DNA of 46,341 bases, taken from the NCBI GenBank assembly GCA_036000965.1, contig DASYUT010000301.1:1-46341 (forward strand). Reading direction: 5' to 3'. The notes beneath the pieces are model-generated. The model was not told the origin of the DNA. It made no database searches and saw only the letters and a list, made by a program, of their open reading frames with translations. This stretch comes from Actinomycetes bacterium. GTDB taxonomy: Bacteria; Actinomycetota; CALGFH01. Shown piece after piece: positions 1 to 46,341 of the stretch; the first letter of the stretch is position 1, and the number at the start of each line of letters is the position of its first letter. Made by a program: the position numbers and the translations under genes.

Positions 1-36
1 CGAGGTAGAGCCCGGTCAGGCCGCCGGGGAGGCACC

Positions 37-699
37 GTGAGCACCGTGTTCAGCCACGGGCGGCTGCGCCTGTACCTGCTCAAGCTGCTGGAGGAGAGCC
101 CCCGGCACGGGTACGAGGTGATCAGCCTGCTCGAGGACCGCTTCATGGGGATGTACGCGCCGTCGCCGGGCACGGTCTACCCGCGGCTGCAGCGGCTCGA
201 GGCCGAGGGGCTGGTCACCCGCAGCCAGGAAGGCGGGCGCAAGGTGTACCGGATCACCGACGCCGGCCGCGAGGAGCTGGACCGGCGCCGGGACGAGCTG
301 GCCGACCTGGAGGCCGACATCCACAGCTCCGTGCGCGACCTGGCCAAGGAGATCCGCGAGGAGGTCCGCGGCACCATCCGTGACTTCAAGCAGGAGCTGA
401 AGCAGGCCGCCCGGGAGATGCGCCGCGAGCAGCGGCACGAGAGCCGGCAGCGCGGGGAGCGGCACGGGCGCCCCTGGTCTGAGGACTGGAGCGGGTCGGC
501 GCCACACGGCCGGGACTGGACCGGGGACTGGTGCTCGCCGTCGGCCGAGGAGCTCGAGCAGCGCCTGCAGCGGTTCCTGCACCTGACCCACCAGCTCGCG
601 CACCGGATGCAGCTCACCGAGGCCCAGGTCCGCGAGTGCGCCGCCATCCTCGACGAGGCGTTCGACCGCATCCGGCAGACGCTGCGCCACAAGCGCTGA
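37..699 (+). CDS. PadR-family transcriptional regulator
   Basis: A 220-residue DNA-binding regulator. Residues 1-90 form the PadR winged helix: LRLYLLKLLEESPRHGYEV is the opening helix, PSPGTVYPRLQRLEAEGLV the recognition helix, and RKVYRITDAGREEL the wing. Residues 95-150 are a long charged helix rich in Arg, Glu and Lys that probably drives dimerisation. A C-terminal helical segment with HLTHQLAHRMQLTEAQVREC follows. The start has an upstream GGGGAGG element. PadR proteins usually repress neighbouring membrane-transport or stress genes on sensing small molecules. No transporter is visible downstream, and the target may lie outside the window to the left. Family assignment is firm; ligand and target are unknown. 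Confidence 0.9.
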   Translation: MSTVFSHGRLRLYLLKLLEESPRHGYEVISLLEDRFMGMYAPSPGTVYPRLQRLEAEGLVTRSQEGGRKVYRITDAGREELDRRRDELADLEADIHSSVRDLAKEIREEVRGTIRDFKQELKQAAREMRREQRHESRQRGERHGRPWSEDWSGSAPHGRDWTGDWCSPSAEELEQRLQRFLHLTHQLAHRMQLTEAQVRECAAILDEAFDRIRQTLRHKR

Positions 700-805
700 G
701 CGGCACGATGCCCCGCTCGGCCGGCGGCTGCGCAGCTTCGTGGTCGCCGCTGGCAGCCGCCGTGACGTGTTGACGGGTCCGGGGACAAGTGGTGCGATCA
801 TCGGT

Positions 806-1135
806 ATGAACGATGTGGTCGAGCGTGTCCTGGCCGTGGTCGAGCGGATCCCCTCCGGGCGGGTGCTGTCCTACGGCGACGTGGCCGAGCTCGCCCCGGC
901 GCCCACCCCCCGCGACGTCGGGCAGGTGCTGCTCAGGCACGGCGACGGAGTGCCCTGGTGGAGGGTGCTGCGTGCCGACGGCACGCCAGCACCCCACCTG
1001 CGCGACCGGCAGCTCGCGCTGCTCCGGGCCGAGGGGACGCCGATGACGCCGTTCGGGGAGGGGGTCGACCTGCGCCGCGCCAGGTGGGCCGCTGCCCAGT
1101 GGGGAGACGGCGAGCAGGCGTCGCTGTTCGACTGA
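806..1135 (+). CDS. Alkyltransferase-like (ATL) DNA-binding protein, MGMT fold
   Basis: A 109-residue protein matching only the C-terminal DNA-binding domain of O6-alkylguanine-DNA alkyltransferases. VVERIPSGRVLSYGDVAELA is the family helix-turn-helix entry and RDVGQVL follows. Where true MGMT enzymes have PCHRV with the acceptor cysteine, this protein has PWWRV, so it cannot transfer the alkyl group. It should act like ATL proteins, which flag O6-alkylguanine lesions for nucleotide excision repair. I placed the start at the ATG giving MNDVVERV. The reading frame extends upstream to 740, but that extension lacks family similarity. A weak TTGACG/GATCAT promoter with a long spacer lies just upstream. 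Single gene, not clearly in an operon. Confidence 0.85.
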   Translation: MNDVVERVLAVVERIPSGRVLSYGDVAELAPAPTPRDVGQVLLRHGDGVPWWRVLRADGTPAPHLRDRQLALLRAEGTPMTPFGEGVDLRRARWAAAQWGDGEQASLFD

Positions 1136-1229
1136 GCCGAGCCGCGCGGCGGCCGCCGCCCGTGGAGCAACGCCCGGTGGCCAGGGCGACACCGCAACAG
1201 CCAGGATCACCGCGAGACGAGGAGGGACC

Positions 1230-2099
1230 GTGACGGGAGACCCCGCGCGCTTCACCCGGCCGGACCCGGAGCGGCAGCAGGTCGCCTTCGTGCTCGGGGG
1301 TGGCGGGATGCTCGGCGCCCACGAGGTCGGCATGCTGCAGGCGCTGGCCGAGGCCGGGATCCGGCCCGACCTGATCATCGGCGCCTCGGTCGGCGCGCTC
1401 AACGGCGTCGTGGTCGCGGCCGACCCGGCTGGCGCCGTGCCTCGGCTGGTCGAGATGTGGCGCGACGGCGTGGCCAGCGAGGCGTTCGCCGGCTCGCTGT
1501 TCGGGCGGGTGGCCACGCTGGCCCGGTCCGGAACCCACCTCCACCCCAACGAGCCGCTCAAGCGGCTGCTCGAGGACCTGCTGCCGGTCGAGCGCATCGA
1601 GGAGCTGGCCGTGGCCTTCCAGTGCGTGGCCGCGAGCATCGAGCGCGCCGCGGCACACTGGTTCACCAGCGGGCCGATCGTCCCGGCGGTGCTCGCCTCC
1701 ACCGCCGTGCCCGGCCTGCTGCCCCCCGTCCGGGTGGGGGACGAGCACTTCCTCGACGGCGGGCTGGTCCACAGCATCCCGGTCAGCCGCGCGGTGACGC
1801 TCGGCGCCGGCACCGTCTACGTCCTCCACGTCGGCCGCATCGAGCGTCCCCTGGAGGCACCGCGGCGCCCTTGGGAGGTCGGCCTGGTCGCGTTCGAGAT
1901 CGCCCGCCGCCACCGCTTCGCCGAGGAGATGGCGGCGCTCCCGCCCGGTGTGACCGTGCACGTCCTGCCCGCGGGCGTGAACGGCGCCCAGCGCGGCGCC
2001 GACCTGTCCCAGCTCCGCTACCGGGACGTCTCCCGCGTCGACGAGCGCATCGAGCGGGCGTACGCGGCGTCCGCCGCCTACCTGGCCGGTGGCGGGTGA
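1230..2099 (+). CDS. Patatin-like phospholipase (RssA/NTE type)
   Basis: A 289-residue cytoplasmic patatin-fold serine lipase starting at GTG, preceded by GAGGAGGG. The oxyanion-hole element FVLGGGGMLGAHEVG is near residue 25. The nucleophile elbow GASVG is near residue 52, and the catalytic aspartate sits in FLDGGLVHSIPV near residue 175. The Ser-Asp dyad is therefore complete. Such enzymes hydrolyse acyl esters of phospholipids. The stop codon overlaps the GTG start of the acyltransferase that follows, so the two are probably translated together and may remodel membrane acyl chains as a deacylation/reacylation pair. The pairing is inference; the lipase assignment is well supported. Confidence 0.9.
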   Translation: MTGDPARFTRPDPERQQVAFVLGGGGMLGAHEVGMLQALAEAGIRPDLIIGASVGALNGVVVAADPAGAVPRLVEMWRDGVASEAFAGSLFGRVATLARSGTHLHPNEPLKRLLEDLLPVERIEELAVAFQCVAASIERAAAHWFTSGPIVPAVLASTAVPGLLPPVRVGDEHFLDGGLVHSIPVSRAVTLGAGTVYVLHVGRIERPLEAPRRPWEVGLVAFEIARRHRFAEEMAALPPGVTVHVLPAGVNGAQRGADLSQLRYRDVSRVDERIERAYAASAAYLAGGG

Positions 2100-3160
2100 G
2101 CGGCGTGCTCCCGCCCCGCATCGTCCGACGGCTGGTGCTCGCGCCGCTCGTGCTGGTGGTCACCGTGGCCGTGGGCATCAACGTGCCCTTCCTGGTGCTC
2201 CTGGCCGTTGCGGTGTCGCCCTGGCTCCCGGGCCGCTGGCGGGCGCTCCGGCTGCTCTACCTGGGCCTGGCCTGGCTCGCTCTCGAGTCGATCGCGCTCT
2301 TCGCGTGCCTGGGGCTGTGGGTCACGAGCGGCTTCGGCGGGCGGCTGCGCTCCGAGCCGTACCAGGAGCGGCACTACGCCATCATGCGCTGGTTCCTCAC
2401 CACCCTGTACCGGGTGGCGACGCGCGCCTTCCGGCTGCGGGTGGAGGTCGAGGAGCCGGAGCTGACCCCGCAGGAGGCGGGCGCGCGCCTGGCCCGTCCG
2501 GTCATCGTGCTGAGCCGCCATGCCGGACCGGGCGACTCGTTCCTCCTGGTCCACCAGCTGCTGAGCAGGTACCGGCGCGAGCCCCGGATCGTGATGAAGG
2601 CCATCCTGCAGCTCGACCCCGGCCTCGACGTGATGATCAACCGCCTGCCCAACGCGTTCGTCGCGCCCGGGCGCGGCGCCGGCGCCATCCAGGAGATCGA
2701 GCGGCTGGCTGCGGGGCTCGGGCGCAAGGGGGCGCTGGTCATCTTCCCTGAGGGCGGCAACTTCACCCCGCGCCGCCGGCTCCGCGCGATCCGGCGCCTG
2801 GAAGAGCGCCACCGGGTCGAGGAGGCGATGCGCGCCCGGGCCATGGAGCACCTGCTGGCGCCGCAGCCGGGCGGGGCGCTGGCCGCGATCGCGGCGGCGC
2901 CAGCCGCCGACGTGGTCTTCGTCGCCCACACCGGCCTCGACCACATGGTCACCGTGGGCGACATCTGGCGCGGCCTGCCCATGGAGCAGGTCATCAAGGC
3001 GCGCTGGTGGCGCGTGCCCGCCGCCGAGGTGCCGCCCGGGCGCGCGGCGCAGGTCCGCTGGCTGTACGACTGGTGGGAGCGGATCGACGCCTGGATCGGC
3101 GAGAACCGCCCCACGGCGCTGCCGCACCCCGACCGCCCGGGCGCCCGGCCCCCCGCCTGA
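2096..3160 (+). CDS. Lysophospholipid acyltransferase (PlsC-like), membrane-anchored
   Basis: A 354-residue protein beginning at GTG within the stop of the lipase gene (GTGA overlap). Residues 8-90 hold two or three hydrophobic segments that anchor it in the membrane. The PlsC motif HX4D appears as SRHAGPGDSFLL near residue 140, block II as NRLPNAFVAPGRG, and block III as FPEGGNFTPRRR near residue 215. These motifs bind acyl donor and glycerophosphate acceptor. The protein is longer than minimal PlsC enzymes and ends in a basic, Pro-rich tail. With the overlapping lipase it may exchange fatty acyl chains on phospholipids. Acceptor specificity cannot be judged from the sequence. Confidence 0.85.
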   Translation: MSGVLPPRIVRRLVLAPLVLVVTVAVGINVPFLVLLAVAVSPWLPGRWRALRLLYLGLAWLALESIALFACLGLWVTSGFGGRLRSEPYQERHYAIMRWFLTTLYRVATRAFRLRVEVEEPELTPQEAGARLARPVIVLSRHAGPGDSFLLVHQLLSRYRREPRIVMKAILQLDPGLDVMINRLPNAFVAPGRGAGAIQEIERLAAGLGRKGALVIFPEGGNFTPRRRLRAIRRLEERHRVEEAMRARAMEHLLAPQPGGALAAIAAAPAADVVFVAHTGLDHMVTVGDIWRGLPMEQVIKARWWRVPAAEVPPGRAAQVRWLYDWWERIDAWIGENRPTALPHPDRPGARPPA

Positions 3161-3258
3161 CCGCGCCCGGCCGCCTGACCGCGTCCGGTCCCCGCCTGAC
3201 CGCGCGTCTGGTGGTCGGCGCCACCCCGGTTCCGCTTCCCGGTCCAGACCGCCGTGGT

Positions 3259-3282
3259 CGACTGTTACGCCGACTGTTACGC
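3259..3282. repeat. 12-bp tandem duplication over the helicase stop codon
   Basis: The 12-base unit CGACTGTTACGC occurs twice in a row. Each copy contains TTA, which is a TAA stop when read on the minus strand. The helicase gene terminates in the downstream copy, so the duplication supplies a second in-frame stop. Confidence 0.8.
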
Positions 3283-5805
3283 CGACGCCAAGTGAGCGGG
3301 CGGGTCGGTCCGCTGCGAGCGCAGGCGTGCGAGCACCGCGGGCAGGTGCCCGGTATGCACCACGCCGAGCCGCTGGGTCGCGCGCGTGAGCGCGACGTAG
3401 AGGTCGTTCCCGCCGCGCGGGGACTCGGCCAGGATGGCTTCCGGCTCGACGACGACCACCGCGTCGAACTCCAGTCCCTTGGTCTGGGCAACGGTCAGCA
3501 CCGCGATCGGTGCGTCGAGGACGGACGGGTCCTGCCCGGCCGCTGCCCCGGGCAGAGCGGCGGTGACGAGCCGGCCCAGCTCCTCCGCCTGCGCGGCGGG
3601 AACCAGCACGGCGAGCTTGCCGTCACCGACCGCGGCCGCCTCGGCGGCGACGGCAGCCGGCAGTTCGGCGGCGAGCGCGGTCGCGTCGACCCGCAGGCTC
3701 CATGGCGCGACGCCGCTCGCCCGCACCGACCTGGGCGGCTCGATCTCCCCGTCGACGCTTGCGAGCACGTCGGCCGCGACCGCCATGACCTCCTCCGGTG
3801 TGCGGTAGTTGACGGTCAGCCGCGTCTCCCGCCAGCCACCGGCCGCATGCGGGTCCAGGACGTGTGCCCAGGAGCTGGCGCCCCATGGCGCTCCCCTCTG
3901 CGCGAGGTCGCCGACGACCGTCATCGACCGGCTCGGGCAGCGCCGCATGAGCATCCGCCAGGCCATTGCGGAGACCTCCTGGGCCTCGTCGACGATGACG
4001 TGCCCGAAGGTCCACGTCCGGTCCTGGCCGGCCCGGTCCGCGATGCTCCGCTCCGCCATGCCACGGTGGTACCGGCCCACCAGGTCCGCCGGGTCGAGGC
4101 CGCTGGTGTCCGGGGCGTAGCGGGCGGCGTCCCCGATGGTGGCGACGGCCAGAACCTCACGCGCGTAGGCCAGCTCGCGCTGCTGCTGCTGCTCGGCCTG
4201 GCGGGCAGCAGCGTGCGCGGCCGCCCTGTCGTCCTCGCCCAGCAGGACGGCGGCCTCGTCGAGCAACGGGACGTCCGCCCATGTCCACCATGCGGGGGCG
4301 TCATCGTCCGGCCCCTCCGGGGGCTCGCGCAGCAGCGGCGCCCGCTCGGACGGGAGCAGGCCCGGCGCGGCGGACGCAAGTCGCTCGGGCGAGGCGAACA
4401 GGCCGGTGAGGAGCTGCTGGGGGGTGAGGCACGGCCACAGCCGGTCCAGCACCGCAACCACCTCGGGCGCGCCGGCGAGCTCGGCGTGGATGTCGGCCAG
4501 CTCGCCGTCCAGCAGCCGCTCGTTGGGCAGGTCGTCGTTGATCAGGTCGTCGTCTGGCAGGTCGACGTCTGGCAGGTCGACGTCTGGCAGGTCGACGGTC
4601 AGGCGGGTGGCCACCTGATGGGCGAGCGCCGTGAGCAGCTCGTGCTCGAAGACGCGCCTGGACCGGTTGTGCGGCGTGCCGGCCATGCGCGCCCGCTGCC
4701 GGGCCTGCTCGCAGGTCGCCCGGTCCAGGCGCAGCACCTGGCCGTCGACGGTGACCTCGAGCGTGTCGTCGGGCACGCGCTGGCGGTCGCGGACCGCCGC
4801 GGCCAGCACGTCGACCATGCGCAGGTCGCCCTTGACCGTGGCCGCCTCGACCGGCTCGCGACCGGTCGCGGTCACCCCCGGGTACAGGCCCTCGACCGTG
4901 GACAGGAGCACGTCGGTCTCGCCGAGGGAGGGCAGGACCTGCTCGATGTAGCGGAGGAAGGTCGGGTTCGGCCCGACCACCAGCACGCCGCGCCTGGCCA
5001 GCCGGTGGCGATGGGTGTAGAGGAGGTAGGCGGCCCGGTGCAGTGCGACGGCGGTCTTCCCGGTGCCGGGCCCGCCCTGGACGACCAGGATGCCGGGCAG
5101 GCCGGACCGGATGACGCGGTCCTGCTCGGCCTGGATGGTCGCGACGATCTCGCCCATGCGGCCGGTGCGGCTCGCGGTGAGGGAGGCGAGCAGCGCCGCC
5201 TCGCCGCTCAAGCGGCCGCGCTCGTCCTGGCTCAGCGCGTCGAGGTCGAGCGCGTCGTCATCGATGCCCGTGACCACGCGGTTCCTGGTCCGCAGGTGGC
5301 GGCGGCGCACGACGCCGTCGGGAGCGACCGGCGTGGCCCGGTAGAACGGCTGTGCAGCCGGGGCACGCCAGTCGACCAGCAGCGGCTCGCGCTCGTCGTC
5401 GAGCAGTCCCAGGCGCCCGACGTACAGGCGGGAGCCGTCCCGGCGGTCGAGCCGGCCGAAGCAGAGCCCGTTCTCCGCCGCGGCCAGCTGCGCGAGCCGG
5501 TTGGTGAGCCTGGCCACGAACGTGTCGCGGTCCAGTCGCGCCTGGAGGGTCCCGCCCCCCTCCTGCCGGAGGAACTGCGCCAGCCGCGCGCGGGTGCGGG
5601 CCCGCAACCCGTCCACCCGGCCGTACAGCATGGACACGTATGCCTGCTCCTGCTCGAGCTGCGTGAGCGCCTGCTCCTGCTCGAGCTGCGTGAGCGGGCT
5701 GTGCGGATGGTGCTGGGCACCATCGGGCAGACCGGCGGGTGCTTCGGTGTCATCACCCGGCCGGCCCGCCAGCTGGGTCTCGTCCCCGATCCGGAAGTCG
5801 TTCAT
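3277..5805 (-). CDS. HelD/HelR-family superfamily 1 helicase-like protein
   Basis: An 842-residue UvrD/Rep-like ATPase of the HelD type, which removes stalled RNA polymerase from DNA; some actinobacterial members confer rifampicin tolerance. The N-terminal coiled coil ends in EQEQAYVSMLYGRVDGLRAR. The HelD-specific segment has YVGRLGLLDDEREPLLVDWR. Walker A is GGPGTGKTAVALHRAAYLL, Walker B is VIVDEAQEVSAM, and motif IV is LTVNYRTPEEVM. Motifs V and VI are TKGLEFDAVVVV and LYVALTRATQRLGV. I chose the ATG giving MNDFRIGDE because a strong GGGGGAG element precedes it; the frame stays open to 5943. A Leu/Asp-rich stretch and the N-terminal helix both contain exact tandem repeats. No rifampicin-associated element was found upstream. 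Confidence 0.9.
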   Translation of the reverse strand: MNDFRIGDETQLAGRPGDDTEAPAGLPDGAQHHPHSPLTQLEQEQALTQLEQEQAYVSMLYGRVDGLRARTRARLAQFLRQEGGGTLQARLDRDTFVARLTNRLAQLAAAENGLCFGRLDRRDGSRLYVGRLGLLDDEREPLLVDWRAPAAQPFYRATPVAPDGVVRRRHLRTRNRVVTGIDDDALDLDALSQDERGRLSGEAALLASLTASRTGRMGEIVATIQAEQDRVIRSGLPGILVVQGGPGTGKTAVALHRAAYLLYTHRHRLARRGVLVVGPNPTFLRYIEQVLPSLGETDVLLSTVEGLYPGVTATGREPVEAATVKGDLRMVDVLAAAVRDRQRVPDDTLEVTVDGQVLRLDRATCEQARQRARMAGTPHNRSRRVFEHELLTALAHQVATRLTVDLPDVDLPDVDLPDDDLINDDLPNERLLDGELADIHAELAGAPEVVAVLDRLWPCLTPQQLLTGLFASPERLASAAPGLLPSERAPLLREPPEGPDDDAPAWWTWADVPLLDEAAVLLGEDDRAAAHAAARQAEQQQQRELAYAREVLAVATIGDAARYAPDTSGLDPADLVGRYHRGMAERSIADRAGQDRTWTFGHVIVDEAQEVSAMAWRMLMRRCPSRSMTVVGDLAQRGAPWGASSWAHVLDPHAAGGWRETRLTVNYRTPEEVMAVAADVLASVDGEIEPPRSVRASGVAPWSLRVDATALAAELPAAVAAEAAAVGDGKLAVLVPAAQAEELGRLVTAALPGAAAGQDPSVLDAPIAVLTVAQTKGLEFDAVVVVEPEAILAESPRGGNDLYVALTRATQRLGVVHTGHLPAVLARLRSQRTDPPAHLASA
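4546..4590. repeat. 15-bp repeat, three units, inside the helicase gene
   Basis: Three adjacent units of 15 bases, the last two identical, encode repeated VDLPD blocks and sit beside more degenerate copies. The acidic insert lies in the middle of the HelD-like protein, away from the ATPase motifs, and looks like recent slippage. Confidence 0.8.
5642..5695. repeat. 27-bp perfect tandem duplication in the helicase N-terminus
   Basis: Two identical 27-base units encode LTQLEQEQA twice in the N-terminal coiled coil. In-frame duplication lengthens the coiled coil by nine residues, slightly more than two heptads, just before the conserved YVSMLYGRVD motif. Confidence 0.85.
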
Positions 5806-5860
5806 GCTCCCCCTTGCCCGCGGTCGTGGTGTGCGGCGGTCGCGACTCGGTTGGCCAGGG

Positions 5861-5889
5861 TTGACAAATGGCCTCCTGTGTGGTAACGT
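5861..5889 (+). promoter_or_regulatory. Strong sigma-70-type promoter, plus strand
   Basis: TTGACA (5861-5866) and TAACGT (5884-5889) are separated by exactly 17 bases, the closest match to a housekeeping promoter that I saw. It fires rightward, away from the helicase start, into about 420 bases without a convincing gene before the subtilase at 6310. Confidence 0.6.
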
Positions 5890-5895
5890 CTCCCT

Positions 5896-5962
5896 GACGG
5901 ATCCTTCCGTCTGTTTTGTGTGCACGCATGCCCGTGCCCGCATACCTTAACAGGGCACGGGC
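5896..5962 (+). other. Two hairpins at the start of the predicted leader RNA
   Basis: Just after the predicted transcription start, GACGGA and TCCGTC (5896-5911) form a six-pair hairpin followed by TGTTTTG, which looks like a small attenuator. Then GCCCGTGCCC (5930-5939) pairs perfectly with GGGCACGGGC (5953-5962) around a 13-base loop. The region may attenuate the subtilase transcript or end a short RNA. Confidence 0.45.
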
Positions 5963-6040
5963 CACGGCGCCAGAGGCACGCCCCGTCCCTGAGCCGCCCG
6001 GCGCTCTCCGTGACGTGCGGCTGATCCTGAGCTGCCCGGC

Positions 6041-6115
6041 CTCTCCCTGACTGCGCGGCCTCTCCCTGACTGCGCGGCTCCTCCCTGACTGCGCGGCTCC
6101 TCCCTGACCTGCGGC
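6041..6115. repeat. 19-bp tandem repeat, four units
   Basis: Four adjacent units of about 19 bases share the core CTCCCTGACTGCGCGGC. The first two are identical and the fourth has lost one base. They lie in the untranslated stretch between the promoter at 5861 and the subtilase start; partial copies also flank them near 6001-6035. Confidence 0.8.
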
Positions 6116-6207
6116 TGATCCCTTCCGGCCGGGATCCGTTAGTGGTCCGTTAGGCCGGACGTGATCTCGTACTCCGGCACGCAACAAGTGGCGGACCCAG
6201 AATCACA

Positions 6208-6247
6208 CCCCCAACGGCGAGATCGCCCCCCCAACGGCAAGATCGCC
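6208..6247. repeat. 20-bp tandem duplication upstream of the subtilase
   Basis: Two adjacent 20-base units differing at one base, each built around CCCCCAACGGC followed by GAGATCGCC or AAGATCGCC. They lie 60-100 bases upstream of the subtilase start. They might be a paired regulator site or only slippage. Confidence 0.7.
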
Positions 6248-6309
6248 GGTTGCACGCGGGTTGGCCGGGACGGCCATCTCGCCAGATGCGACCAACAGGA
6301 GTAGCCCCC

Positions 6310-8181
6310 ATGGCATGGCAGCTGCCTGGCCTCCCCGTTCGTCTGTCGTCGTCCATACGGTCGTGCTGCGCGCTGTTGGCGCTGCTCGCGCTCGTGCTGG
6401 TCGCGGCCCTCCCTCCCGGTACGCCGGCCGCCCCCGACGAGGCGGGCGGCTCGCTAGGACAGGGCGGCGTGACCGCGGCGCGCGCGACCGTCCCGCTCAT
6501 CGTCCGGGAGCGCGACCCCGGCTCGGCCCGGGCCGAGCGGCTGGTGCGCCAGCTCGGCGGGACCGTGACCCACGAGCTCCCGATCATTGGCGGCTTCGCG
6601 GCCCGCATCCGCGCCGACCGGCTCCCGCGCCTGCTCGGCTCCCCGGCGGTCCAGCGCCTCTGGCCGGACGGCCGCATCCGCATGCACGGCCTCACCGGCG
6701 GCGACGGGGACGGCGACGACCCGAAGGACCACGACCCGCTTCCCGCCGACCGGACCTGGCGCAAGGCGATCGGTCTGGACCGGCACCGCCGGGGCGGCGA
6801 ACCGTCCACCGTCGCCCTGCTCGACACCGGCATCACCCGCACGCCTGACCTCGACGGCCGGGTGCTGGCTCGGGTGGACCTGACCGAGGAGCGCGACGGC
6901 TACGACCGCTTCGGGCACGGCAGCCATCTCGCCGGCGTGATCGCCGGCAACGGCGAGATGATGGACGGCAGCGCGGGCGGCAGCAGCGGGGGTGGCTATC
7001 AAGGCGCCGCGCCCACGGCCCGGCTCGTGTCGGTGAAGGTGGCCAACTGGAGCGGGGCCACCGACGTCTCGGTGGTGCTCGCCGGCCTGCAGTGGGTGGT
7101 CTCCAACCGGGTCCGCCTCGGCATCAAGGTCCTGAACCTGTCCTTCGGCACCGACTCCACCCAGAGCTACCTGGTCGACCCCCTCGACTACGCGGTCGAG
7201 CGGGTGTGGCGGTCGGGGATCCTGGTGGTGGTGGCGGCCGGCAACGACGGCGAGCTCGTGTCGCCCACCATCCGCAAGCCCGGCGACGACCCCTTCGTGC
7301 TCACCGTCGGCGCGGCCGACCTCAACAACACGAGCAGGACCGGCGACGACGTGGTAGCGCCGTTCTCGAGCCGGGGCACGACCGCCGAAGGCGTGGCAAA
7401 GCCGGACCTGGTCGCGCCGGGCACCTCGATCCTCGGCATCCGCGCCGTGGACAGCACGATCGACCGTCTCCGTCCGGCCGCGCGCTACAACCGCCACTAC
7501 TTCAAGGGGACCGGCACCTCCCAGGCCGCCGCGGTCGTCTCCGGCGTCGCCGCGCTGCTGTACCAGGAGGACCCGGCCCTCCGGCCCGACGTCGCCAAGG
7601 CGGCGCTGCTCGACACCGCGCAGCAGTACCTTGCCGGCCAGCCCGGCGCGGGCGCCGGCCTGGTGGACGCCGGCGCCGCGACCGCGGCGGTGAGGCGCGG
7701 GGCGTACCGGTCCCACCCTGCCAACCAGGGCCTGCGGTCCTCGACCGGTCGCGGCTCCCTGGAGGCCAGCCGCGGGTCGCTGCGCGCGTACACTGACCTT
7801 GACGGCGACGGTGCGCCGGAGCCGGTCGCCGGCGAGGTGGACGCGCTCGGGAGGGTATGGGATGCGGCCGCGTGGACGGCCACGTCTTGGACAACCGCGA
7901 CGTGGCCATGGTCGCCCTGGTCCCGCCTGGTGGCCGAGGCTCCTGGGTGGGAGGTCGAGCCCCAGGGCGGGGACTCCTGGAGCGGCATGGGCTGGGACGC
8001 CAGGTCCTGGAGCATCAAGCACTGGGGCGGCCTCGGAGACGACCCGAGTGCCTGGGAGATCAAGCACTGGGGCGGCCTCGGAGACGACCCGAGCGGCTGG
8101 GAGATCAAGCACTGGGGCACCTTCGGAGTCGACCCGAGCGGCTGGGAGATCAAGCACTGGGGCGCCGAGAGCTGGAGTTGA
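6310..8181 (+). CDS. Secreted subtilisin-like (S8) serine protease with Trp-rich C-terminal repeats
   Basis: A 623-residue exported protease. Residues 1-43 form a signal peptide with a Leu/Ala core. Residues 55-115 resemble an inhibitor/pro-domain. The triad is complete: Asp172 in VALLDTGI, His203 in GHGSHLAGV and Ser404 in GTGTSQAAAVVSGVAALL. The oxyanion-hole region reads VVVAAGNDGE. Beyond the catalytic domain (after about residue 465) lies a Trp-rich tail with several SW, TW and GW pairs and three 15-residue repeats of the form IKHWGGLGDDPSGWE. Trp-rich tails occur in some other actinobacterial subtilases, probably for wall or substrate binding. The start is the ATG after AGGAG rather than the upstream frame opening at 6250. 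Confidence 0.92.
   Translation: MAWQLPGLPVRLSSSIRSCCALLALLALVLVAALPPGTPAAPDEAGGSLGQGGVTAARATVPLIVRERDPGSARAERLVRQLGGTVTHELPIIGGFAARIRADRLPRLLGSPAVQRLWPDGRIRMHGLTGGDGDGDDPKDHDPLPADRTWRKAIGLDRHRRGGEPSTVALLDTGITRTPDLDGRVLARVDLTEERDGYDRFGHGSHLAGVIAGNGEMMDGSAGGSSGGGYQGAAPTARLVSVKVANWSGATDVSVVLAGLQWVVSNRVRLGIKVLNLSFGTDSTQSYLVDPLDYAVERVWRSGILVVVAAGNDGELVSPTIRKPGDDPFVLTVGAADLNNTSRTGDDVVAPFSSRGTTAEGVAKPDLVAPGTSILGIRAVDSTIDRLRPAARYNRHYFKGTGTSQAAAVVSGVAALLYQEDPALRPDVAKAALLDTAQQYLAGQPGAGAGLVDAGAATAAVRRGAYRSHPANQGLRSSTGRGSLEASRGSLRAYTDLDGDGAPEPVAGEVDALGRVWDAAAWTATSWTTATWPWSPWSRLVAEAPGWEVEPQGGDSWSGMGWDARSWSIKHWGGLGDDPSAWEIKHWGGLGDDPSGWEIKHWGTFGVDPSGWEIKHWGAESWS
8014..8148. repeat. 45-bp in-frame tandem repeat, three units
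   Basis: Three 45-base units encode the IKHWG...PSGWE repeats of the subtilase tail, and a partial fourth follows. The first two units are almost identical at DNA level; the third has changed several codons. This points to recent expansion of the tail. Confidence 0.9.
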
Positions 8182-8278
8182 GACAGGCGCGGGCCGCCGG
8201 CGGCCGCCGGCGGCCCGCGCGCTCATCGGGCTGGTCACGCTGGGCGGCCTGGGATGCCTGGCGTTCCGGCTCCCTGAG

Positions 8279-9682
8279 GTGGCCCGGTGGGACGCGACCG
8301 AGCTGTGGGCCTGGGTGGCGCTGACCACGCTCAGCGTGGTCCTGGAGCAGTTCCCCCTCCCGCTGCCCTATGGCGACGAGCGGCAGGTCTTCTCGCTCGT
8401 CGACGCGGTCTGGGCGGCCGCGCTGCTGGTGGCCGAGCCCAGCGTGCTGACCCTGACGGTTGCCGCCGGGCTCCTCCTGGGACAGGCCTTCCAACCCTGG
8501 CCGTTGCACAAGAAGGCCTTCAACCTGGGCCAGCACCTCATCGGGATCACCGTTGCCGAGCTGGTCTACCAGGCCCTCGCGCCCGCGAGCCCCACCTCGC
8601 CCGCCGCTTGGGGAGCGGCGGGCGCGGCCATGGGAGCGCTGTACGTCCTGAACGAGATGGCGGTGGCGCTGGTCGTCTCGCTGATGGAGGGTGCGCCGTT
8701 CTGGCGGGTGCTGGCGGCGCCGTTCCGCCTCACGCTGATGAACTGGGCGGGTAGCCTGGCCATCGGCCTGCTCGGCGGGGTGCTGTGGGCCACCGCCCCG
8801 CTGATCGTGCCGCTGCTGCTGGTCCCGCTGGCGCTCTCCTACCTGACCCAGCGGGGGTGGCGGGCCAGGCTGCGGGAGCGTGACCAGATGCGGGACATCG
8901 CGCACACGGCCAACGCCATCTCCGAGCAGGGTGATCTCACCAAGCGGGTGCCCGAGACCGACGAGCGCAACGAGGCCGAGCTGCTGGCGGCCACGATCAA
9001 CCAGATGCTGGACCGGCTCGAAGCGGCGTTCCAGCGGGAGCGACGGTTCATCAGCGAGGCGTCACACGAGCTGCGCACGCCGCTGACGATCTGCCGCGGG
9101 CACCTCGAGGTGCTGGGCACCGACGCCCCGCCGCAAGAGGTGGCCGAGACCCACCGGCGGGTGATCGGGGAGCTCGCGCACATGGGCCGGATCGTCCAGG
9201 ACATGGCCACCCTGGCCAAGGCCGAGCACCCCGAGTTCCTGCGACCGGAGCAGGTCCCACTCGACAGCTTCGTGGACGAGCTGGCGGCGAACGCGGCGCC
9301 GCTGCTCGACGGGCACCTGCGCGTCGAGCCTGTGCCACCTGGCATGGTCCTGCAGGCGGACCCGCAGCGGCTCACCCAGGCGCTGCTCAACCTGCTGCGC
9401 AACGCCGCGCTCCACGCCGCGGGCGGCAGCCCGGTGGAGCTGCGGCTGGTCGGGGAGCCGGACGGGGTCCGCTTCGAGGTCGAGGACCGCGGTGGCGGCC
9501 TGCCAGCCGGGGAGGAGGAGGGGGTCTTCCAGCCGTTCCGCCGGCTCAACACCGCGGTCCCCGGGACCGGGCTCGGCCTTGCCATCGTGCGCGGCATCGC
9601 CGAGGCGCACGGCGGCTCGGCGGGTGCCCGCAACCGTCCCGGCTACGGCGTGACGTTCTGGCTCTTCGTCCCCTGGTCGTGA
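8279..9682 (+). CDS. Membrane sensor histidine kinase (HAMP-HisKA-HATPase)
   Basis: A kinase with about six hydrophobic segments in its first 200 residues. A HAMP-like region follows (RDIAHTANAISEQGDLTKRV). The H-box reads FISEASHELRTPLTICRG, the N-box ALLNLLRNAALHA, and the G-boxes VEDRGGGLP and GTGLGLAIV. The start is uncertain. The frame is open far upstream through the subtilase repeats, and a hydrophobic helix (ALIGLVTLGGLGCLAF) begins near 8214, but I see no ATG, GTG or TTG with a ribosome site in front of it. The GTG at 8279 is the first usable codon and cuts into that helix. Its probable partner is the convergent OmpR-type regulator, which overlaps its 3' end. Confidence 0.8.
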   Translation: MARWDATELWAWVALTTLSVVLEQFPLPLPYGDERQVFSLVDAVWAAALLVAEPSVLTLTVAAGLLLGQAFQPWPLHKKAFNLGQHLIGITVAELVYQALAPASPTSPAAWGAAGAAMGALYVLNEMAVALVVSLMEGAPFWRVLAAPFRLTLMNWAGSLAIGLLGGVLWATAPLIVPLLLVPLALSYLTQRGWRARLRERDQMRDIAHTANAISEQGDLTKRVPETDERNEAELLAATINQMLDRLEAAFQRERRFISEASHELRTPLTICRGHLEVLGTDAPPQEVAETHRRVIGELAHMGRIVQDMATLAKAEHPEFLRPEQVPLDSFVDELAANAAPLLDGHLRVEPVPPGMVLQADPQRLTQALLNLLRNAALHAAGGSPVELRLVGEPDGVRFEVEDRGGGLPAGEEEGVFQPFRRLNTAVPGTGLGLAIVRGIAEAHGGSAGARNRPGYGVTFWLFVPWS

Positions 9683-10338
9683 TCTGCCACCAGGCGGTAG
9701 CCCATGCCCCGCACCGTCTGGATCAAGCCTTCACCGAGCTTGCGGCGTAGATGCCCGACGTAGACGTCCACCACGTTGGACCCGGGATCGAAGTCCAGCC
9801 CCCAGACCCGCGACAGCAGCCGCTCCCGGCTCAGCACCTGCCGCGGGTGCCGCAGGAACATCTCGAGCAACGCGAACTCCCGGGCGGTCAGATCGAGCTC
9901 GCGCCCGTGCACGCGGATCCTCCGCGTGCGCAGGTCCAGGGCCAGCCCGGCGACCTCCAGCACCATCACCTGCTCGCCCTCGCGCCGGCGCAGCCGGGCG
10001 CGGATGCGCGCCAGTAGCTCGTCGAACGCGAACGGCTTGGTGAGGTAGTCGTCCGCGCCCTGGTCGAGGCCCTCGACCCGGTCGGCGGTGTCGCCACGGG
10101 CGGTGAGCACGATGACGGGCACGTGGTTGCCCGTGGCGCGCAGGCGGCGCAGCACGTCGGTGCCGTCCAGGTCCGGCAGTCGCAGGTCGAGCACGACGAG
10201 GTCGACGTCGGCCTGCCTGGCCAGGGCCAATCCTCCGGCGCCGGTGACGGAGTGCTCCACGGTATAGCCGTGGGCCCGCAATCCCTTCAGCAGGAACGAT
10301 GCGATCTCTGGCTCGTCCTCGATGACAAGAAGCTTCAT
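9643..10338 (-). CDS. OmpR/PhoB-family response regulator
   Basis: A 231-residue two-domain regulator. The receiver domain begins MKLLVIEDEPEIASFL and has its phospho-acceptor Asp51 in VVLDLRLPDLDG; the conserved Thr is in VIVLTARGD and Lys in DDYLTKPF. The C-terminal winged helix contains LTAREFALLEMFLRHP and VVDVYVGHLRRKLG. Its gene faces the histidine kinase and their 3' ends overlap by 40 bases, so both transcripts share antisense ends. Upstream, across a short divergent region with an inverted repeat, lie the YtkA-like and CopC-CopD genes, which suggests a copper or envelope-stress role. That role is inference from position. Confidence 0.92.
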   Translation of the reverse strand: MKLLVIEDEPEIASFLLKGLRAHGYTVEHSVTGAGGLALARQADVDLVVLDLRLPDLDGTDVLRRLRATGNHVPVIVLTARGDTADRVEGLDQGADDYLTKPFAFDELLARIRARLRRREGEQVMVLEVAGLALDLRTRRIRVHGRELDLTAREFALLEMFLRHPRQVLSRERLLSRVWGLDFDPGSNVVDVYVGHLRRKLGEGLIQTVRGMGYRLVADHDQGTKSQNVTP

Positions 10339-10418
10339 CAGCCACGCCCCTTGCCAAGAGCATCTCGCCGAGCCACCGGTCCATGAAGCTCTCTTTATTC
10401 TAAAGCCTTTTTCACCTG

Positions 10419-10443
10419 GCGATCTAGGTATGAGAGAGATCGC
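10419..10443. promoter_or_regulatory. Inverted repeat in the divergent regulator/copper-gene region
   Basis: GCGATCT (10419-10425) and AGATCGC (10437-10443) form a perfect seven-base inverted repeat with 11 bases between them, in a relatively AT-rich spacer. It lies 81-105 bases from the response-regulator start and 47-71 bases from the YtkA-like gene. It is a natural candidate operator for the regulator. Confidence 0.45.
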
Positions 10444-10489
10444 TATCTATCCTCACGTTATCGCCGAGCCCGAAGTAAAGGGGGCAACA

Positions 10490-11314
10490 ATGCAACGCAA
10501 CGCACGCCGACCGGGCATGGGGGCCAGGAGGATCGTGCCGCTGGTGGCAACCGTCGGTGTCGCCGCCATGCTCCTGTCCGTCATGGCCGTGCCCGCATCC
10601 GCCCACGAGGGAAGGAAGGTCGGCAAGTACGAGCTGGTCGTCGGCTTCGGTGACGAGCCCGCCTACGCGGGTTCCAAGAACAGCGTCCAGCTCATGGTCA
10701 GCGACGCCAGCGGCAAGCCCGTGACCGACCTGGACGTCAGCAAGGTGGCGGTCCACGGCTTCTACGGCACCAAGGCCGATCCCGCCCTTCCCAAGATCGT
10801 CCTGCCCCTGGAGCCGCACTTCGGCGACGAGTGGGGCACCCCGGGCGACTACCAGAGCTTCTTCGTGCCCAGCGCGCCGGGCCGGTACAGCTTCCACGTC
10901 CACGGGGCCATCAACGGCCAGAAGGTCAACCAGGTCTTCACCTCCGGCCCCAAGACCTTCGGCGACGTCCTGGATCCCACCAAGACCGCCTTCCCTGCCC
11001 TCAAGGACCCGAGCACCGGGCAGCTCGCCCAGCGGCTCGACCGCGAGGTGCCCCGCCTCACCGCCTCGGTGCAGAGCGTCCTGGCCCTGAGCCGGGCCGC
11101 CGAGCGGCGCGCGGACGGCAAGCTCGCGCAGGCCCGCCAGCTCGCGTTCGCCGGGATGCTGCTCGGGCTGATCGGGATCGTGCTCGCCGGCATCGCCATG
11201 GCAGCCGCGCGCAGCGCCCGGCGCAGGGCTCAGGCGCCTCCGGTCCCGGCCCCGCCCGCGCCGCTGCGGGCCGATCCCGAGCCGACCCAGGAGCTCAACA
11301 AGCTCCGGGTCTGA
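10490..11314 (+). CDS. Secreted, C-terminally membrane-anchored YtkA-like protein
   Basis: A 274-residue protein whose frame opens earlier but whose ATG at 10490, after AAGGGGG, gives a clean signal peptide ending in PASAHEG. Residues 38-150 form a beta-rich extracytoplasmic domain (YELVVGFGDEPAYAGSKNSV, then PGRYSFHVHGAINGQ) resembling YtkA-like domains linked to copper genes. A coiled stretch near residues 175-220 leads into one transmembrane helix (AFAGMLLGLIGIVLAGIAMA) and a short Pro-rich cytoplasmic tail. The His residues after the signal cleavage site and in FHVHG could bind metal. Nine bases separate it from the CopC-CopD gene, so they should be co-transcribed and may deliver copper together. 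Confidence 0.75.
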   Translation: MQRNARRPGMGARRIVPLVATVGVAAMLLSVMAVPASAHEGRKVGKYELVVGFGDEPAYAGSKNSVQLMVSDASGKPVTDLDVSKVAVHGFYGTKADPALPKIVLPLEPHFGDEWGTPGDYQSFFVPSAPGRYSFHVHGAINGQKVNQVFTSGPKTFGDVLDPTKTAFPALKDPSTGQLAQRLDREVPRLTASVQSVLALSRAAERRADGKLAQARQLAFAGMLLGLIGIVLAGIAMAAARSARRRAQAPPVPAPPAPLRADPEPTQELNKLRV

Positions 11315-11323
11315 GCCGGTCCG

Positions 11324-13021
11324 ATGCGACGCCTGGCAGCTGCCGCCCTGCTCGCCGGCCTGTGGCTGCTCGCCACAGGCCCGGCGGCCGGGGCCCACGG
11401 CAACCTTCGTGCCTCCCAGCCCGCCGACGGGTCCGCGCTCACCCAGCCGCCGCAGGCGGTGCGCCTGGAGTTCAGCGAGGCACCGGAGCGGGCGCTGTCC
11501 GCCGTGCACGTGCTCGACGCCAGCGGGCGCCCGGTCGAGCGGGGCAGGGTGCAGCCGGTCCCCGGGCAGCCGCGTGCGCTGAGCGTGCCGCTGGACGCGC
11601 TGGGTTCGGGGGTCTACACGGTGAGCTGGCGGGTGGTGTCGCGCGTGGACGGGCACACCACCAGGGGCGTGTTCGCCTTCGGCGTCGGCGACCAGGCCCC
11701 CGGCACGATCATCGGCGTCGAGCCAGCGGCCGTGCGGCAGTCGGGCGACCCGCCGACCGGCCTGGGCGTGGCCGGCCGCTGGGCCGTCTACTGGGGCTTC
11801 GCCCTGCTCATCGGGGCGGCCGCGACCGGTCTGGCGGTGTTCGACCGCCGCCTGCCCGGACGGCCCGCCCGCCTGCTGGTTACCGCCCTGCTGCTGGCCG
11901 CCGCAGGGCTGGTGCTCATGGCGGTGGCAGCGGCGACGGCGGCGGAGGTGTCCCTGGTCCGGCTGGCCGGGTCGGCCACGGGCCTGTGGCTGCTCGGCCG
12001 TGGTGCGGCGCTGCTCGTGGCCGCCTGGGCAGTGGCGCTGCTGCTGACCCGCCCCAGCCCGGCCCGGCACCTGGCCCGGCCAGGGCCCCTGGCCTCGGCA
12101 CGGCCTCTGGCCGTCCTGGCCCTGGCCGCCGCCGGCGGCCTGCTGGTGCACACCCTGGCCGGCCACGCCGCCGCCCCGTCCCCGCTGCGCGGGCTCAACC
12201 TGCTGGCCCAGTGGGCCCACCTGGTCGCGGTCGGCGTGTGGATCGGCGGCCTCGCCTGGCTGTTGCAGGGCCTGCGCGGCCAGTCCCGCGCCGAGCAGGT
12301 GACCGCGTCGGTGCGCTTCTCCCGGCTGGCCGCGGCCGGCCTGGTCGTGGTGGTGGCCACCGGTGTGGCCCGCACCCTGGACGAGCTGGGCGGCTGGCAG
12401 CGCCTGGCCGACAGCGGCTACGGGCGTGCCCTGCTGGTCAAGGTGGTGGTGTTCGCCGCGCTGGCGGGGATGGGCGCGGGCAACCGCTACCTGGTCATCC
12501 CCGCGCTGCGAGCCGGGCAGATCCCGGTCGCCCGGCTGCGGGGGACCGTCCGCGGCGAGCTGGGGCTGGCCGCGGTCGTGCTGGCCGTGGCGGCGCTGCT
12601 GAGCGAGCTGCCCCCCGGCGCCACGCCCGCGCCGGCGTCCCAGGCGCCGGCGGCGCCCACGACCGTGCAGGCGAGCGGGAGCGACTACGCGACCTCTCTG
12701 CGGGTCACCCTGACCGTCACCCCCGGCGTGGCCGGGCCCAATCGCTTCGCCGCCAGGGTGGCCGACTACGACACCGGCGCGCCCCTGCCGGTCCAGCGGC
12801 TCCGGCTGAGCAGCGCGCTGCGGTCCCGTCCGGACCTGGAGGCCTCCTCGCTGGACCTCGCCCGCGACGGCGACGGCCGCTGGCACGGGCAGGGCAACCT
12901 GCTGTCGATCGCCGGACGCTGGGACGTCACCGCTCTGGTCGAGACCGGCTCCCGCGTGCTGACCGTGCCGCTCGACGTCGAGATGGGCCTCCCCGGCGCG
13001 CCCAGCCCGCCCAGGCGCTGA
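11324..13021 (+). CDS. CopC-CopD fusion copper transport protein (YcnJ-like)
   Basis: A 565-residue protein. The signal peptide ends at AAGAHG, leaving a His next to the new N-terminus as in CopC copper sites. Residues 25-125 are the CopC domain (LRASQPADGSALTQPP, then VDGHTTRGVFAFGVG with the second His). About eight transmembrane helices follow, typical of CopD, with HTLAGHAAAPSPL and NLLAQWAHLVAVGVWIGG carrying conserved His and Trp. The last 120 residues form a second extracytoplasmic beta domain (LRVTLTVTPGVAGPNRFAAR) like those appended to YcnJ. It should move copper across the membrane for uptake or insertion into cuproenzymes. Its neighbour supplies a YtkA-like partner. Confidence 0.88.
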   Translation: MRRLAAAALLAGLWLLATGPAAGAHGNLRASQPADGSALTQPPQAVRLEFSEAPERALSAVHVLDASGRPVERGRVQPVPGQPRALSVPLDALGSGVYTVSWRVVSRVDGHTTRGVFAFGVGDQAPGTIIGVEPAAVRQSGDPPTGLGVAGRWAVYWGFALLIGAAATGLAVFDRRLPGRPARLLVTALLLAAAGLVLMAVAAATAAEVSLVRLAGSATGLWLLGRGAALLVAAWAVALLLTRPSPARHLARPGPLASARPLAVLALAAAGGLLVHTLAGHAAAPSPLRGLNLLAQWAHLVAVGVWIGGLAWLLQGLRGQSRAEQVTASVRFSRLAAAGLVVVVATGVARTLDELGGWQRLADSGYGRALLVKVVVFAALAGMGAGNRYLVIPALRAGQIPVARLRGTVRGELGLAAVVLAVAALLSELPPGATPAPASQAPAAPTTVQASGSDYATSLRVTLTVTPGVAGPNRFAARVADYDTGAPLPVQRLRLSSALRSRPDLEASSLDLARDGDGRWHGQGNLLSIAGRWDVTALVETGSRVLTVPLDVEMGLPGAPSPPRR

Positions 13022-13022
13022 C

Positions 13023-13154
13023 CCGTCCGCCCCGTCTGGCCAGACACTGGTGCTTGCCTCGGTCTCCTACACGGGCATCACGCTCACCGACACCACCAAC
13101 AACGTCTCCACTCCCGTCCCGGACGCAAGCAGGACCTTCGTCAACCTTCGCTGA
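13023..13154 (+). pseudogene. C-terminal remnant of a surface or secreted protein
   Basis: Right after the CopD stop, in a different frame, an open segment without a start reads SGQTLVLASVSYTG, then ITLTDTTNNVSTPVPDAS, then RTFVNLR and a stop. The Thr/Ser/Asn-rich beta-strand character resembles the end of an exported adhesin-like protein. It is followed 73 bases later by a perfect terminator, as expected for the intact 3' end of a gene whose front has been deleted. No family name can be given. Confidence 0.45.
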
Positions 13155-13227
13155 TCGTCCAGCCGAGTGGAATCGCCCGCGTCTCTCCCACGCTCATTAC
13201 CGGCACACTGGACGACAAGCAGCCACC

Positions 13228-13253
13228 AAACGGGGGCCAACCGGCCCCCGTTT
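13228..13253 (+). terminator. Perfect intrinsic terminator hairpin
   Basis: AAACGGGGGCC pairs with GGCCCCCGTTT over 11 bases around a four-base AACC loop, with TTTGTGT at the 3' side. It probably ends transcription for the copper operon and the remnant gene. Confidence 0.85.
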
Positions 13254-14034
13254 GTGTCGCATCCCTCACTTGGGGCCCGCCGGACAACTTGGCCAGGCCG
13301 AGCACCATTCACCTGGGCGTGTCGACCCAGGAACGTCTAGGTTGTCGCGCGGGGACCCCTAACGGGGCCGGTTTGGCCTGCCCAGCCGAGCGGTCAAGCA
13401 GAGCAGGCTATGTAGAACTGTGGATATCACCCCTATCGCCGCCCGCTAGAGAATTCCGTGTACCTTCGTGGCCAAGCGACTCCTCTCCCCAAATCGCCCG
13501 CTCACGGACGTGACCCAAACCGCGTGAGCACCAGTGGCATCAACACCTTCAAGCCTCCAGCGGGTTCTTCGAGGTCTGACTGGTACCGGTCGCGGCAGGC
13601 TGGCAGTCCCGCCGCGGCCGTGAGTTCGGGTGAGCGCGCGCCGGGACGCAGCCGGCGCCCTAGTGGACCGCTGGTCTCCAAGCGGTGGGGGGGAACGTCG
13701 CGTTGAGAAGGCCACTGTGCTGCCCTGAACCTGGCCCAGCTGCGGTGAACAAGGGACGTCCAAAAGCCAAATGAAATCTGAGACATAAGAGCCATATCTT
13801 GGATTTATGCCCTATCTACGGGCAACTCCCGCAGCAGGGAAGGAGATGGTGCGCCATGAGGGCGAACCCAATGTCCGGTTGATACCGGTCACCGCTGGCA
13901 GAAGACAGGCGACGGGGATCTCCCCCAGCGCCTGAACCGGTCCTGTGCCACCGAACCGGGGGGGTTGCATGGCCATCGTGTGGTGGGCTGCCCTCCGTCG
14001 GTCGGTCGACGCTTCCAATGGGGGGTTTTTTTCG
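13254..14034 (+). other. Gene-free region with a candidate structured leader
   Basis: No convincing gene lies here. The part from about 13745 to 13815 is unusually AT-rich and could hold a promoter. After it come CCGGT/ACCGG around a four-base TGAT loop (13875-13888) and CAGGCG/CGCCTG (13906-13934) enclosing a GGGGATCTCCCC core. The region ends with a G-run and a T-run (about 14020-14032) directly before the surface-protein ATG. This looks like a folded 5' leader, but I could not match it to a known riboswitch class. Confidence 0.4.
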
Positions 14035-15711
14035 ATGAAGGTTTCAAGCTTGCGGCGTCGACTTGTGCGCCGCGTTGTCCTGCCGACCACCACCGCGATT
14101 CTGCTGGCCCTCGCGCTGGTCTACCCGGGCCTGGCCAACCTTACCGGCAGCCCGTTTGACGCCGGCGACGGCAACCTGGTGCTCAACGACGAAACCCAGG
14201 ACTGGGCCAACGCACCCAACCTGGCGACCGCAGTCGACATTGTCGGGCGGGATGACAACTCGTTCGGCCAGGGCACCAAGGAGGACACCGCGGTCCCCAC
14301 GGTGGTGACCGGGTCGATCCCGCCCAACAAGAGCGACCTGACCCGCTTCTACGTCGCCAACCAGCGGGTGGGCACCAAGCAGTTCCTGTACCTGGCCTGG
14401 GAGCGGGTGCAGGAGCCGTCGGGCACCACCAACATGGACTTCGAGTTCAACCAGTCGACCACGCTCAGCGGTAACGGGGTGACGCCGGTCCGCACCGCCG
14501 GGGATCTGCTGATCAAATACGACCTGTCCCAGGGCGGCACCACCCCGACCCTCGGGTTCCACCGCTGGGTGACCAGCGGCAACCCGGCCACGGTGTGCGA
14601 GGCCAACAACACGGTGCCGTGTTGGGGACCGGTGCAGAGCCTGGCCGGCAACTTCGAGGGGTCGATCAACGACCCGACCAACAACCCCCCGGCCGGCTCG
14701 GTCACCGACCCGATCCCGCCCAACAACCCCAGGACCCTGTCGGCGCGCACGTTCGGTGAGGCGGCCATCAACCTGACCGACTCTGGGCTGCTCCCGCCGG
14801 GCCAGTGTGACGCCTTCAGCGGCGCCTACCTCAAGAGCCGCTCGTCGGACGCGTTCACCGCGGCGGTCAAGGACTTCATCGCGCCGGTCCCGGTGAGTAT
14901 CTCCAACTGCGGCGAGATCATCATCCGCAAGGTCACCGACCCCAGCCCGGACCCGACCACCACCAGCTTCGACTTCACCCTCACCGGCGGGCCGTCCAGC
15001 CTGAACCAGTCGTTCAGCCTGCACGACGGCGAGCAGCACAGCAGCGGCCAGGTCTTTGCGGGCTCCGGCTACAGCGCCGCGGAGACCGTGCCGACGGGCT
15101 GGCAGCTGGTGAGCGCGACCTGCGACGACGGCAGCCCGGTGACCAACATCGACGTCGCCGTCGACGAGAAGGTCACCTGCACCTTCACCAACCGCACCCG
15201 CGGCACGATCAACATCCACAAGCAGGACGACCTCGGCAACCCGCTTGCGGGTGCGGTCTTCACCCTGTTCGTGGACAACCCGCCGCTCAACGGGGCGGCG
15301 CCGCACGGCGCCGAGGACACCGCCACCGCCAAGACCTGCACGACCGGCGCGGACGGCAACTGCACCATCAGCGATGTCGTGCCCGGGCGGTACTGGGTGG
15401 TGGAGACCACCGGGGTGCCAGACCACGACACTGCGGCCGACCAGAACGTGGTGGTCGGTGCTGGCACCACCCTGTCGCTGACGTTCGTCAACCCGCGCCA
15501 GCACGTCATCATCGTGCTGGTCTGCCACGAGGGCACCAACACCCTGGCCGCCAGCCAGGTGACCAACGGCACCAGCTCGGCGACGTCGCTGTCGTCGCCG
15601 CCATCGGGGCTGACCGAAGCCCAGCTGTGCGCCCTTGGCGGCGCCCGCTTCGGCAACAAGCCGCACGGCCCCAAGAACCTGACCGTCGACGTCGGGAGCG
15701 CTGCCCACTAG
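14035..15711 (+). CDS. Secreted SpaA-like surface protein with prealbumin-type beta domains
   Basis: A 558-residue exported protein. The ATG at 14035 gives a basic start (MKVSSLRRRLVRR), a hydrophobic signal core (TTTAILLALALVYPG) and a mature region beginning near residue 32. Residues 35-290 form a domain rich in Asn, Thr and aromatic residues with no family I can name. Residues 300-390 and 400-485 look like SpaA/Cna-B immunoglobulin-like domains (IIIRKVTDPSPDP; GTINIHKQDDLGNPLAGAVF; CTISDVVPGRYWVVET). There is no LPXTG sorting signal or C-terminal helix, so it is probably released or held non-covalently. A G/T-rich leader precedes the start. Likely role: adhesion or outer-surface structure. 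Confidence 0.75.
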   Translation: MKVSSLRRRLVRRVVLPTTTAILLALALVYPGLANLTGSPFDAGDGNLVLNDETQDWANAPNLATAVDIVGRDDNSFGQGTKEDTAVPTVVTGSIPPNKSDLTRFYVANQRVGTKQFLYLAWERVQEPSGTTNMDFEFNQSTTLSGNGVTPVRTAGDLLIKYDLSQGGTTPTLGFHRWVTSGNPATVCEANNTVPCWGPVQSLAGNFEGSINDPTNNPPAGSVTDPIPPNNPRTLSARTFGEAAINLTDSGLLPPGQCDAFSGAYLKSRSSDAFTAAVKDFIAPVPVSISNCGEIIIRKVTDPSPDPTTTSFDFTLTGGPSSLNQSFSLHDGEQHSSGQVFAGSGYSAAETVPTGWQLVSATCDDGSPVTNIDVAVDEKVTCTFTNRTRGTINIHKQDDLGNPLAGAVFTLFVDNPPLNGAAPHGAEDTATAKTCTTGADGNCTISDVVPGRYWVVETTGVPDHDTAADQNVVVGAGTTLSLTFVNPRQHVIIVLVCHEGTNTLAASQVTNGTSSATSLSSPPSGLTEAQLCALGGARFGNKPHGPKNLTVDVGSAAH

Positions 15712-15730
15712 GGGAGCCAGCCGCCACCGC

Positions 15731-15763
15731 GACGAGGGGCCGGCAGCTGGCCGGCCCCTCGTC
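15731..15763 (+). terminator. GC-rich terminator hairpin after the surface-protein gene
   Basis: A perfect 14-base stem (GACGAGGGGCCGGC with GCCGGCCCCTCGTC) closes a five-base loop 20 bases after the stop codon. There is no U-tract, as is common in actinobacteria. From here to 16157 I see no gene. Confidence 0.8.
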
Positions 15764-16157
15764 CACCCCGACCTGAAGGGTGTTCACGATCCCGCAACTG
15801 GCGGCCCGGGTCTCGAGTACCTCAGCAGCATGGCCGCTCGGCCATGCCGGCGACGTCCTCAAGGCTGGCACGCCGCCCTTCGAAGCCGCCCGGTCTGCCG
15901 GGCGACAGACGACCCCGGGCCTTGGGCCTGGTCCCCCCGCCCGGGCCCGGGGTCCATCAACCTGCAACCTGACCTCAGCCACTCCGACCCCGGGCGCTGC
16001 TGGCCTCGGACAAGCCAGACCTCAAGCAGTTCCTCCTGGCTGCTCCGGATCTCGGCGCCCTCGAGCTTGACCGCTTGGACGAGCGGGCGCGAATCGTTGG
16101 GTGAGGTATTCATTGAAGGGAAGTTGCAAGGCTGTCATGACTGGAACCTAAGCCAAT

Positions 16158-18777
16158 TCAAGGACCTGACCCACCGAGGTCATTGAGATCGTCCGCAATG
16201 CGTGCCGTTGCCTGCTCGTCGCCGACTTCCCGAAACATCCTCAGGGCCTGACCCGAGCAGTTCATCGCCTCGTCATGATGCCCTAGAGCCCGGTGCAGCT
16301 CGCCCAAATCTTGCAGCGTGCGTGCCTGCCAGCGGAGATCATCAAGCGCATTGAAGAGCTTGAGGCTTTGCCGGTAGTGTTCGATTGCGCCGTCCAGGTC
16401 GCTGCGGTCACGCTGAGTATCGCCTAGACCGCGTATGGCACGTGCCTCACCATGCTGGTCACCGAATTTGTGTAGGATGCCACGAGCCTTCTCAAAGGAC
16501 TGGACGGCCTTTCCCAAGTCGCCCTGCTCGCGGTAAACCCCACCCAGGCTGCGTATGACCCGCGCCTCCCAGCGGAGATCGTCGAGTTCTCGAAAGATTG
16601 TTCTACAGTTGTTGAGATACTCAACAGCGATATCTTGGCGCCCCTCGTCTCGGTAGAGATCACCCAGGTTGCGCAGTACCCGCGCCTCACCGTGCGGGTC
16701 GCCGAGATCTCGAAATATCTCGAGAGATCTCTGCAAGCTCTCGATCGCCTCCAACGACCGGCCCACATCTCGGTATGTCCGCCCAAGACTGCGTAGAGTA
16801 GCGGCCTCCCAGCGGCGGTCGCCGAGTTCCAAAAAGACTGCCAGTGCCCGCTGGAAGTAGGTAGCCGCCTCAACCGAACGGCTCTGGTCTCGATAGGCTC
16901 TGCCCAGGCCACGCCACACGCGAGCCTCGCAAAGTCGATCTCCCAGCTCTTGAGAGATTGCAAGGCTCTCATTGAACCTTGAGATCGCCTCGTCCCATTC
17001 GTCTCGTTCAAGGTGTAGCCTAGCCAGCTGGCGAAGGGTGAGTGCCTCGCCGCGCCGGTCGCCAGCTCGGCGGGCGGCGTCGAGAGCCAGCTCGTGGGTT
17101 TCGTGCCAGGCATACCAGCGAGCGCGGAGCTCGAAGAAGTCGGTCAAAGTGACGGCGAGCTGCCAGGTCAACTCCCAGAACCCGCGTTGGTGGGCCTGCC
17201 GCACATTGGCGATCAAGTGATCACGCTCGACCGTGAACCATACACGGGGATCACCTACTTCAGCCTCGGCCAGGCTGGACATGCTCCCTTGCCGCGATTG
17301 TGCACCTCGTTCTGCGACTTCCGGCAAGGCACCGGGTGTTAGCTTGGCGGCCGCCACCTGCGCGACAGCGAGGTAGGCATGGAGGACCCGCTCATGCGCC
17401 GCGCGCTGGGCGCTTTCAGGCTCATTTCTGGCGAGACGCTCGCGGGCGAAGGTTCGTAGCAGGTCGTGTAGGCGGTAACGTGGCTGCCCGGACGCACCGC
17501 CTCGAGCGGTCTCGACGAGCTGCGCGTCCAGCAGGGCGTCGAGAAGAATCTCGGCGTCCTCAACGGAGACGTCTCGGAGCGCTGCCGAAATAAACGCGGT
17601 GAAGTCGACAGCCTCTAGCAGGCCTAGAGCGTCAAACAAACGCTGCTCGTCCTTGTCGAGGCGATTATAGCTCAACATGAAGCTTGCCCGGACCTCTGAA
17701 AACAGGACTCCAGGGCCAAGTCGACTGCACTCCCTCCTGAGGCGCCCAAGATACGATTCCAGCGACCAGCGCGGTCTAACCCTGAGCAAGCCACCAGCAA
17801 TGCGAACCGCGAGGGGCAGGTAACCAAACAGGTGCACGATTTCTCGTGTCGCCTGCGGCTCAGTTTCCACTCGATTGTAGCCTTCCAGTTTGGCGAGCAG
17901 CTCCACCTCCTCTGGGGAGAAGACGTCCAAGGCCTCAATCGTGACGCCCTCAAGCCCCACCAGGGAGCGGCGGCTCGTGATGATTGCTCCGCAAGTCGAG
18001 CTTCCGGGTAGGAGATGGCGCACTTGCTTGGTATCGGCCGCGTTGTCAAGGACAACCAGGATTCGCCGACCAGCCAAGCGGGCTCGATATAGTCGAGCCC
18101 GATCCTCAACCCTGCTCGGATCCAGAAGGGCGCCGCCCTTTTACCCCCAGTGCCCGCAGAAATTCAGCAAGAACATAGCTGGGCGAAGCAGGATGCCCAT
18201 GAAAACCGCGCAAATCCGCATATAGCTGACCGTCAGGAAACTGTGAGCTTAGCTCGTGGGCCGCTCGAATGGCTAGAGCGGTCTTCCCAACGCCTGGTTT
18301 GCCGACGATCCCTACTACCGCAGTAGATCTCGTTTGATCGTGCCGATGCAACAGGTCTTGTACTCGCGCCAACTCCTCACGGCGACCGGTGAAGTCATGA
18401 ATATCGCGCGGAAGGTGAAAGACGTCTCCGGAAGAAATCTTTACTGAGGAATCGCTGTTTCCAGCCTCCTCTTTGGAAGGCTCGAACCCTGTGTCCCGTG
18501 CAGCTTCCCACAGCTTGACAAGATCGCCTTTCTGCAGCTCAAGGCTCGTCTGTTGGCGTTGCGCTTCCTCGAGTAGAGTGTTCTCAATCGCCTCAACAAG
18601 CCGTCTTTCTCCGGGAAGTTTGCCATTTTGAACCCAGCGAGAGACGGCCGCGTCGGTTACCTCAATGTGACGAGCGAGCCAGTTCTGGGGCTTGTCCAGT
18701 ACGTCAAGCGCCTTCCTCATACGGCTAATGAACTCCGGCGAGGCCAGCCGCTCTCTCTGCCTCCTGTCCGTCGCCAT
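16158..18777 (-). pseudogene. AfsR-like STAND regulator (HTH, NB-ARC, TPR), frameshifted
   Basis: Two adjoining minus-strand frames together make one STAND protein of about 870 residues. The N-terminal part (18106-18777) has an XRE-type helix-turn-helix (WLARHIEVTDAAVSRWV) and a P-loop (VGIVGKPGVGKTALAIR), then stops. The next part (to 16158) resumes one frame over with DRARLYRARLAGRRILVVLD, the NB-ARC Walker B region, the GLPL-like motif FGYLPLAVRIAGG and about ten tetratricopeptide repeats (repeated RNLGDLYRDEGR-type units). The second frame has no sensible start of its own, so a single-base indel near 18110-18130 breaks the gene. Base composition is clearly less GC-rich than the surroundings, suggesting acquisition. 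A TTG at 18786 is an alternative start. Sequencing error or recoding are possible alternatives. Confidence 0.75.
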
Positions 18778-19053
18778 CGGAAGCAACCGCCTTCCCGGCT
18801 AGTCCGTACTGCGATCGACGATGCGATCGTTCTGACTGTCTACATCAGGAATTATGGCAGAAGTTACCGGATCTGAAAAGGCCCTCTCAGTTGAGCCGTC
18901 AATATTGTTCAACAGATATCAATTGATCTTTAAGTCTTGCGACCGCCTGCATGAAGTCCGTATTACAGCTGTTACGACTCACGCAGTTTACTGCCCACAC
19001 AGGCGGTTGCGTGAGCGATCCTTCCTAAGGCGAAGGGGTGAGGAAGATGACGG

Positions 19054-19221
19054 ATGCCCGTGCAGCAGTCCGCTTGGGAACTCGTTCCGGGCGACGCAGT
19101 TGTCGGCACCAGCCGGTTCTTTCGTGGGCACGCTGCTACTGCGTTTACTGTCATGGGCTCGGTTGCGGCGGCTGGTGTCGCTGGTGCCCATAATGGCATG
19201 CCAGTGCCTTCCCCGTGCTGA
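19054..19221 (+). CDS. Small hypothetical protein, 55 residues
   Basis: An ATG preceded by GAGGAAG at a seven-base spacing opens a 55-residue frame that begins MPVQQSAWELVPGDAVVGTS. It contains one hydrophobic stretch (ATAFTVMGSVAAAGVAGA) and ends PVPSPC. A 12-pair hairpin typical of a terminator follows 37 bases after the stop. The ribosome site and terminator make a small expressed gene plausible, but I do not recognise the product. It lies in the 770-base gap upstream of the Thr/Pro-repeat protein. Confidence 0.35.
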   Translation: MPVQQSAWELVPGDAVVGTSRFFRGHAATAFTVMGSVAAAGVAGAHNGMPVPSPC

Positions 19222-19257
19222 GCCCTGCCAACATCTCCTCGGGCGCCGGACAGGCGA

Positions 19258-19284
19258 GGAGGGGCGGCGGATCGTCGCCCCTCC
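19258..19284 (+). terminator. Hairpin terminator after the small ORF
   Basis: GGAGGGGCGGCG pairs with CGTCGCCCCTCC over 12 positions including one G-U pair, with a three-base loop. There is no U-tract. It separates the small ORF at 19054 from the surface protein at 19562. From here to 19561 I see no further gene. Confidence 0.6.
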
Positions 19285-19561
19285 CATGGTGCCTCGGGTC
19301 GCCGAGCGCCCGCACCGGTTGAGCCGGAGCACGCCGGGTCGGTGCGCGTGACGCCTGCTGGCCATCCCCACGCCATCGAGCCCGGCGAGCTTCGTCCTCC
19401 GGTGCGAAGCCATCCTGCCTGCCCGAGACTGCGCTGATCGGCGCACCACGCGAAGATGTAACACCCTTGGGCGGTCTGTCGCTCTTTGTCTTGGATGTGG
19501 CGAAGCCGCGAAGAGGGGGGTGCGCTGCTTGCCCTCCGTGTCGGTCCCGGGAGGGATGCCC

Positions 19562-20257
19562 ATGCTCGTGGCACGACGAAGCCGGCTGCTGGTGATCGCC
19601 ATGGCGATCACCCTGCTCGGGGGGGCGATGTGGCTGTCTGGCCGCGCCGCCGCCGCCCCCAACCCACCAGGCAACAACGGCACCGTCAAGATCGACGATG
19701 TCCCGTTCGACGACGCGCCCGACAACGAGCCGCACGTCGGCTGCACCTTCCAGGTCGACTTCTACGGCTTTGACGAGGGCGACCTCAACGCCGACGTCAC
19801 CTTCGAGTCGCATCCGCCGACTGGCCCGGTCCGGGTGCTGCTGACCGACAGGGTCTTCATCGGTGAGGATGACAATTCCGGCGGTGGCAGCCAGGCCGGG
19901 CTGGACGCCTCGGAGACCTACACGCTGGACTTCACCGGGATCGAGCCGCACCCCAACCAGGGCTTCCACGTCAAGCTGACCATCAACGCCGAGGGTTCGC
20001 AGGGCGCCGACGTCAAGCACAAGGTGTTCTGGGTGACCGGCTGCGTCCCCGCGCCGACCACGACCACCACCATCGCCCCGACCACCACCGCGGCGCCGAC
20101 CACCACCGTCGCGCCCACGACGAGCGTCGCGCCGACGACCACCGTCGCGCCGACGACCACCGTCGCGCCGACCACCACGGTCGCGCCGACCACCACGGTC
20201 GCGCCCACGACCACGGAGGCGCCGACCACCTCGACCCCTACCTCATCCACGCACTAG
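19562..20257 (+). CDS. Secreted protein with Thr/Pro-rich repeat tail
   Basis: A 231-residue exported protein. The ATG at 19562 lies seven bases after GGGAGGG; an ATG six bases earlier is too close to it. The signal peptide (RRSRLLVIAMAITLLGGAMW) ends near SGRAAAAP. Residues 35-155 form a beta-rich domain (IDDVPFDDAPDNEPHVGC, then CTFQVDFYGFDEGDLNADV) with no family name that I know. The final 70 residues are APTTTV repeats, a mucin-like stretch likely to be O-glycosylated or to span the wall, ending TSTPTSSTH without an anchor. The repeats are DNA-level repeats of an 18-base GCGCCGACCACCACCGTC-like unit. Likely a cell-surface protein of unknown role. Confidence 0.75.
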   Translation: MLVARRSRLLVIAMAITLLGGAMWLSGRAAAAPNPPGNNGTVKIDDVPFDDAPDNEPHVGCTFQVDFYGFDEGDLNADVTFESHPPTGPVRVLLTDRVFIGEDDNSGGGSQAGLDASETYTLDFTGIEPHPNQGFHVKLTINAEGSQGADVKHKVFWVTGCVPAPTTTTTIAPTTTAAPTTTVAPTTSVAPTTTVAPTTTVAPTTTVAPTTTVAPTTTEAPTTSTPTSSTH

Positions 20258-20290
20258 GACCCACGCACTAGGACCCCAGGTCCCCGAGCC

Positions 20291-20336
20291 CTGCCCGGCC
20301 GGCGTGAGCGGTTCACCGTCCCCGCCGGCCGGGCAG
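20291..20336 (+). terminator. GC-rich terminator hairpin
   Basis: CTGCCCGGCCGGC (20291-20303) pairs perfectly with GCCGGCCGGGCAG (20324-20336) across 20 bases, ending the Thr/Pro-repeat gene. The rest of the gap to 20759 holds a smaller C-run/G-run hairpin near 20405-20425 and no recognised gene. Confidence 0.75.
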
Positions 20337-20759
20337 CGGTCACGACCAAGTGGTGTTCCCTGCTACGACGAGGAGACCGAGCGGCTTCCGGCCACCCGGA
20401 CCGCCCCCCATCTGGGGGAGGTCAAGGGGGTCCCTGATCGTTGCGGCAGCCACCATGGTCCCGCCATCGGGGTGCCCGGGTGGAACGGTCACCAGCGCGG
20501 CGTCGCTCCTCTGACGATGGTGACGCAGCGCCGGCTGGGAAGCCCGGGCGCTGTCACCTGCCAGCCGTGGCCGGCGTCACCTTGGCCGAGGCGAGCTGGG
20601 CGTGGGCCCGCGGTGACCCAGATCTCTTCTCCACAACGACGCATTGTTCTTCGGGTATTACACCGGATGATCTCATGTATCAGATCTCCGCCATTCCGTC
20701 TCTGCTCCAAGGAGCGCCGAGGGCGGCCTCGGCCCTTTCCCGGATCGACGGAGGCCACG

Positions 20760-21638
20760 GTGGACGGCACCAGCAGGACCGCACCGAATACGTCCCCCGC
20801 GGACGCCACAAACGACGTCCGCGCGCGCCTGGACGGGATGCATGCGCAGCTCGACACGATAAAAGGCGAGGTCGACGCCCTGCAGACTGGCTTCGCGGAG
20901 AAGCGGCAGCCGTGGTACAGGCAGGCCTCCGTCCTGATTGCCGTCGCGGCCCTCGCGCTGTCCTTCACCACCACGTTCTATTCCGAGCAGCGCACCCGGG
21001 AGCAGGATGTGCGCACCGCCCGCGTAGAGCTAAGCCAACTGATCCAGCGCCTCACCGCGCTACCGAAGGAGAATTTCGAGCTCCGCCAGAAGTACTCAAC
21101 CAATCCCTTCGCGGTGACCACCCTGTCGGGCTCCTTGAACTCCGAGAACATCGTCCTTGCGAAGCGGGCGGCGGAGATCATCGAGACGCTGCCGTCCGAA
21201 AAGGTCTCCGCGGTCGAATGCTATGCCGTCGCCCAGGCGCTCAACCTGGCCGGGCTCTACGACCGAACCATCCGGCTGCTCGAGCGCGGCCTCCGTGTCG
21301 CCGATGACGCAACCGACCTGAGCACCCTGCTGCGCACCTATGGTCAGCTCCTTTTCGCGACGAACGACCTCGCCGGCGCCCGGGCGAAGTACGAGGAAGC
21401 GTTGCACGTGTTCGAGCGGTTCCCGACCAGGGTCTCGCACTTCGTCGAGTCCAGCTATGCCTTCACGGAGCTTACCTGGGCCGGGAGCGAGCTTGGCGCC
21501 CGTCAGTGCCCCGAGGCCAACCTCCACCTGCTGAGAGCCGCGCGCCGTATCGCTCGGCTCAGCGCCGACACGTGGGGGCTGAACGGTCTCCTGACCCAAA
21601 CCCGCAAGGCCGCCAGCACCTGCAAACCGATGAGCTGA
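20760..21638 (+). CDS. Membrane-anchored protein with coiled coil and TPR-like helices
   Basis: A 292-residue protein. GTG at 20760 follows GGAGG at a five-base spacing; the frame opens 450 bases earlier but that part is not protein-like. Residues 20-50 predict a coiled coil (ARLDGMHAQLDTIKGEVDAL). One transmembrane helix follows (SVLIAVAALALSFTTTFYS). The rest is alpha-helical, with TPR-like segments such as ALNLAGLYDRTIRLLERGLR and LLFATNDLAGARAKYEEAL. It might be a membrane scaffold. No enzyme motif or clear family is visible. It stands alone between a terminator and a decayed region. Confidence 0.6.
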   Translation: MDGTSRTAPNTSPADATNDVRARLDGMHAQLDTIKGEVDALQTGFAEKRQPWYRQASVLIAVAALALSFTTTFYSEQRTREQDVRTARVELSQLIQRLTALPKENFELRQKYSTNPFAVTTLSGSLNSENIVLAKRAAEIIETLPSEKVSAVECYAVAQALNLAGLYDRTIRLLERGLRVADDATDLSTLLRTYGQLLFATNDLAGARAKYEEALHVFERFPTRVSHFVESSYAFTELTWAGSELGARQCPEANLHLLRAARRIARLSADTWGLNGLLTQTRKAASTCKPMS

Positions 21639-21874
21639 AGGAGCCGGGTCCTGCCTGACCGGGGCGCGACCCGGAGGTCGCGGTGCTACGTCCAGGGTTG
21701 GAGTTCTAACGGGGCTTTGCCCGGCCCGACGAGCGGTGTGGTGTGGGTTGCCGGTCTTGTGTCCCACGGGTTGATGGGCTCCGGCCGAGCGCACTACGTT
21801 GCGAGGGTAAGCCTCGCCTTGAACCGCCCGAAGCGGTTGGTGCCCGTCAAGGGCAACGACGACCGGAGCCCACG

Positions 21875-22084
21875 ATGATGCTACCCCGCAGCGCCGGCGA
21901 GGTCCTCGACCTGCGGCGGCTGCGCCTGCACGGGCTCCTCGAGCGCATCGCGGGCACCCACCGCTACCGGGTGACCAGCTACGGTCTTGCCACTGCGTTG
22001 CTGCTCACCCGCACCTACACCCGCGTTGTGTTGTCGGGTGCCAGGCGACCACCACCTACGCTCGTGCGATGGACCTTGCCTTGA
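21875..22084 (+). pseudogene. Fragment of a winged-helix-like protein, possibly mobile-element associated
   Basis: A 69-residue frame opening MMLPRSAGEVLDLRRLRLHG and continuing LLERIAGTHRYRVTSYGLAT resembles the C-terminal part of larger proteins I associate with transposase-rich regions; the association is from memory and weak. The similarity stops at about TRTYTRVV, and the last residues come from the following Rrf2 fragment's DNA, so this looks like a deletion junction. The 230 bases upstream hold no recognisable N-terminal part. Confidence 0.4.
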
Positions 22085-22185
22085 CGCGCCGCGGCGACTA
22101 CGCGGTCCGTGCTGCGCTCTGCCTGGCCAAGCTGGGGGGTGACGGCCGATACCTGAAGATCCGGGACGTTGGCCTTGACGCTTAA
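22069..22185 (+). pseudogene. Truncated Rrf2-family regulator (N-terminal 38 residues)
   Basis: The frame opens with MDLALTRRGDYAVRAALCLA and continues with KLGGDGRYLKIRDVG before a stop codon. This is the first helix pair of the Rrf2 winged helix (IscR, NsrR type). The recognition helix and the Cys cluster region of a normal protein of about 150 residues are missing. It lies just upstream of the nitrate-reduction operon, and NsrR-type regulators often control nitrogen-oxide genes, so it may be the remains of the operon's regulator. Confidence 0.7.
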
Positions 22186-22289
22186 CGTGGAGCTTCATAC
22201 TCTACGAAGCCGCTGCCCCTCGAGACTCGGCCACCCGAGAGGATGCGTCAACGGATGGAGCCGTCCCCAGACCCTGCGGACCAGGCCCG

Positions 22290-23360
22290 GTGAGCGACCC
22301 TACGGGTCGGGCCGGCAGCGCCCGGGGACTGGTGCGGCAGTCAACGACCGTGCGGGCCAGCCTGGCCGGCGCGATCGCGGCGGCGGTCACCGCGGCGGCG
22401 ATCCTGGTCGGCAGCCGCGGTCTGCGCTATTTCGACGCCGCGCTGGTCGGGTACGCCACCGCGACGGTGTTCCTGGCGTTCGGGGTCGCCTACCGCTATG
22501 CCGTCTGGGTGTCCAGCCCGCCGGCCCGCCGCTACCTGCGCCGCGGCTGGGGGGCGTTCTTCTCCTGGCGCAACTTCCGCCGGCTGCCGACGGCGGTGCC
22601 GCGCTCCCTGGTCACCTATTTCGGCTTCCAGGCCTTCCTGCGCGCCCGCGGCCGGGGTCGCTGGCTCGCCCACCAGCTGCTGTTCTGGGGGGTGGTGCTG
22701 GCCACCGTGATCACCTTCCCGCTGACGTTCGGCTGGTTGGCCTTTCTCTCCGACAGCGCCACCGGTCCGAGCTACTCGATCTACTTCCTCGGGTTCCGAA
22801 CGGTCAGCTTCGACGCGCTGTCGCTGGCCGGCTGGGTGGTCTTCCACGGCCTGGACGTCGCCGCGGTGCTGGTGCTGGCCGGCTGCGGCTACTTCCTGTG
22901 GCGTCGCTTCCGCGACCGCGAGGCCAGCACCGGGCAGCGCTTCGGCTACGACTTCTTCCCACTGGTCGGCCTGGTCGCCATCTCGGTCACCGGGCTGCTG
23001 CTGACCTTCTCGAGCTGGCTGCTGGACGGGCGCAGCTACGACTTCCTCGCGATCGCCCACATGGCGACGGTGGTGCTGACGCTGGTGTTCATCCCGTTCG
23101 GCAAGTTCTTCCACGTCATCCAGCGCCCCGCCAGCGTCGGCGTCGAGGTGTACAAGCGATCGGCACTCGACCGCGACGGAGTGTTCCCCTGCCGGCGCTG
23201 CGGGCAGCCGCTGGAAGCCAAGGCGTTCGTCGCCGATCTGCAACAGACCATGGAGGAGCTCGGCTTGGGGTTCCCGGAGTGGGCCGAGACCTGCCCGCGC
23301 TGCAAGCGGGTCCTGCGTGGCCAGGCCTACCTCGACAGCGTCAAGCGGGGGTTCCGGTGA
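22290..23360 (+). CDS. Membrane cytochrome b-like anchor with C-terminal zinc ribbon
   Basis: A 356-residue protein starting at GTG. Six to seven hydrophobic segments span residues 20-275. His residues in AHQLLFWG, VFHGLDV, IAHMATVV and GKFFHVIQRP are placed like the haem ligands of NarI/HdrE-type quinol-oxidising subunits. The C-terminal 65 residues contain CRRCGQPLEAKAF and CPRCKRVLRGQAY, two CxxC pairs forming a zinc ribbon or rubredoxin-like metal site on the cytoplasmic side. Its stop overlaps the GTG of the molybdopterin enzyme, so they should form one complex. It probably passes electrons from the quinol pool to the reductase. The metal-binding tail on such a subunit is unusual. Confidence 0.78.
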   Translation: MSDPTGRAGSARGLVRQSTTVRASLAGAIAAAVTAAAILVGSRGLRYFDAALVGYATATVFLAFGVAYRYAVWVSSPPARRYLRRGWGAFFSWRNFRRLPTAVPRSLVTYFGFQAFLRARGRGRWLAHQLLFWGVVLATVITFPLTFGWLAFLSDSATGPSYSIYFLGFRTVSFDALSLAGWVVFHGLDVAAVLVLAGCGYFLWRRFRDREASTGQRFGYDFFPLVGLVAISVTGLLLTFSSWLLDGRSYDFLAIAHMATVVLTLVFIPFGKFFHVIQRPASVGVEVYKRSALDRDGVFPCRRCGQPLEAKAFVADLQQTMEELGLGFPEWAETCPRCKRVLRGQAYLDSVKRGFR

Positions 23361-25645
23361 CCACCAAGGCCCGCTATCCGATCGTGCCGCCCGGGGTCGG
23401 GGACTTCCGCGGCGAGGCCGGCGGGGAGCCGGCCGCCCATTGGAAGGCGACGGTGGCCGGTGAGCGGCTGGTCCCCACCCACTGCTCGTTCTGCGGGGTG
23501 CAGTGCGGCATGTACCTGCGGGTCGCCAAGGGCAGGGTGGTCGGCGTGGAGCCCCGCAACCACGACATCAACAAGCTGCGGCTGTGCCCCAAGGGGGTGG
23601 TCGCCTACCAGCAGGTCCACCATCCCGACCGGCTGCTCACCCCGCTCGCGCGCGACCGCCGCGACGCGCCGCTGCGGCCGGTCTCCTGGGACGCCGCCCT
23701 GGACCGGGTGGTGGGCGAGATCCAGCGGGTCCAGGCGGCGTACGGGCGCGACGCGTTCGGGGTGCTGGGCGGGGCCAGCATGACCACCGAGAAGACCTAC
23801 CTGGCCGGCAAGTTCGCCCGGGTGGCGCTGCGCACCCGCCATATCGACTACAACGGGCGGCTGTGCATGGTCTCGGCGGCGGCTGCCAACAAGAAGGCGT
23901 TCGGCATCGACCGGGCCGGCAACCCGTGGGCCGACCTGCTCGAGACCGAGGTCATCATCGTCGCCGGGACCAACATCGCCGAGTGCTTCCCGGTCGCCAT
24001 GCAGTACTTCTGGGGCGCCAGGGACCGCGGCGCCAAGCTGGTGGTGGTCGACCCGCGCGAGACGCCGATGGCCCGCACCGCCGACGAGCACGTGGCGCTG
24101 CGGCCGGGCACCGACGCCGCCTTCTACAACGGGCTGCTCCACGTGCTGGTCCGCGACGGGCTGACCGACGAGCGGTTCATCGCCGAGCACACCGTCGGGT
24201 GGGAGGCGGTGCGCGACACCGTCGCCGCCTACACCCCCGAGCGGGTGGGCGAGATCTGCGGGCTGGACCCCCGCCAGGTCGAGCGGGTCGCGCACCTGTG
24301 GGGCCGTGCCCGGCGCGCCTGGGCGGCGCACGGGCGCGGGCTGGAGCAGCACCTCCAGGGCGTGGACAACGTCCTGGCTTGCATCAACGTGTCGCTGGCC
24401 ACCGGGCAGATCGGCCGGCTGGGCGCCGGCTACGGCACGCTCACCGGCCAGGGCAACGGCCAGGGCGGCCGCGAGCACGGCCAGAAGTCCGACATGCTGC
24501 CCGGTATGCGCGACATTGAAAACCCCGAGCACCGCGCCTATATCGCCAAGGTGTGGGGCATCGACGAGGCCGACCTGCCCGCCAAGGGCACCTCGATGCA
24601 GGAGATGGTCTGGCAGATGGCCCGCGGCGAGATCCGCGGGCTGCTGGGGATCTGCAACAACCCGCTGGTGTCGCTGCCCAACCAGGCGGTGGTGCGAGCC
24701 GGCTACGACGCGCTGGAGTTCCACGCCCAGTCCGACTTCTTCCTGTCCGAGACCGCCGCCCGCGCCGACGTGGTGCTGCCCACCACCGTCTGGGCCGAGG
24801 ACGAGGGGCTGGTCACCAACGGCGAGGGCCGGGTGATCAAGTACAACAAGGCCGTCGAGCCGCCCGGGGAGGCGCGCACGGACTGGGAGATCCTGTGCGA
24901 GCTGGCCCGCCGGCTCGGGGTGGGCGACAAGTTCTCCTTCACCAGGCCGGCGGAGATCCTGGACGAGCTGCGGGTCGCCTCCCGGGGTGGGGTGGCCGAC
25001 TACTACGGCATCACCTACGAGAAGGTCGAGGCGACCGGCGGGGTCTTCTGGCCCTGCCCGACCCTGGACCACCCGGGCACGCCGCGCCCGTTCGAGGGCG
25101 GCCGCTTCTACCACCCCGACGGCAAGGCCCGCTTCCACGCCGTCGAGTGGCGCCCGCCCGCGGAGCCGCCAGACGCGGAGTACCCGCTGCGGCTGACCAC
25201 CGGACGGACGGTCGCCCACTTCCTGTCCGGCAACCAGACCCGCCGCCTGCCCGGCCTGGTCGAGCAGACCCCGCGCCCCTGGGTGGAGGTGCACCCGTCG
25301 CTGGGGTTCGCCGACGGCGACCCGGTGCGGGTGGTGAGCCGCCGCGGACAGGCGACCTACCCGGCGCTGGTCACCGAGGCCATCCGCCCCGACACGGTGT
25401 TCGTCCCCTACCACTGGGCCGGCCGGGTCGCGGCGAACCTGCTCACCATCGACGCGCTGGACCCGATCTCCAAGATGCCCGAGTTCAAGGTCTGCGCCTG
25501 CCGGGTCGAGCGCGGCCAGGCCGTGGACGCGGTGCCCGAGCCGCCGATGCCGCCCGGGCGAGCGCCGTACGCCGCCGAGACCGCGCCGCTCGCCGAGCGG
25601 CGCTCGCCGACCATGCCCCAAGGCCGGGGCACCGCCGAAGGATGA
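23357..25645 (+). CDS. Molybdopterin oxidoreductase, probable nitrate reductase catalytic subunit
   Basis: A 762-residue Mo-bis-MGD enzyme whose GTG overlaps the previous stop. Cys43, Cys46, Cys50 and Cys77 (HCSFCGVQCGMYL, then LRLCPKG) bind a [4Fe-4S] cluster. Cys170 in NGRLCMVSAAAANKKAFG is the probable Mo ligand, in the context of Nap/Nas nitrate reductases rather than the Sec/Cys-His-Gly of formate dehydrogenases. Further pterin-binding segments include VIIVAGTNIAECFPVAMQ, TGQGNGQGGREHGQKSD and the C-terminal LRLTTGRTVAHFLSGNQTRR. There is no Tat signal, so it is cytoplasmic. With the ferredoxin, Rieske and NarK-type genes downstream, nitrate reduction is the best reading. Another oxyanion substrate or a formate reaction cannot be excluded. 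Confidence 0.82.
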   Translation: MTTKARYPIVPPGVGDFRGEAGGEPAAHWKATVAGERLVPTHCSFCGVQCGMYLRVAKGRVVGVEPRNHDINKLRLCPKGVVAYQQVHHPDRLLTPLARDRRDAPLRPVSWDAALDRVVGEIQRVQAAYGRDAFGVLGGASMTTEKTYLAGKFARVALRTRHIDYNGRLCMVSAAAANKKAFGIDRAGNPWADLLETEVIIVAGTNIAECFPVAMQYFWGARDRGAKLVVVDPRETPMARTADEHVALRPGTDAAFYNGLLHVLVRDGLTDERFIAEHTVGWEAVRDTVAAYTPERVGEICGLDPRQVERVAHLWGRARRAWAAHGRGLEQHLQGVDNVLACINVSLATGQIGRLGAGYGTLTGQGNGQGGREHGQKSDMLPGMRDIENPEHRAYIAKVWGIDEADLPAKGTSMQEMVWQMARGEIRGLLGICNNPLVSLPNQAVVRAGYDALEFHAQSDFFLSETAARADVVLPTTVWAEDEGLVTNGEGRVIKYNKAVEPPGEARTDWEILCELARRLGVGDKFSFTRPAEILDELRVASRGGVADYYGITYEKVEATGGVFWPCPTLDHPGTPRPFEGGRFYHPDGKARFHAVEWRPPAEPPDAEYPLRLTTGRTVAHFLSGNQTRRLPGLVEQTPRPWVEVHPSLGFADGDPVRVVSRRGQATYPALVTEAIRPDTVFVPYHWAGRVAANLLTIDALDPISKMPEFKVCACRVERGQAVDAVPEPPMPPGRAPYAAETAPLAERRSPTMPQGRGTAEG

Positions 25646-25685
25646 GCGCGAGCACCCGGGCGAACGCCCGGGAGGGAGCCGGCCC

Positions 25686-26249
25686 ATGATGGGGACCACG
25701 CTGTTCATCGACCCCGGCCGCTGCATCGGCTGCCAGGCCTGCGTGGCCGCCTGCCGGGAGTGCGACTCCCACCGCGGCAAGTCGATGATCCACCTCGACT
25801 ACCTCGAGCCCGGGCGCTCCGCCGCCGCCATGCCCACGGTGTGCATGCACTGCGAGGACCCGGTGGCGCCATGCGCCGAGGTCTGCCCAGCCGACGCGAT
25901 CCTGGTCACCGCCGACGGGGTGGTCCAGGAGGCGGCCAAGGAGCGCTGCATCGGCTGCGGCAACTGCGTCGACGCCTGCCCCTTCGGGGTCCCCAAACTC
26001 GACGTCGAGCAGCTGCTGCAGTACAAGTGCAACCTCTGCTACGACCGCACCTCGGTCGGGCTGGCGCCCATGTGCGCCACCGTCTGCCCGACCAGCGCGA
26101 TCTTCTACGGCACGGTCGAGGAGCTGGAGGCCGACCGGCCGGGCGCGCAGGCCGTCGACGTGTTCGGCTTCGGCGCCGCCGAGGTCCGCACCGGCGCCGC
26201 GGTGGTGGTACCCGCCGGCCACGCCGGCCCGGTCCCCGGCGGGCTCTAG
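25686..26249 (+). CDS. Four-cluster ferredoxin subunit (NrfC/DmsB-like)
   Basis: A 187-residue iron-sulfur protein with four cysteine groups: CIGCQACVAAC, CMHCEDPVAPCAEVCP, CIGCGNCVDACP and CNLCYDRTSVG with CATVCP. This arrangement carries four [4Fe-4S] clusters and links molybdopterin subunits to membrane anchors. The first ATG is preceded by GGGAGGGAG; a second ATG three bases later is equally possible. The C-terminal 35 residues are Ala/Gly/Val-rich without motifs. It should transfer electrons between the b-type or Rieske subunits and the catalytic subunit. Its stop overlaps the GTG of the Rieske gene. Confidence 0.9.
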   Translation: MMGTTLFIDPGRCIGCQACVAACRECDSHRGKSMIHLDYLEPGRSAAAMPTVCMHCEDPVAPCAEVCPADAILVTADGVVQEAAKERCIGCGNCVDACPFGVPKLDVEQLLQYKCNLCYDRTSVGLAPMCATVCPTSAIFYGTVEELEADRPGAQAVDVFGFGAAEVRTGAAVVVPAGHAGPVPGGL

Positions 26250-26728
26250 TGGCCCGGGACGAGACGGCAACACGGGCGCTGCTCGACCGCATCCGGGCCG
26301 ACGCGCCGGTGACCCGGCGCGACTACCTGCGCATCCTGGTCACGGTCTCGGGGGGGCTGGTGGCCGGCGCCGCCGCGGTGGCGACCGGGGTGTTCCGCCG
26401 CCACGGCACCGGAGCGGCCCCGCCGAGGAAGGTGGCCGACCGGCTCGCCCCGGGCGAGGCGGTCGCCTTCCGCTACCCCGGCGCCGACGACCGGGCGCTC
26501 GCGATCCGCCTGCCGGGCGGCCAGCTCGTCGGCTACTCGGCGGTCTGCACCCACCTGGCCTGCGCGGTCCTCTGGCGCAGGGAGGAGGGCGAGCTGCAGT
26601 GCCCGTGCCACGACGGGGTGTTCGACCCGGCCAGCGGCGAGGTGCTGGCCGGGCCGCCGCCCCGGCCGCTGCCCAAGGTGCTGCTGCGCGAGGACGGCCA
26701 AGGGATCTGGGCCGTGGGGACCGGCTGA
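26249..26728 (+). CDS. Rieske [2Fe-2S] protein with Tat-like N-terminal anchor
   Basis: A 159-residue protein beginning at a GTG that overlaps the ferredoxin stop. The N-terminus has TRRDYLRILVTVSGGLVAG, a twin-arginine-like segment followed by a hydrophobic anchor. The Rieske motifs CTHLAC and CPCHDG each provide one Cys and one His for a [2Fe-2S] cluster. The usual Gly of CTHLGC is Ala here. The DGVFDPASGEVLAGPPPRPL segment closes the domain. It resembles Rieske subunits of cytochrome bc complexes, but its place in the operon suggests it relays electrons from quinol to the nitrate reductase module. That role is inferred. Confidence 0.88.
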   Translation: MARDETATRALLDRIRADAPVTRRDYLRILVTVSGGLVAGAAAVATGVFRRHGTGAAPPRKVADRLAPGEAVAFRYPGADDRALAIRLPGGQLVGYSAVCTHLACAVLWRREEGELQCPCHDGVFDPASGEVLAGPPPRPLPKVLLREDGQGIWAVGTG

Positions 26729-27144
26729 TGGCCGCCGGCGAGGGCCACGGCCGGCCGGCGCCCCGCGACCGCGGCGACGACCCTGACCGGGACCAGCCCT
26801 ACCGCGCCCGCGGGCTCGCGCCCTACCGGCGCGACGCCGGCCTGTACGACAGCGGGCTCACCGGCCGCTACCCGGGCCTGCGCGGCAGCGGCACCCGCGA
26901 CCCGCGCGTCCGCTCGACCGGCCCCGGCCAGGGCGGCGACCAGCCCCCGGAGCGCGCCGCCATGCTGGCCGGCCGCATCGCGATCACTGCCACGGTTGTG
27001 GTCGGGCAGCTCTGGGGGCTCACCGTCGCCCTCAACGCCTGGCAGGAGGACCGACCGGGCCAGGTGTGGCTGCTGCTCGCGTTCCAGGCGCTGTCGTTCG
27101 CGCTCGCCGTGGCCGTCTGGCTGGCCGCCCCACGGGACCGCTGA
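26728..27144 (+). CDS. Small membrane protein of the nitrate operon
   Basis: A 138-residue protein whose ATG overlaps the Rieske stop (TGATG). The first 80 residues are polar and Arg/Asp/Gly-rich (RDRGDDPDRDQPYRARGLAP). They precede two transmembrane helices (AGRIAITATVVVGQLWGLTV and VWLLLAFQALSFALAVAVW). I do not recognise a family. Its place between the Rieske and transporter genes, with translational coupling, suggests an accessory subunit or assembly factor of the reductase complex. No NarJ-like chaperone is otherwise present. Confidence 0.65.
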   Translation: MAAGEGHGRPAPRDRGDDPDRDQPYRARGLAPYRRDAGLYDSGLTGRYPGLRGSGTRDPRVRSTGPGQGGDQPPERAAMLAGRIAITATVVVGQLWGLTVALNAWQEDRPGQVWLLLAFQALSFALAVAVWLAAPRDR

Positions 27145-27156
27145 CCAAGGAGCCGC

Positions 27157-28410
27157 ATGACCCGAGACACCCTGCCGCCGGAGCCCGCCAACCAGGCCGA
27201 GGGCCGGGCGCCGGCCTTGCTTGGCCGCAACCGCGCCCTCGCCCTGGCCACCCTCGGCTTCGCCGTCAACTTCTGGGCCTGGTCGCTGCTCAGCCCGCTC
27301 GCCCCCAGATACCAGGACCTGCTCCATCTCAGCCCGCTGGCGGTCGCCGTGATGGTGGCCGTGCCGGTGATCGTCGGGTCGCTCGGACGCATTCCCCTGG
27401 GCGCCCTCACCGACCGCTACGGCGGCCGGGTCGTGTTCGCGCTGCTGTCGTTCGTGGCCATCGCGCCGGTGCTGTTCTTAGCCTTCGCCACCGCCTACCC
27501 GGCGCTGCTGGCCGGCGGGTTGGTGCTCGGCCTTGCCGGCGCGTCGTTCGCGGTCGGGGTGCCGTTCGTCAGCGCCTGGTACCCGCCCGAGCGGCGCGGC
27601 TTCGCGCTCGGCGTGTACGGCATGGGCAACATCGGCGCCGCCATCTCCGGCTTCCTCACCCCCCGGATCGCCAATTCCCTCGGCCGGCCGTGGCCATTTC
27701 TGATCGTGGCGGTCGGCCTGGCCGCTGTCGGGCTGGCGTTCCTGCTCGTCGGGCGGGACGCCCCCGGCCGGCCGCGGGCGACCGAGCCGTTCATGGCCCG
27801 GTTCGCGGCCGCCCTGCGCCTGCCGGTCGCCCGCGACCTCGCCGTCCTGTATGCGATCACCTTCGGTGGCTTCGTGGCGTTCGGCGTGTACCTGCCGACC
27901 TTCCTGAAGACGGTCTACCGCCTGGGAGCCACCGACGCGGCCAGCCGAGCGGCCGGGTTCGTGGTGCTCGCCACCCTCGCCCGGCCGGTCGGCGGCTGGC
28001 TGGCCGACCGGGTCAGCGGGGTCCGCGTGCTGCTCTGGGCGCTGGGGGTGGTCGCCGCCAGCGCGGTCGTCACCGCTTTCCAGCCTCACATCGCGGTCGC
28101 TACCGTCGCGTTCCTGGCCATGGCGGTCGCCCTCGGGGTCGGCAACGGCGTCATTTTCGCGCTGGTCGGCAAGCACGTCCCGCCGACCCAGGTGGGCAGC
28201 GTGACCGGGGTGGTCGGTGCGGCCGGCGGCCTGGGCGGCTTCCTGCCCCCGATCGTCATGGGGCTGGTCTACCAGGCAACCGGCGACTACGCGATCGGGC
28301 TGATGCTACTCAGCGACGTCGCCCTGGCCGGGCTGGTGTTCACCGCCTGGCGCCTTGGCGGCAAGGCCGCTGGCCGAGACGAGGCCCGGACGGTCCGGAC
28401 CGCTCGCTGA
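27157..28410 (+). CDS. NarK-type nitrate/nitrite transporter (MFS)
   Basis: A 417-residue major-facilitator protein with 12 predicted helices, preceded by AAGGAG. The MFS loop motif appears as GRIPLGALTDRYGGR near residue 75. The nitrate-porter signatures are GVYGMGNIGAAISGF near residue 153 and, in the second half, VALGVGNGVIFALVGKH followed by GSVTGVVGAAGGLGGFLPP. These Gly/Asn-rich helices line the anion path in NarK/NasA carriers. It is last in the operon, 12 bases after the small membrane protein, and should import nitrate or exchange it for nitrite. In mycobacteria, narK2 belongs to the DosR regulon, in keeping with the island next door. Confidence 0.88.
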   Translation: MTRDTLPPEPANQAEGRAPALLGRNRALALATLGFAVNFWAWSLLSPLAPRYQDLLHLSPLAVAVMVAVPVIVGSLGRIPLGALTDRYGGRVVFALLSFVAIAPVLFLAFATAYPALLAGGLVLGLAGASFAVGVPFVSAWYPPERRGFALGVYGMGNIGAAISGFLTPRIANSLGRPWPFLIVAVGLAAVGLAFLLVGRDAPGRPRATEPFMARFAAALRLPVARDLAVLYAITFGGFVAFGVYLPTFLKTVYRLGATDAASRAAGFVVLATLARPVGGWLADRVSGVRVLLWALGVVAASAVVTAFQPHIAVATVAFLAMAVALGVGNGVIFALVGKHVPPTQVGSVTGVVGAAGGLGGFLPPIVMGLVYQATGDYAIGLMLLSDVALAGLVFTAWRLGGKAAGRDEARTVRTAR

Positions 28411-28426
28411 TCGCCGGCGCCGCGGC

Positions 28427-28918
28427 TCATCCTGCTCCCTCCTCCGGCCCTGCCTCCCCCGCCACCCGCCAGGCCAGGGCGACCGCCGCCAACACCACGA
28501 ACGACCCCAGCCCGAACCCGATGAGTAGCTGGCCTGCCTGCGCCACCCGGCTCCCGGCCGGCCCGACGACGGGGGTCGCGACCGCGACCAGGTACCAGCG
28601 CGGAGCGACCCGCCAGCGGCCGATGCGGGCCGCCAGGTCGCGGATCCCGGTGCGACCCTGCACGGCGGCTGTCATGACGAAGGCTGCGATCGCCGGGCCG
28701 ACCAGGCCGGGGAAATGGGTCGGGCTCGCGCTGCCAGCCCGGACGGTCCGGTGGGCCAGGACCAGCGGAATCCAGCACGCCCATGAGATCGTATGGGCCA
28801 GGGCGAAGTAGCAGGCGAGAGGGTGTCGGCGTGCGAACGCCATCACGATCCGGCTGACCCTCCGGTTCGGGCTCACGGTCGTCGCCTCCATCACGCCCGC
28901 ACGCTCCCCGTTGGTCAT
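28427..28918 (-). CDS. Short membrane protein like the N-terminal half of CPBP proteases
   Basis: A 163-residue protein with four or five hydrophobic segments. The opening (RHPLACYFALAHTISWACW, then GLVGPAIAAFVMTAAVQG and RWRVAPRWYLVAVATPVV) matches the start of CPBP/CAAX-type intramembrane proteases. The catalytic EExxxR and later His motifs of that family are absent, and the normal length is nearly twice this. It is either a decayed gene or a small protein built from the N-terminal half. Its ATG overlaps the stop of the upstream gene (ATGA), so translation is coupled. Its 3' end faces the transporter gene across 16 bases. Confidence 0.55.
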   Translation of the reverse strand: MTNGERAGVMEATTVSPNRRVSRIVMAFARRHPLACYFALAHTISWACWIPLVLAHRTVRAGSASPTHFPGLVGPAIAAFVMTAAVQGRTGIRDLAARIGRWRVAPRWYLVAVATPVVGPAGSRVAQAGQLLIGFGLGSFVVLAAVALAWRVAGEAGPEEGAG

Positions 28919-29442
28919 CGACGTTCCCCGCCAGGGATGGGGGAGTACGGCATGGGGCGCTCCCCGGGGGGTGGTTCCGTCGGGTCGGTCCGCGCCTGGA
29001 CGGCCTCGGTGACCCGGTCGAGGAAGTCCTTCACGGTCGCCTCGGCCACCCGGTGGAGCAGCACCCGGTCGGCTGCCCGGCCCAGGCGGCCGAGCGGCGG
29101 CTGGTAGCGCCCGTTGATCGAGAGCTGGGTTCGCTCGGGGCCGAGTGGGCCCACTTCGATGTCGGCGTCCAGGGTGGGGAAGAGACTGCCCCCCTTGACC
29201 GCCTTCCAGGTCATCGGCAGCAGCGTCTTGCTGGGGAACCGGACCGGGTCGCCGAGCCGGACGGTGACCGGCAGGCCGACCCGGCGGCCGGGCGGGCCGA
29301 TGCCGACCTCGGCCAGGAGTCCTTCGCCACGGCCCGCGACAGCAACGGCCAGCGCGGGCAGCCAGTGCTCGGGGGTGGTCAGCAGCGCCCCCTCGACCCG
29401 GTCGGGCGGGAGCGGCAGCTCCACGAAGTAGCGAATGAACAT
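28915..29442 (-). CDS. SRPBCC-like domain protein
   Basis: A 175-residue cytoplasmic protein. I placed the start at the ATG giving MFIRYFVELPLPPDRVEGAL because the frame upstream of it is not protein-like and overlaps a regulatory motif. The alternation of strands, the central segment TLDADIEVGPLGPERTQLSI and the long C-terminal helix DRVLLHRVAEATVKDFLDRV fit a START/SRPBCC hydrophobic-ligand fold. No catalytic motif is expected. It lies downstream of the DevS-like gene, with a DevR-type box 36 bases before its start, and overlaps the next membrane-protein gene, so it is probably under dormancy control. Confidence 0.6.
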   Translation of the reverse strand: MFIRYFVELPLPPDRVEGALLTTPEHWLPALAVAVAGRGEGLLAEVGIGPPGRRVGLPVTVRLGDPVRFPSKTLLPMTWKAVKGGSLFPTLDADIEVGPLGPERTQLSINGRYQPPLGRLGRAADRVLLHRVAEATVKDFLDRVTEAVQARTDPTEPPPGERPMPYSPIPGGERR

Positions 29443-29477
29443 GGGGCCAGGGTGCCGCCGGTGTGGGCCGTGACCTA

Positions 29478-29491
29478 GGGCCGAACGTCCC
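29478..29491 (-). promoter_or_regulatory. Candidate DevR/DosR box A
   Basis: GGGCCGAACGTCCC, which reads GGGACGTTCGGCCC on the minus strand, is close to the GGGACYTTNGGCCC form of DevR/DosR-type sites. It lies 36 bases upstream of the SRPBCC-like start and just after the DevS-like gene. Confidence 0.5.
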
Positions 29492-29515
29492 GGGGCAAGG
29501 GGGGCCGTTGGCACC

Positions 29516-31135
29516 TCAGCGCGGGATCACCACGCGGACCAGGGTGCCTTGGGCGAGGACGCTGGAGACCTCGGCCCGGCCGCCGAGGGCCGCGGCCCGC
29601 GCACGCAGGTTCCCCAGCCCGTGGCCGGTGTGTGCCCGCTCGTCGGGGTCGAAGCCGCGGCCGTCGTCCTCGATCTCCAGCACCGCGTCTCCGCCGCTGG
29701 CGTACAGCGACACCCGGCAGGTCGGCGCGCCCGCGTGCCTGCCGACGTTGGACAGCGCCTCCCGGGTGAGCTGGACCAGGTCGCCGGCCCGGTGGGCCAG
29801 CGCGGCGGCGACCGCCGGGTCGATCTCGGTGACCGCGACGATGTCGGTGCGTTGCTGGAACTCCTCCACGAGCTGGCGCAGGGCCTGGTCGAGCTGCCGG
29901 TCGGCCAGGATGCCCGGGCGCAGCCCGAAGATGTAGTTGCGCAGGTCACCGATGACGCGGTCCATCTCCTCCACGGCCCCCTCGATGCGGCCCGCGACGC
30001 CGGCGTCGCGGGCCAGCGTGGCGGTGGCCTGCAGGCCCATCCCGACCGCGAACAGCGACTGGATGACACCGTCGTGGAGCTCCTTGGCGATCCGCTCGCG
30101 GTCTTCGAGCACGGCCAGCCGCTGCAGCTCACGCTGCAGGCGGGCGTGCTCGAGCACCACCGAGGCCTGCTCGGCGAACGTCTCGGTGAGGCCGACGTCA
30201 GCGTCACCGAAGCGGGCGCCGCCGGCGGCGTTGGCGACCAGCAGGGTGCCGAACGGCCGTCCTTGCGCGGTCAGGGGGACGAACAGCGCCGGACCGATCC
30301 CGCCCGCGCGGACGATCGGCTGCCAGGCCCGGTCGTCGGCGGCGGCGTCGGCCAGCACCACCGCCTTGCCGGTACGGATGACCTCCCCGGAGACCGAGCT
30401 CTCGGTCGGGAAAGAGGCTCCCCGTAGCTCGGCCGCGTGCAGGCCGGCGGCGGCCTGCAGGACGAGCGTCCCCTCGTCAGCCGGCGTGGCGATCGTCGTC
30501 AGGTCCGCGCCGACGAGCTCCCGGGCGTGGCGGGCGACCAGGTCGAGGGCGGCGTCGAGCTCGGTCCCGGCCAGGATCGCCGTGGTGACCGCGCGGATGG
30601 CCTCCAGACGCTGCGCGCGGTGGTGGGCCTCCTCGTACAGGCGCGCGTTCTCGACCGCCACCCCGGCCTGCGCGGCCAGGACCTCCAGGGCCCGCTCGTC
30701 GTCGGCGTCGAACTCCTCCGCGCCCTGCTTCTCGGTCAGGTAGAGGTTGCCGAAGACCGTGCCGCGGGCGGTCACCGGAGCGCCCAGGAACGAGCCCATC
30801 GGCGGGTGGTTGGGCGGGAACCCGACCGACCGGGGGTCGTCGGCGATGCGGCGCAGGCGCAGCGTGCGGGCGTCGTGGATGAGCACGCCCAGGATGCCGT
30901 GGCCGACCGGCAGCGGCCCGATCGCGGCCCGCTCCTCGGCGGTGACGCCGGTGGTGACGAACTCGGTGATCGTGCCGTCGGCGCCGAGCACGCCAAGCGC
31001 CCCGTAGCGGGCGCTGGTGAGCTCGGCGGCGAGGTCGACGATGCGCTGCAGGATCGCGGGCAGCGACAGCTCGGAGGACAGGGCCAGCCCGGCCTCCAGC
31101 AGCCGCTCGCCGCGGTCCTGCCAGCCGTTCATCAC
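29516..31135 (-). CDS. devS: DevS/DosT-like GAF sensor histidine kinase
   Basis: A 539-residue soluble kinase with the layout GAF (about 20-170), GAF (about 185-335), HisKA_3 and HATPase. GAF-1 contains VGFPPNHPPMGSFLGAPV and GTVFGNLYLTEKQGAEEF. This is the segment most typical of mycobacterial DevS/DosT, where a His near here binds haem for O2, NO and CO sensing. The phospho-acceptor is in ERIAKELHDGVIQSLFAVG. The ATP-binding part has EALSNVGRHAGAP and IEDDGRGFD, then GHGLGNLRARAAALGG. It should phosphorylate a NarL-type regulator, and the DevR-like gene at the right end of the window is the obvious candidate. Haem binding is inferred from family resemblance. Confidence 0.88.
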   Translation of the reverse strand: MMNGWQDRGERLLEAGLALSSELSLPAILQRIVDLAAELTSARYGALGVLGADGTITEFVTTGVTAEERAAIGPLPVGHGILGVLIHDARTLRLRRIADDPRSVGFPPNHPPMGSFLGAPVTARGTVFGNLYLTEKQGAEEFDADDERALEVLAAQAGVAVENARLYEEAHHRAQRLEAIRAVTTAILAGTELDAALDLVARHARELVGADLTTIATPADEGTLVLQAAAGLHAAELRGASFPTESSVSGEVIRTGKAVVLADAAADDRAWQPIVRAGGIGPALFVPLTAQGRPFGTLLVANAAGGARFGDADVGLTETFAEQASVVLEHARLQRELQRLAVLEDRERIAKELHDGVIQSLFAVGMGLQATATLARDAGVAGRIEGAVEEMDRVIGDLRNYIFGLRPGILADRQLDQALRQLVEEFQQRTDIVAVTEIDPAVAAALAHRAGDLVQLTREALSNVGRHAGAPTCRVSLYASGGDAVLEIEDDGRGFDPDERAHTGHGLGNLRARAAALGGRAEVSSVLAQGTLVRVVIPR

Positions 31136-31154
31136 CGGCAGCCTAGCATCCGCG

Positions 31155-31480
31155 AACCAGCCGTTCCCGCGTTGCCTGGCGCGGTGGTGGGTCGGCTGGC
31201 TGCGCCGCTACGGCGCCCGGCGGGTGAACCGCTGCGTCACCAACGTCCCGGGCGCGCCAGCGCCGCTGTGGCTGGCGGGCGCCCCGGCTGCTCGCCGCGG
31301 TCCCGGTGGCGCCGCTGGTGGCCGGCGTGCCGATGTGCGCCGCGGCGCTGTCCTACGACATCAACGGCCAGGTCGCGGTGTCGCTCCACGCCGGCGGCGC
31401 CGTCACCGGTCTCGGGGTGCTCGCCGCCGGCGTGGAGCGCGGCGTCGGCGAGCTGCCCGCCGGCAGGGCCGCCGAGGCCG
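31155..31480 (+). pseudogene. C-terminal remnant of a wax ester synthase/DGAT, frameshifted
   Basis: One frame reads RRYGARRVNRCVTNVPGAP then APLWLAGA, the conserved NVPGP...LYLAGA region of bacterial WS/DGAT enzymes. Near 31280 the similarity shifts by one base into RLLAAVPVAPLVAGVPMCAA, then ALSYDINGQVAVSLHAGG, the family's C-terminal part. The catalytic HHxxxDG half is absent and there is no start codon. It lies on the plus strand between two minus-strand genes. In M. tuberculosis, tgs1 of this family is next to devRS, so the remnant fits the neighbourhood. Confidence 0.7.
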
Positions 31481-31561
31481 GCCCGGGGTGCGGAGCGCGG
31501 CCGGTGTCTGACCGCTGCGGCGGTGCCGGCCGTGCCGGCCGTGCCGGCGGTGCCGGACTGG

Positions 31562-32719
31562 TCAGCCGAGGTCTTGGAAGACCGCCTCCACGTCGAGCAT
31601 GACCCGCGCCGCCCGGGCCGCGAAGCGGCCGGGCCGGAACCCCATGAGCAGCGGCTCCTCGGCGCGGTCGAGCAGCTCCCGCGCGACCAGGCGCCCGAGC
31701 GCCGGCGCCAGGGTGACCCCGCTGTGGGCCACGGCCAGGTACAGCGACGGCAGGCCCGGCACCGGCCCCACGATCGGCAGGCGGTCGGCGGGCATCGAGC
31801 GCCAGCCGACCAGCACCCGATCCACGCGGGCGGCAGCCAGGGCGGGGAAGAACCGGGCCGCCTGGGCGACCAGCGCCCGGGCGTGGCGCTGGGACACCTC
31901 GTCGGCGACCGCCTCCTGCGACCGCTCGCCGACCAGCACCGCGCCGTCGGCGCGGTGGCGCAGGTGCACCGGTGGCCCGGGGTCGCCGGGGGTGTAGACC
32001 ACGCCGGGGGCCAGCGGCGCGGTCGGCGCGGTCACCACCAGCATCCCCGGGCTGGACACCAGCGGGACCTCCAGGCCGAACGCGGCGGTCACCGCGACCG
32101 ACTCGGCGCCCGCCGCCAGCACGGCGACCGGCGGCCACAGCGTCTCGTCGCCGACCCGCACGCGCACCCCGCCGTCGACGACCCCGACCGCGGCCCGGAC
32201 GCCCAGCAGCAGCCGCGCCCCGGCCGCCTCCAGGGCCTGCCGGCAGGCGGCCAGCACGGCAGGGGGGTCGACGTGGGCGTCGCGCTGGGCGTAGGCGGCC
32301 GCGCTGACCGGGCCGGGCTCGGCCGCCGGGAGCAGCTCCCGGAGCTGGCCCTCGGACACCAGCCGGATCGGGTAGCCCCAGGCCTGGGCCCGCGCGACCC
32401 GCTCGGCGAGCTGCCGGCCCGCGCCGGGGCCGGCCGTCCAGCGGATCTGGCCGCCGCGCCGGAAGCCGACGTCGCGGTCCAGCCGTGCGGCGAACCGTGC
32501 CCAGCTGGCCATGCCGGCGCTGGCCAGCTCGTAGTAGGCGACCGGGTCGGTGCCGAACGCGCTGATCGAGGCGAACGACGCCGCCGACGCGCTCTCCTGG
32601 GGACGGCCGGCGTCGACCAGGACCGGACGCGCGCCCCGGTCGGCCAGGTGCAGGGCGATCGCGCAGCCGACGATCCCCCCGCCGAGGACGACGACCGGGT
32701 CCCGCTCACTGGGTCGCAT
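31562..32719 (-). CDS. FAD-dependent amine/amino-acid oxidoreductase (DAO family)
   Basis: A 385-residue flavoprotein. The dinucleotide-binding fold opens VVVLGGGIVGCAIALHLADR with the terminal acid in VLVDAG. The DAO-family substrate domain includes DVGFRRGGQIRWTA and the FAD-closing segment GWRSMPADRLPIVGPVPGL near residue 315, then YLAVAHSGVTLAPALGRLVA. It resembles glycine oxidase, sarcosine oxidase and D-amino-acid dehydrogenases; the substrate cannot be chosen from sequence alone. It lies 30 bases downstream of the PPOX-fold gene and is probably co-transcribed with it. No membrane segment is seen, so it is cytoplasmic. Confidence 0.82.
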   Translation of the reverse strand: MRPSERDPVVVLGGGIVGCAIALHLADRGARPVLVDAGRPQESASAASFASISAFGTDPVAYYELASAGMASWARFAARLDRDVGFRRGGQIRWTAGPGAGRQLAERVARAQAWGYPIRLVSEGQLRELLPAAEPGPVSAAAYAQRDAHVDPPAVLAACRQALEAAGARLLLGVRAAVGVVDGGVRVRVGDETLWPPVAVLAAGAESVAVTAAFGLEVPLVSSPGMLVVTAPTAPLAPGVVYTPGDPGPPVHLRHRADGAVLVGERSQEAVADEVSQRHARALVAQAARFFPALAAARVDRVLVGWRSMPADRLPIVGPVPGLPSLYLAVAHSGVTLAPALGRLVARELLDRAEEPLLMGFRPGRFAARAARVMLDVEAVFQDLG

Positions 32720-32749
32720 GCGTGGCTCCTTGCGGTGGTGGCGGCGGGG

Positions 32750-33181
32750 TCATCCCCACCAGTTGGGGGGCAGGTCCTCGGGCAGGCCGATCAGCCGGCC
32801 GCTCACCGTCGCCGGCACGATCCGCACGTAGTGCGCCCGCTCCCCGGGCGCCCACGGGTACAGCGGCAGGGTCCGCAGGCGCCGCAGCTGGTCGGGGTCG
32901 GTCACCGCGACGGCGTCGCCCCGGACCAGGACGCTCCAGCCGGTGCGGTTGGCCTGGTCGACCGCGTCGACCTCGAACGCGACGCGGGCCCCGCGCGCGG
33001 CGGCGTCCAGCTTGGTGCCCGGGTCGGTGCGGAACACCACCGCCAGCCGGTCCAAGACGTAGTTGACCGGGAAGACCACCGGCCCGTCCTGGTCGACCAG
33101 GGCCAGGCGGCCGAGGTGGCGCTCGGCCAGCAGCTTGCGGCACTCGTCGGCGGTCAGCTCCCGCCAGCGGTCATCGCACAC
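32750..33181 (-). CDS. Pyridoxamine 5'-phosphate oxidase-fold flavin/F420-binding protein
   Basis: A 143-residue split-barrel protein. It opens with ELTADECRKLLAERHLGRLA, the standard beginning of this family, and continues GPVVFPVNYVLDRLAVVFRT, then DAAARGARVAFEVDAVD and GWSVLVRGDAVAV. Relatives bind FMN or F420, and several belong to the mycobacterial DosR regulon. A candidate DevR box lies about 96 bases upstream. It leads the FAD-oxidoreductase gene in a two-gene unit. Its start lies within the tail of an overlapping decayed gene (33154-33561). Substrate unknown. Confidence 0.85.
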   Translation of the reverse strand: MCDDRWRELTADECRKLLAERHLGRLALVDQDGPVVFPVNYVLDRLAVVFRTDPGTKLDAAARGARVAFEVDAVDQANRTGWSVLVRGDAVAVTDPDQLRRLRTLPLYPWAPGERAHYVRIVPATVSGRLIGLPEDLPPNWWG

Positions 33182-33561
33182 GACCTACCTCCCCCTCCTC
33201 CTGCGTCGGGCCGTCCCAGCCGACCCGCCACACCAGCGGGCCACCCGACCGTAGAGCATCCGGGGAGGCTCTGCACGGGCCGGAGGTCCCAGGGCAACGG
33301 GGTCGGGTGGCCGGTCCAGGACGGCCGCGAAGGACGCATAGACTCGGCCAGGAGGCCGGTCCGGAACTCGAGCCGGACGCTCTCCTGGTAGGCGCGGACG
33401 AGCTGGAAGGCGTCCTTGAGCCAGCGCCGTTCGAGCGGGGAGAGGCCTGCCGCCGGAAGGAGATCGTCCGGCTCCCGCCCATCCCTGAGCTGCCCGGCCT
33501 GGTGGCGGAGGCGGAGCTCCTGCAGGTACTCGAAGGTCGTCACGGGCGCCGGTCGGTCCAT
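33154..33561 (-). pseudogene. Fragment of a DUF294 nucleotidyltransferase-type protein
   Basis: The first 70 residues (TFEYLQELRLRHQAGQLRDG, then PDDLLPAAGLSPLERRWLKD and AFQLVRAYQESV) match the last domain (DUF294_C) of large CBS/nucleotidyltransferase signalling proteins. The cyclic-nucleotide, CBS and nucleotidyltransferase parts are missing. The remaining 65 residues after GLLAES look untranslated and contain the promoter region of the PPOX gene, whose start they overlap. An ATG after GGAACCGGAG exists, so a short product is possible, but a deletion remnant is more likely. Confidence 0.6.
33277..33290 (-). promoter_or_regulatory. Candidate DevR/DosR box B
   Basis: GGGCCGGAGGTCCC, which reads GGGACCTCCGGCCC on the minus strand, lies about 96 bases upstream of the PPOX-fold gene. 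It matches box A at 12 of 14 positions. Confidence 0.45.
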
Positions 33562-33627
33562 CTCCGGTTCCCTCGTGGGGTGATCAGGCGTTCAGCTTGG
33601 TGGTTTGGCCGGCACTCGCCATGAGGC

Positions 33628-33658
33628 GAAGGACCCGACTCCGTGGGACCTTCCGCCG
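33628..33658. promoter_or_regulatory. Candidate DevR/DosR box C (paired, divergent region)
   Basis: GAAGGACCC (33628-33636) faces GGGACCTTC (33645-33653) as an inverted pair with one mismatch; the right half extends to GGGACCTTCCGCCG. It sits between the DUF294 remnant and the dihydroorotate dehydrogenase-like gene, so it could serve either direction. Confidence 0.5.
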
Positions 33659-33845
33659 GGCGAGGCTCGCCGCGATGGCTCCGCCTTTGGGCTGATCGGC
33701 ACCTGGCCGACGGGTCACAAGTCCCTACCCGCGGCCGCCCGACGGTCGTAGCGTCGCCCACGACATCGGAACGAGCGGGTGAGGTGAGCGTGGTGCAGGT
33801 GCGGGCGATCTACCGGCCGTCCGGCTCACCTGAGGAGGGATGGTC

Positions 33846-34781
33846 GTGGCCGACCTGCGCACGAGCTACCTGGGGCTCGACCTGCGTACCCCGCTGGTCG
33901 CCTCGGCGTCGCCGCTGACCGGGACGACGGATGGTCTGCGCCGGCTTGAGGACGCCGGCGCGGCCGCGGTCGTGCTGCCGTCGCTGTTTGAGGAGGAGGT
34001 CGGCGAGCAGGGACACGAGCTCGAACAGCGCCCCGTGGCCTACCTCAAGCTCGTCGAGCAGGCCAAGGCCGCCCTGTCGGTCCCGGTGATCGCCAGCCTC
34101 AACGGCGTCTCGCTGGGCGGCTGGACCCGCTACGCGGCCCTGCTCGAGCAGGCCGGCGCGGACGCGCTGGAGCTCAACGTCTATTACGTCTCCTCGCGCC
34201 CCGGGCTGAGCGGCGCCGAGGTCGAGCTGGGCTACCTCGACCTGGTCCGCAGCGTGCGCAGGGCGCTGCGGATCCCGCTGGCGGTCAAGGTGAGCCCCTA
34301 CTTCAGCTCGATCATCAACCTGGCCGCGCGGCTCGCGGAGGTGGGCGCCGGCGGGCTGGTGCTGTTCAACCGCTTCTACCAGCCCGACCTGGACGTCGAG
34401 GCCCTCGAGGTGGTGCCGCGCCTGGAGCTCAGCACCTCGGCGGAGCTGCGCCTGCCGCTGCGCTGGATCGCGATCCTGCACGGCCGGGTGTCGGCCTCGC
34501 TGGCCGCCTCGACCGGGGTGCACACCCCCGAGGACGCGGTCAAGGCGCTGCTGGCCGGGGCCGACGTGGTGATGATGACCTCCGCGCTGCTGCGCCACGG
34601 CCCCGGCCACGTCCGCACCGTCGAGGCCGGCCTGCGCGCGTGGCTGGAACGGCACGGCCACCAAAACGTCGGGGAGGTCCGCGGGCGGCTGAGCCAGCGC
34701 GCGGTCCGCGACCCGGCCGCCTACGAGCGGGCCAACTACCTGCGGATGCTCGCCTCGCACCCAGCCCCGGCGGACGGCTAG
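33846..34781 (+). CDS. Dihydroorotate dehydrogenase-like FMN protein
   Basis: A TIM-barrel flavoprotein of 311 residues. It begins with the family segment LGLDLRTPLVASASPLTGTT. Other family elements are VPVIASLNGVSLGGW, GADALELNVYYVS, PLAVKVSPYFSS and HGRVSASLAASTGVHTPEDA, which form the FMN phosphate and orotate-site region. Relatives are annotated as dihydroorotate dehydrogenase-like and are often found apart from pyrimidine genes; their substrate is not settled. I prefer the GTG at 33846 because it lies six bases after AGGAGGG; the ATG at 33840 is too close. Box C lies upstream, and the gene converges on adenylate kinase. Confidence 0.82.
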   Translation: MADLRTSYLGLDLRTPLVASASPLTGTTDGLRRLEDAGAAAVVLPSLFEEEVGEQGHELEQRPVAYLKLVEQAKAALSVPVIASLNGVSLGGWTRYAALLEQAGADALELNVYYVSSRPGLSGAEVELGYLDLVRSVRRALRIPLAVKVSPYFSSIINLAARLAEVGAGGLVLFNRFYQPDLDVEALEVVPRLELSTSAELRLPLRWIAILHGRVSASLAASTGVHTPEDAVKALLAGADVVMMTSALLRHGPGHVRTVEAGLRAWLERHGHQNVGEVRGRLSQRAVRDPAAYERANYLRMLASHPAPADG

Positions 34782-34798
34782 ACGCTGATCGCTTGCTG

Positions 34799-35446
34799 TC
34801 AGGCGGACGCCGCCTCGACACCCAGCTCTGTGCGAATGTTGGTCTGCACCGCCGCGGGCGGCCTGGTCGCATCGACCGCCAGGACGACCTCCTTGGCGCG
34901 GAACAGGTCCAGGACGGGCCTGGTCTTGGCATGGTAGTCGCGCAGGCGGGCGCGGACCGCCTCTGGCGTGTCGTCGGGCCGCGGGACGAGCTCGCCGCCG
35001 CACATGCCACAGACGCCGGGCACCCTCGGCCGGTGGGAGATGAGGTTGTAGTCCAGCCCGCAGCGGGAGCAGAGGCGACGGCTGAGGATGCGCTCCTCGA
35101 CCACGCGGTCGGGCACCTCGAGAACGATCACCGCGTCGATGTCGTAGCTCTCCAGGAAGAACCGGGCCTGCGGCTGGTTGGGCGGGAAGCCGTCGATGAT
35201 GAAGCCGAAGTTCCAGTCGTGCTCGCCCAGGCGCCGGTGCACCACGGCCGCGACCAGGTCGTCGGGCACCAGCTCGCCCGAGGCCACGACGCGTCGGACC
35301 TGCGCGCCGAGTTTGGTGTGGTGCTGGACGTTCCAGCGGAAGATGTCGCCGACGCTGATGTGCTCGAGATCCAACGTCTCGGCGAGCAGCTTGGCCTGGG
35401 TGCCCTTGCCGCTGCCCTGGACGCCCATGATGATGTACTTGCGCAT
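34799..35446 (-). CDS. adk: Adenylate kinase with zinc-finger lid
   Basis: A 215-residue nucleoside-monophosphate kinase (ATP + AMP to 2 ADP). It has the P-loop IIMGVQGSGKGTQAKLLAE, the AMP-site segment HISVGDIFRW, and GFIIDGFPPNQPQARFFLE. The lid contains LCSRCGLDYNLI and CGMCGGEL, two CxxC pairs for a structural zinc. The C-terminal helix ends DATRPPAAVQTNIRTELGV. GGGAGGTGG precedes the ATG at 35446, although the frame continues upstream through a hydrogenase remnant. Its place inside a dormancy island rather than in a ribosomal-protein operon suggests an extra copy for energy-charge control. Confidence 0.88.
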   Translation of the reverse strand: MRKYIIMGVQGSGKGTQAKLLAETLDLEHISVGDIFRWNVQHHTKLGAQVRRVVASGELVPDDLVAAVVHRRLGEHDWNFGFIIDGFPPNQPQARFFLESYDIDAVIVLEVPDRVVEERILSRRLCSRCGLDYNLISHRPRVPGVCGMCGGELVPRPDDTPEAVRARLRDYHAKTRPVLDLFRAKEVVLAVDATRPPAAVQTNIRTELGVEAASA

Positions 35447-35473
35447 CCGCCACCTCCCGGTCGCACATCGGAT

Positions 35474-35620
35474 GGTCCGGTCACGGACCGTGCGGATCTT
35501 GCGCAGGTCCTCCTCGCTGGAAACCGCCCCCTCGACCAGGCAGACGTCCACGTCCTGCGGGTAGTCCTTGTGGTCCACGAGCGGGCTGTAGACGAGGTCG
35601 GCACGCTCGCCGATCTCCAG
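35474..35620 (-). pseudogene. Remnant of a [NiFe]-hydrogenase small subunit (HoxY-like)
   Basis: About 49 codons read ERADLVYSPLVDHKDYPQDV, then DVCLVEGAVSSEEDLRKIR and TVRDRT. This is the conserved segment before the third cluster ligand in HoxY-type hydrogenase small subunits (YSPLVD...VTLVEGAV). A stop codon lies immediately in front, the N-terminal Cys motif is absent, and similarity ends where FGDCA should follow. It is in frame with adenylate kinase, so a longer fused frame exists, but the kinase has its own ribosome site. Confidence 0.72.
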
Positions 35621-35715
35621 TTATCCCCGCGGCAAGCACCTCCTGGGCAGCCTAATGCGCGAACCGGCCGGGCTCAACGACCCGCGGGAGCATCGCCTCG
35701 CCGGCGGCGCCGACG

Positions 35716-35733
35716 CAGGGCCGAACGGCCCTG
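35716..35733. promoter_or_regulatory. Candidate DevR/DosR box D (perfect palindrome)
   Basis: CAGGGCCGAACGGCCCTG has eight-base arms around AA. Its core GGGCCGAACGGCCC differs from box A at one position. It lies 80 bases upstream of the first CBS-BON gene. As a perfect hairpin it could also be a weak terminator for an absent gene. Confidence 0.5.
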
Positions 35734-35812
35734 TGGTGAGGTGACCGTCAGCCCTTGGGGCGGGCAGCCAGCCGGGGTCCGATAAAGTGACCGCTGAAAG
35801 GGAGGTGCCACG

Positions 35813-36511
35813 ATGCGGAGCTGCGTGGGGGACGTCATGACCACCGAGGTGGTCACGGTCGAAGCGTCGACGCCGTTCAAGACGATCGTCGCCCTGCTGG
35901 CCGCTCACGGGGTGAGCGCAGTGCCAGTCGTCGACATCGCGAGGCATGTGGTCGGGGTGGTGTCCGAGGCGGACCTGCTGCTCAAGGAGGAGGACCCGCA
36001 GGCAGGGCGGGAGGCGCCGATGTGGGAGCGCAAGCGGCACCGGCTGGAGCGGGGCAAGGCAGCCGGCGCGGTGGCCCGCGACCTGATGACTACGCCCGCC
36101 CAGACGGTCGGGTCGCTGGCCACGGTGGCTGAGGCGGCCAGGCTGATGCACGCGGAAGGGGTCAAGCGGCTGCCCGTGGTGGACACGCTCACGGGCCGGC
36201 TGGTCGGGATCGTCAGCCGCGGTGACCTGCTGCGCGTGTTCGCGCGATCCGATGCCGAGATCCGCAGCGAGATCGTGGACGACGTGATCTTGGGCGAGCT
36301 CTTCATGGACCCGCGGCGGTTCACCGTGGAGGTCCGCGACGGCGTGGTGGCGCTGCAGGGCCAGGTCGAGCGGCGCAGCGTGATCCCGATCCTGGTGCGG
36401 GCCGTACATGCCGTCGAAGGCGTCGTCCAGGTCGAGGACCACCGGCTCGGCTTCGAGGTCGACGACAGCAGGGTGGAGACGACCGGTCCTCGGCGGTGGC
36501 CGCCGATCTGA
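35813..36511 (+). CDS. CBS-pair protein with C-terminal BON domain (copy 1)
   Basis: A 232-residue cytoplasmic protein preceded by GGGAGGTG. CBS-1 (residues 5-60) has DVMTTEVVTVEASTPFKTIV and VVGVVSEADLLL; CBS-2 (85-145) has DLMTTPAQTVGSLATVAEAA and LVGIVSRGDLLRVF. The C-terminal 65 residues form a BON domain (DPRRFTVEVRDGVVALQGQV, then AVHAVEGVVQVEDHRLGF). CBS pairs bind adenine nucleotides; hypoxic response protein 1 (Rv2626c) of the DosR regulon has two CBS motifs without BON. BON domains usually contact membranes or partners. It converges on a paralogue and has box D upstream. Confidence 0.9.
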   Translation: MRSCVGDVMTTEVVTVEASTPFKTIVALLAAHGVSAVPVVDIARHVVGVVSEADLLLKEEDPQAGREAPMWERKRHRLERGKAAGAVARDLMTTPAQTVGSLATVAEAARLMHAEGVKRLPVVDTLTGRLVGIVSRGDLLRVFARSDAEIRSEIVDDVILGELFMDPRRFTVEVRDGVVALQGQVERRSVIPILVRAVHAVEGVVQVEDHRLGFEVDDSRVETTGPRRWPPI

Positions 36512-36539
36512 GCACATCGGCCGCCGATCTGAGCACATC
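36498..36539. repeat. 21-bp perfect tandem duplication at the CBS copy 1 stop
   Basis: Two identical 21-base units built around GCCGCCGATCTGAGCACATC. The first contains the gene's TGA stop, and the second repeats the last codons and stop downstream. Confidence 0.85.
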
Positions 36540-36560
36540 GGCGACTGGTCAGCGGCGAGG

Positions 36561-36608
36561 ACGATCATCTTGGCGCTCACGAACACGATCATCTTGGCGC
36601 TCACGAAC
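36561..36608. repeat. 24-bp perfect tandem duplication between the CBS genes
   Basis: Two identical 24-base units starting ACGATCATCTTGGCGCTCAC lie in the 175-base spacer between the convergent CBS-BON genes. No clear terminator stem is present, so slippage is the simplest origin. Confidence 0.85.
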
Positions 36609-36686
36609 ACGACCACCACGGCGAGGCAGAGCGCCATGTGGGCTCGTCAGCAGGCGCCGCCACCCACCAGCGCCGCGCACTGGACC

Positions 36687-37373
36687 TCAGATGGCGTGAG
36701 CCCTGGGCCCTGGTGGCGCCAAGTGGGTGTCGTCGAAGTCGCAGCCGAGCCGGTCGTGGACCCGGACGACCCCGTCCACCGCGTCGACGGCACGTACCAG
36801 GAGCGGGATCAGGCTGCGCCGCTCGACCTGGCCCTGCAGCGCCACCACGCCGTCGCGGACCTCCACGGTGAACCGGTCCGGGCTCATCAGCAGGTCGTGG
36901 CGGATGACGTCCACGATCTCGCGTCGGATCTGGGCATCTGGGCGCAGGACCACCGCCAGCAAGTCACCACGGCTGACGATCCCGACCAGCCGCCCAAGCG
37001 CGTCGTCCACCGGCAGCCGCTTGACGCCTTCCGCGTGCATCAGCCTGGCCGCCTCAGCCACGGTGGCGTCACGGCCGATGGTGACCGCCGGGATGGTCAT
37101 CAGATCAGCAGCAGTCGCACCGCGGGCCTTGGCCTGCTCGACGCGGCGGCGCTTGGACTCATACCACAGGGCGTGGCGCAGTCCGGACGGATATTCCTGC
37201 TTGAGCAGCAGGTCGGCCTCGGACACGATGCCGAGGACGTGGTGGCGCTCGTCGACCACGGGCAGGGCGCTCACCCGGTGCTCGCGCAGCAGCCGGGCCA
37301 GCTCCTTGTAGGGCGTGTCAGGTCGGGCCGCGACCACCTGGGCCGTCATGACTTCGTGCACCTTTCGAGGCAT
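36687..37373 (-). CDS. CBS-pair protein with C-terminal BON domain (copy 2)
   Basis: A 228-residue paralogue of the neighbouring gene with the same order: CBS-1 (VHEVMTAQVVAARPDTPYKE; VLGIVSEADLLLKQE), CBS-2 (DLMTIPAVTIGRDATVAEAA; LVGIVSRGDLLAVV) and BON (SPDRFTVEVRDGVVALQGQV). Identity is high in the second CBS and BON domains and lower at the N-terminus, so the adenylate-site specificities may differ. An AAGGAGG element precedes the ATG. A paired DevR-type box lies about 95-130 bases upstream. The two copies probably arose by inverted duplication, but the spacer no longer shows it. Confidence 0.9.
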   Translation of the reverse strand: MPRKVHEVMTAQVVAARPDTPYKELARLLREHRVSALPVVDERHHVLGIVSEADLLLKQEYPSGLRHALWYESKRRRVEQAKARGATAADLMTIPAVTIGRDATVAEAARLMHAEGVKRLPVDDALGRLVGIVSRGDLLAVVLRPDAQIRREIVDVIRHDLLMSPDRFTVEVRDGVVALQGQVERRSLIPLLVRAVDAVDGVVRVHDRLGCDFDDTHLAPPGPRAHAI

Positions 37374-37465
37374 CGGGCGACCTCCTTGCGTTGGTGCCCC
37401 AGGTTCCGCGGAGCGCTGGCAACGCTTCGCGATCTAAGCGTAGGAGGCGCCGCCACCACGCAGTA

Positions 37466-37502
37466 GAGCGGAAGGTCCCGGCACGGCAGGGACCTTCGAC
37501 CG
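37466..37502. promoter_or_regulatory. Candidate DevR/DosR box E (paired)
   Basis: GAAGGTCCC (37471-37479) and GGGACCTTC (37489-37497) are perfect inverted nine-mers nine bases apart. Each is one DevR-like site extending outward (right half GGGACCTTCGACCG). The pair is upstream of the second CBS-BON gene and about 440 bases before the GNAT-CoA-ligase gene. The rest of the gap to 37933 holds no convincing gene. Confidence 0.55.
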
Positions 37503-37933
37503 ATTTAGCCCCGGCGGGCCGTACGACCCTCGCCAGGGATGCCGGTGCCCGACAGACTTGAGCCGGAGGAGGCGGGTGTACGTCAACCTCGCCATCGCCG
37601 AATGGCCGAGCAGATCGCCGCCCTCCCGGTCGAGGGTGTCGCTGAGCGCGGACGCAGTCGAGCCGTCCAGGCGCGCCATCGCCGCCGCCGCTCGGCGGCT
37701 GCTGCTCACGGCCGCCCTGGGACCTCGTCGTCGGCAGGCGCCAGCACGCAGCCGCTGGGCGCGACGCTGACCGGGCGTCCTGTCCGTGTCACCACCGGCC
37801 GGTCGGGTCCCGCGGCGGGCGGGTCGTCCGGCCCCTTGCCGCGGGTGTCCGCCCAAGACAGACTCGGACGAGGTGGCGCCGTGGGAGCCGGCACGCCGCC
37901 GTCACCACGGCAAGCAGGGACGAGGAGGAGCAG

Positions 37934-40648
37934 ATGGCCGCAATGCTGGCCTACCCGGCCCACCGCGAATGCGACATCGTCCTGCGGGACGGATCGACCG
38001 TGCACGTCCGGCCCGTCCGCCAGGAGGACGCCGCCCAGGTCCGGACGATGTTCGAGGGCATGTCCGACACCTCGCGCTGGCTGCGGTTCTTCACCGCGTT
38101 CCCCAGCCTGGACCCGGTCGTTCGCTGGGCGACCGAGGTCGACTACGACCGTCGCTTTGGCCTGGTCGCCACCGCGGGTGGGCTCGTCGTCGCCCACGCC
38201 GGCTACGAGCGGGATCCTGAGCGCCCGCACCGCGCCGAGGCCGCGTTCGCGATCGCCGACGCCTGGCAGGGCAAGGGACTCGGCACGATCCTGCTGGGCG
38301 AGCTCGCCGAGGCTGCCGACCAGGCTGGGCTCGCCACCTTCACGGCCGAGGTCCTGCCCGAGAACCACCGTATGGTCCAGGTCTTCCGGGACTCCGGATT
38401 CCCGGTGATGCTGCACGCGGTCCCGGGGATCCTCCTGGTGGAATTCCCGACTGCGCTGACCCCGGAGGGGCTGGACCGGTTCGAGCGCCGCGACCAGCTC
38501 GCGGCGGTTGCCGCCGTGCGGGCGCTGCTCGCGCCCCGGTCGGTCGCGGTCGTGGGCGCGTCGCGCACCCGGGGCACGGTCGGCGGGGAGCTGTTCCACA
38601 ACCTGCTCGCGGCGGGCTTCGACGGACCGGTGTACCCGGTCAACCCGGCCGTGCCGGTGGTGCAGTCGGTGCTCGCCTACCCCAGCGTGCTCGACGTGCC
38701 CGGCCCGGTCGACCTGGCCGTGGTCGCGGTCCCGGCCGCCCGGGTGGTCGACACCGTCAGGCAGTGCGCGGCCAAGGGCGTCCGCGGGCTGGTCGTCATC
38801 TCGGCCGGGTTCGCCGAGACCGGCCCGGAAGGCGCCGAGCGCCAGGCCGAGCTGCTGCGCGCCTGCCGCGAGGCGGGCATGCGCATGATCGGCCCGAACT
38901 GCCTCGGAATCGTCAACACCGCCCCCGGCGTGTGCCTGGACGCCACCTTCGGGCCGATCTTGCCCCAGCTCGGCCGGGTGGGGTTCCTGTCGCAGTCCGG
39001 TGCGCTCGGGCTGGCCATCATCGACTATGCCAACGCGCTCGGCCTGGGGCTGTCGTCGTTCGTGTCGGTCGGCAACAAGGCCGACATCTCCGGGAACGAC
39101 CTGCTCGCCTACTGGGAGCAGGACGACGCGACCGACGTGGTCTTGCTGTACCTGGAGTCGTTCGGGAACCCGCGCAAGTTCGCCCGCCTGGCCCGCCGGG
39201 TCAGCCGGACCAAGCCGATCGTGGCGGTCAAGAGTGGCCGCTCCGCGGCTGGCACGCGGGCTACCTCCTCGCATACCGGTGCGCTGCTCGCCTCGTCGGA
39301 CGCGACCGTGGACGCGCTGTTCCGCCAGGCCGGGGTGATCCGCACCGACACCCTGGCCGAGCTGTTCGACGTGGCCGCGCTGCTGGCCAACCAGCCGCTG
39401 CCGGCGGGGCGGCGGGTCGGCATCGTCACCAACGCGGGCGGGCCGGGCATCCTGTGCGCCGACACCTGCGAGGCGGGCGGCCTGGAGGTCGTCCCGCTCT
39501 CCGAGGAGCTGCGCGGGAGGCTGGCGGCATTCCTGCCGCCCGCGGCCGCCACCGGCAACCCGGTCGACATGCTCGCCTCGGCCCCGCCCGAGCACTACCG
39601 GCGCACGCTCGGGCTCGTGGCCGCCAGCGGCGAGGTTGACGCGGTCATCGCCATCTTCATCCCGCCGCTGGCCACCGACCGGCATGAGGTGGCCCGGGCG
39701 GTCCGCGACGCGGCGGCCGAGGTGGGCCCGGTGCCGCTGCTGACGGTGTTCATGTCGGCCCATGGTGTGCTGGACGAGCTGCGCGGTCCAGACGTCCGGA
39801 TCCCGTCCTACCGCTTCCCCGAGGACGCCGCGCGGGCACTGATCCGCGCCGTCGAGCACGCCGCCTGGCGGCGCCGGCCCGAGGGGCGGGTGCCCGAGCT
39901 TGACGGGATCCGCCAGGACGAGGCCGCCGCGCTGCTCGCCGCGGCGCTGCGGGACGGTCCGCGCTGGCTGGACCCGGACCAGGTCGCGCGCCTGCTCGGC
40001 TGCTACGGCCTGCCGCTGGTTCCCGGCCGCGTCGAGGCGACGCCCGAGCAGGCGGGGGCGGCCGCCGAGGAGCTGGGTGGCGCGGTCGCGCTGAAGGCGG
40101 TCGCGCGCGGGCTGGTGCACAAGACCGAGGCGCAGGCCGTGCGGCTCGGCCTGGCCGGCGCTGGGCAGGTGCGCGAGGCGGCCGAGGAGATGGCCGAGGC
40201 GGTGGCCGCCGCCGGACACGAGGTCGAGGGCTTCCTGGTCCAGCAGCAGGTCGGCGGCGGGGTGGAGATGCTGGTCGGCGTCGTCCACGACGCCTCGTTC
40301 GGGCCGGTCGTGGCCTGCGGGGCCGGGGGGACCACGGTCGAGCTGCTCCGCGACGTGGTCGCGCGGATCACCCCGCTCACCGATCTCGACGCGGCCGAGA
40401 TGGTCCGCTCGCTGGCGACCTTCCCGCTGCTCGACGGCTACCGCGGGGCGCCCAGGGCGGACGTGGCGGCGCTCGAGGAGGTCCTGCTCCGGGTGAGCGC
40501 GCTCGTCGAAGCGCACCCACAGGTCAAGGAGATGGACTGCAACCCGGTGATGGTCCTGCCCGAGGGGCGGGGGGTGGTCGTGGTGGACGCCCGCGTGCGG
40601 GTCGAAGAGGCTCCGCCACCCGTCCCGCTGCTCGCGCGCCGAAAGTGA
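37934..40648 (+). CDS. GNAT acetyltransferase fused to NDP-forming acyl-CoA synthetase
   Basis: A 904-residue fusion. Residues 15-180 are a GNAT domain (VHVRPVRQEDAAQVRTMFEG; the acetyl-CoA loop DAWQGKGLGTILLGEL). Residues 190-640 are the acyl-CoA synthetase alpha part with a CoA-binding fold (PRSVAVVGASRTRGTVGGE), LSQSGALGLAIIDYAN and the phospho-His loop SSHTGALLAS. Residues 670-900 are the ATP-grasp beta part (GGAVALKAVARGLVHKTEAQ; EMDCNPVMVLPEGRG). Enterobacterial Pat enzymes carry GNAT at the C-terminus and have a degenerate ligase. Here GNAT is N-terminal and the His loop is present, so both activities may exist: protein lysine acetylation and acyl-CoA formation or breakdown. GAGGAGG precedes the ATG. 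Confidence 0.88.
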   Translation: MAAMLAYPAHRECDIVLRDGSTVHVRPVRQEDAAQVRTMFEGMSDTSRWLRFFTAFPSLDPVVRWATEVDYDRRFGLVATAGGLVVAHAGYERDPERPHRAEAAFAIADAWQGKGLGTILLGELAEAADQAGLATFTAEVLPENHRMVQVFRDSGFPVMLHAVPGILLVEFPTALTPEGLDRFERRDQLAAVAAVRALLAPRSVAVVGASRTRGTVGGELFHNLLAAGFDGPVYPVNPAVPVVQSVLAYPSVLDVPGPVDLAVVAVPAARVVDTVRQCAAKGVRGLVVISAGFAETGPEGAERQAELLRACREAGMRMIGPNCLGIVNTAPGVCLDATFGPILPQLGRVGFLSQSGALGLAIIDYANALGLGLSSFVSVGNKADISGNDLLAYWEQDDATDVVLLYLESFGNPRKFARLARRVSRTKPIVAVKSGRSAAGTRATSSHTGALLASSDATVDALFRQAGVIRTDTLAELFDVAALLANQPLPAGRRVGIVTNAGGPGILCADTCEAGGLEVVPLSEELRGRLAAFLPPAAATGNPVDMLASAPPEHYRRTLGLVAASGEVDAVIAIFIPPLATDRHEVARAVRDAAAEVGPVPLLTVFMSAHGVLDELRGPDVRIPSYRFPEDAARALIRAVEHAAWRRRPEGRVPELDGIRQDEAAALLAAALRDGPRWLDPDQVARLLGCYGLPLVPGRVEATPEQAGAAAEELGGAVALKAVARGLVHKTEAQAVRLGLAGAGQVREAAEEMAEAVAAAGHEVEGFLVQQQVGGGVEMLVGVVHDASFGPVVACGAGGTTVELLRDVVARITPLTDLDAAEMVRSLATFPLLDGYRGAPRADVAALEEVLLRVSALVEAHPQVKEMDCNPVMVLPEGRGVVVVDARVRVEEAPPPVPLLARRK

Positions 40649-40711
40649 GGGTGCGGCTCACCATGCCAACCAGCCGGCCGCCTTCTGCCACGCCCGCCGC
40701 CGACCCGGTCT

Positions 40712-40888
40712 TTCGAAGAACGGGACCGGGTCGCCTGGCCGGTGCTCGGCCGCGAGGACGAGCTGAAGGGCTATCACGAGGTCGAACGCCATCCCAACGC
40801 CCGCCGCGTCCCCGGCCTGCTGCTGTACCGGTTCGACGCGCCGCTGTTCTTCGCCAACGCCGGCCACTTCCGGCGCCGGGTCCGCGAA
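40712..40888 (+). pseudogene. Remnant of a SulP-family anion transporter
   Basis: Without a start codon, the frame reads VLGREDELKGYHEVERHPNA, then RRVPGLLLYRFDAPLFFANA and GHFRRRVRE. This is the junction between the last helix and the STAS domain of SulP transporters (YRFDAPLFFANAEHFR). Both the membrane domain and the rest of STAS are gone; a 59-codon island remains between the CoA-ligase and esterase genes. Confidence 0.75.
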
Positions 40889-40938
40889 AGGCCGAGTCGA
40901 CCGGGTTGGACGGCTGTAGCCCTTCAGAGGAGCAGCCT

Positions 40939-41898
40939 GTGCACTGTCCATGTCGCTGGCGGCTCCCGCGGCACGCTCATGCCGCGGTCATCGTCGTTCT
41001 CCTGACGGTGGGTCTAACCGCGTGCACCGCTTCCCAAGTCGCCGGCCCGGCCGGCCGGCCGGCGCGAGTCGTCGCCACCCAAACGCTCGGCCCGCGAGTG
41101 CGCGACCTCACCATCGACTCCCCGGCGCTCGGCCGCCGCGCCATGGTGCGCCTGCTGCTGCCGCGCGGCTTCGAGGCCGAGCCGGCCCGCCGCTGGCCGG
41201 TGCTGTGGCTGCTGCACGGGTGCTGCGACACCTACCAGAGCTGGACCCGCTCCACCGACCTCGAGCAGTTGCCTAGCCTGGCCGAGGTGCTGGTGGTCAT
41301 GCCCGAGGCCGGACAGGTGGGCTACTACTCCGACTGGTACAACCGCGGCCGCGGCGGCCCGCCCCGCTGGGAGACTTTCCACCTGGCCGAACTGCGCCAA
41401 CTGCTAGAGCGCGACTGGCGCGCCGGGGACCGGCGGGTCGTGGCCGGGTTGTCGATGGGCGGGCTCGGGGCGATGGCGTACGCGGCCCGCCATCCTGGCA
41501 TGTTCCGGGCGGCGGCCTCCTACAGCGGGCTGCTCCACACCCGCTACGAGGGCGCCCCGATCGCGGGCCCGCACCTGGTCCAGAACGTGCTGGCCGACTT
41601 CGGCGAGGATCCACACGCCCTGTGGGGCGACCCGCGGTGGCACGCCGACATCTGGGCGGCGCACAACCCCTACGACCTTGCGCCCAAGCTCAGCGGGGTC
41701 GACCTGTTCGTGTCGGTCGGCAACGGCCGGCCCGGTCCGCTCGACGGGCTGGCAACCACCGAGCAGGGACGGCAGATCGAGCGGGCCTTGCAGCCACAGA
41801 GCGTCGCCTTCGTCGGGCGGCTGCGCCACCTCGGCATCCCGGTCCAGTTCGACGCGGGGCGCGCGGGCGCCCACGACTGGCCCTACTGGCAGCAGTAG
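40939..41898 (+). CDS. Secreted lipoprotein esterase (antigen 85/esterase D-like)
   Basis: A 319-residue alpha/beta hydrolase. The GTG at 40939, six bases after AGGAG, gives a lipoprotein signal with hydrophobic core AAVIVVLLTVGLTAC, where LTAC is the lipobox. The catalytic Ser is in GLSMGGLGAMAYAARHPGMF, a probable acid residue in DLFVSVGNGRPGPLDGL, and the His in GAHDWPYW near the C-terminus. WLLHGCCDTYQSWTR near residue 90 forms the oxyanion region. The family includes mycolyltransferases of the antigen 85 type and S-formylglutathione hydrolase-like esterases; the substrate is probably an acyl ester at the cell surface. The frame upstream of 40939 is a remnant of an unrelated transporter. 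Confidence 0.85.
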   Translation: MHCPCRWRLPRHAHAAVIVVLLTVGLTACTASQVAGPAGRPARVVATQTLGPRVRDLTIDSPALGRRAMVRLLLPRGFEAEPARRWPVLWLLHGCCDTYQSWTRSTDLEQLPSLAEVLVVMPEAGQVGYYSDWYNRGRGGPPRWETFHLAELRQLLERDWRAGDRRVVAGLSMGGLGAMAYAARHPGMFRAAASYSGLLHTRYEGAPIAGPHLVQNVLADFGEDPHALWGDPRWHADIWAAHNPYDLAPKLSGVDLFVSVGNGRPGPLDGLATTEQGRQIERALQPQSVAFVGRLRHLGIPVQFDAGRAGAHDWPYWQQ

Positions 41899-42482
41899 CT
41901 GCACCGGTCGCTGCCGCTGCTCCTGCATGCCCTGCAGCGCCCGGCTCGAATCGGCTAGCGTCGTTTCCGTGGCGCAGCCTGATTGGAAAACAGACCGACT
42001 TCGCCTGATATGAGCCCGGTTTTCACGTCCGCACGGCGTCCCCGCAGGGACATGGAGACTGTCTTGGCAGTCGCCGTGATCGCCTGGCTCGGCTCCAGGG
42101 CCCGTGTGCCACTGGCCTGGGGTCGCGGCAGCGTCGCTGGTCCTCAGCCTCGCCGCGCTCTGCGTAGCGATTGTGGGTGCGTTATCACCGTCGCGTTGCG
42201 GCTCCTCATGACCCGAAGCACGCAAGATGGGCCGGCGACGAGAGGGCGCCACCGCGCGCGCGACCGCTGGGCCGGGCTCCGCGGACGGCAGGCGAACGGG
42301 CATCGGGGCCCGGCACAGCCCTCCCGTCCGGGCTCGACCAGGCGTGTCTGGGGCGAGGTGGCAGCGGGCGAGTGGTAGTGGATGGAGGTTCCCGCATGCG
42401 AGACCCAGCCCGACTCCCCTCGGGCCTGAACGGGAGCCGTGCGGGCGCCACGTGTCCGCAGGGACCCAAGGGTCAGCGGGGC
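41899..42482. other. Gene-poor spacer
   Basis: No supportable gene. A short hydrophobic frame near 42090-42210 (AASLVLSLAALCVAIVGALS) lacks a start and ribosome site and may be a decayed membrane protein. A small palindrome, GACCCAAGGGTC, lies near 42462-42473, close to the 3' end of the next gene. Confidence 0.5.
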
Positions 42483-45400
42483 CTACAGCGCGAACTCGCG
42501 CGCGTCCCCGGGCGGGATCTCGACGACCTCGTCGCCGAAGCTGACCTTGATGGGGGCGCCGGCCGACGGACGCACCCGTACCCGGGCGCGGTCGAGCAGG
42601 ACATGCAGGTTGACCCCCCAATGTCCCCGGTAGCGGAGGTCCGCGTCGAGCCCGCTGAGCTCCTCAGGCAGGCTGGGGTTCAGCCACAGCACGTCCCCGC
42701 GGATCTCGATGCCCGTGTAGCAGCGCTGGGCCAGGTCGACCGTGCCGGCCATGGCGCCCAGGTGGATGCCTTCCGCGGTGGTGCCGTCCTGGACGTCGTG
42801 GAGGTCTGAGGCCAGCGCTTCGGTGAAGAACCGCCACGAGCGAGAACGGTCCGACCGGGCCAGCACCCAGGCGTGGACGACGCTGCTCAGGGTCGAGCCG
42901 TGCGAGGTCCGGGCCAGGTAGTAGTCGACGTTGCGGCGGATCGCGGCGGCCTCGAGCGGGTAGCCGAGCCCGCCCAGCAGCTCGCGCAGCTCGTCGGCGG
43001 ACAGCAGATAGAACAGCATGAGCACGTCCGCCTGCTTGGACGCCTTGTAGCGGTTGGGGGAGTCGCCTTCGGCCTCGAGGATCCGGTCGAGCCGGCGGAT
43101 GTCTCCGTGGCGGCGCCGCAGGCTGTCCCAGTCCAGCTCCTCGAGCCGGTCGTAGCCATCGAACTGGCTGATGATGTCGCCGTCGTGGAACGCGACCCGC
43201 ATCCGTCGGGTCACATCCCGCCAGCGTCGGATCTCCTCGGGCTGGAGGGCCAGCCGCTCCTCCAGCTCGACACGACGGTGCCCGGGCAGCACCTCGAGCA
43301 CGTCCAAGGCTCGGTGCAGGACCCACACGGCCATGACGTTGGTGTAGGCGTTGTCGTCCAGCCCAGGCCGGTCCGCGTCCGGGTAGGCGTCGTGGTACTC
43401 GTCGGGGCCCATGACCCCGAGGACCCGGTAGCGGCCCAGCGCGTCGTCGAAGGTCGCGCTGCTCGCCCAGAACCGGGCGATCTCGAGCAGCATCTCCGCG
43501 CCGTGCTCGGACAGGAACCCGAGGTCGCCGGTGGCCTGGTAGTAGTGCCAGACGTTGTAGGCGACGGCGACGTTGACGTGCCGCTGCAGATGCGAGTGGT
43601 CGGGCAGCCAGCGTCCCGAACGAGGGTTGAGGTGCAGCCGCTGGGTCTCCTCGCGGCCGTTGCTGCCACTCTGCCACGGGTACATGGCGCCCGCGTAGCC
43701 CGCCTCCCGTGCCGCCCAGCGCGCCTCGGGAAGGCGCCGCCAGCGGTAGCGGAGCAGCGCGCGGGCCAGTTCCGGGAACCGGAGGTTAAGGAAGGGGAGG
43801 ATGAACAGCTCGTCCCAGAACACGTGCCCCCGATACGCCTCGCCGTGCCACCCGCGCGCGGGCACGCCGACGTCGAGCTCGACGCTGTGCTCCGAGATGG
43901 TCTGCAGCAGGTGGAAGACGTGCAGGTTGAGGATGCGGGCGGTCTCGTCGCCGGCGTCGATGGCCAGCCGGCAGCGCCGCCAGAGCTGGTCCCACGCCAG
44001 CGCGTGGCGCTCCAGCAACTCGGCGAAGCCGCCGGCCCGCGCGACCCGCTGGCGCGCATCCAGGGCGCCATCGGTGATGGCGCGGTCCCGGGAGGTGAAC
44101 AGGGCGACGATCTTCTCCACCATGACCGGCACGCCCTGCTCGACTTCCAGCGTCAGGTCCTGGGCGGCGAAACCGGGTTCCACGAGCGTCCGCCGCTCCG
44201 TCGCGAGCAGCCGGCCGCCGCCCAGGACCCGGGTCCTGGCCGCCTGCGCGATCCGCACGCCCGAGGCGGTCGTCTCGACCTGCAGCCAGATCGTCTCGTC
44301 GCCGTCCTGGCCGGCGTCGACCGGGACCAGGTGCCGGCCGTTCAGCTCGCGGTAGCGCGCCACGCCGGCGTTGGTGACGCGGCCGTCCAGGGCCGAGCGG
44401 ACCCCTAGCCGTCCCGACCAGTTCTCGGCCACGAAGGTCGTCTCCAGCCCGGCCAGGTGCGGGTCGCCCATGTGCACCAGGCGGCGCTGGGTGACCCGGG
44501 TCACCCGTCCCTCCCGGTCGCGCACGCGCAGGTGCCGGGCGAGCACGCCCCGGCGCAGGTCGAGCTCCTGGCGGTAGTCGGGCAGGTCGGCCGCGCCCGG
44601 TTCGAACCAGTCGCCGCCGACGGCCTGGAAGGTGAGCGGCAGCCAGTTCGGCACGTTGACCAGATCTTCGTTTTCGACCGCGCGGCCCGCCATCTCGGTG
44701 ACGAGCCGGTTGTAGCAGCCGGCGACGTACGTGCCCGGGTAGTGGACGCCGTCGGCGCGGGCCTCGGGCGCGGCCCCGCGGGTGGCGAAGTAGCCGTTGC
44801 CGAGCGTGCACAGCGCCTCCCGCAGTCCCTCGGTGGCCGGGTCGAACCCCTCGTAGGCCAGCGTCCAGGCGTCCGAGGCCAGGGCCTGCGGGTCAGGCAG
44901 GTCGTCCAGGTGCAGTTCGGCGAGGTCGCCGACAACCACGTCGGCGCCGTGCTCGGCCAGGGCAGCCGCCTGCCCGACCCGGTCCACGCCGACGACCAGG
45001 CCGAAGCCACCCCGGTGGCCGGCCTCCACGCCCGCCAGGGCGTCCTCCACGACCGCGGCCCGCTCCGGCGCCACGCCCAGCCGCCGGGCCGCCTCGATGA
45101 ACAGCGCGGGGTCGGGCTTGCCGGCCAGCCCGAGCCGCGCGGCCTCCACGCCGTCGACCTGCGCGTCGAACAGGCTGCGCACACCAGCAGCATCGAGCAC
45201 GGCAGCGGCGTTGCGGCTCGACGAGACCGCCGCCGCGGGTACCTCGCGGGCCCGCAGCGCCCGCAGGAATGCCACCGTGGAGGGGAATGGCGGCGCGCCG
45301 TCCTTGGCCAGCTCCTGGAGGAAGTAGCCGTTCTTGCGGTTGCCGAGTCCACACACCGTCTCGCGGTCGGGCGGGTCGTCCGGCTCGCCGCGGGGCAGGT

Positions 45401-45689
45401 CCACGCCCCGGGAGGCCAGGAAGCCGGCCACGCCGTCGTAGCGGGGGATGCCGTCCACGTCGCGAAGGTAGTCGGCCTCCTCGAAGGGCCGGAAGGGCTC
45501 GCCGAGGCGGGCGCTCCGCGCCCGCAGGTACTCGTCGAACAGCCGCTTCCAGGCGGCCTGGTGTACCCGTGCGGTGTCGGTGACCACGCCGTCGACATCG
45601 AACACGAACGCCTCGATGCGATCGAGCGGGAGCGGCGCAGCACGGCGCCCGCCGGTGTCCTCCGCGGTCACGCCATCCATCCGACCCAT
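42483..45689 (-). CDS. HAD phosphatase/phosphoglucomutase fused to GH65 disaccharide phosphorylase
   Basis: A 1068-residue fusion. Residues 20-260 are a HAD domain like beta-phosphoglucomutase (FVFDVDGVVTDTARVHQAAW; AVSSSRNAAAVLDAAGV; AVVEDALAGVEAGHRGGFGL). Residues 280-1050 are a GH65 phosphorylase (TLGNGYFATRGAAPEARADG; HGEAYRGHVFWDELFILPFL). The likely acid catalyst is Glu764 in GVMGPDEYHDAY, and phosphate contacts lie in RTSHGSTLSSVVHAWV. Trehalose or maltose plus phosphate would yield beta-glucose 1-phosphate, which the HAD part could convert to glucose 6-phosphate. Rv2006 of the DosR regulon has related HAD and GH65 parts. The ATG at 45689 follows GGAGGAGAGGAAGGGGG. Divergent from the DevR-like gene. 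Confidence 0.88.
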   Translation of the reverse strand: MGRMDGVTAEDTGGRRAAPLPLDRIEAFVFDVDGVVTDTARVHQAAWKRLFDEYLRARSARLGEPFRPFEEADYLRDVDGIPRYDGVAGFLASRGVDLPRGEPDDPPDRETVCGLGNRKNGYFLQELAKDGAPPFPSTVAFLRALRAREVPAAAVSSSRNAAAVLDAAGVRSLFDAQVDGVEAARLGLAGKPDPALFIEAARRLGVAPERAAVVEDALAGVEAGHRGGFGLVVGVDRVGQAAALAEHGADVVVGDLAELHLDDLPDPQALASDAWTLAYEGFDPATEGLREALCTLGNGYFATRGAAPEARADGVHYPGTYVAGCYNRLVTEMAGRAVENEDLVNVPNWLPLTFQAVGGDWFEPGAADLPDYRQELDLRRGVLARHLRVRDREGRVTRVTQRRLVHMGDPHLAGLETTFVAENWSGRLGVRSALDGRVTNAGVARYRELNGRHLVPVDAGQDGDETIWLQVETTASGVRIAQAARTRVLGGGRLLATERRTLVEPGFAAQDLTLEVEQGVPVMVEKIVALFTSRDRAITDGALDARQRVARAGGFAELLERHALAWDQLWRRCRLAIDAGDETARILNLHVFHLLQTISEHSVELDVGVPARGWHGEAYRGHVFWDELFILPFLNLRFPELARALLRYRWRRLPEARWAAREAGYAGAMYPWQSGSNGREETQRLHLNPRSGRWLPDHSHLQRHVNVAVAYNVWHYYQATGDLGFLSEHGAEMLLEIARFWASSATFDDALGRYRVLGVMGPDEYHDAYPDADRPGLDDNAYTNVMAVWVLHRALDVLEVLPGHRRVELEERLALQPEEIRRWRDVTRRMRVAFHDGDIISQFDGYDRLEELDWDSLRRRHGDIRRLDRILEAEGDSPNRYKASKQADVLMLFYLLSADELRELLGGLGYPLEAAAIRRNVDYYLARTSHGSTLSSVVHAWVLARSDRSRSWRFFTEALASDLHDVQDGTTAEGIHLGAMAGTVDLAQRCYTGIEIRGDVLWLNPSLPEELSGLDADLRYRGHWGVNLHVLLDRARVRVRPSAGAPIKVSFGDEVVEIPPGDAREFAL

Positions 45690-45812
45690 CGGCCCCCTTC
45701 CTCTCCTCCAACGGCTGCCGTCGGGACGTACGATACTGGGCACGAGGGCTGCCCGGTCCGCGTGGGGCGCGCGCGCCCCGCAGGACAGGGCTTGCGGGCC
45801 CGTCTCGGCTGC

Positions 45813-45818
45813 TAGGAT
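45813..45818 (+). promoter_or_regulatory. Possible -10 element of the DevR-like gene
   Basis: TAGGAT lies 7-12 bases before the ATG, with a weak TTGCGG (45792-45797) 15 bases upstream of it. If used, transcription would begin at or next to the start codon (a leaderless mRNA, common in actinobacteria). The same AGGATGG could instead be a ribosome site. Confidence 0.3.
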
Positions 45819-45824
45819 GGCCCC

Positions 45825-46341
45825 ATGGACGCGCCCCCGCTGCGGGTGATGCTGGTCGACGACCACGAGGTGGTCCGCGACGGCATCAAGGCGCTGCTGG
45901 CCGCCACCGACGACATCGTGGTCTGCGCCGAGGCCGCCAGCGTGCGCCAGGCGGTCGCCGAGGCCGACCGGGCCCTGCCCGACGTGATCGTGATGGACGT
46001 GCGCCTGACCGACGGCTCGGGCATCGAGGCCACCCGCGACATCCGCGCGGCGCGGCCAAAGACCCAGGTCCTGATGCTGACCTCGTTCGCCGATGACGAG
46101 GCGCTGTACGCCTCGGTCATGGCGGGCGCGGCCGGGTATGTGCTCAAGCAGATCCGGGGCGGCGAGCTGGTCGGTGCCATCCGGACGGTCGGGGCGGGCC
46201 AGAGCCTGCTTGACCCGGCCGTGACCCGGGGGGTGCTGGACCGGCTGCGCAGGGGCAAGCATCTGCTGGGCGACGAGAAGCTGGCCCGGCTGTCGCCGCA
46301 GGAGGAGCGCATCCTTGGCCTGGTCGCCGGCGGCAGGACCA
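45825..46341 (+). CDS. devR: DevR/DosR-like NarL-family response regulator (truncated by window end)
   Basis: 172 codons are visible before the window ends. The receiver domain begins LRVMLVDDHEVVRDGIKALL, has phospho-acceptor Asp58 in VIVMDVRLTDGSGIEATRDI, the switch Thr in VLMLTSFADDEALYASVMAG, and the conserved Lys in GYVLKQIRGGELVGAIRTVG. A linker (LDRLRRGKHLLGDEKLARLS) leads into the opening of a LuxR-type helix-turn-helix (PQEERILGLVAGGRT). The linker plus L-S-x-Q-E arrangement matches mycobacterial DevR. It is divergent from the HAD-GH65 gene. It is the natural partner of the DevS-like kinase and the natural reader of boxes A-E, though the DNA-binding helix lies beyond the window. Confidence 0.88.
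   Translation, partial: MDAPPLRVMLVDDHEVVRDGIKALLAATDDIVVCAEAASVRQAVAEADRALPDVIVMDVRLTDGSGIEATRDIRAARPKTQVLMLTSFADDEALYASVMAGAAGYVLKQIRGGELVGAIRTVGAGQSLLDPAVTRGVLDRLRRGKHLLGDEKLARLSPQEERILGLVAGGRT

Follow-up and report, generated by a model that had tools for sequence, protein, structure and literature searches.

An apparently exported S8 subtilase from an Actinomycetes genome ends in a tail in which tryptophan recurs in a five-residue register, and the gene that follows it encodes a membrane sensor with a predicted S-component fold. Tail and sensor are found together in Actinomycetota and Chloroflexota, and we put at about even the chance that the tail works with the S-component-fold sensor of the next gene as a flexible, multivalent extramembrane element. 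Both genes lie in the stretch of 46,341 nucleotides that was analysed, hereafter the window (contig DASYUT010000301.1, assembly GCA_036000965.1).

The subtilase and its tryptophan tail

The subtilase gene occupies 6310..8181 on the + strand and, counted from the ATG at 6310, encodes 623 amino acids with an export signal and a C-terminal Trp-pentad tail. A previous reading of the sequence only had described a secreted subtilase. Its membership of the S8 family is confirmed by the Pfam Peptidase_S8 profile (E 9.6e-45; 153.5 bits against a cut-off of 21.8), and export is apparent from the hydrophobic N-terminus, the start codon and the export signal having been judged from the sequence by eye. 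The catalytic domain spans 6805..7629 (+ strand; Pfam residues 166-440), and D142, H173, and S374 (numbering from window position 6400; codons at 6823, 6916, and 7519) are invariant across 36 aligned sequences; from general knowledge of subtilases, we take them to be the Asp-His-Ser triad. Membership of the mycosins was rejected: TIGR03921, the best NCBIfam model, has a cut-off of 278.75 bits and gave 119. The genome encodes a second Trp-tail subtilase on another contig. When the window protein was used in a peptide-pattern scan of the genome contigs, no relative was found; 19 plasmid records match the subtilase, none of them over more than 80% of the query length, and for the best 15 of these 19 no match goes past query residue 445 of 623. 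Upstream of the gene, at 5980-6113, Tandem Repeats Finder reported overlapping tandem repeats of 19, 38, and 57 bases.

The tail (7858..8178, + strand) reaches the C-terminus. Of its 18 Trp, which begin with the codon at 7858, 17 stand in a single phase modulo 5, a register that is kept in the aligned orthologues; over the final 95 residues, 14 of 15 are in phase, which was equalled by none of 200,000 random placements. The regular spacing of Trp had been recognised from the sequence before, and its regularity was understated. An Asp-rich DLDGDG motif just before the tail (7795-7824), partly common to the orthologues, resembles a calcium-binding loop.

Within the tail, three 45-base units (8014..8148, + strand) stand head to tail as copies at 8014-8058, 8059-8103, and 8104-8148, and an incomplete fourth begins at 8149. 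Of the 45 bases, 43 are common to copies 1 and 2, 41 to copies 2 and 3, and 39 to copies 1 and 3, in agreement with the earlier description of three such repeats with the first two almost identical; Tandem Repeats Finder gives an array at 7996-8164 with a period of 45, 3.8 copies, and a score of 210. The array reads in the subtilase frame and each unit encodes three pentads, WEIKH/WGGLG/DDPSG, in which Asp stands for the third Trp. Because the unit consists of three pentads with one Trp lost, the 45-base expansion preserves the register. A recent change in copy number, which had also been proposed, gains indirect support from the near-identity of copies 1 and 2 and from five aligned orthologues, whose tails are 43-48% identical to that of the window and lack the 15-residue repeat, one of them (L177) having a single similar unit, WSSYDGDPQAW. 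By these alignments the 15-residue repeat appears peculiar to the window subtilase among the orthologues aligned, and a lineage-specific expansion of the tail is supported.

C-terminal Trp-pentad tails are carried by subtilase relatives in Actinomycetota and Chloroflexota, with pentads such as WSANS, WSGAG, WHGNS, or WSARQ in homologous subtilases of the same phylum. Of 744 Trp-Trp spacings measured in 44 tails, 667 are multiples of five, and 695 of 788 Trp are in the main phase of their own tail; the consensus is W-S-G-x-S. These tails hold from 4 to 39 in-phase Trp, and this variable length, together with the near-identity of the first two 45-base copies, is what could be expected from a neutral low-complexity tail made by slippage. 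However, neutral slippage does not account for multiples of five being kept across divergent sequences, nor for a frame and a register that are intact across the three 45-base copies, and we regard it as highly improbable; as the register holds across divergent relatives, the tail is unlikely to be neutral. A scan of a public genome set for Trp spacing gave at least 119 stretches, and most in-frame runs in them look, by eye, like chance frames in which 15-base DNA repeats are read. One deltaproteobacterial ORF of 1441 aa (L101, + strand) has an internal run of WSNPN pentads and no S8 profile match.

The AlphaFold2 model of the subtilase (593 residues) is good for the catalytic region and the initial pentads, and residues 520-593 have a pLDDT near 30. 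These last 74 residues show no regular structure, and folding upon binding is compatible with such a model. The sequence-only reading had suggested a beta-solenoid, and a tail folded in this way, or as another glycan-binding repeat structure, would suit the strict five-residue period, which is also that of pentapeptide-repeat solenoids. This proposal was not borne out, as there is no confident structure past about residue 520; moreover, Peptidase_S8 is the sole Pfam match at E 0.1, with no repeat family matching, and no PDB sequence match was found. We dropped the solenoid as the leading idea once the model left most of the tail disordered, and its chance now seems very slight. The same reading had said that a disordered and neutral tail would speak against it: the tail is indeed disordered in the model, but the register kept across divergent relatives argues against its being neutral.

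The sensor encoded downstream

The gene directly 3' of the subtilase encodes a sensor histidine kinase. Some 220 residues at its N-terminus form a membrane domain (8246..8899, + strand), recognised by homology, an AlphaFold2 model, and PDB fold matches. The following part (8888..9682, + strand) contains HAMP, HisKA, and HATPase domains according to Pfam, and the presence of HisKA and HATPase_c identifies the protein as a sensor histidine kinase. Where this protein starts is uncertain: a start codon scan found no in-frame ATG, GTG, or TTG between the subtilase stop and the membrane domain, and the nearest upstream in-frame start is a GTG at 8048, within the first 45-base unit, so that either the kinase start site or the assembly is uncertain in 8048-8246. 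Between the two genes, RNA folding gives a strong G+C hairpin with a 15-base-pair stem (8187..8220, + strand); the segment 8165-8230 folds at -49.7 kcal/mol with a z of -4.57, and none of 200 shuffles was as stable.

The membrane domain was modelled by AlphaFold2 with a pLDDT of 94. In VIA-align, ranks 1-21 are all S components of ECF transporters or their metal counterparts, with Z from 10.2 to 14.0, and the next row falls to 8.1; helical folds may reach a Z near 13 without meaning, but the match is specific despite this caveat because 21 such chains rank unbroken. The best Foldseek match of the model has an E of 4.9e-4. The domain is thus predicted to have the fold of an ECF-transporter S component. 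A search of PDB sequences with the sensor-domain profile gave no match, and counts of helices and charges converge on no one topology.

The relatives of this domain are joined to several outputs, with a kinase, GGDEF-EAL, or SpoIIE phosphatase present in 20 of 37 proteins scanned; GGDEF-EAL is incomplete in L183 and no output domain was found in L201. Nine of 34 sensor domains match MASE9 (PF20972) at E 0.01 or better, and those of L208 and L214 exceed its curated cut-off. No MASE9 match was obtained for the domain of the window itself, so that this domain is MASE9-like only by its relatives, and at E 0.01 the matches of the 34 domains do not include PF07694 (5TMR-LYT). The sensor domain is present in 161 of 396 genomes (E 1e-6), and at least seven such sensors are encoded in the genome of the window itself, two of them behind a Trp-tail subtilase, among seven candidates scored.

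Convergent with the kinase gene is that of an OmpR-type response regulator (9643..10338, - strand; Pfam Response_reg and Trans_reg_C), which we consider the partner of the kinase by position only. In NCBIfam, regulator and kinase come closest to heavy-metal types, with scores below the cut-offs, and a CopC-CopD copper protein is encoded beyond the regulator, at 11324-13021.

Association of tail and sensor

Homology to the window protein gave 38 Trp-tail subtilase units that could be assessed, and in 35 of them the sensor domain lies just downstream on the same strand; where the frame is intact, this domain starts 48-216 bases past the S8 stop. The units come from the window and 40 regions, which cover 42 of 51 homology-listed places plus two from another homology listing; the other nine of the 51 fall outside the sample. 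L180, L196, and L205, which reach contig ends, and L207, whose frame as read lacks a Trp tail, were excluded from the 38; the tandem S8 pairs of L191, L200, and L213 were counted once each, and L177 was scored as sensor-positive although its sensor changes frame. L206 and L209 have a Trp-tail subtilase without a sensor, and in L214 the sensor is 1.6 kb away.

As a control, S8 loci were drawn by Pfam from 20 genomes (30 loci, giving 29 S8 ORFs), and the sensor adjoins all seven tailed subtilases and none of the 22 untailed ones. As the seven tailed cases were already among the 38 units, the new information is that of the 22 untailed. Initially 13 of these had <600 bases of downstream sequence; 12 were extended to at least 3 kb and contain no sensor domain, and in the thirteenth, in L178, the nearest sensor is 6 kb off and belongs to a tailed subtilase. 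The loci retrieved from the public genome set by Trp spacing only include eight Trp-tail subtilases, and the sensor is downstream in all seven that could be assessed, among them two from Chloroflexi, one from a Frankiales and one from an Acidothermus assembly, and one from Dactylosporangium aurantiacum NRRL B-8018 (L138); one of the loci, L035, is on the same contig as L203 of the homology set. For the eighth, L065, the downstream sequence is taken up by a second subtilase and the stretch ends there.

A similar picture was obtained in 201 genomes of Chloroflexota, where the sensor domain lies <=850 bases downstream of 17 of 21 assessable pentad-tailed subtilases and of none of five pentad-less ones, three of which hold <850 bases; 28 of 33 places were read, and L385 and L402 were dropped for lack of room. 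Some of the four misses may be false because the profile scores low in this phylum (many matches at 35-65 bits). In six of these loci (L382, L383, L384, L386, L387, and L388) the best sensor match starts about 760-776 bases past the subtilase, a gap of ~770 bases that leaves room for a small gene or an extension of the sensor.

The two proteins have also diverged together. In 34 pairs, S8 and sensor distances are correlated with a Mantel r of 0.73, which was not reached in any of 5000 permutations, and this co-divergence supports a lasting subtilase-sensor unit. When S8 distances are accounted for, tail composition and sensor give a partial r of 0.06, and 443 of 2000 permutations were as high; this absence of tail-sensor covariation beyond S8 distances argues against a fine ligand specificity.

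The pairing is not obligatory. In the five genomes behind the Trp-spacing loci (21 of 22 places read, the remaining one being L105 itself), the sensor stands by eight of 15 Trp-tail subtilases, four of the eight having been counted already. Six of the seven tailed subtilases found in Dactylosporangium aurantiacum (L358, L361, L368, L372, L373, and L374), and one from a Chloroflexi genome (L360), have no sensor in the 0.7-1.3 kb read downstream, and no common replacement gene was seen at these seven loci. From the opposite side, 69 extra sensor loci have a subtilase upstream in 16 cases, a Trp-rich ORF in 13 (five accepted), and neither in 40. One of these 40, L315, does contain a tailed S8 in another frame; a fused protease-sensor protein was considered for this locus and rejected, as the sensor sits in a different frame.

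These counts bear on the idea that the tail is a surface anchor, in which regularly spaced aromatic residues would fasten the protease to the cell wall or the membrane interface, with the sensor in the same operon as part of one envelope response and without direct contact. An anchor would suit the frequent occurrence of Trp at membrane interfaces and in glycan-binding proteins, the C-terminal position of a tail that the model leaves mostly disordered, and the existence of solitary tailed subtilases. However, anchoring predicts neither the absence of the sensor at untailed subtilases (0 of 22) nor its presence next to ORFs that have no protease at all, and we judge it rather unlikely.

Trp-repeat ORFs lacking a protease

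In five genomes (G050, G011, G074, G334, and G204), a small Trp-repeat ORF with no protease has the sensor domain 99-179 bases downstream. These ORFs consist of a hydrophobic N-terminus followed by repeats such as GISWT or EVRWN, with a spacing that is often not five, and the peptides are apparently exported, the signals having been judged by eye. Three of the five genomes belong to one genus and four to one family, and three of the cases were sought by similarity to the first. Because Trp-repeat ORFs without a protease also directly precede the sensor, it is the Trp repeat, and not the protease, that looks like the partner of the sensor, and these ORFs are the best evidence for this role of the repeat.

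Several other loci were left uncounted: in L296 the Trp ORF adjoins an assembly gap of Ns, in L265 and L304 the Trp ORFs are at the edge of the stretch, and the Trp-rich ORFs of L276, L284, L306, and L316 are, by eye, spurious frames. In the window's own genome, L266 (G000:C320) has a reversed-strand ORF (3230-3754) in which most Trp are nine residues apart, in STTWSRPAA-like repeats; it precedes another sensor of the same family, has no clear export signal, and is a possible case only.

The composition of these ORFs suggests a further explanation, in which the Trp repeats are a tandem ligand precursor that is cut, by the attached subtilase or by another protease, into short Trp peptides, self-made signals bound by the S-component-like domain of the sensor. 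Yeast alpha-factor is such a tandem precursor, cut by an enzyme of the subtilase family. Favouring a precursor, the protease-less forms are just a hydrophobic N-terminus and tandem Trp repeats, the sensor is predicted to have the fold of a ligand binder, and a subtilase is in the same chain in most of the forms found. However, by eye the tails share no cleavage site beyond Trp itself, their pentad composition shows no covariation with the sensor, and several Dactylosporangium tails have no adjoining sensor, so that we hold this explanation to be possible, with the odds clearly against it.

Discussion

The genetic evidence, which comes from gene order and sequence comparison, points to the membrane sensor of the adjacent gene, rather than to a glycan or the cell wall as previously suggested, as the partner of the Trp-pentad tail. 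In the mechanism that we favour, the subtilase would be exported and its largely disordered tail of evenly spaced Trp would dock on or in the membrane domain of the sensor. This docking could tie the activity or the abundance of the protease to signalling, although the contact, its direction, and the role of proteolysis are our inference. The sensor would then relay its state inward through its own output, a kinase in the window and c-di-GMP or a phosphatase in relatives, and the tail could act while attached or after its release.

A bolder and more doubtful proposal is that Trp repeats in general could be genetically encoded polymeric ligands for S-component-fold sensors, exported alone or fused to a subtilase that releases them. 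They would then be the counterpart, in Actinomycetota and Chloroflexota, of tandem peptide pheromones, with kinase, c-di-GMP, or phosphatase outputs; we consider this broad generalisation improbable as it stands.

The pairing suggests what MASE9-like and S-component-fold membrane sensors could be responding to, and a physical link, if there is one, would offer a route to the input of these receptors, as well as a simple test bed for repeat-peptide signalling in Actinomycetota and Chloroflexota.

In the open-licence papers searched, we found neither the Trp-pentad tail nor its pairing with a sensor, and none of them was found to contain the word MASE9; the part of PMC8846402 that was consulted holds nothing bearing on the tail or the pairing. 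The components themselves, a subtilase, a sensor of S-component fold, and, more weakly, a MASE9-like domain, are of known kinds, and it is the tail and the pairing that were not found described. The window protein shares its domain, catalytic residues, and overall fold with Tk-SP (PDB 3afg), its top structure match, and differs from known S8 subtilases (PF00082) in having the Trp-pentad tail and the pairing with a membrane sensor. As for MASE9, some relatives of the window sensor match this family whereas the window's own domain does not. LapD and LapG are a membrane signalling protein and an exported protease that work together; the pair described here involves other protease and sensor families, and LapD/LapG has no Trp repeat. 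The 5TMR/LytS-type kinases (PF07694) are similar in that they also join an S-component-like membrane domain to kinase or GGDEF/EAL outputs, and the part of PMC11109136 that we consulted reports the S-component fold for 5TMR sensor kinases and places them, in Gram-positives, almost only in Bacillota. The present sensors, in contrast, come from Actinomycetota and Chloroflexota, and the 34 domains scanned have no PF07694 match at E 0.01.

Follow-up and report, generated by a model that had tools for sequence, protein, structure and literature searches.

Several described systems come close to the operon reported here. The hallmark of NarGHI is a NarG-clade catalytic subunit with an aspartate ligand to molybdenum. 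NapA is exported by the Tat pathway and is found with the cytochromes NapB/NapC. NasC of the Bacillus/Paenibacillus/Mycobacterium type is soluble, receives its electrons from NAD(P)H or a ferredoxin partner, and is encoded without a four-cluster ferredoxin, a NarI-like anchor or a Tat Rieske protein; in Paenibacillus its gene comes directly after NirB. In haloarchaea, the genes narGH are accompanied by narB, encoding a Rieske protein, and narC, encoding a cytochrome b of 486 aa, and the NarG-type enzyme is exported and faces the outside (PMC2483277). Arsenite oxidase AioBA has a Tat-type Rieske partner and lacks a four-cluster subunit and an anchor, and AioA is periplasmic, with no protein ligand to Mo (PMC7331816). 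Mycobacterial EtfD carries electrons between cytosolic Fe-S clusters, heme b and menaquinone (PMC13083937). A survey of the DMSO reductase superfamily in 2020 reported that no NasA/NasC, AioA, NapA-clade enzyme or related formate dehydrogenase has canonical four-cluster and membrane-anchor subunits, and its evolutionary argument rests on that absence (PMC7331816).

The window analysed here is a stretch of 46,341 nucleotides of actinobacterial DNA. It carries six co-directional genes, g1 to g6, at positions 22290-28410 of the + strand, all of them present as in the preliminary description of this DNA. The first, g1 (22290-23360), encodes a membrane anchor assigned to the NarI superfamily of cytochromes b (356 aa), with a C-terminal four-cysteine (CxxC...CPxC) cytoplasmic domain, and g2 (23357-25645) encodes the catalytic Mo-bisPGD/[4Fe-4S] subunit. 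They are followed by a DmsB/FdnH-type ferredoxin with four [4Fe-4S] clusters (g3, 25686-26249, 187 aa), a Rieske [2Fe-2S] protein with the twin-arginine motif TRRDYLR and an N-terminal hydrophobic segment (g4, 26249-26728), a small DUF6755-like membrane protein (g5, 26728-27144, 138 aa) and a NarK-like MFS nitrate/nitrite transporter (g6, 27157-28410, 417 aa). Stop and start codons overlap at three junctions, namely g1/g2 (GTGA, 4 bp), g3/g4 (TAGTG, 1 bp) and g4/g5 (TGATG, 1 bp), and the gaps elsewhere are just 40 bp (g2-g3) and 12 bp (g5-g6), so that the close spacing of all six genes described earlier is borne out. The overlaps had been said to tie four of the six genes together; they are real, but they join five genes, in two blocks. 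The operon showed no gene for a NarJ-like chaperone, and none of its six genes matched a c-type cytochrome family in Pfam.

A sample of 297 genomes of the phylum contained g1 homologues (E < 1e-70) in 15, spanning seven family codes, and 24 loci with g1 came from named genomes, among them Streptomyces, Microtetraspora, Catellatospora and Acidimicrobiia. In each of the 30 other loci with a contig long enough to judge, the genes g1-g2-g3-g4 lie next to one another in the same orientation; these loci come from Actinomycetota (including Streptomyces and Acidimicrobiia) and from Deinococcus plasmids. A chance grouping of the operon genes is therefore excluded. The Deinococcus plasmids have the identical six-gene order, the exact arrangement that the preliminary description had proposed to search for, followed by a gene for a GAF-domain regulator. 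The proteins carry generic or misleading database names: in Deinococcus they are annotated in order as 'MFS transporter' (the anchor), molybdopterin oxidoreductase, 4Fe-4S, Rieske, DUF6755 and MFS. Contamination or a binning artefact as the source of the operon in this metagenome-assembled genome is ruled out, because the g2 gene also occurs, at 89% identity, in both other genomes compared from the same family. One genome (G103) has two divergent copies of the operon (L063 and L064), which fall into separate subclades in the tree of g2.

The lineage of the catalytic subunit was analysed with IQ-TREE under LG+C20 using 30 sequences, and a tree on a wider set was also built. In the 30-sequence tree the catalytic subunits of the operon are monophyletic (support 100/99) and are sister to the Gram-positive cytoplasmic NasC (95/92; joint clade 100/100), represented by sequences from Paenibacillus, Mycobacterium, Arthrobacter, Deinococcus and Streptantibioticus. 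The formate dehydrogenases group apart in a clade of their own (100/99), and a further clade unites NapA and proteobacterial NasA. A place for g2 inside the formate dehydrogenases had been named at the outset as the outcome that would overturn its assignment, and the tree puts it outside them. The subunit is far from E. coli NarG and has Cys170, not Asp, at the Mo-ligand position. Its best match in NCBIfam is NasC, at 801 bits against a cut-off of 1100, and it also falls below the cut-off for Fdh-alpha (606 bits against 666).

The molybdenum ligand motif of g2 is R-L-C170-M, so that the cysteine in a Nap/Nas context reported earlier is exact, and across the clade the motif is RLCM or RMCM, as in nitrate reductases. 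The formate dehydrogenases compared have C/U-H at this site, or C-Q in one case, and none has Met after Cys. At the site of the catalytic arginine of formate dehydrogenases, the operon clade reads TGQ, as part of TGQGNGQGGREHG or of a closely similar sequence, almost the same as in NasC, whereas every formate dehydrogenase compared keeps RGQ or RGH. Both Cys-Met and Thr-Gly-Gln are found in all operon-clade members aligned. The published active-site classes of formate dehydrogenases are Cys/Sec-His (or Gln) with Arg-Gly-(Gln/Glu/His) (PMC8808070). No homologue of g2 has a hydrophobic stretch before the first cluster cysteine, in agreement with the absence of an export signal noted before, and this supports the prediction that the catalytic subunit is cytoplasmic.

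For g1 alone, no Pfam or NCBIfam family scored above its cut-off. The Pfam family Nitrate_red_gam matches 7 of 31 g1 homologues (best E 1.2e-4), and hhalign aligns g1 with E. coli NarI at E 1.3e-4, placing H257 and H275 over H187 and H205, which are heme ligands in NarI, both pairs having an 18-residue spacing. Three histidines of g1, H128, H257 and H275, never vary; H186 is kept in 29 of the 31 homologues and replaced by Arg in two. From this conservation and from the helix order and topology, we infer an n-side heme pair H128/H275 and a p-side pair H186/H257. The four cysteines of the C-terminal domain are invariant in the 31 homologues, and our guess is that they form a structural zinc site. 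A structure model of g1 (mean pLDDT 82) was compared with known structures using Foldseek; the best match was M. smegmatis EtfD (PDB 9ojn; probability 1.0, E 0.064) and there was no match at E <= 0.001, while a PDB profile search with g1 gave nothing significant. EtfD differs from the predicted anchor in that it is fused to an Fe-S domain, has Hdr-like noncubane and linear clusters and one heme, and reduces menaquinone. The NarI-likeness of g1 is remote but supported.

The ferredoxin g3 matches Pfam Fer4_11 and the NCBIfam DmsB and FDH-beta families, and its 16 invariant cluster cysteines correspond to four clusters. The Rieske protein g4 matches Pfam Rieske and has one hydrophobic segment. 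In 24 homologues its invariant residues are R23 and R24, C100, H102 and C105, C118, C120 and H121, and G135-P136-P137; the ligand motifs are of the bc1 type, and the disulfide cysteines and GPP loop are kept in all 24. Its nearest solved relatives are the Thermus bc1 Rieske protein and AioB; a Rieske subtree gave no AioB-like or bc-like placement of g4, the domain being short and two AioB rows having been left out. The NarI-like anchor, DmsB-type subunit and Tat-like Rieske protein first recognised in the operon are each supported by sequence. The same genome encodes QcrA with an adjoining membrane ORF, plus an aa3-type oxidase subunit, on contig C69, and g4 is therefore an extra Rieske protein beside the respiratory one of this genome. 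Two more Rieske proteins of the bc/b6f kind with twin-arginine starts occur in this genome besides QcrA (L095 on contig C350 and L096 on C251).

The small protein g5 scores 20.9 bits with Pfam DUF6755, under the cut-off of 27, and its position matches that of the annotated DUF6755 gene in the Deinococcus loci. The transporter g6 matches Pfam MFS_1, and scores 221.6 bits with the NarK family TIGR00886 against a cut-off of 311.7. In Streptomyces hydrogenans (L034:1-7845) the operon comes after NarK (312 bits), NirB (943 bits), pyruvate formate-lyase (1186 bits) and its activase, an apparent hypoxia island; pyruvate formate-lyase and activase adjoin the operon in two further loci (L036 and L045). 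Genes of the TM_HPP family lie downstream of the operon in seven loci by clustering, checked with Pfam in two. According to PMC7438415, which cites Maeda 2014, the HPP proteins of cyanobacteria and chloroplasts are nitrite transporters. The NarK, NirB and HPP-family neighbours in relatives point to nitrate. In the window, a possible regulator is encoded on the - strand at 29516-31135, a DevS/DosT-like kinase of GAF-GAF-HisKA_3 architecture (Pfam), whose first GAF domain matches DosT/DevS GAF-A (E 1.9e-43) and whose HPPM motif is kept. Kinase-related ORFs lie beside the operon in L030, L047 and L058 by clustering, checked with Pfam in L030, and GAF kinases or GAF-BTAD regulators flank it in relatives and in Deinococcus.

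No other Nar, Nap or Nas catalytic subunit is recognisable in the genome of the window; a genome search found no NarI-family protein, and NirK gave no match over its cut-off. The other molybdopterin proteins of the genome are an NAD-type formate dehydrogenase, a formate dehydrogenase with an in-frame TGA, NuoG, and one without assignment. A distant molybdopterin oxidoreductase of unassigned function, about 30% identical to g2 and with no family over cut-off, is encoded on contig C321 at 6307-7893 (L003, L056).

The product of the operon is probably a menaquinol:nitrate oxidoreductase that is bound to the membrane and faces the cytoplasm, with a catalytic subunit taken over from the lineage of soluble NasC enzymes. 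The quinol-linked cytoplasmic nitrate reductase of the preliminary description is in this respect supported, as a prediction, by the tree, the active-site signatures, the NarK/NirB/HPP neighbours and the anchor homology. Judged by sequence, g2, g3 and g1 have the composition of a complex iron-sulfur molybdoenzyme (CISM), with Mo-bisPGD, four-cluster and anchor subunits. The suggestion that Nar, Nap and Nas systems lack such a composition also holds. The operon resembles NasC in its sister catalytic clade, active-site motifs and nearby NirB and NarK, but always has the three components that are missing from the NasC genes. It resembles NarGHI in its cytoplasmic catalytic subunit, four-cluster subunit and NarI-superfamily cytochrome b with a helix V histidine pair, and probably in its redox-loop topology, and differs in its non-NarG clade, Cys ligand to Mo, lack of NarJ, extra Rieske and DUF6755-like proteins and four-Cys anchor domain. 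Unlike NapA, g2 has no signal peptide, belongs to another clade and is encoded without a c-type cytochrome. The haloarchaeal operons share the pairing of a Rieske protein and cytochrome b with a nitrate reductase, but g2 is of NasC type and predicted to be cytoplasmic.

Sequence establishes the gene composition, its conservation, the clade and motifs of g2, the lack of an export signal in g2 and the invariant twin-arginine motif of g4; the activity of the predicted complex, its formation, heme number and direction of electron flow are what we infer in the following scheme. Nitrate would be brought into the cell by g6, as expected from its homology to NarK. Menaquinol would be oxidised on g1 close to its outer face, at a site that g1 probably shares with the exported Rieske protein, and electrons would cross the membrane by the b hemes of g1, at the p-side pair and then the n-side pair. 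They would pass on through the four clusters of g3 and the cluster of g2 to Mo-Cys170, where nitrate would be reduced to nitrite in the cytoplasm. Energy would be conserved in the manner of NarGHI, by the release of protons on the outside and their consumption on the inside. In relatives with the relevant genes the nitrite may go to NirB or be moved by HPP proteins. The Rieske protein may serve either as an obligatory relay at the outer face or as a second, Q-cycle-like exit. Several observations count against this scheme: the NCBIfam scores for NasC and NarK are below their curated cut-offs, the homology of g1 to NarI is remote with nothing from Foldseek at E <= 0.001, a NarJ-like chaperone was not observed among the operon genes, and the pyruvate formate-lyase neighbours in Streptomyces would pair naturally with a formate dehydrogenase. 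In addition, NarI-type anchors need no Rieske protein, yet one is constantly present here.

The same complex could serve nitrate assimilation, with quinol as just the source of electrons. This is compatible with the main electron path, and the sister relationship to assimilatory NasC and the NirB adjoining the operon in some relatives are in its favour. We nevertheless think it somewhat unlikely, given that an anchored complex with a quinol link and a four-cluster subunit has the build typical of respiration, that both the DevS-like kinase and the relatives' pyruvate formate-lyase point to hypoxia, and that NirB was not found in the genome of the window by a PF03460 search, which matches only one ORF, on contig C39.

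A more doubtful proposal concerns the Rieske protein, for which a second electron route had been suggested early on. What stands is that a Tat-type, bc1-like Rieske protein is always encoded with the complex; a second route would go beyond this. In a Q-cycle-like bifurcation, menaquinol at the outer face would be split, one electron passing by the Rieske protein to a high-potential carrier or oxidase and the other by the b hemes to nitrate. The invariant bc1-type disulfide cysteines and GPP loop of g4 and its best solved matches, the bc1 Rieske protein and AioB, would suit such a mechanism, and a Q-cycle has been proposed for the haloarchaeal nar operons with the Rieske protein NarB (PMC2483277). 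On the other hand, g1 is like NarI and EtfD rather than bc1 cytochrome b, the operon has no cytochrome c gene, and the genome has a separate QcrA and aa3-type oxidase.

It is very improbable that another oxyanion (chlorate, selenate or arsenate) is the true substrate of the predicted enzyme and nitrate a side substrate. Enzymes of the DMSO reductase family are promiscuous and the NasC and NarK scores are sub-threshold, but genes related to nitrate and nitrite repeatedly adjoin the operon and the active-site signatures match nitrate reductases. That the operon is a membrane-bound formate dehydrogenase is scarcely credible and was rejected on the tree and active-site motifs: the Fdh-alpha score just under cut-off and the pyruvate formate-lyase neighbours in Streptomyces are outweighed by the Cys-Met active site, the replacement of the catalytic Arg by Thr in all clade members aligned, the separate, fully supported clade, and the nitrate-type transporters and NirB nearby.

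The operon is a conserved counter-example to the statement of the 2020 survey (PMC7331816). Its parts are all of known kinds, and literature searches found no description of such an operon among open-licence papers, so the combination appears to be undescribed in that literature. It couples a Nas-lineage enzyme with a Rieske protein, a pairing known from arsenite oxidase. If active as predicted, it would represent another way of building a quinol-linked nitrate reductase, in actinobacteria and in Deinococcus, and gene surveys that look for narG or napA would not detect it.

The formate dehydrogenase frame of the same genome with the in-frame TGA lies on contig C208 at 42015-45050 (L005). The TGA comes directly before His-Ser-Ala-Thr, at the usual selenocysteine site, and suggests possible selenoprotein use in this actinobacterium.
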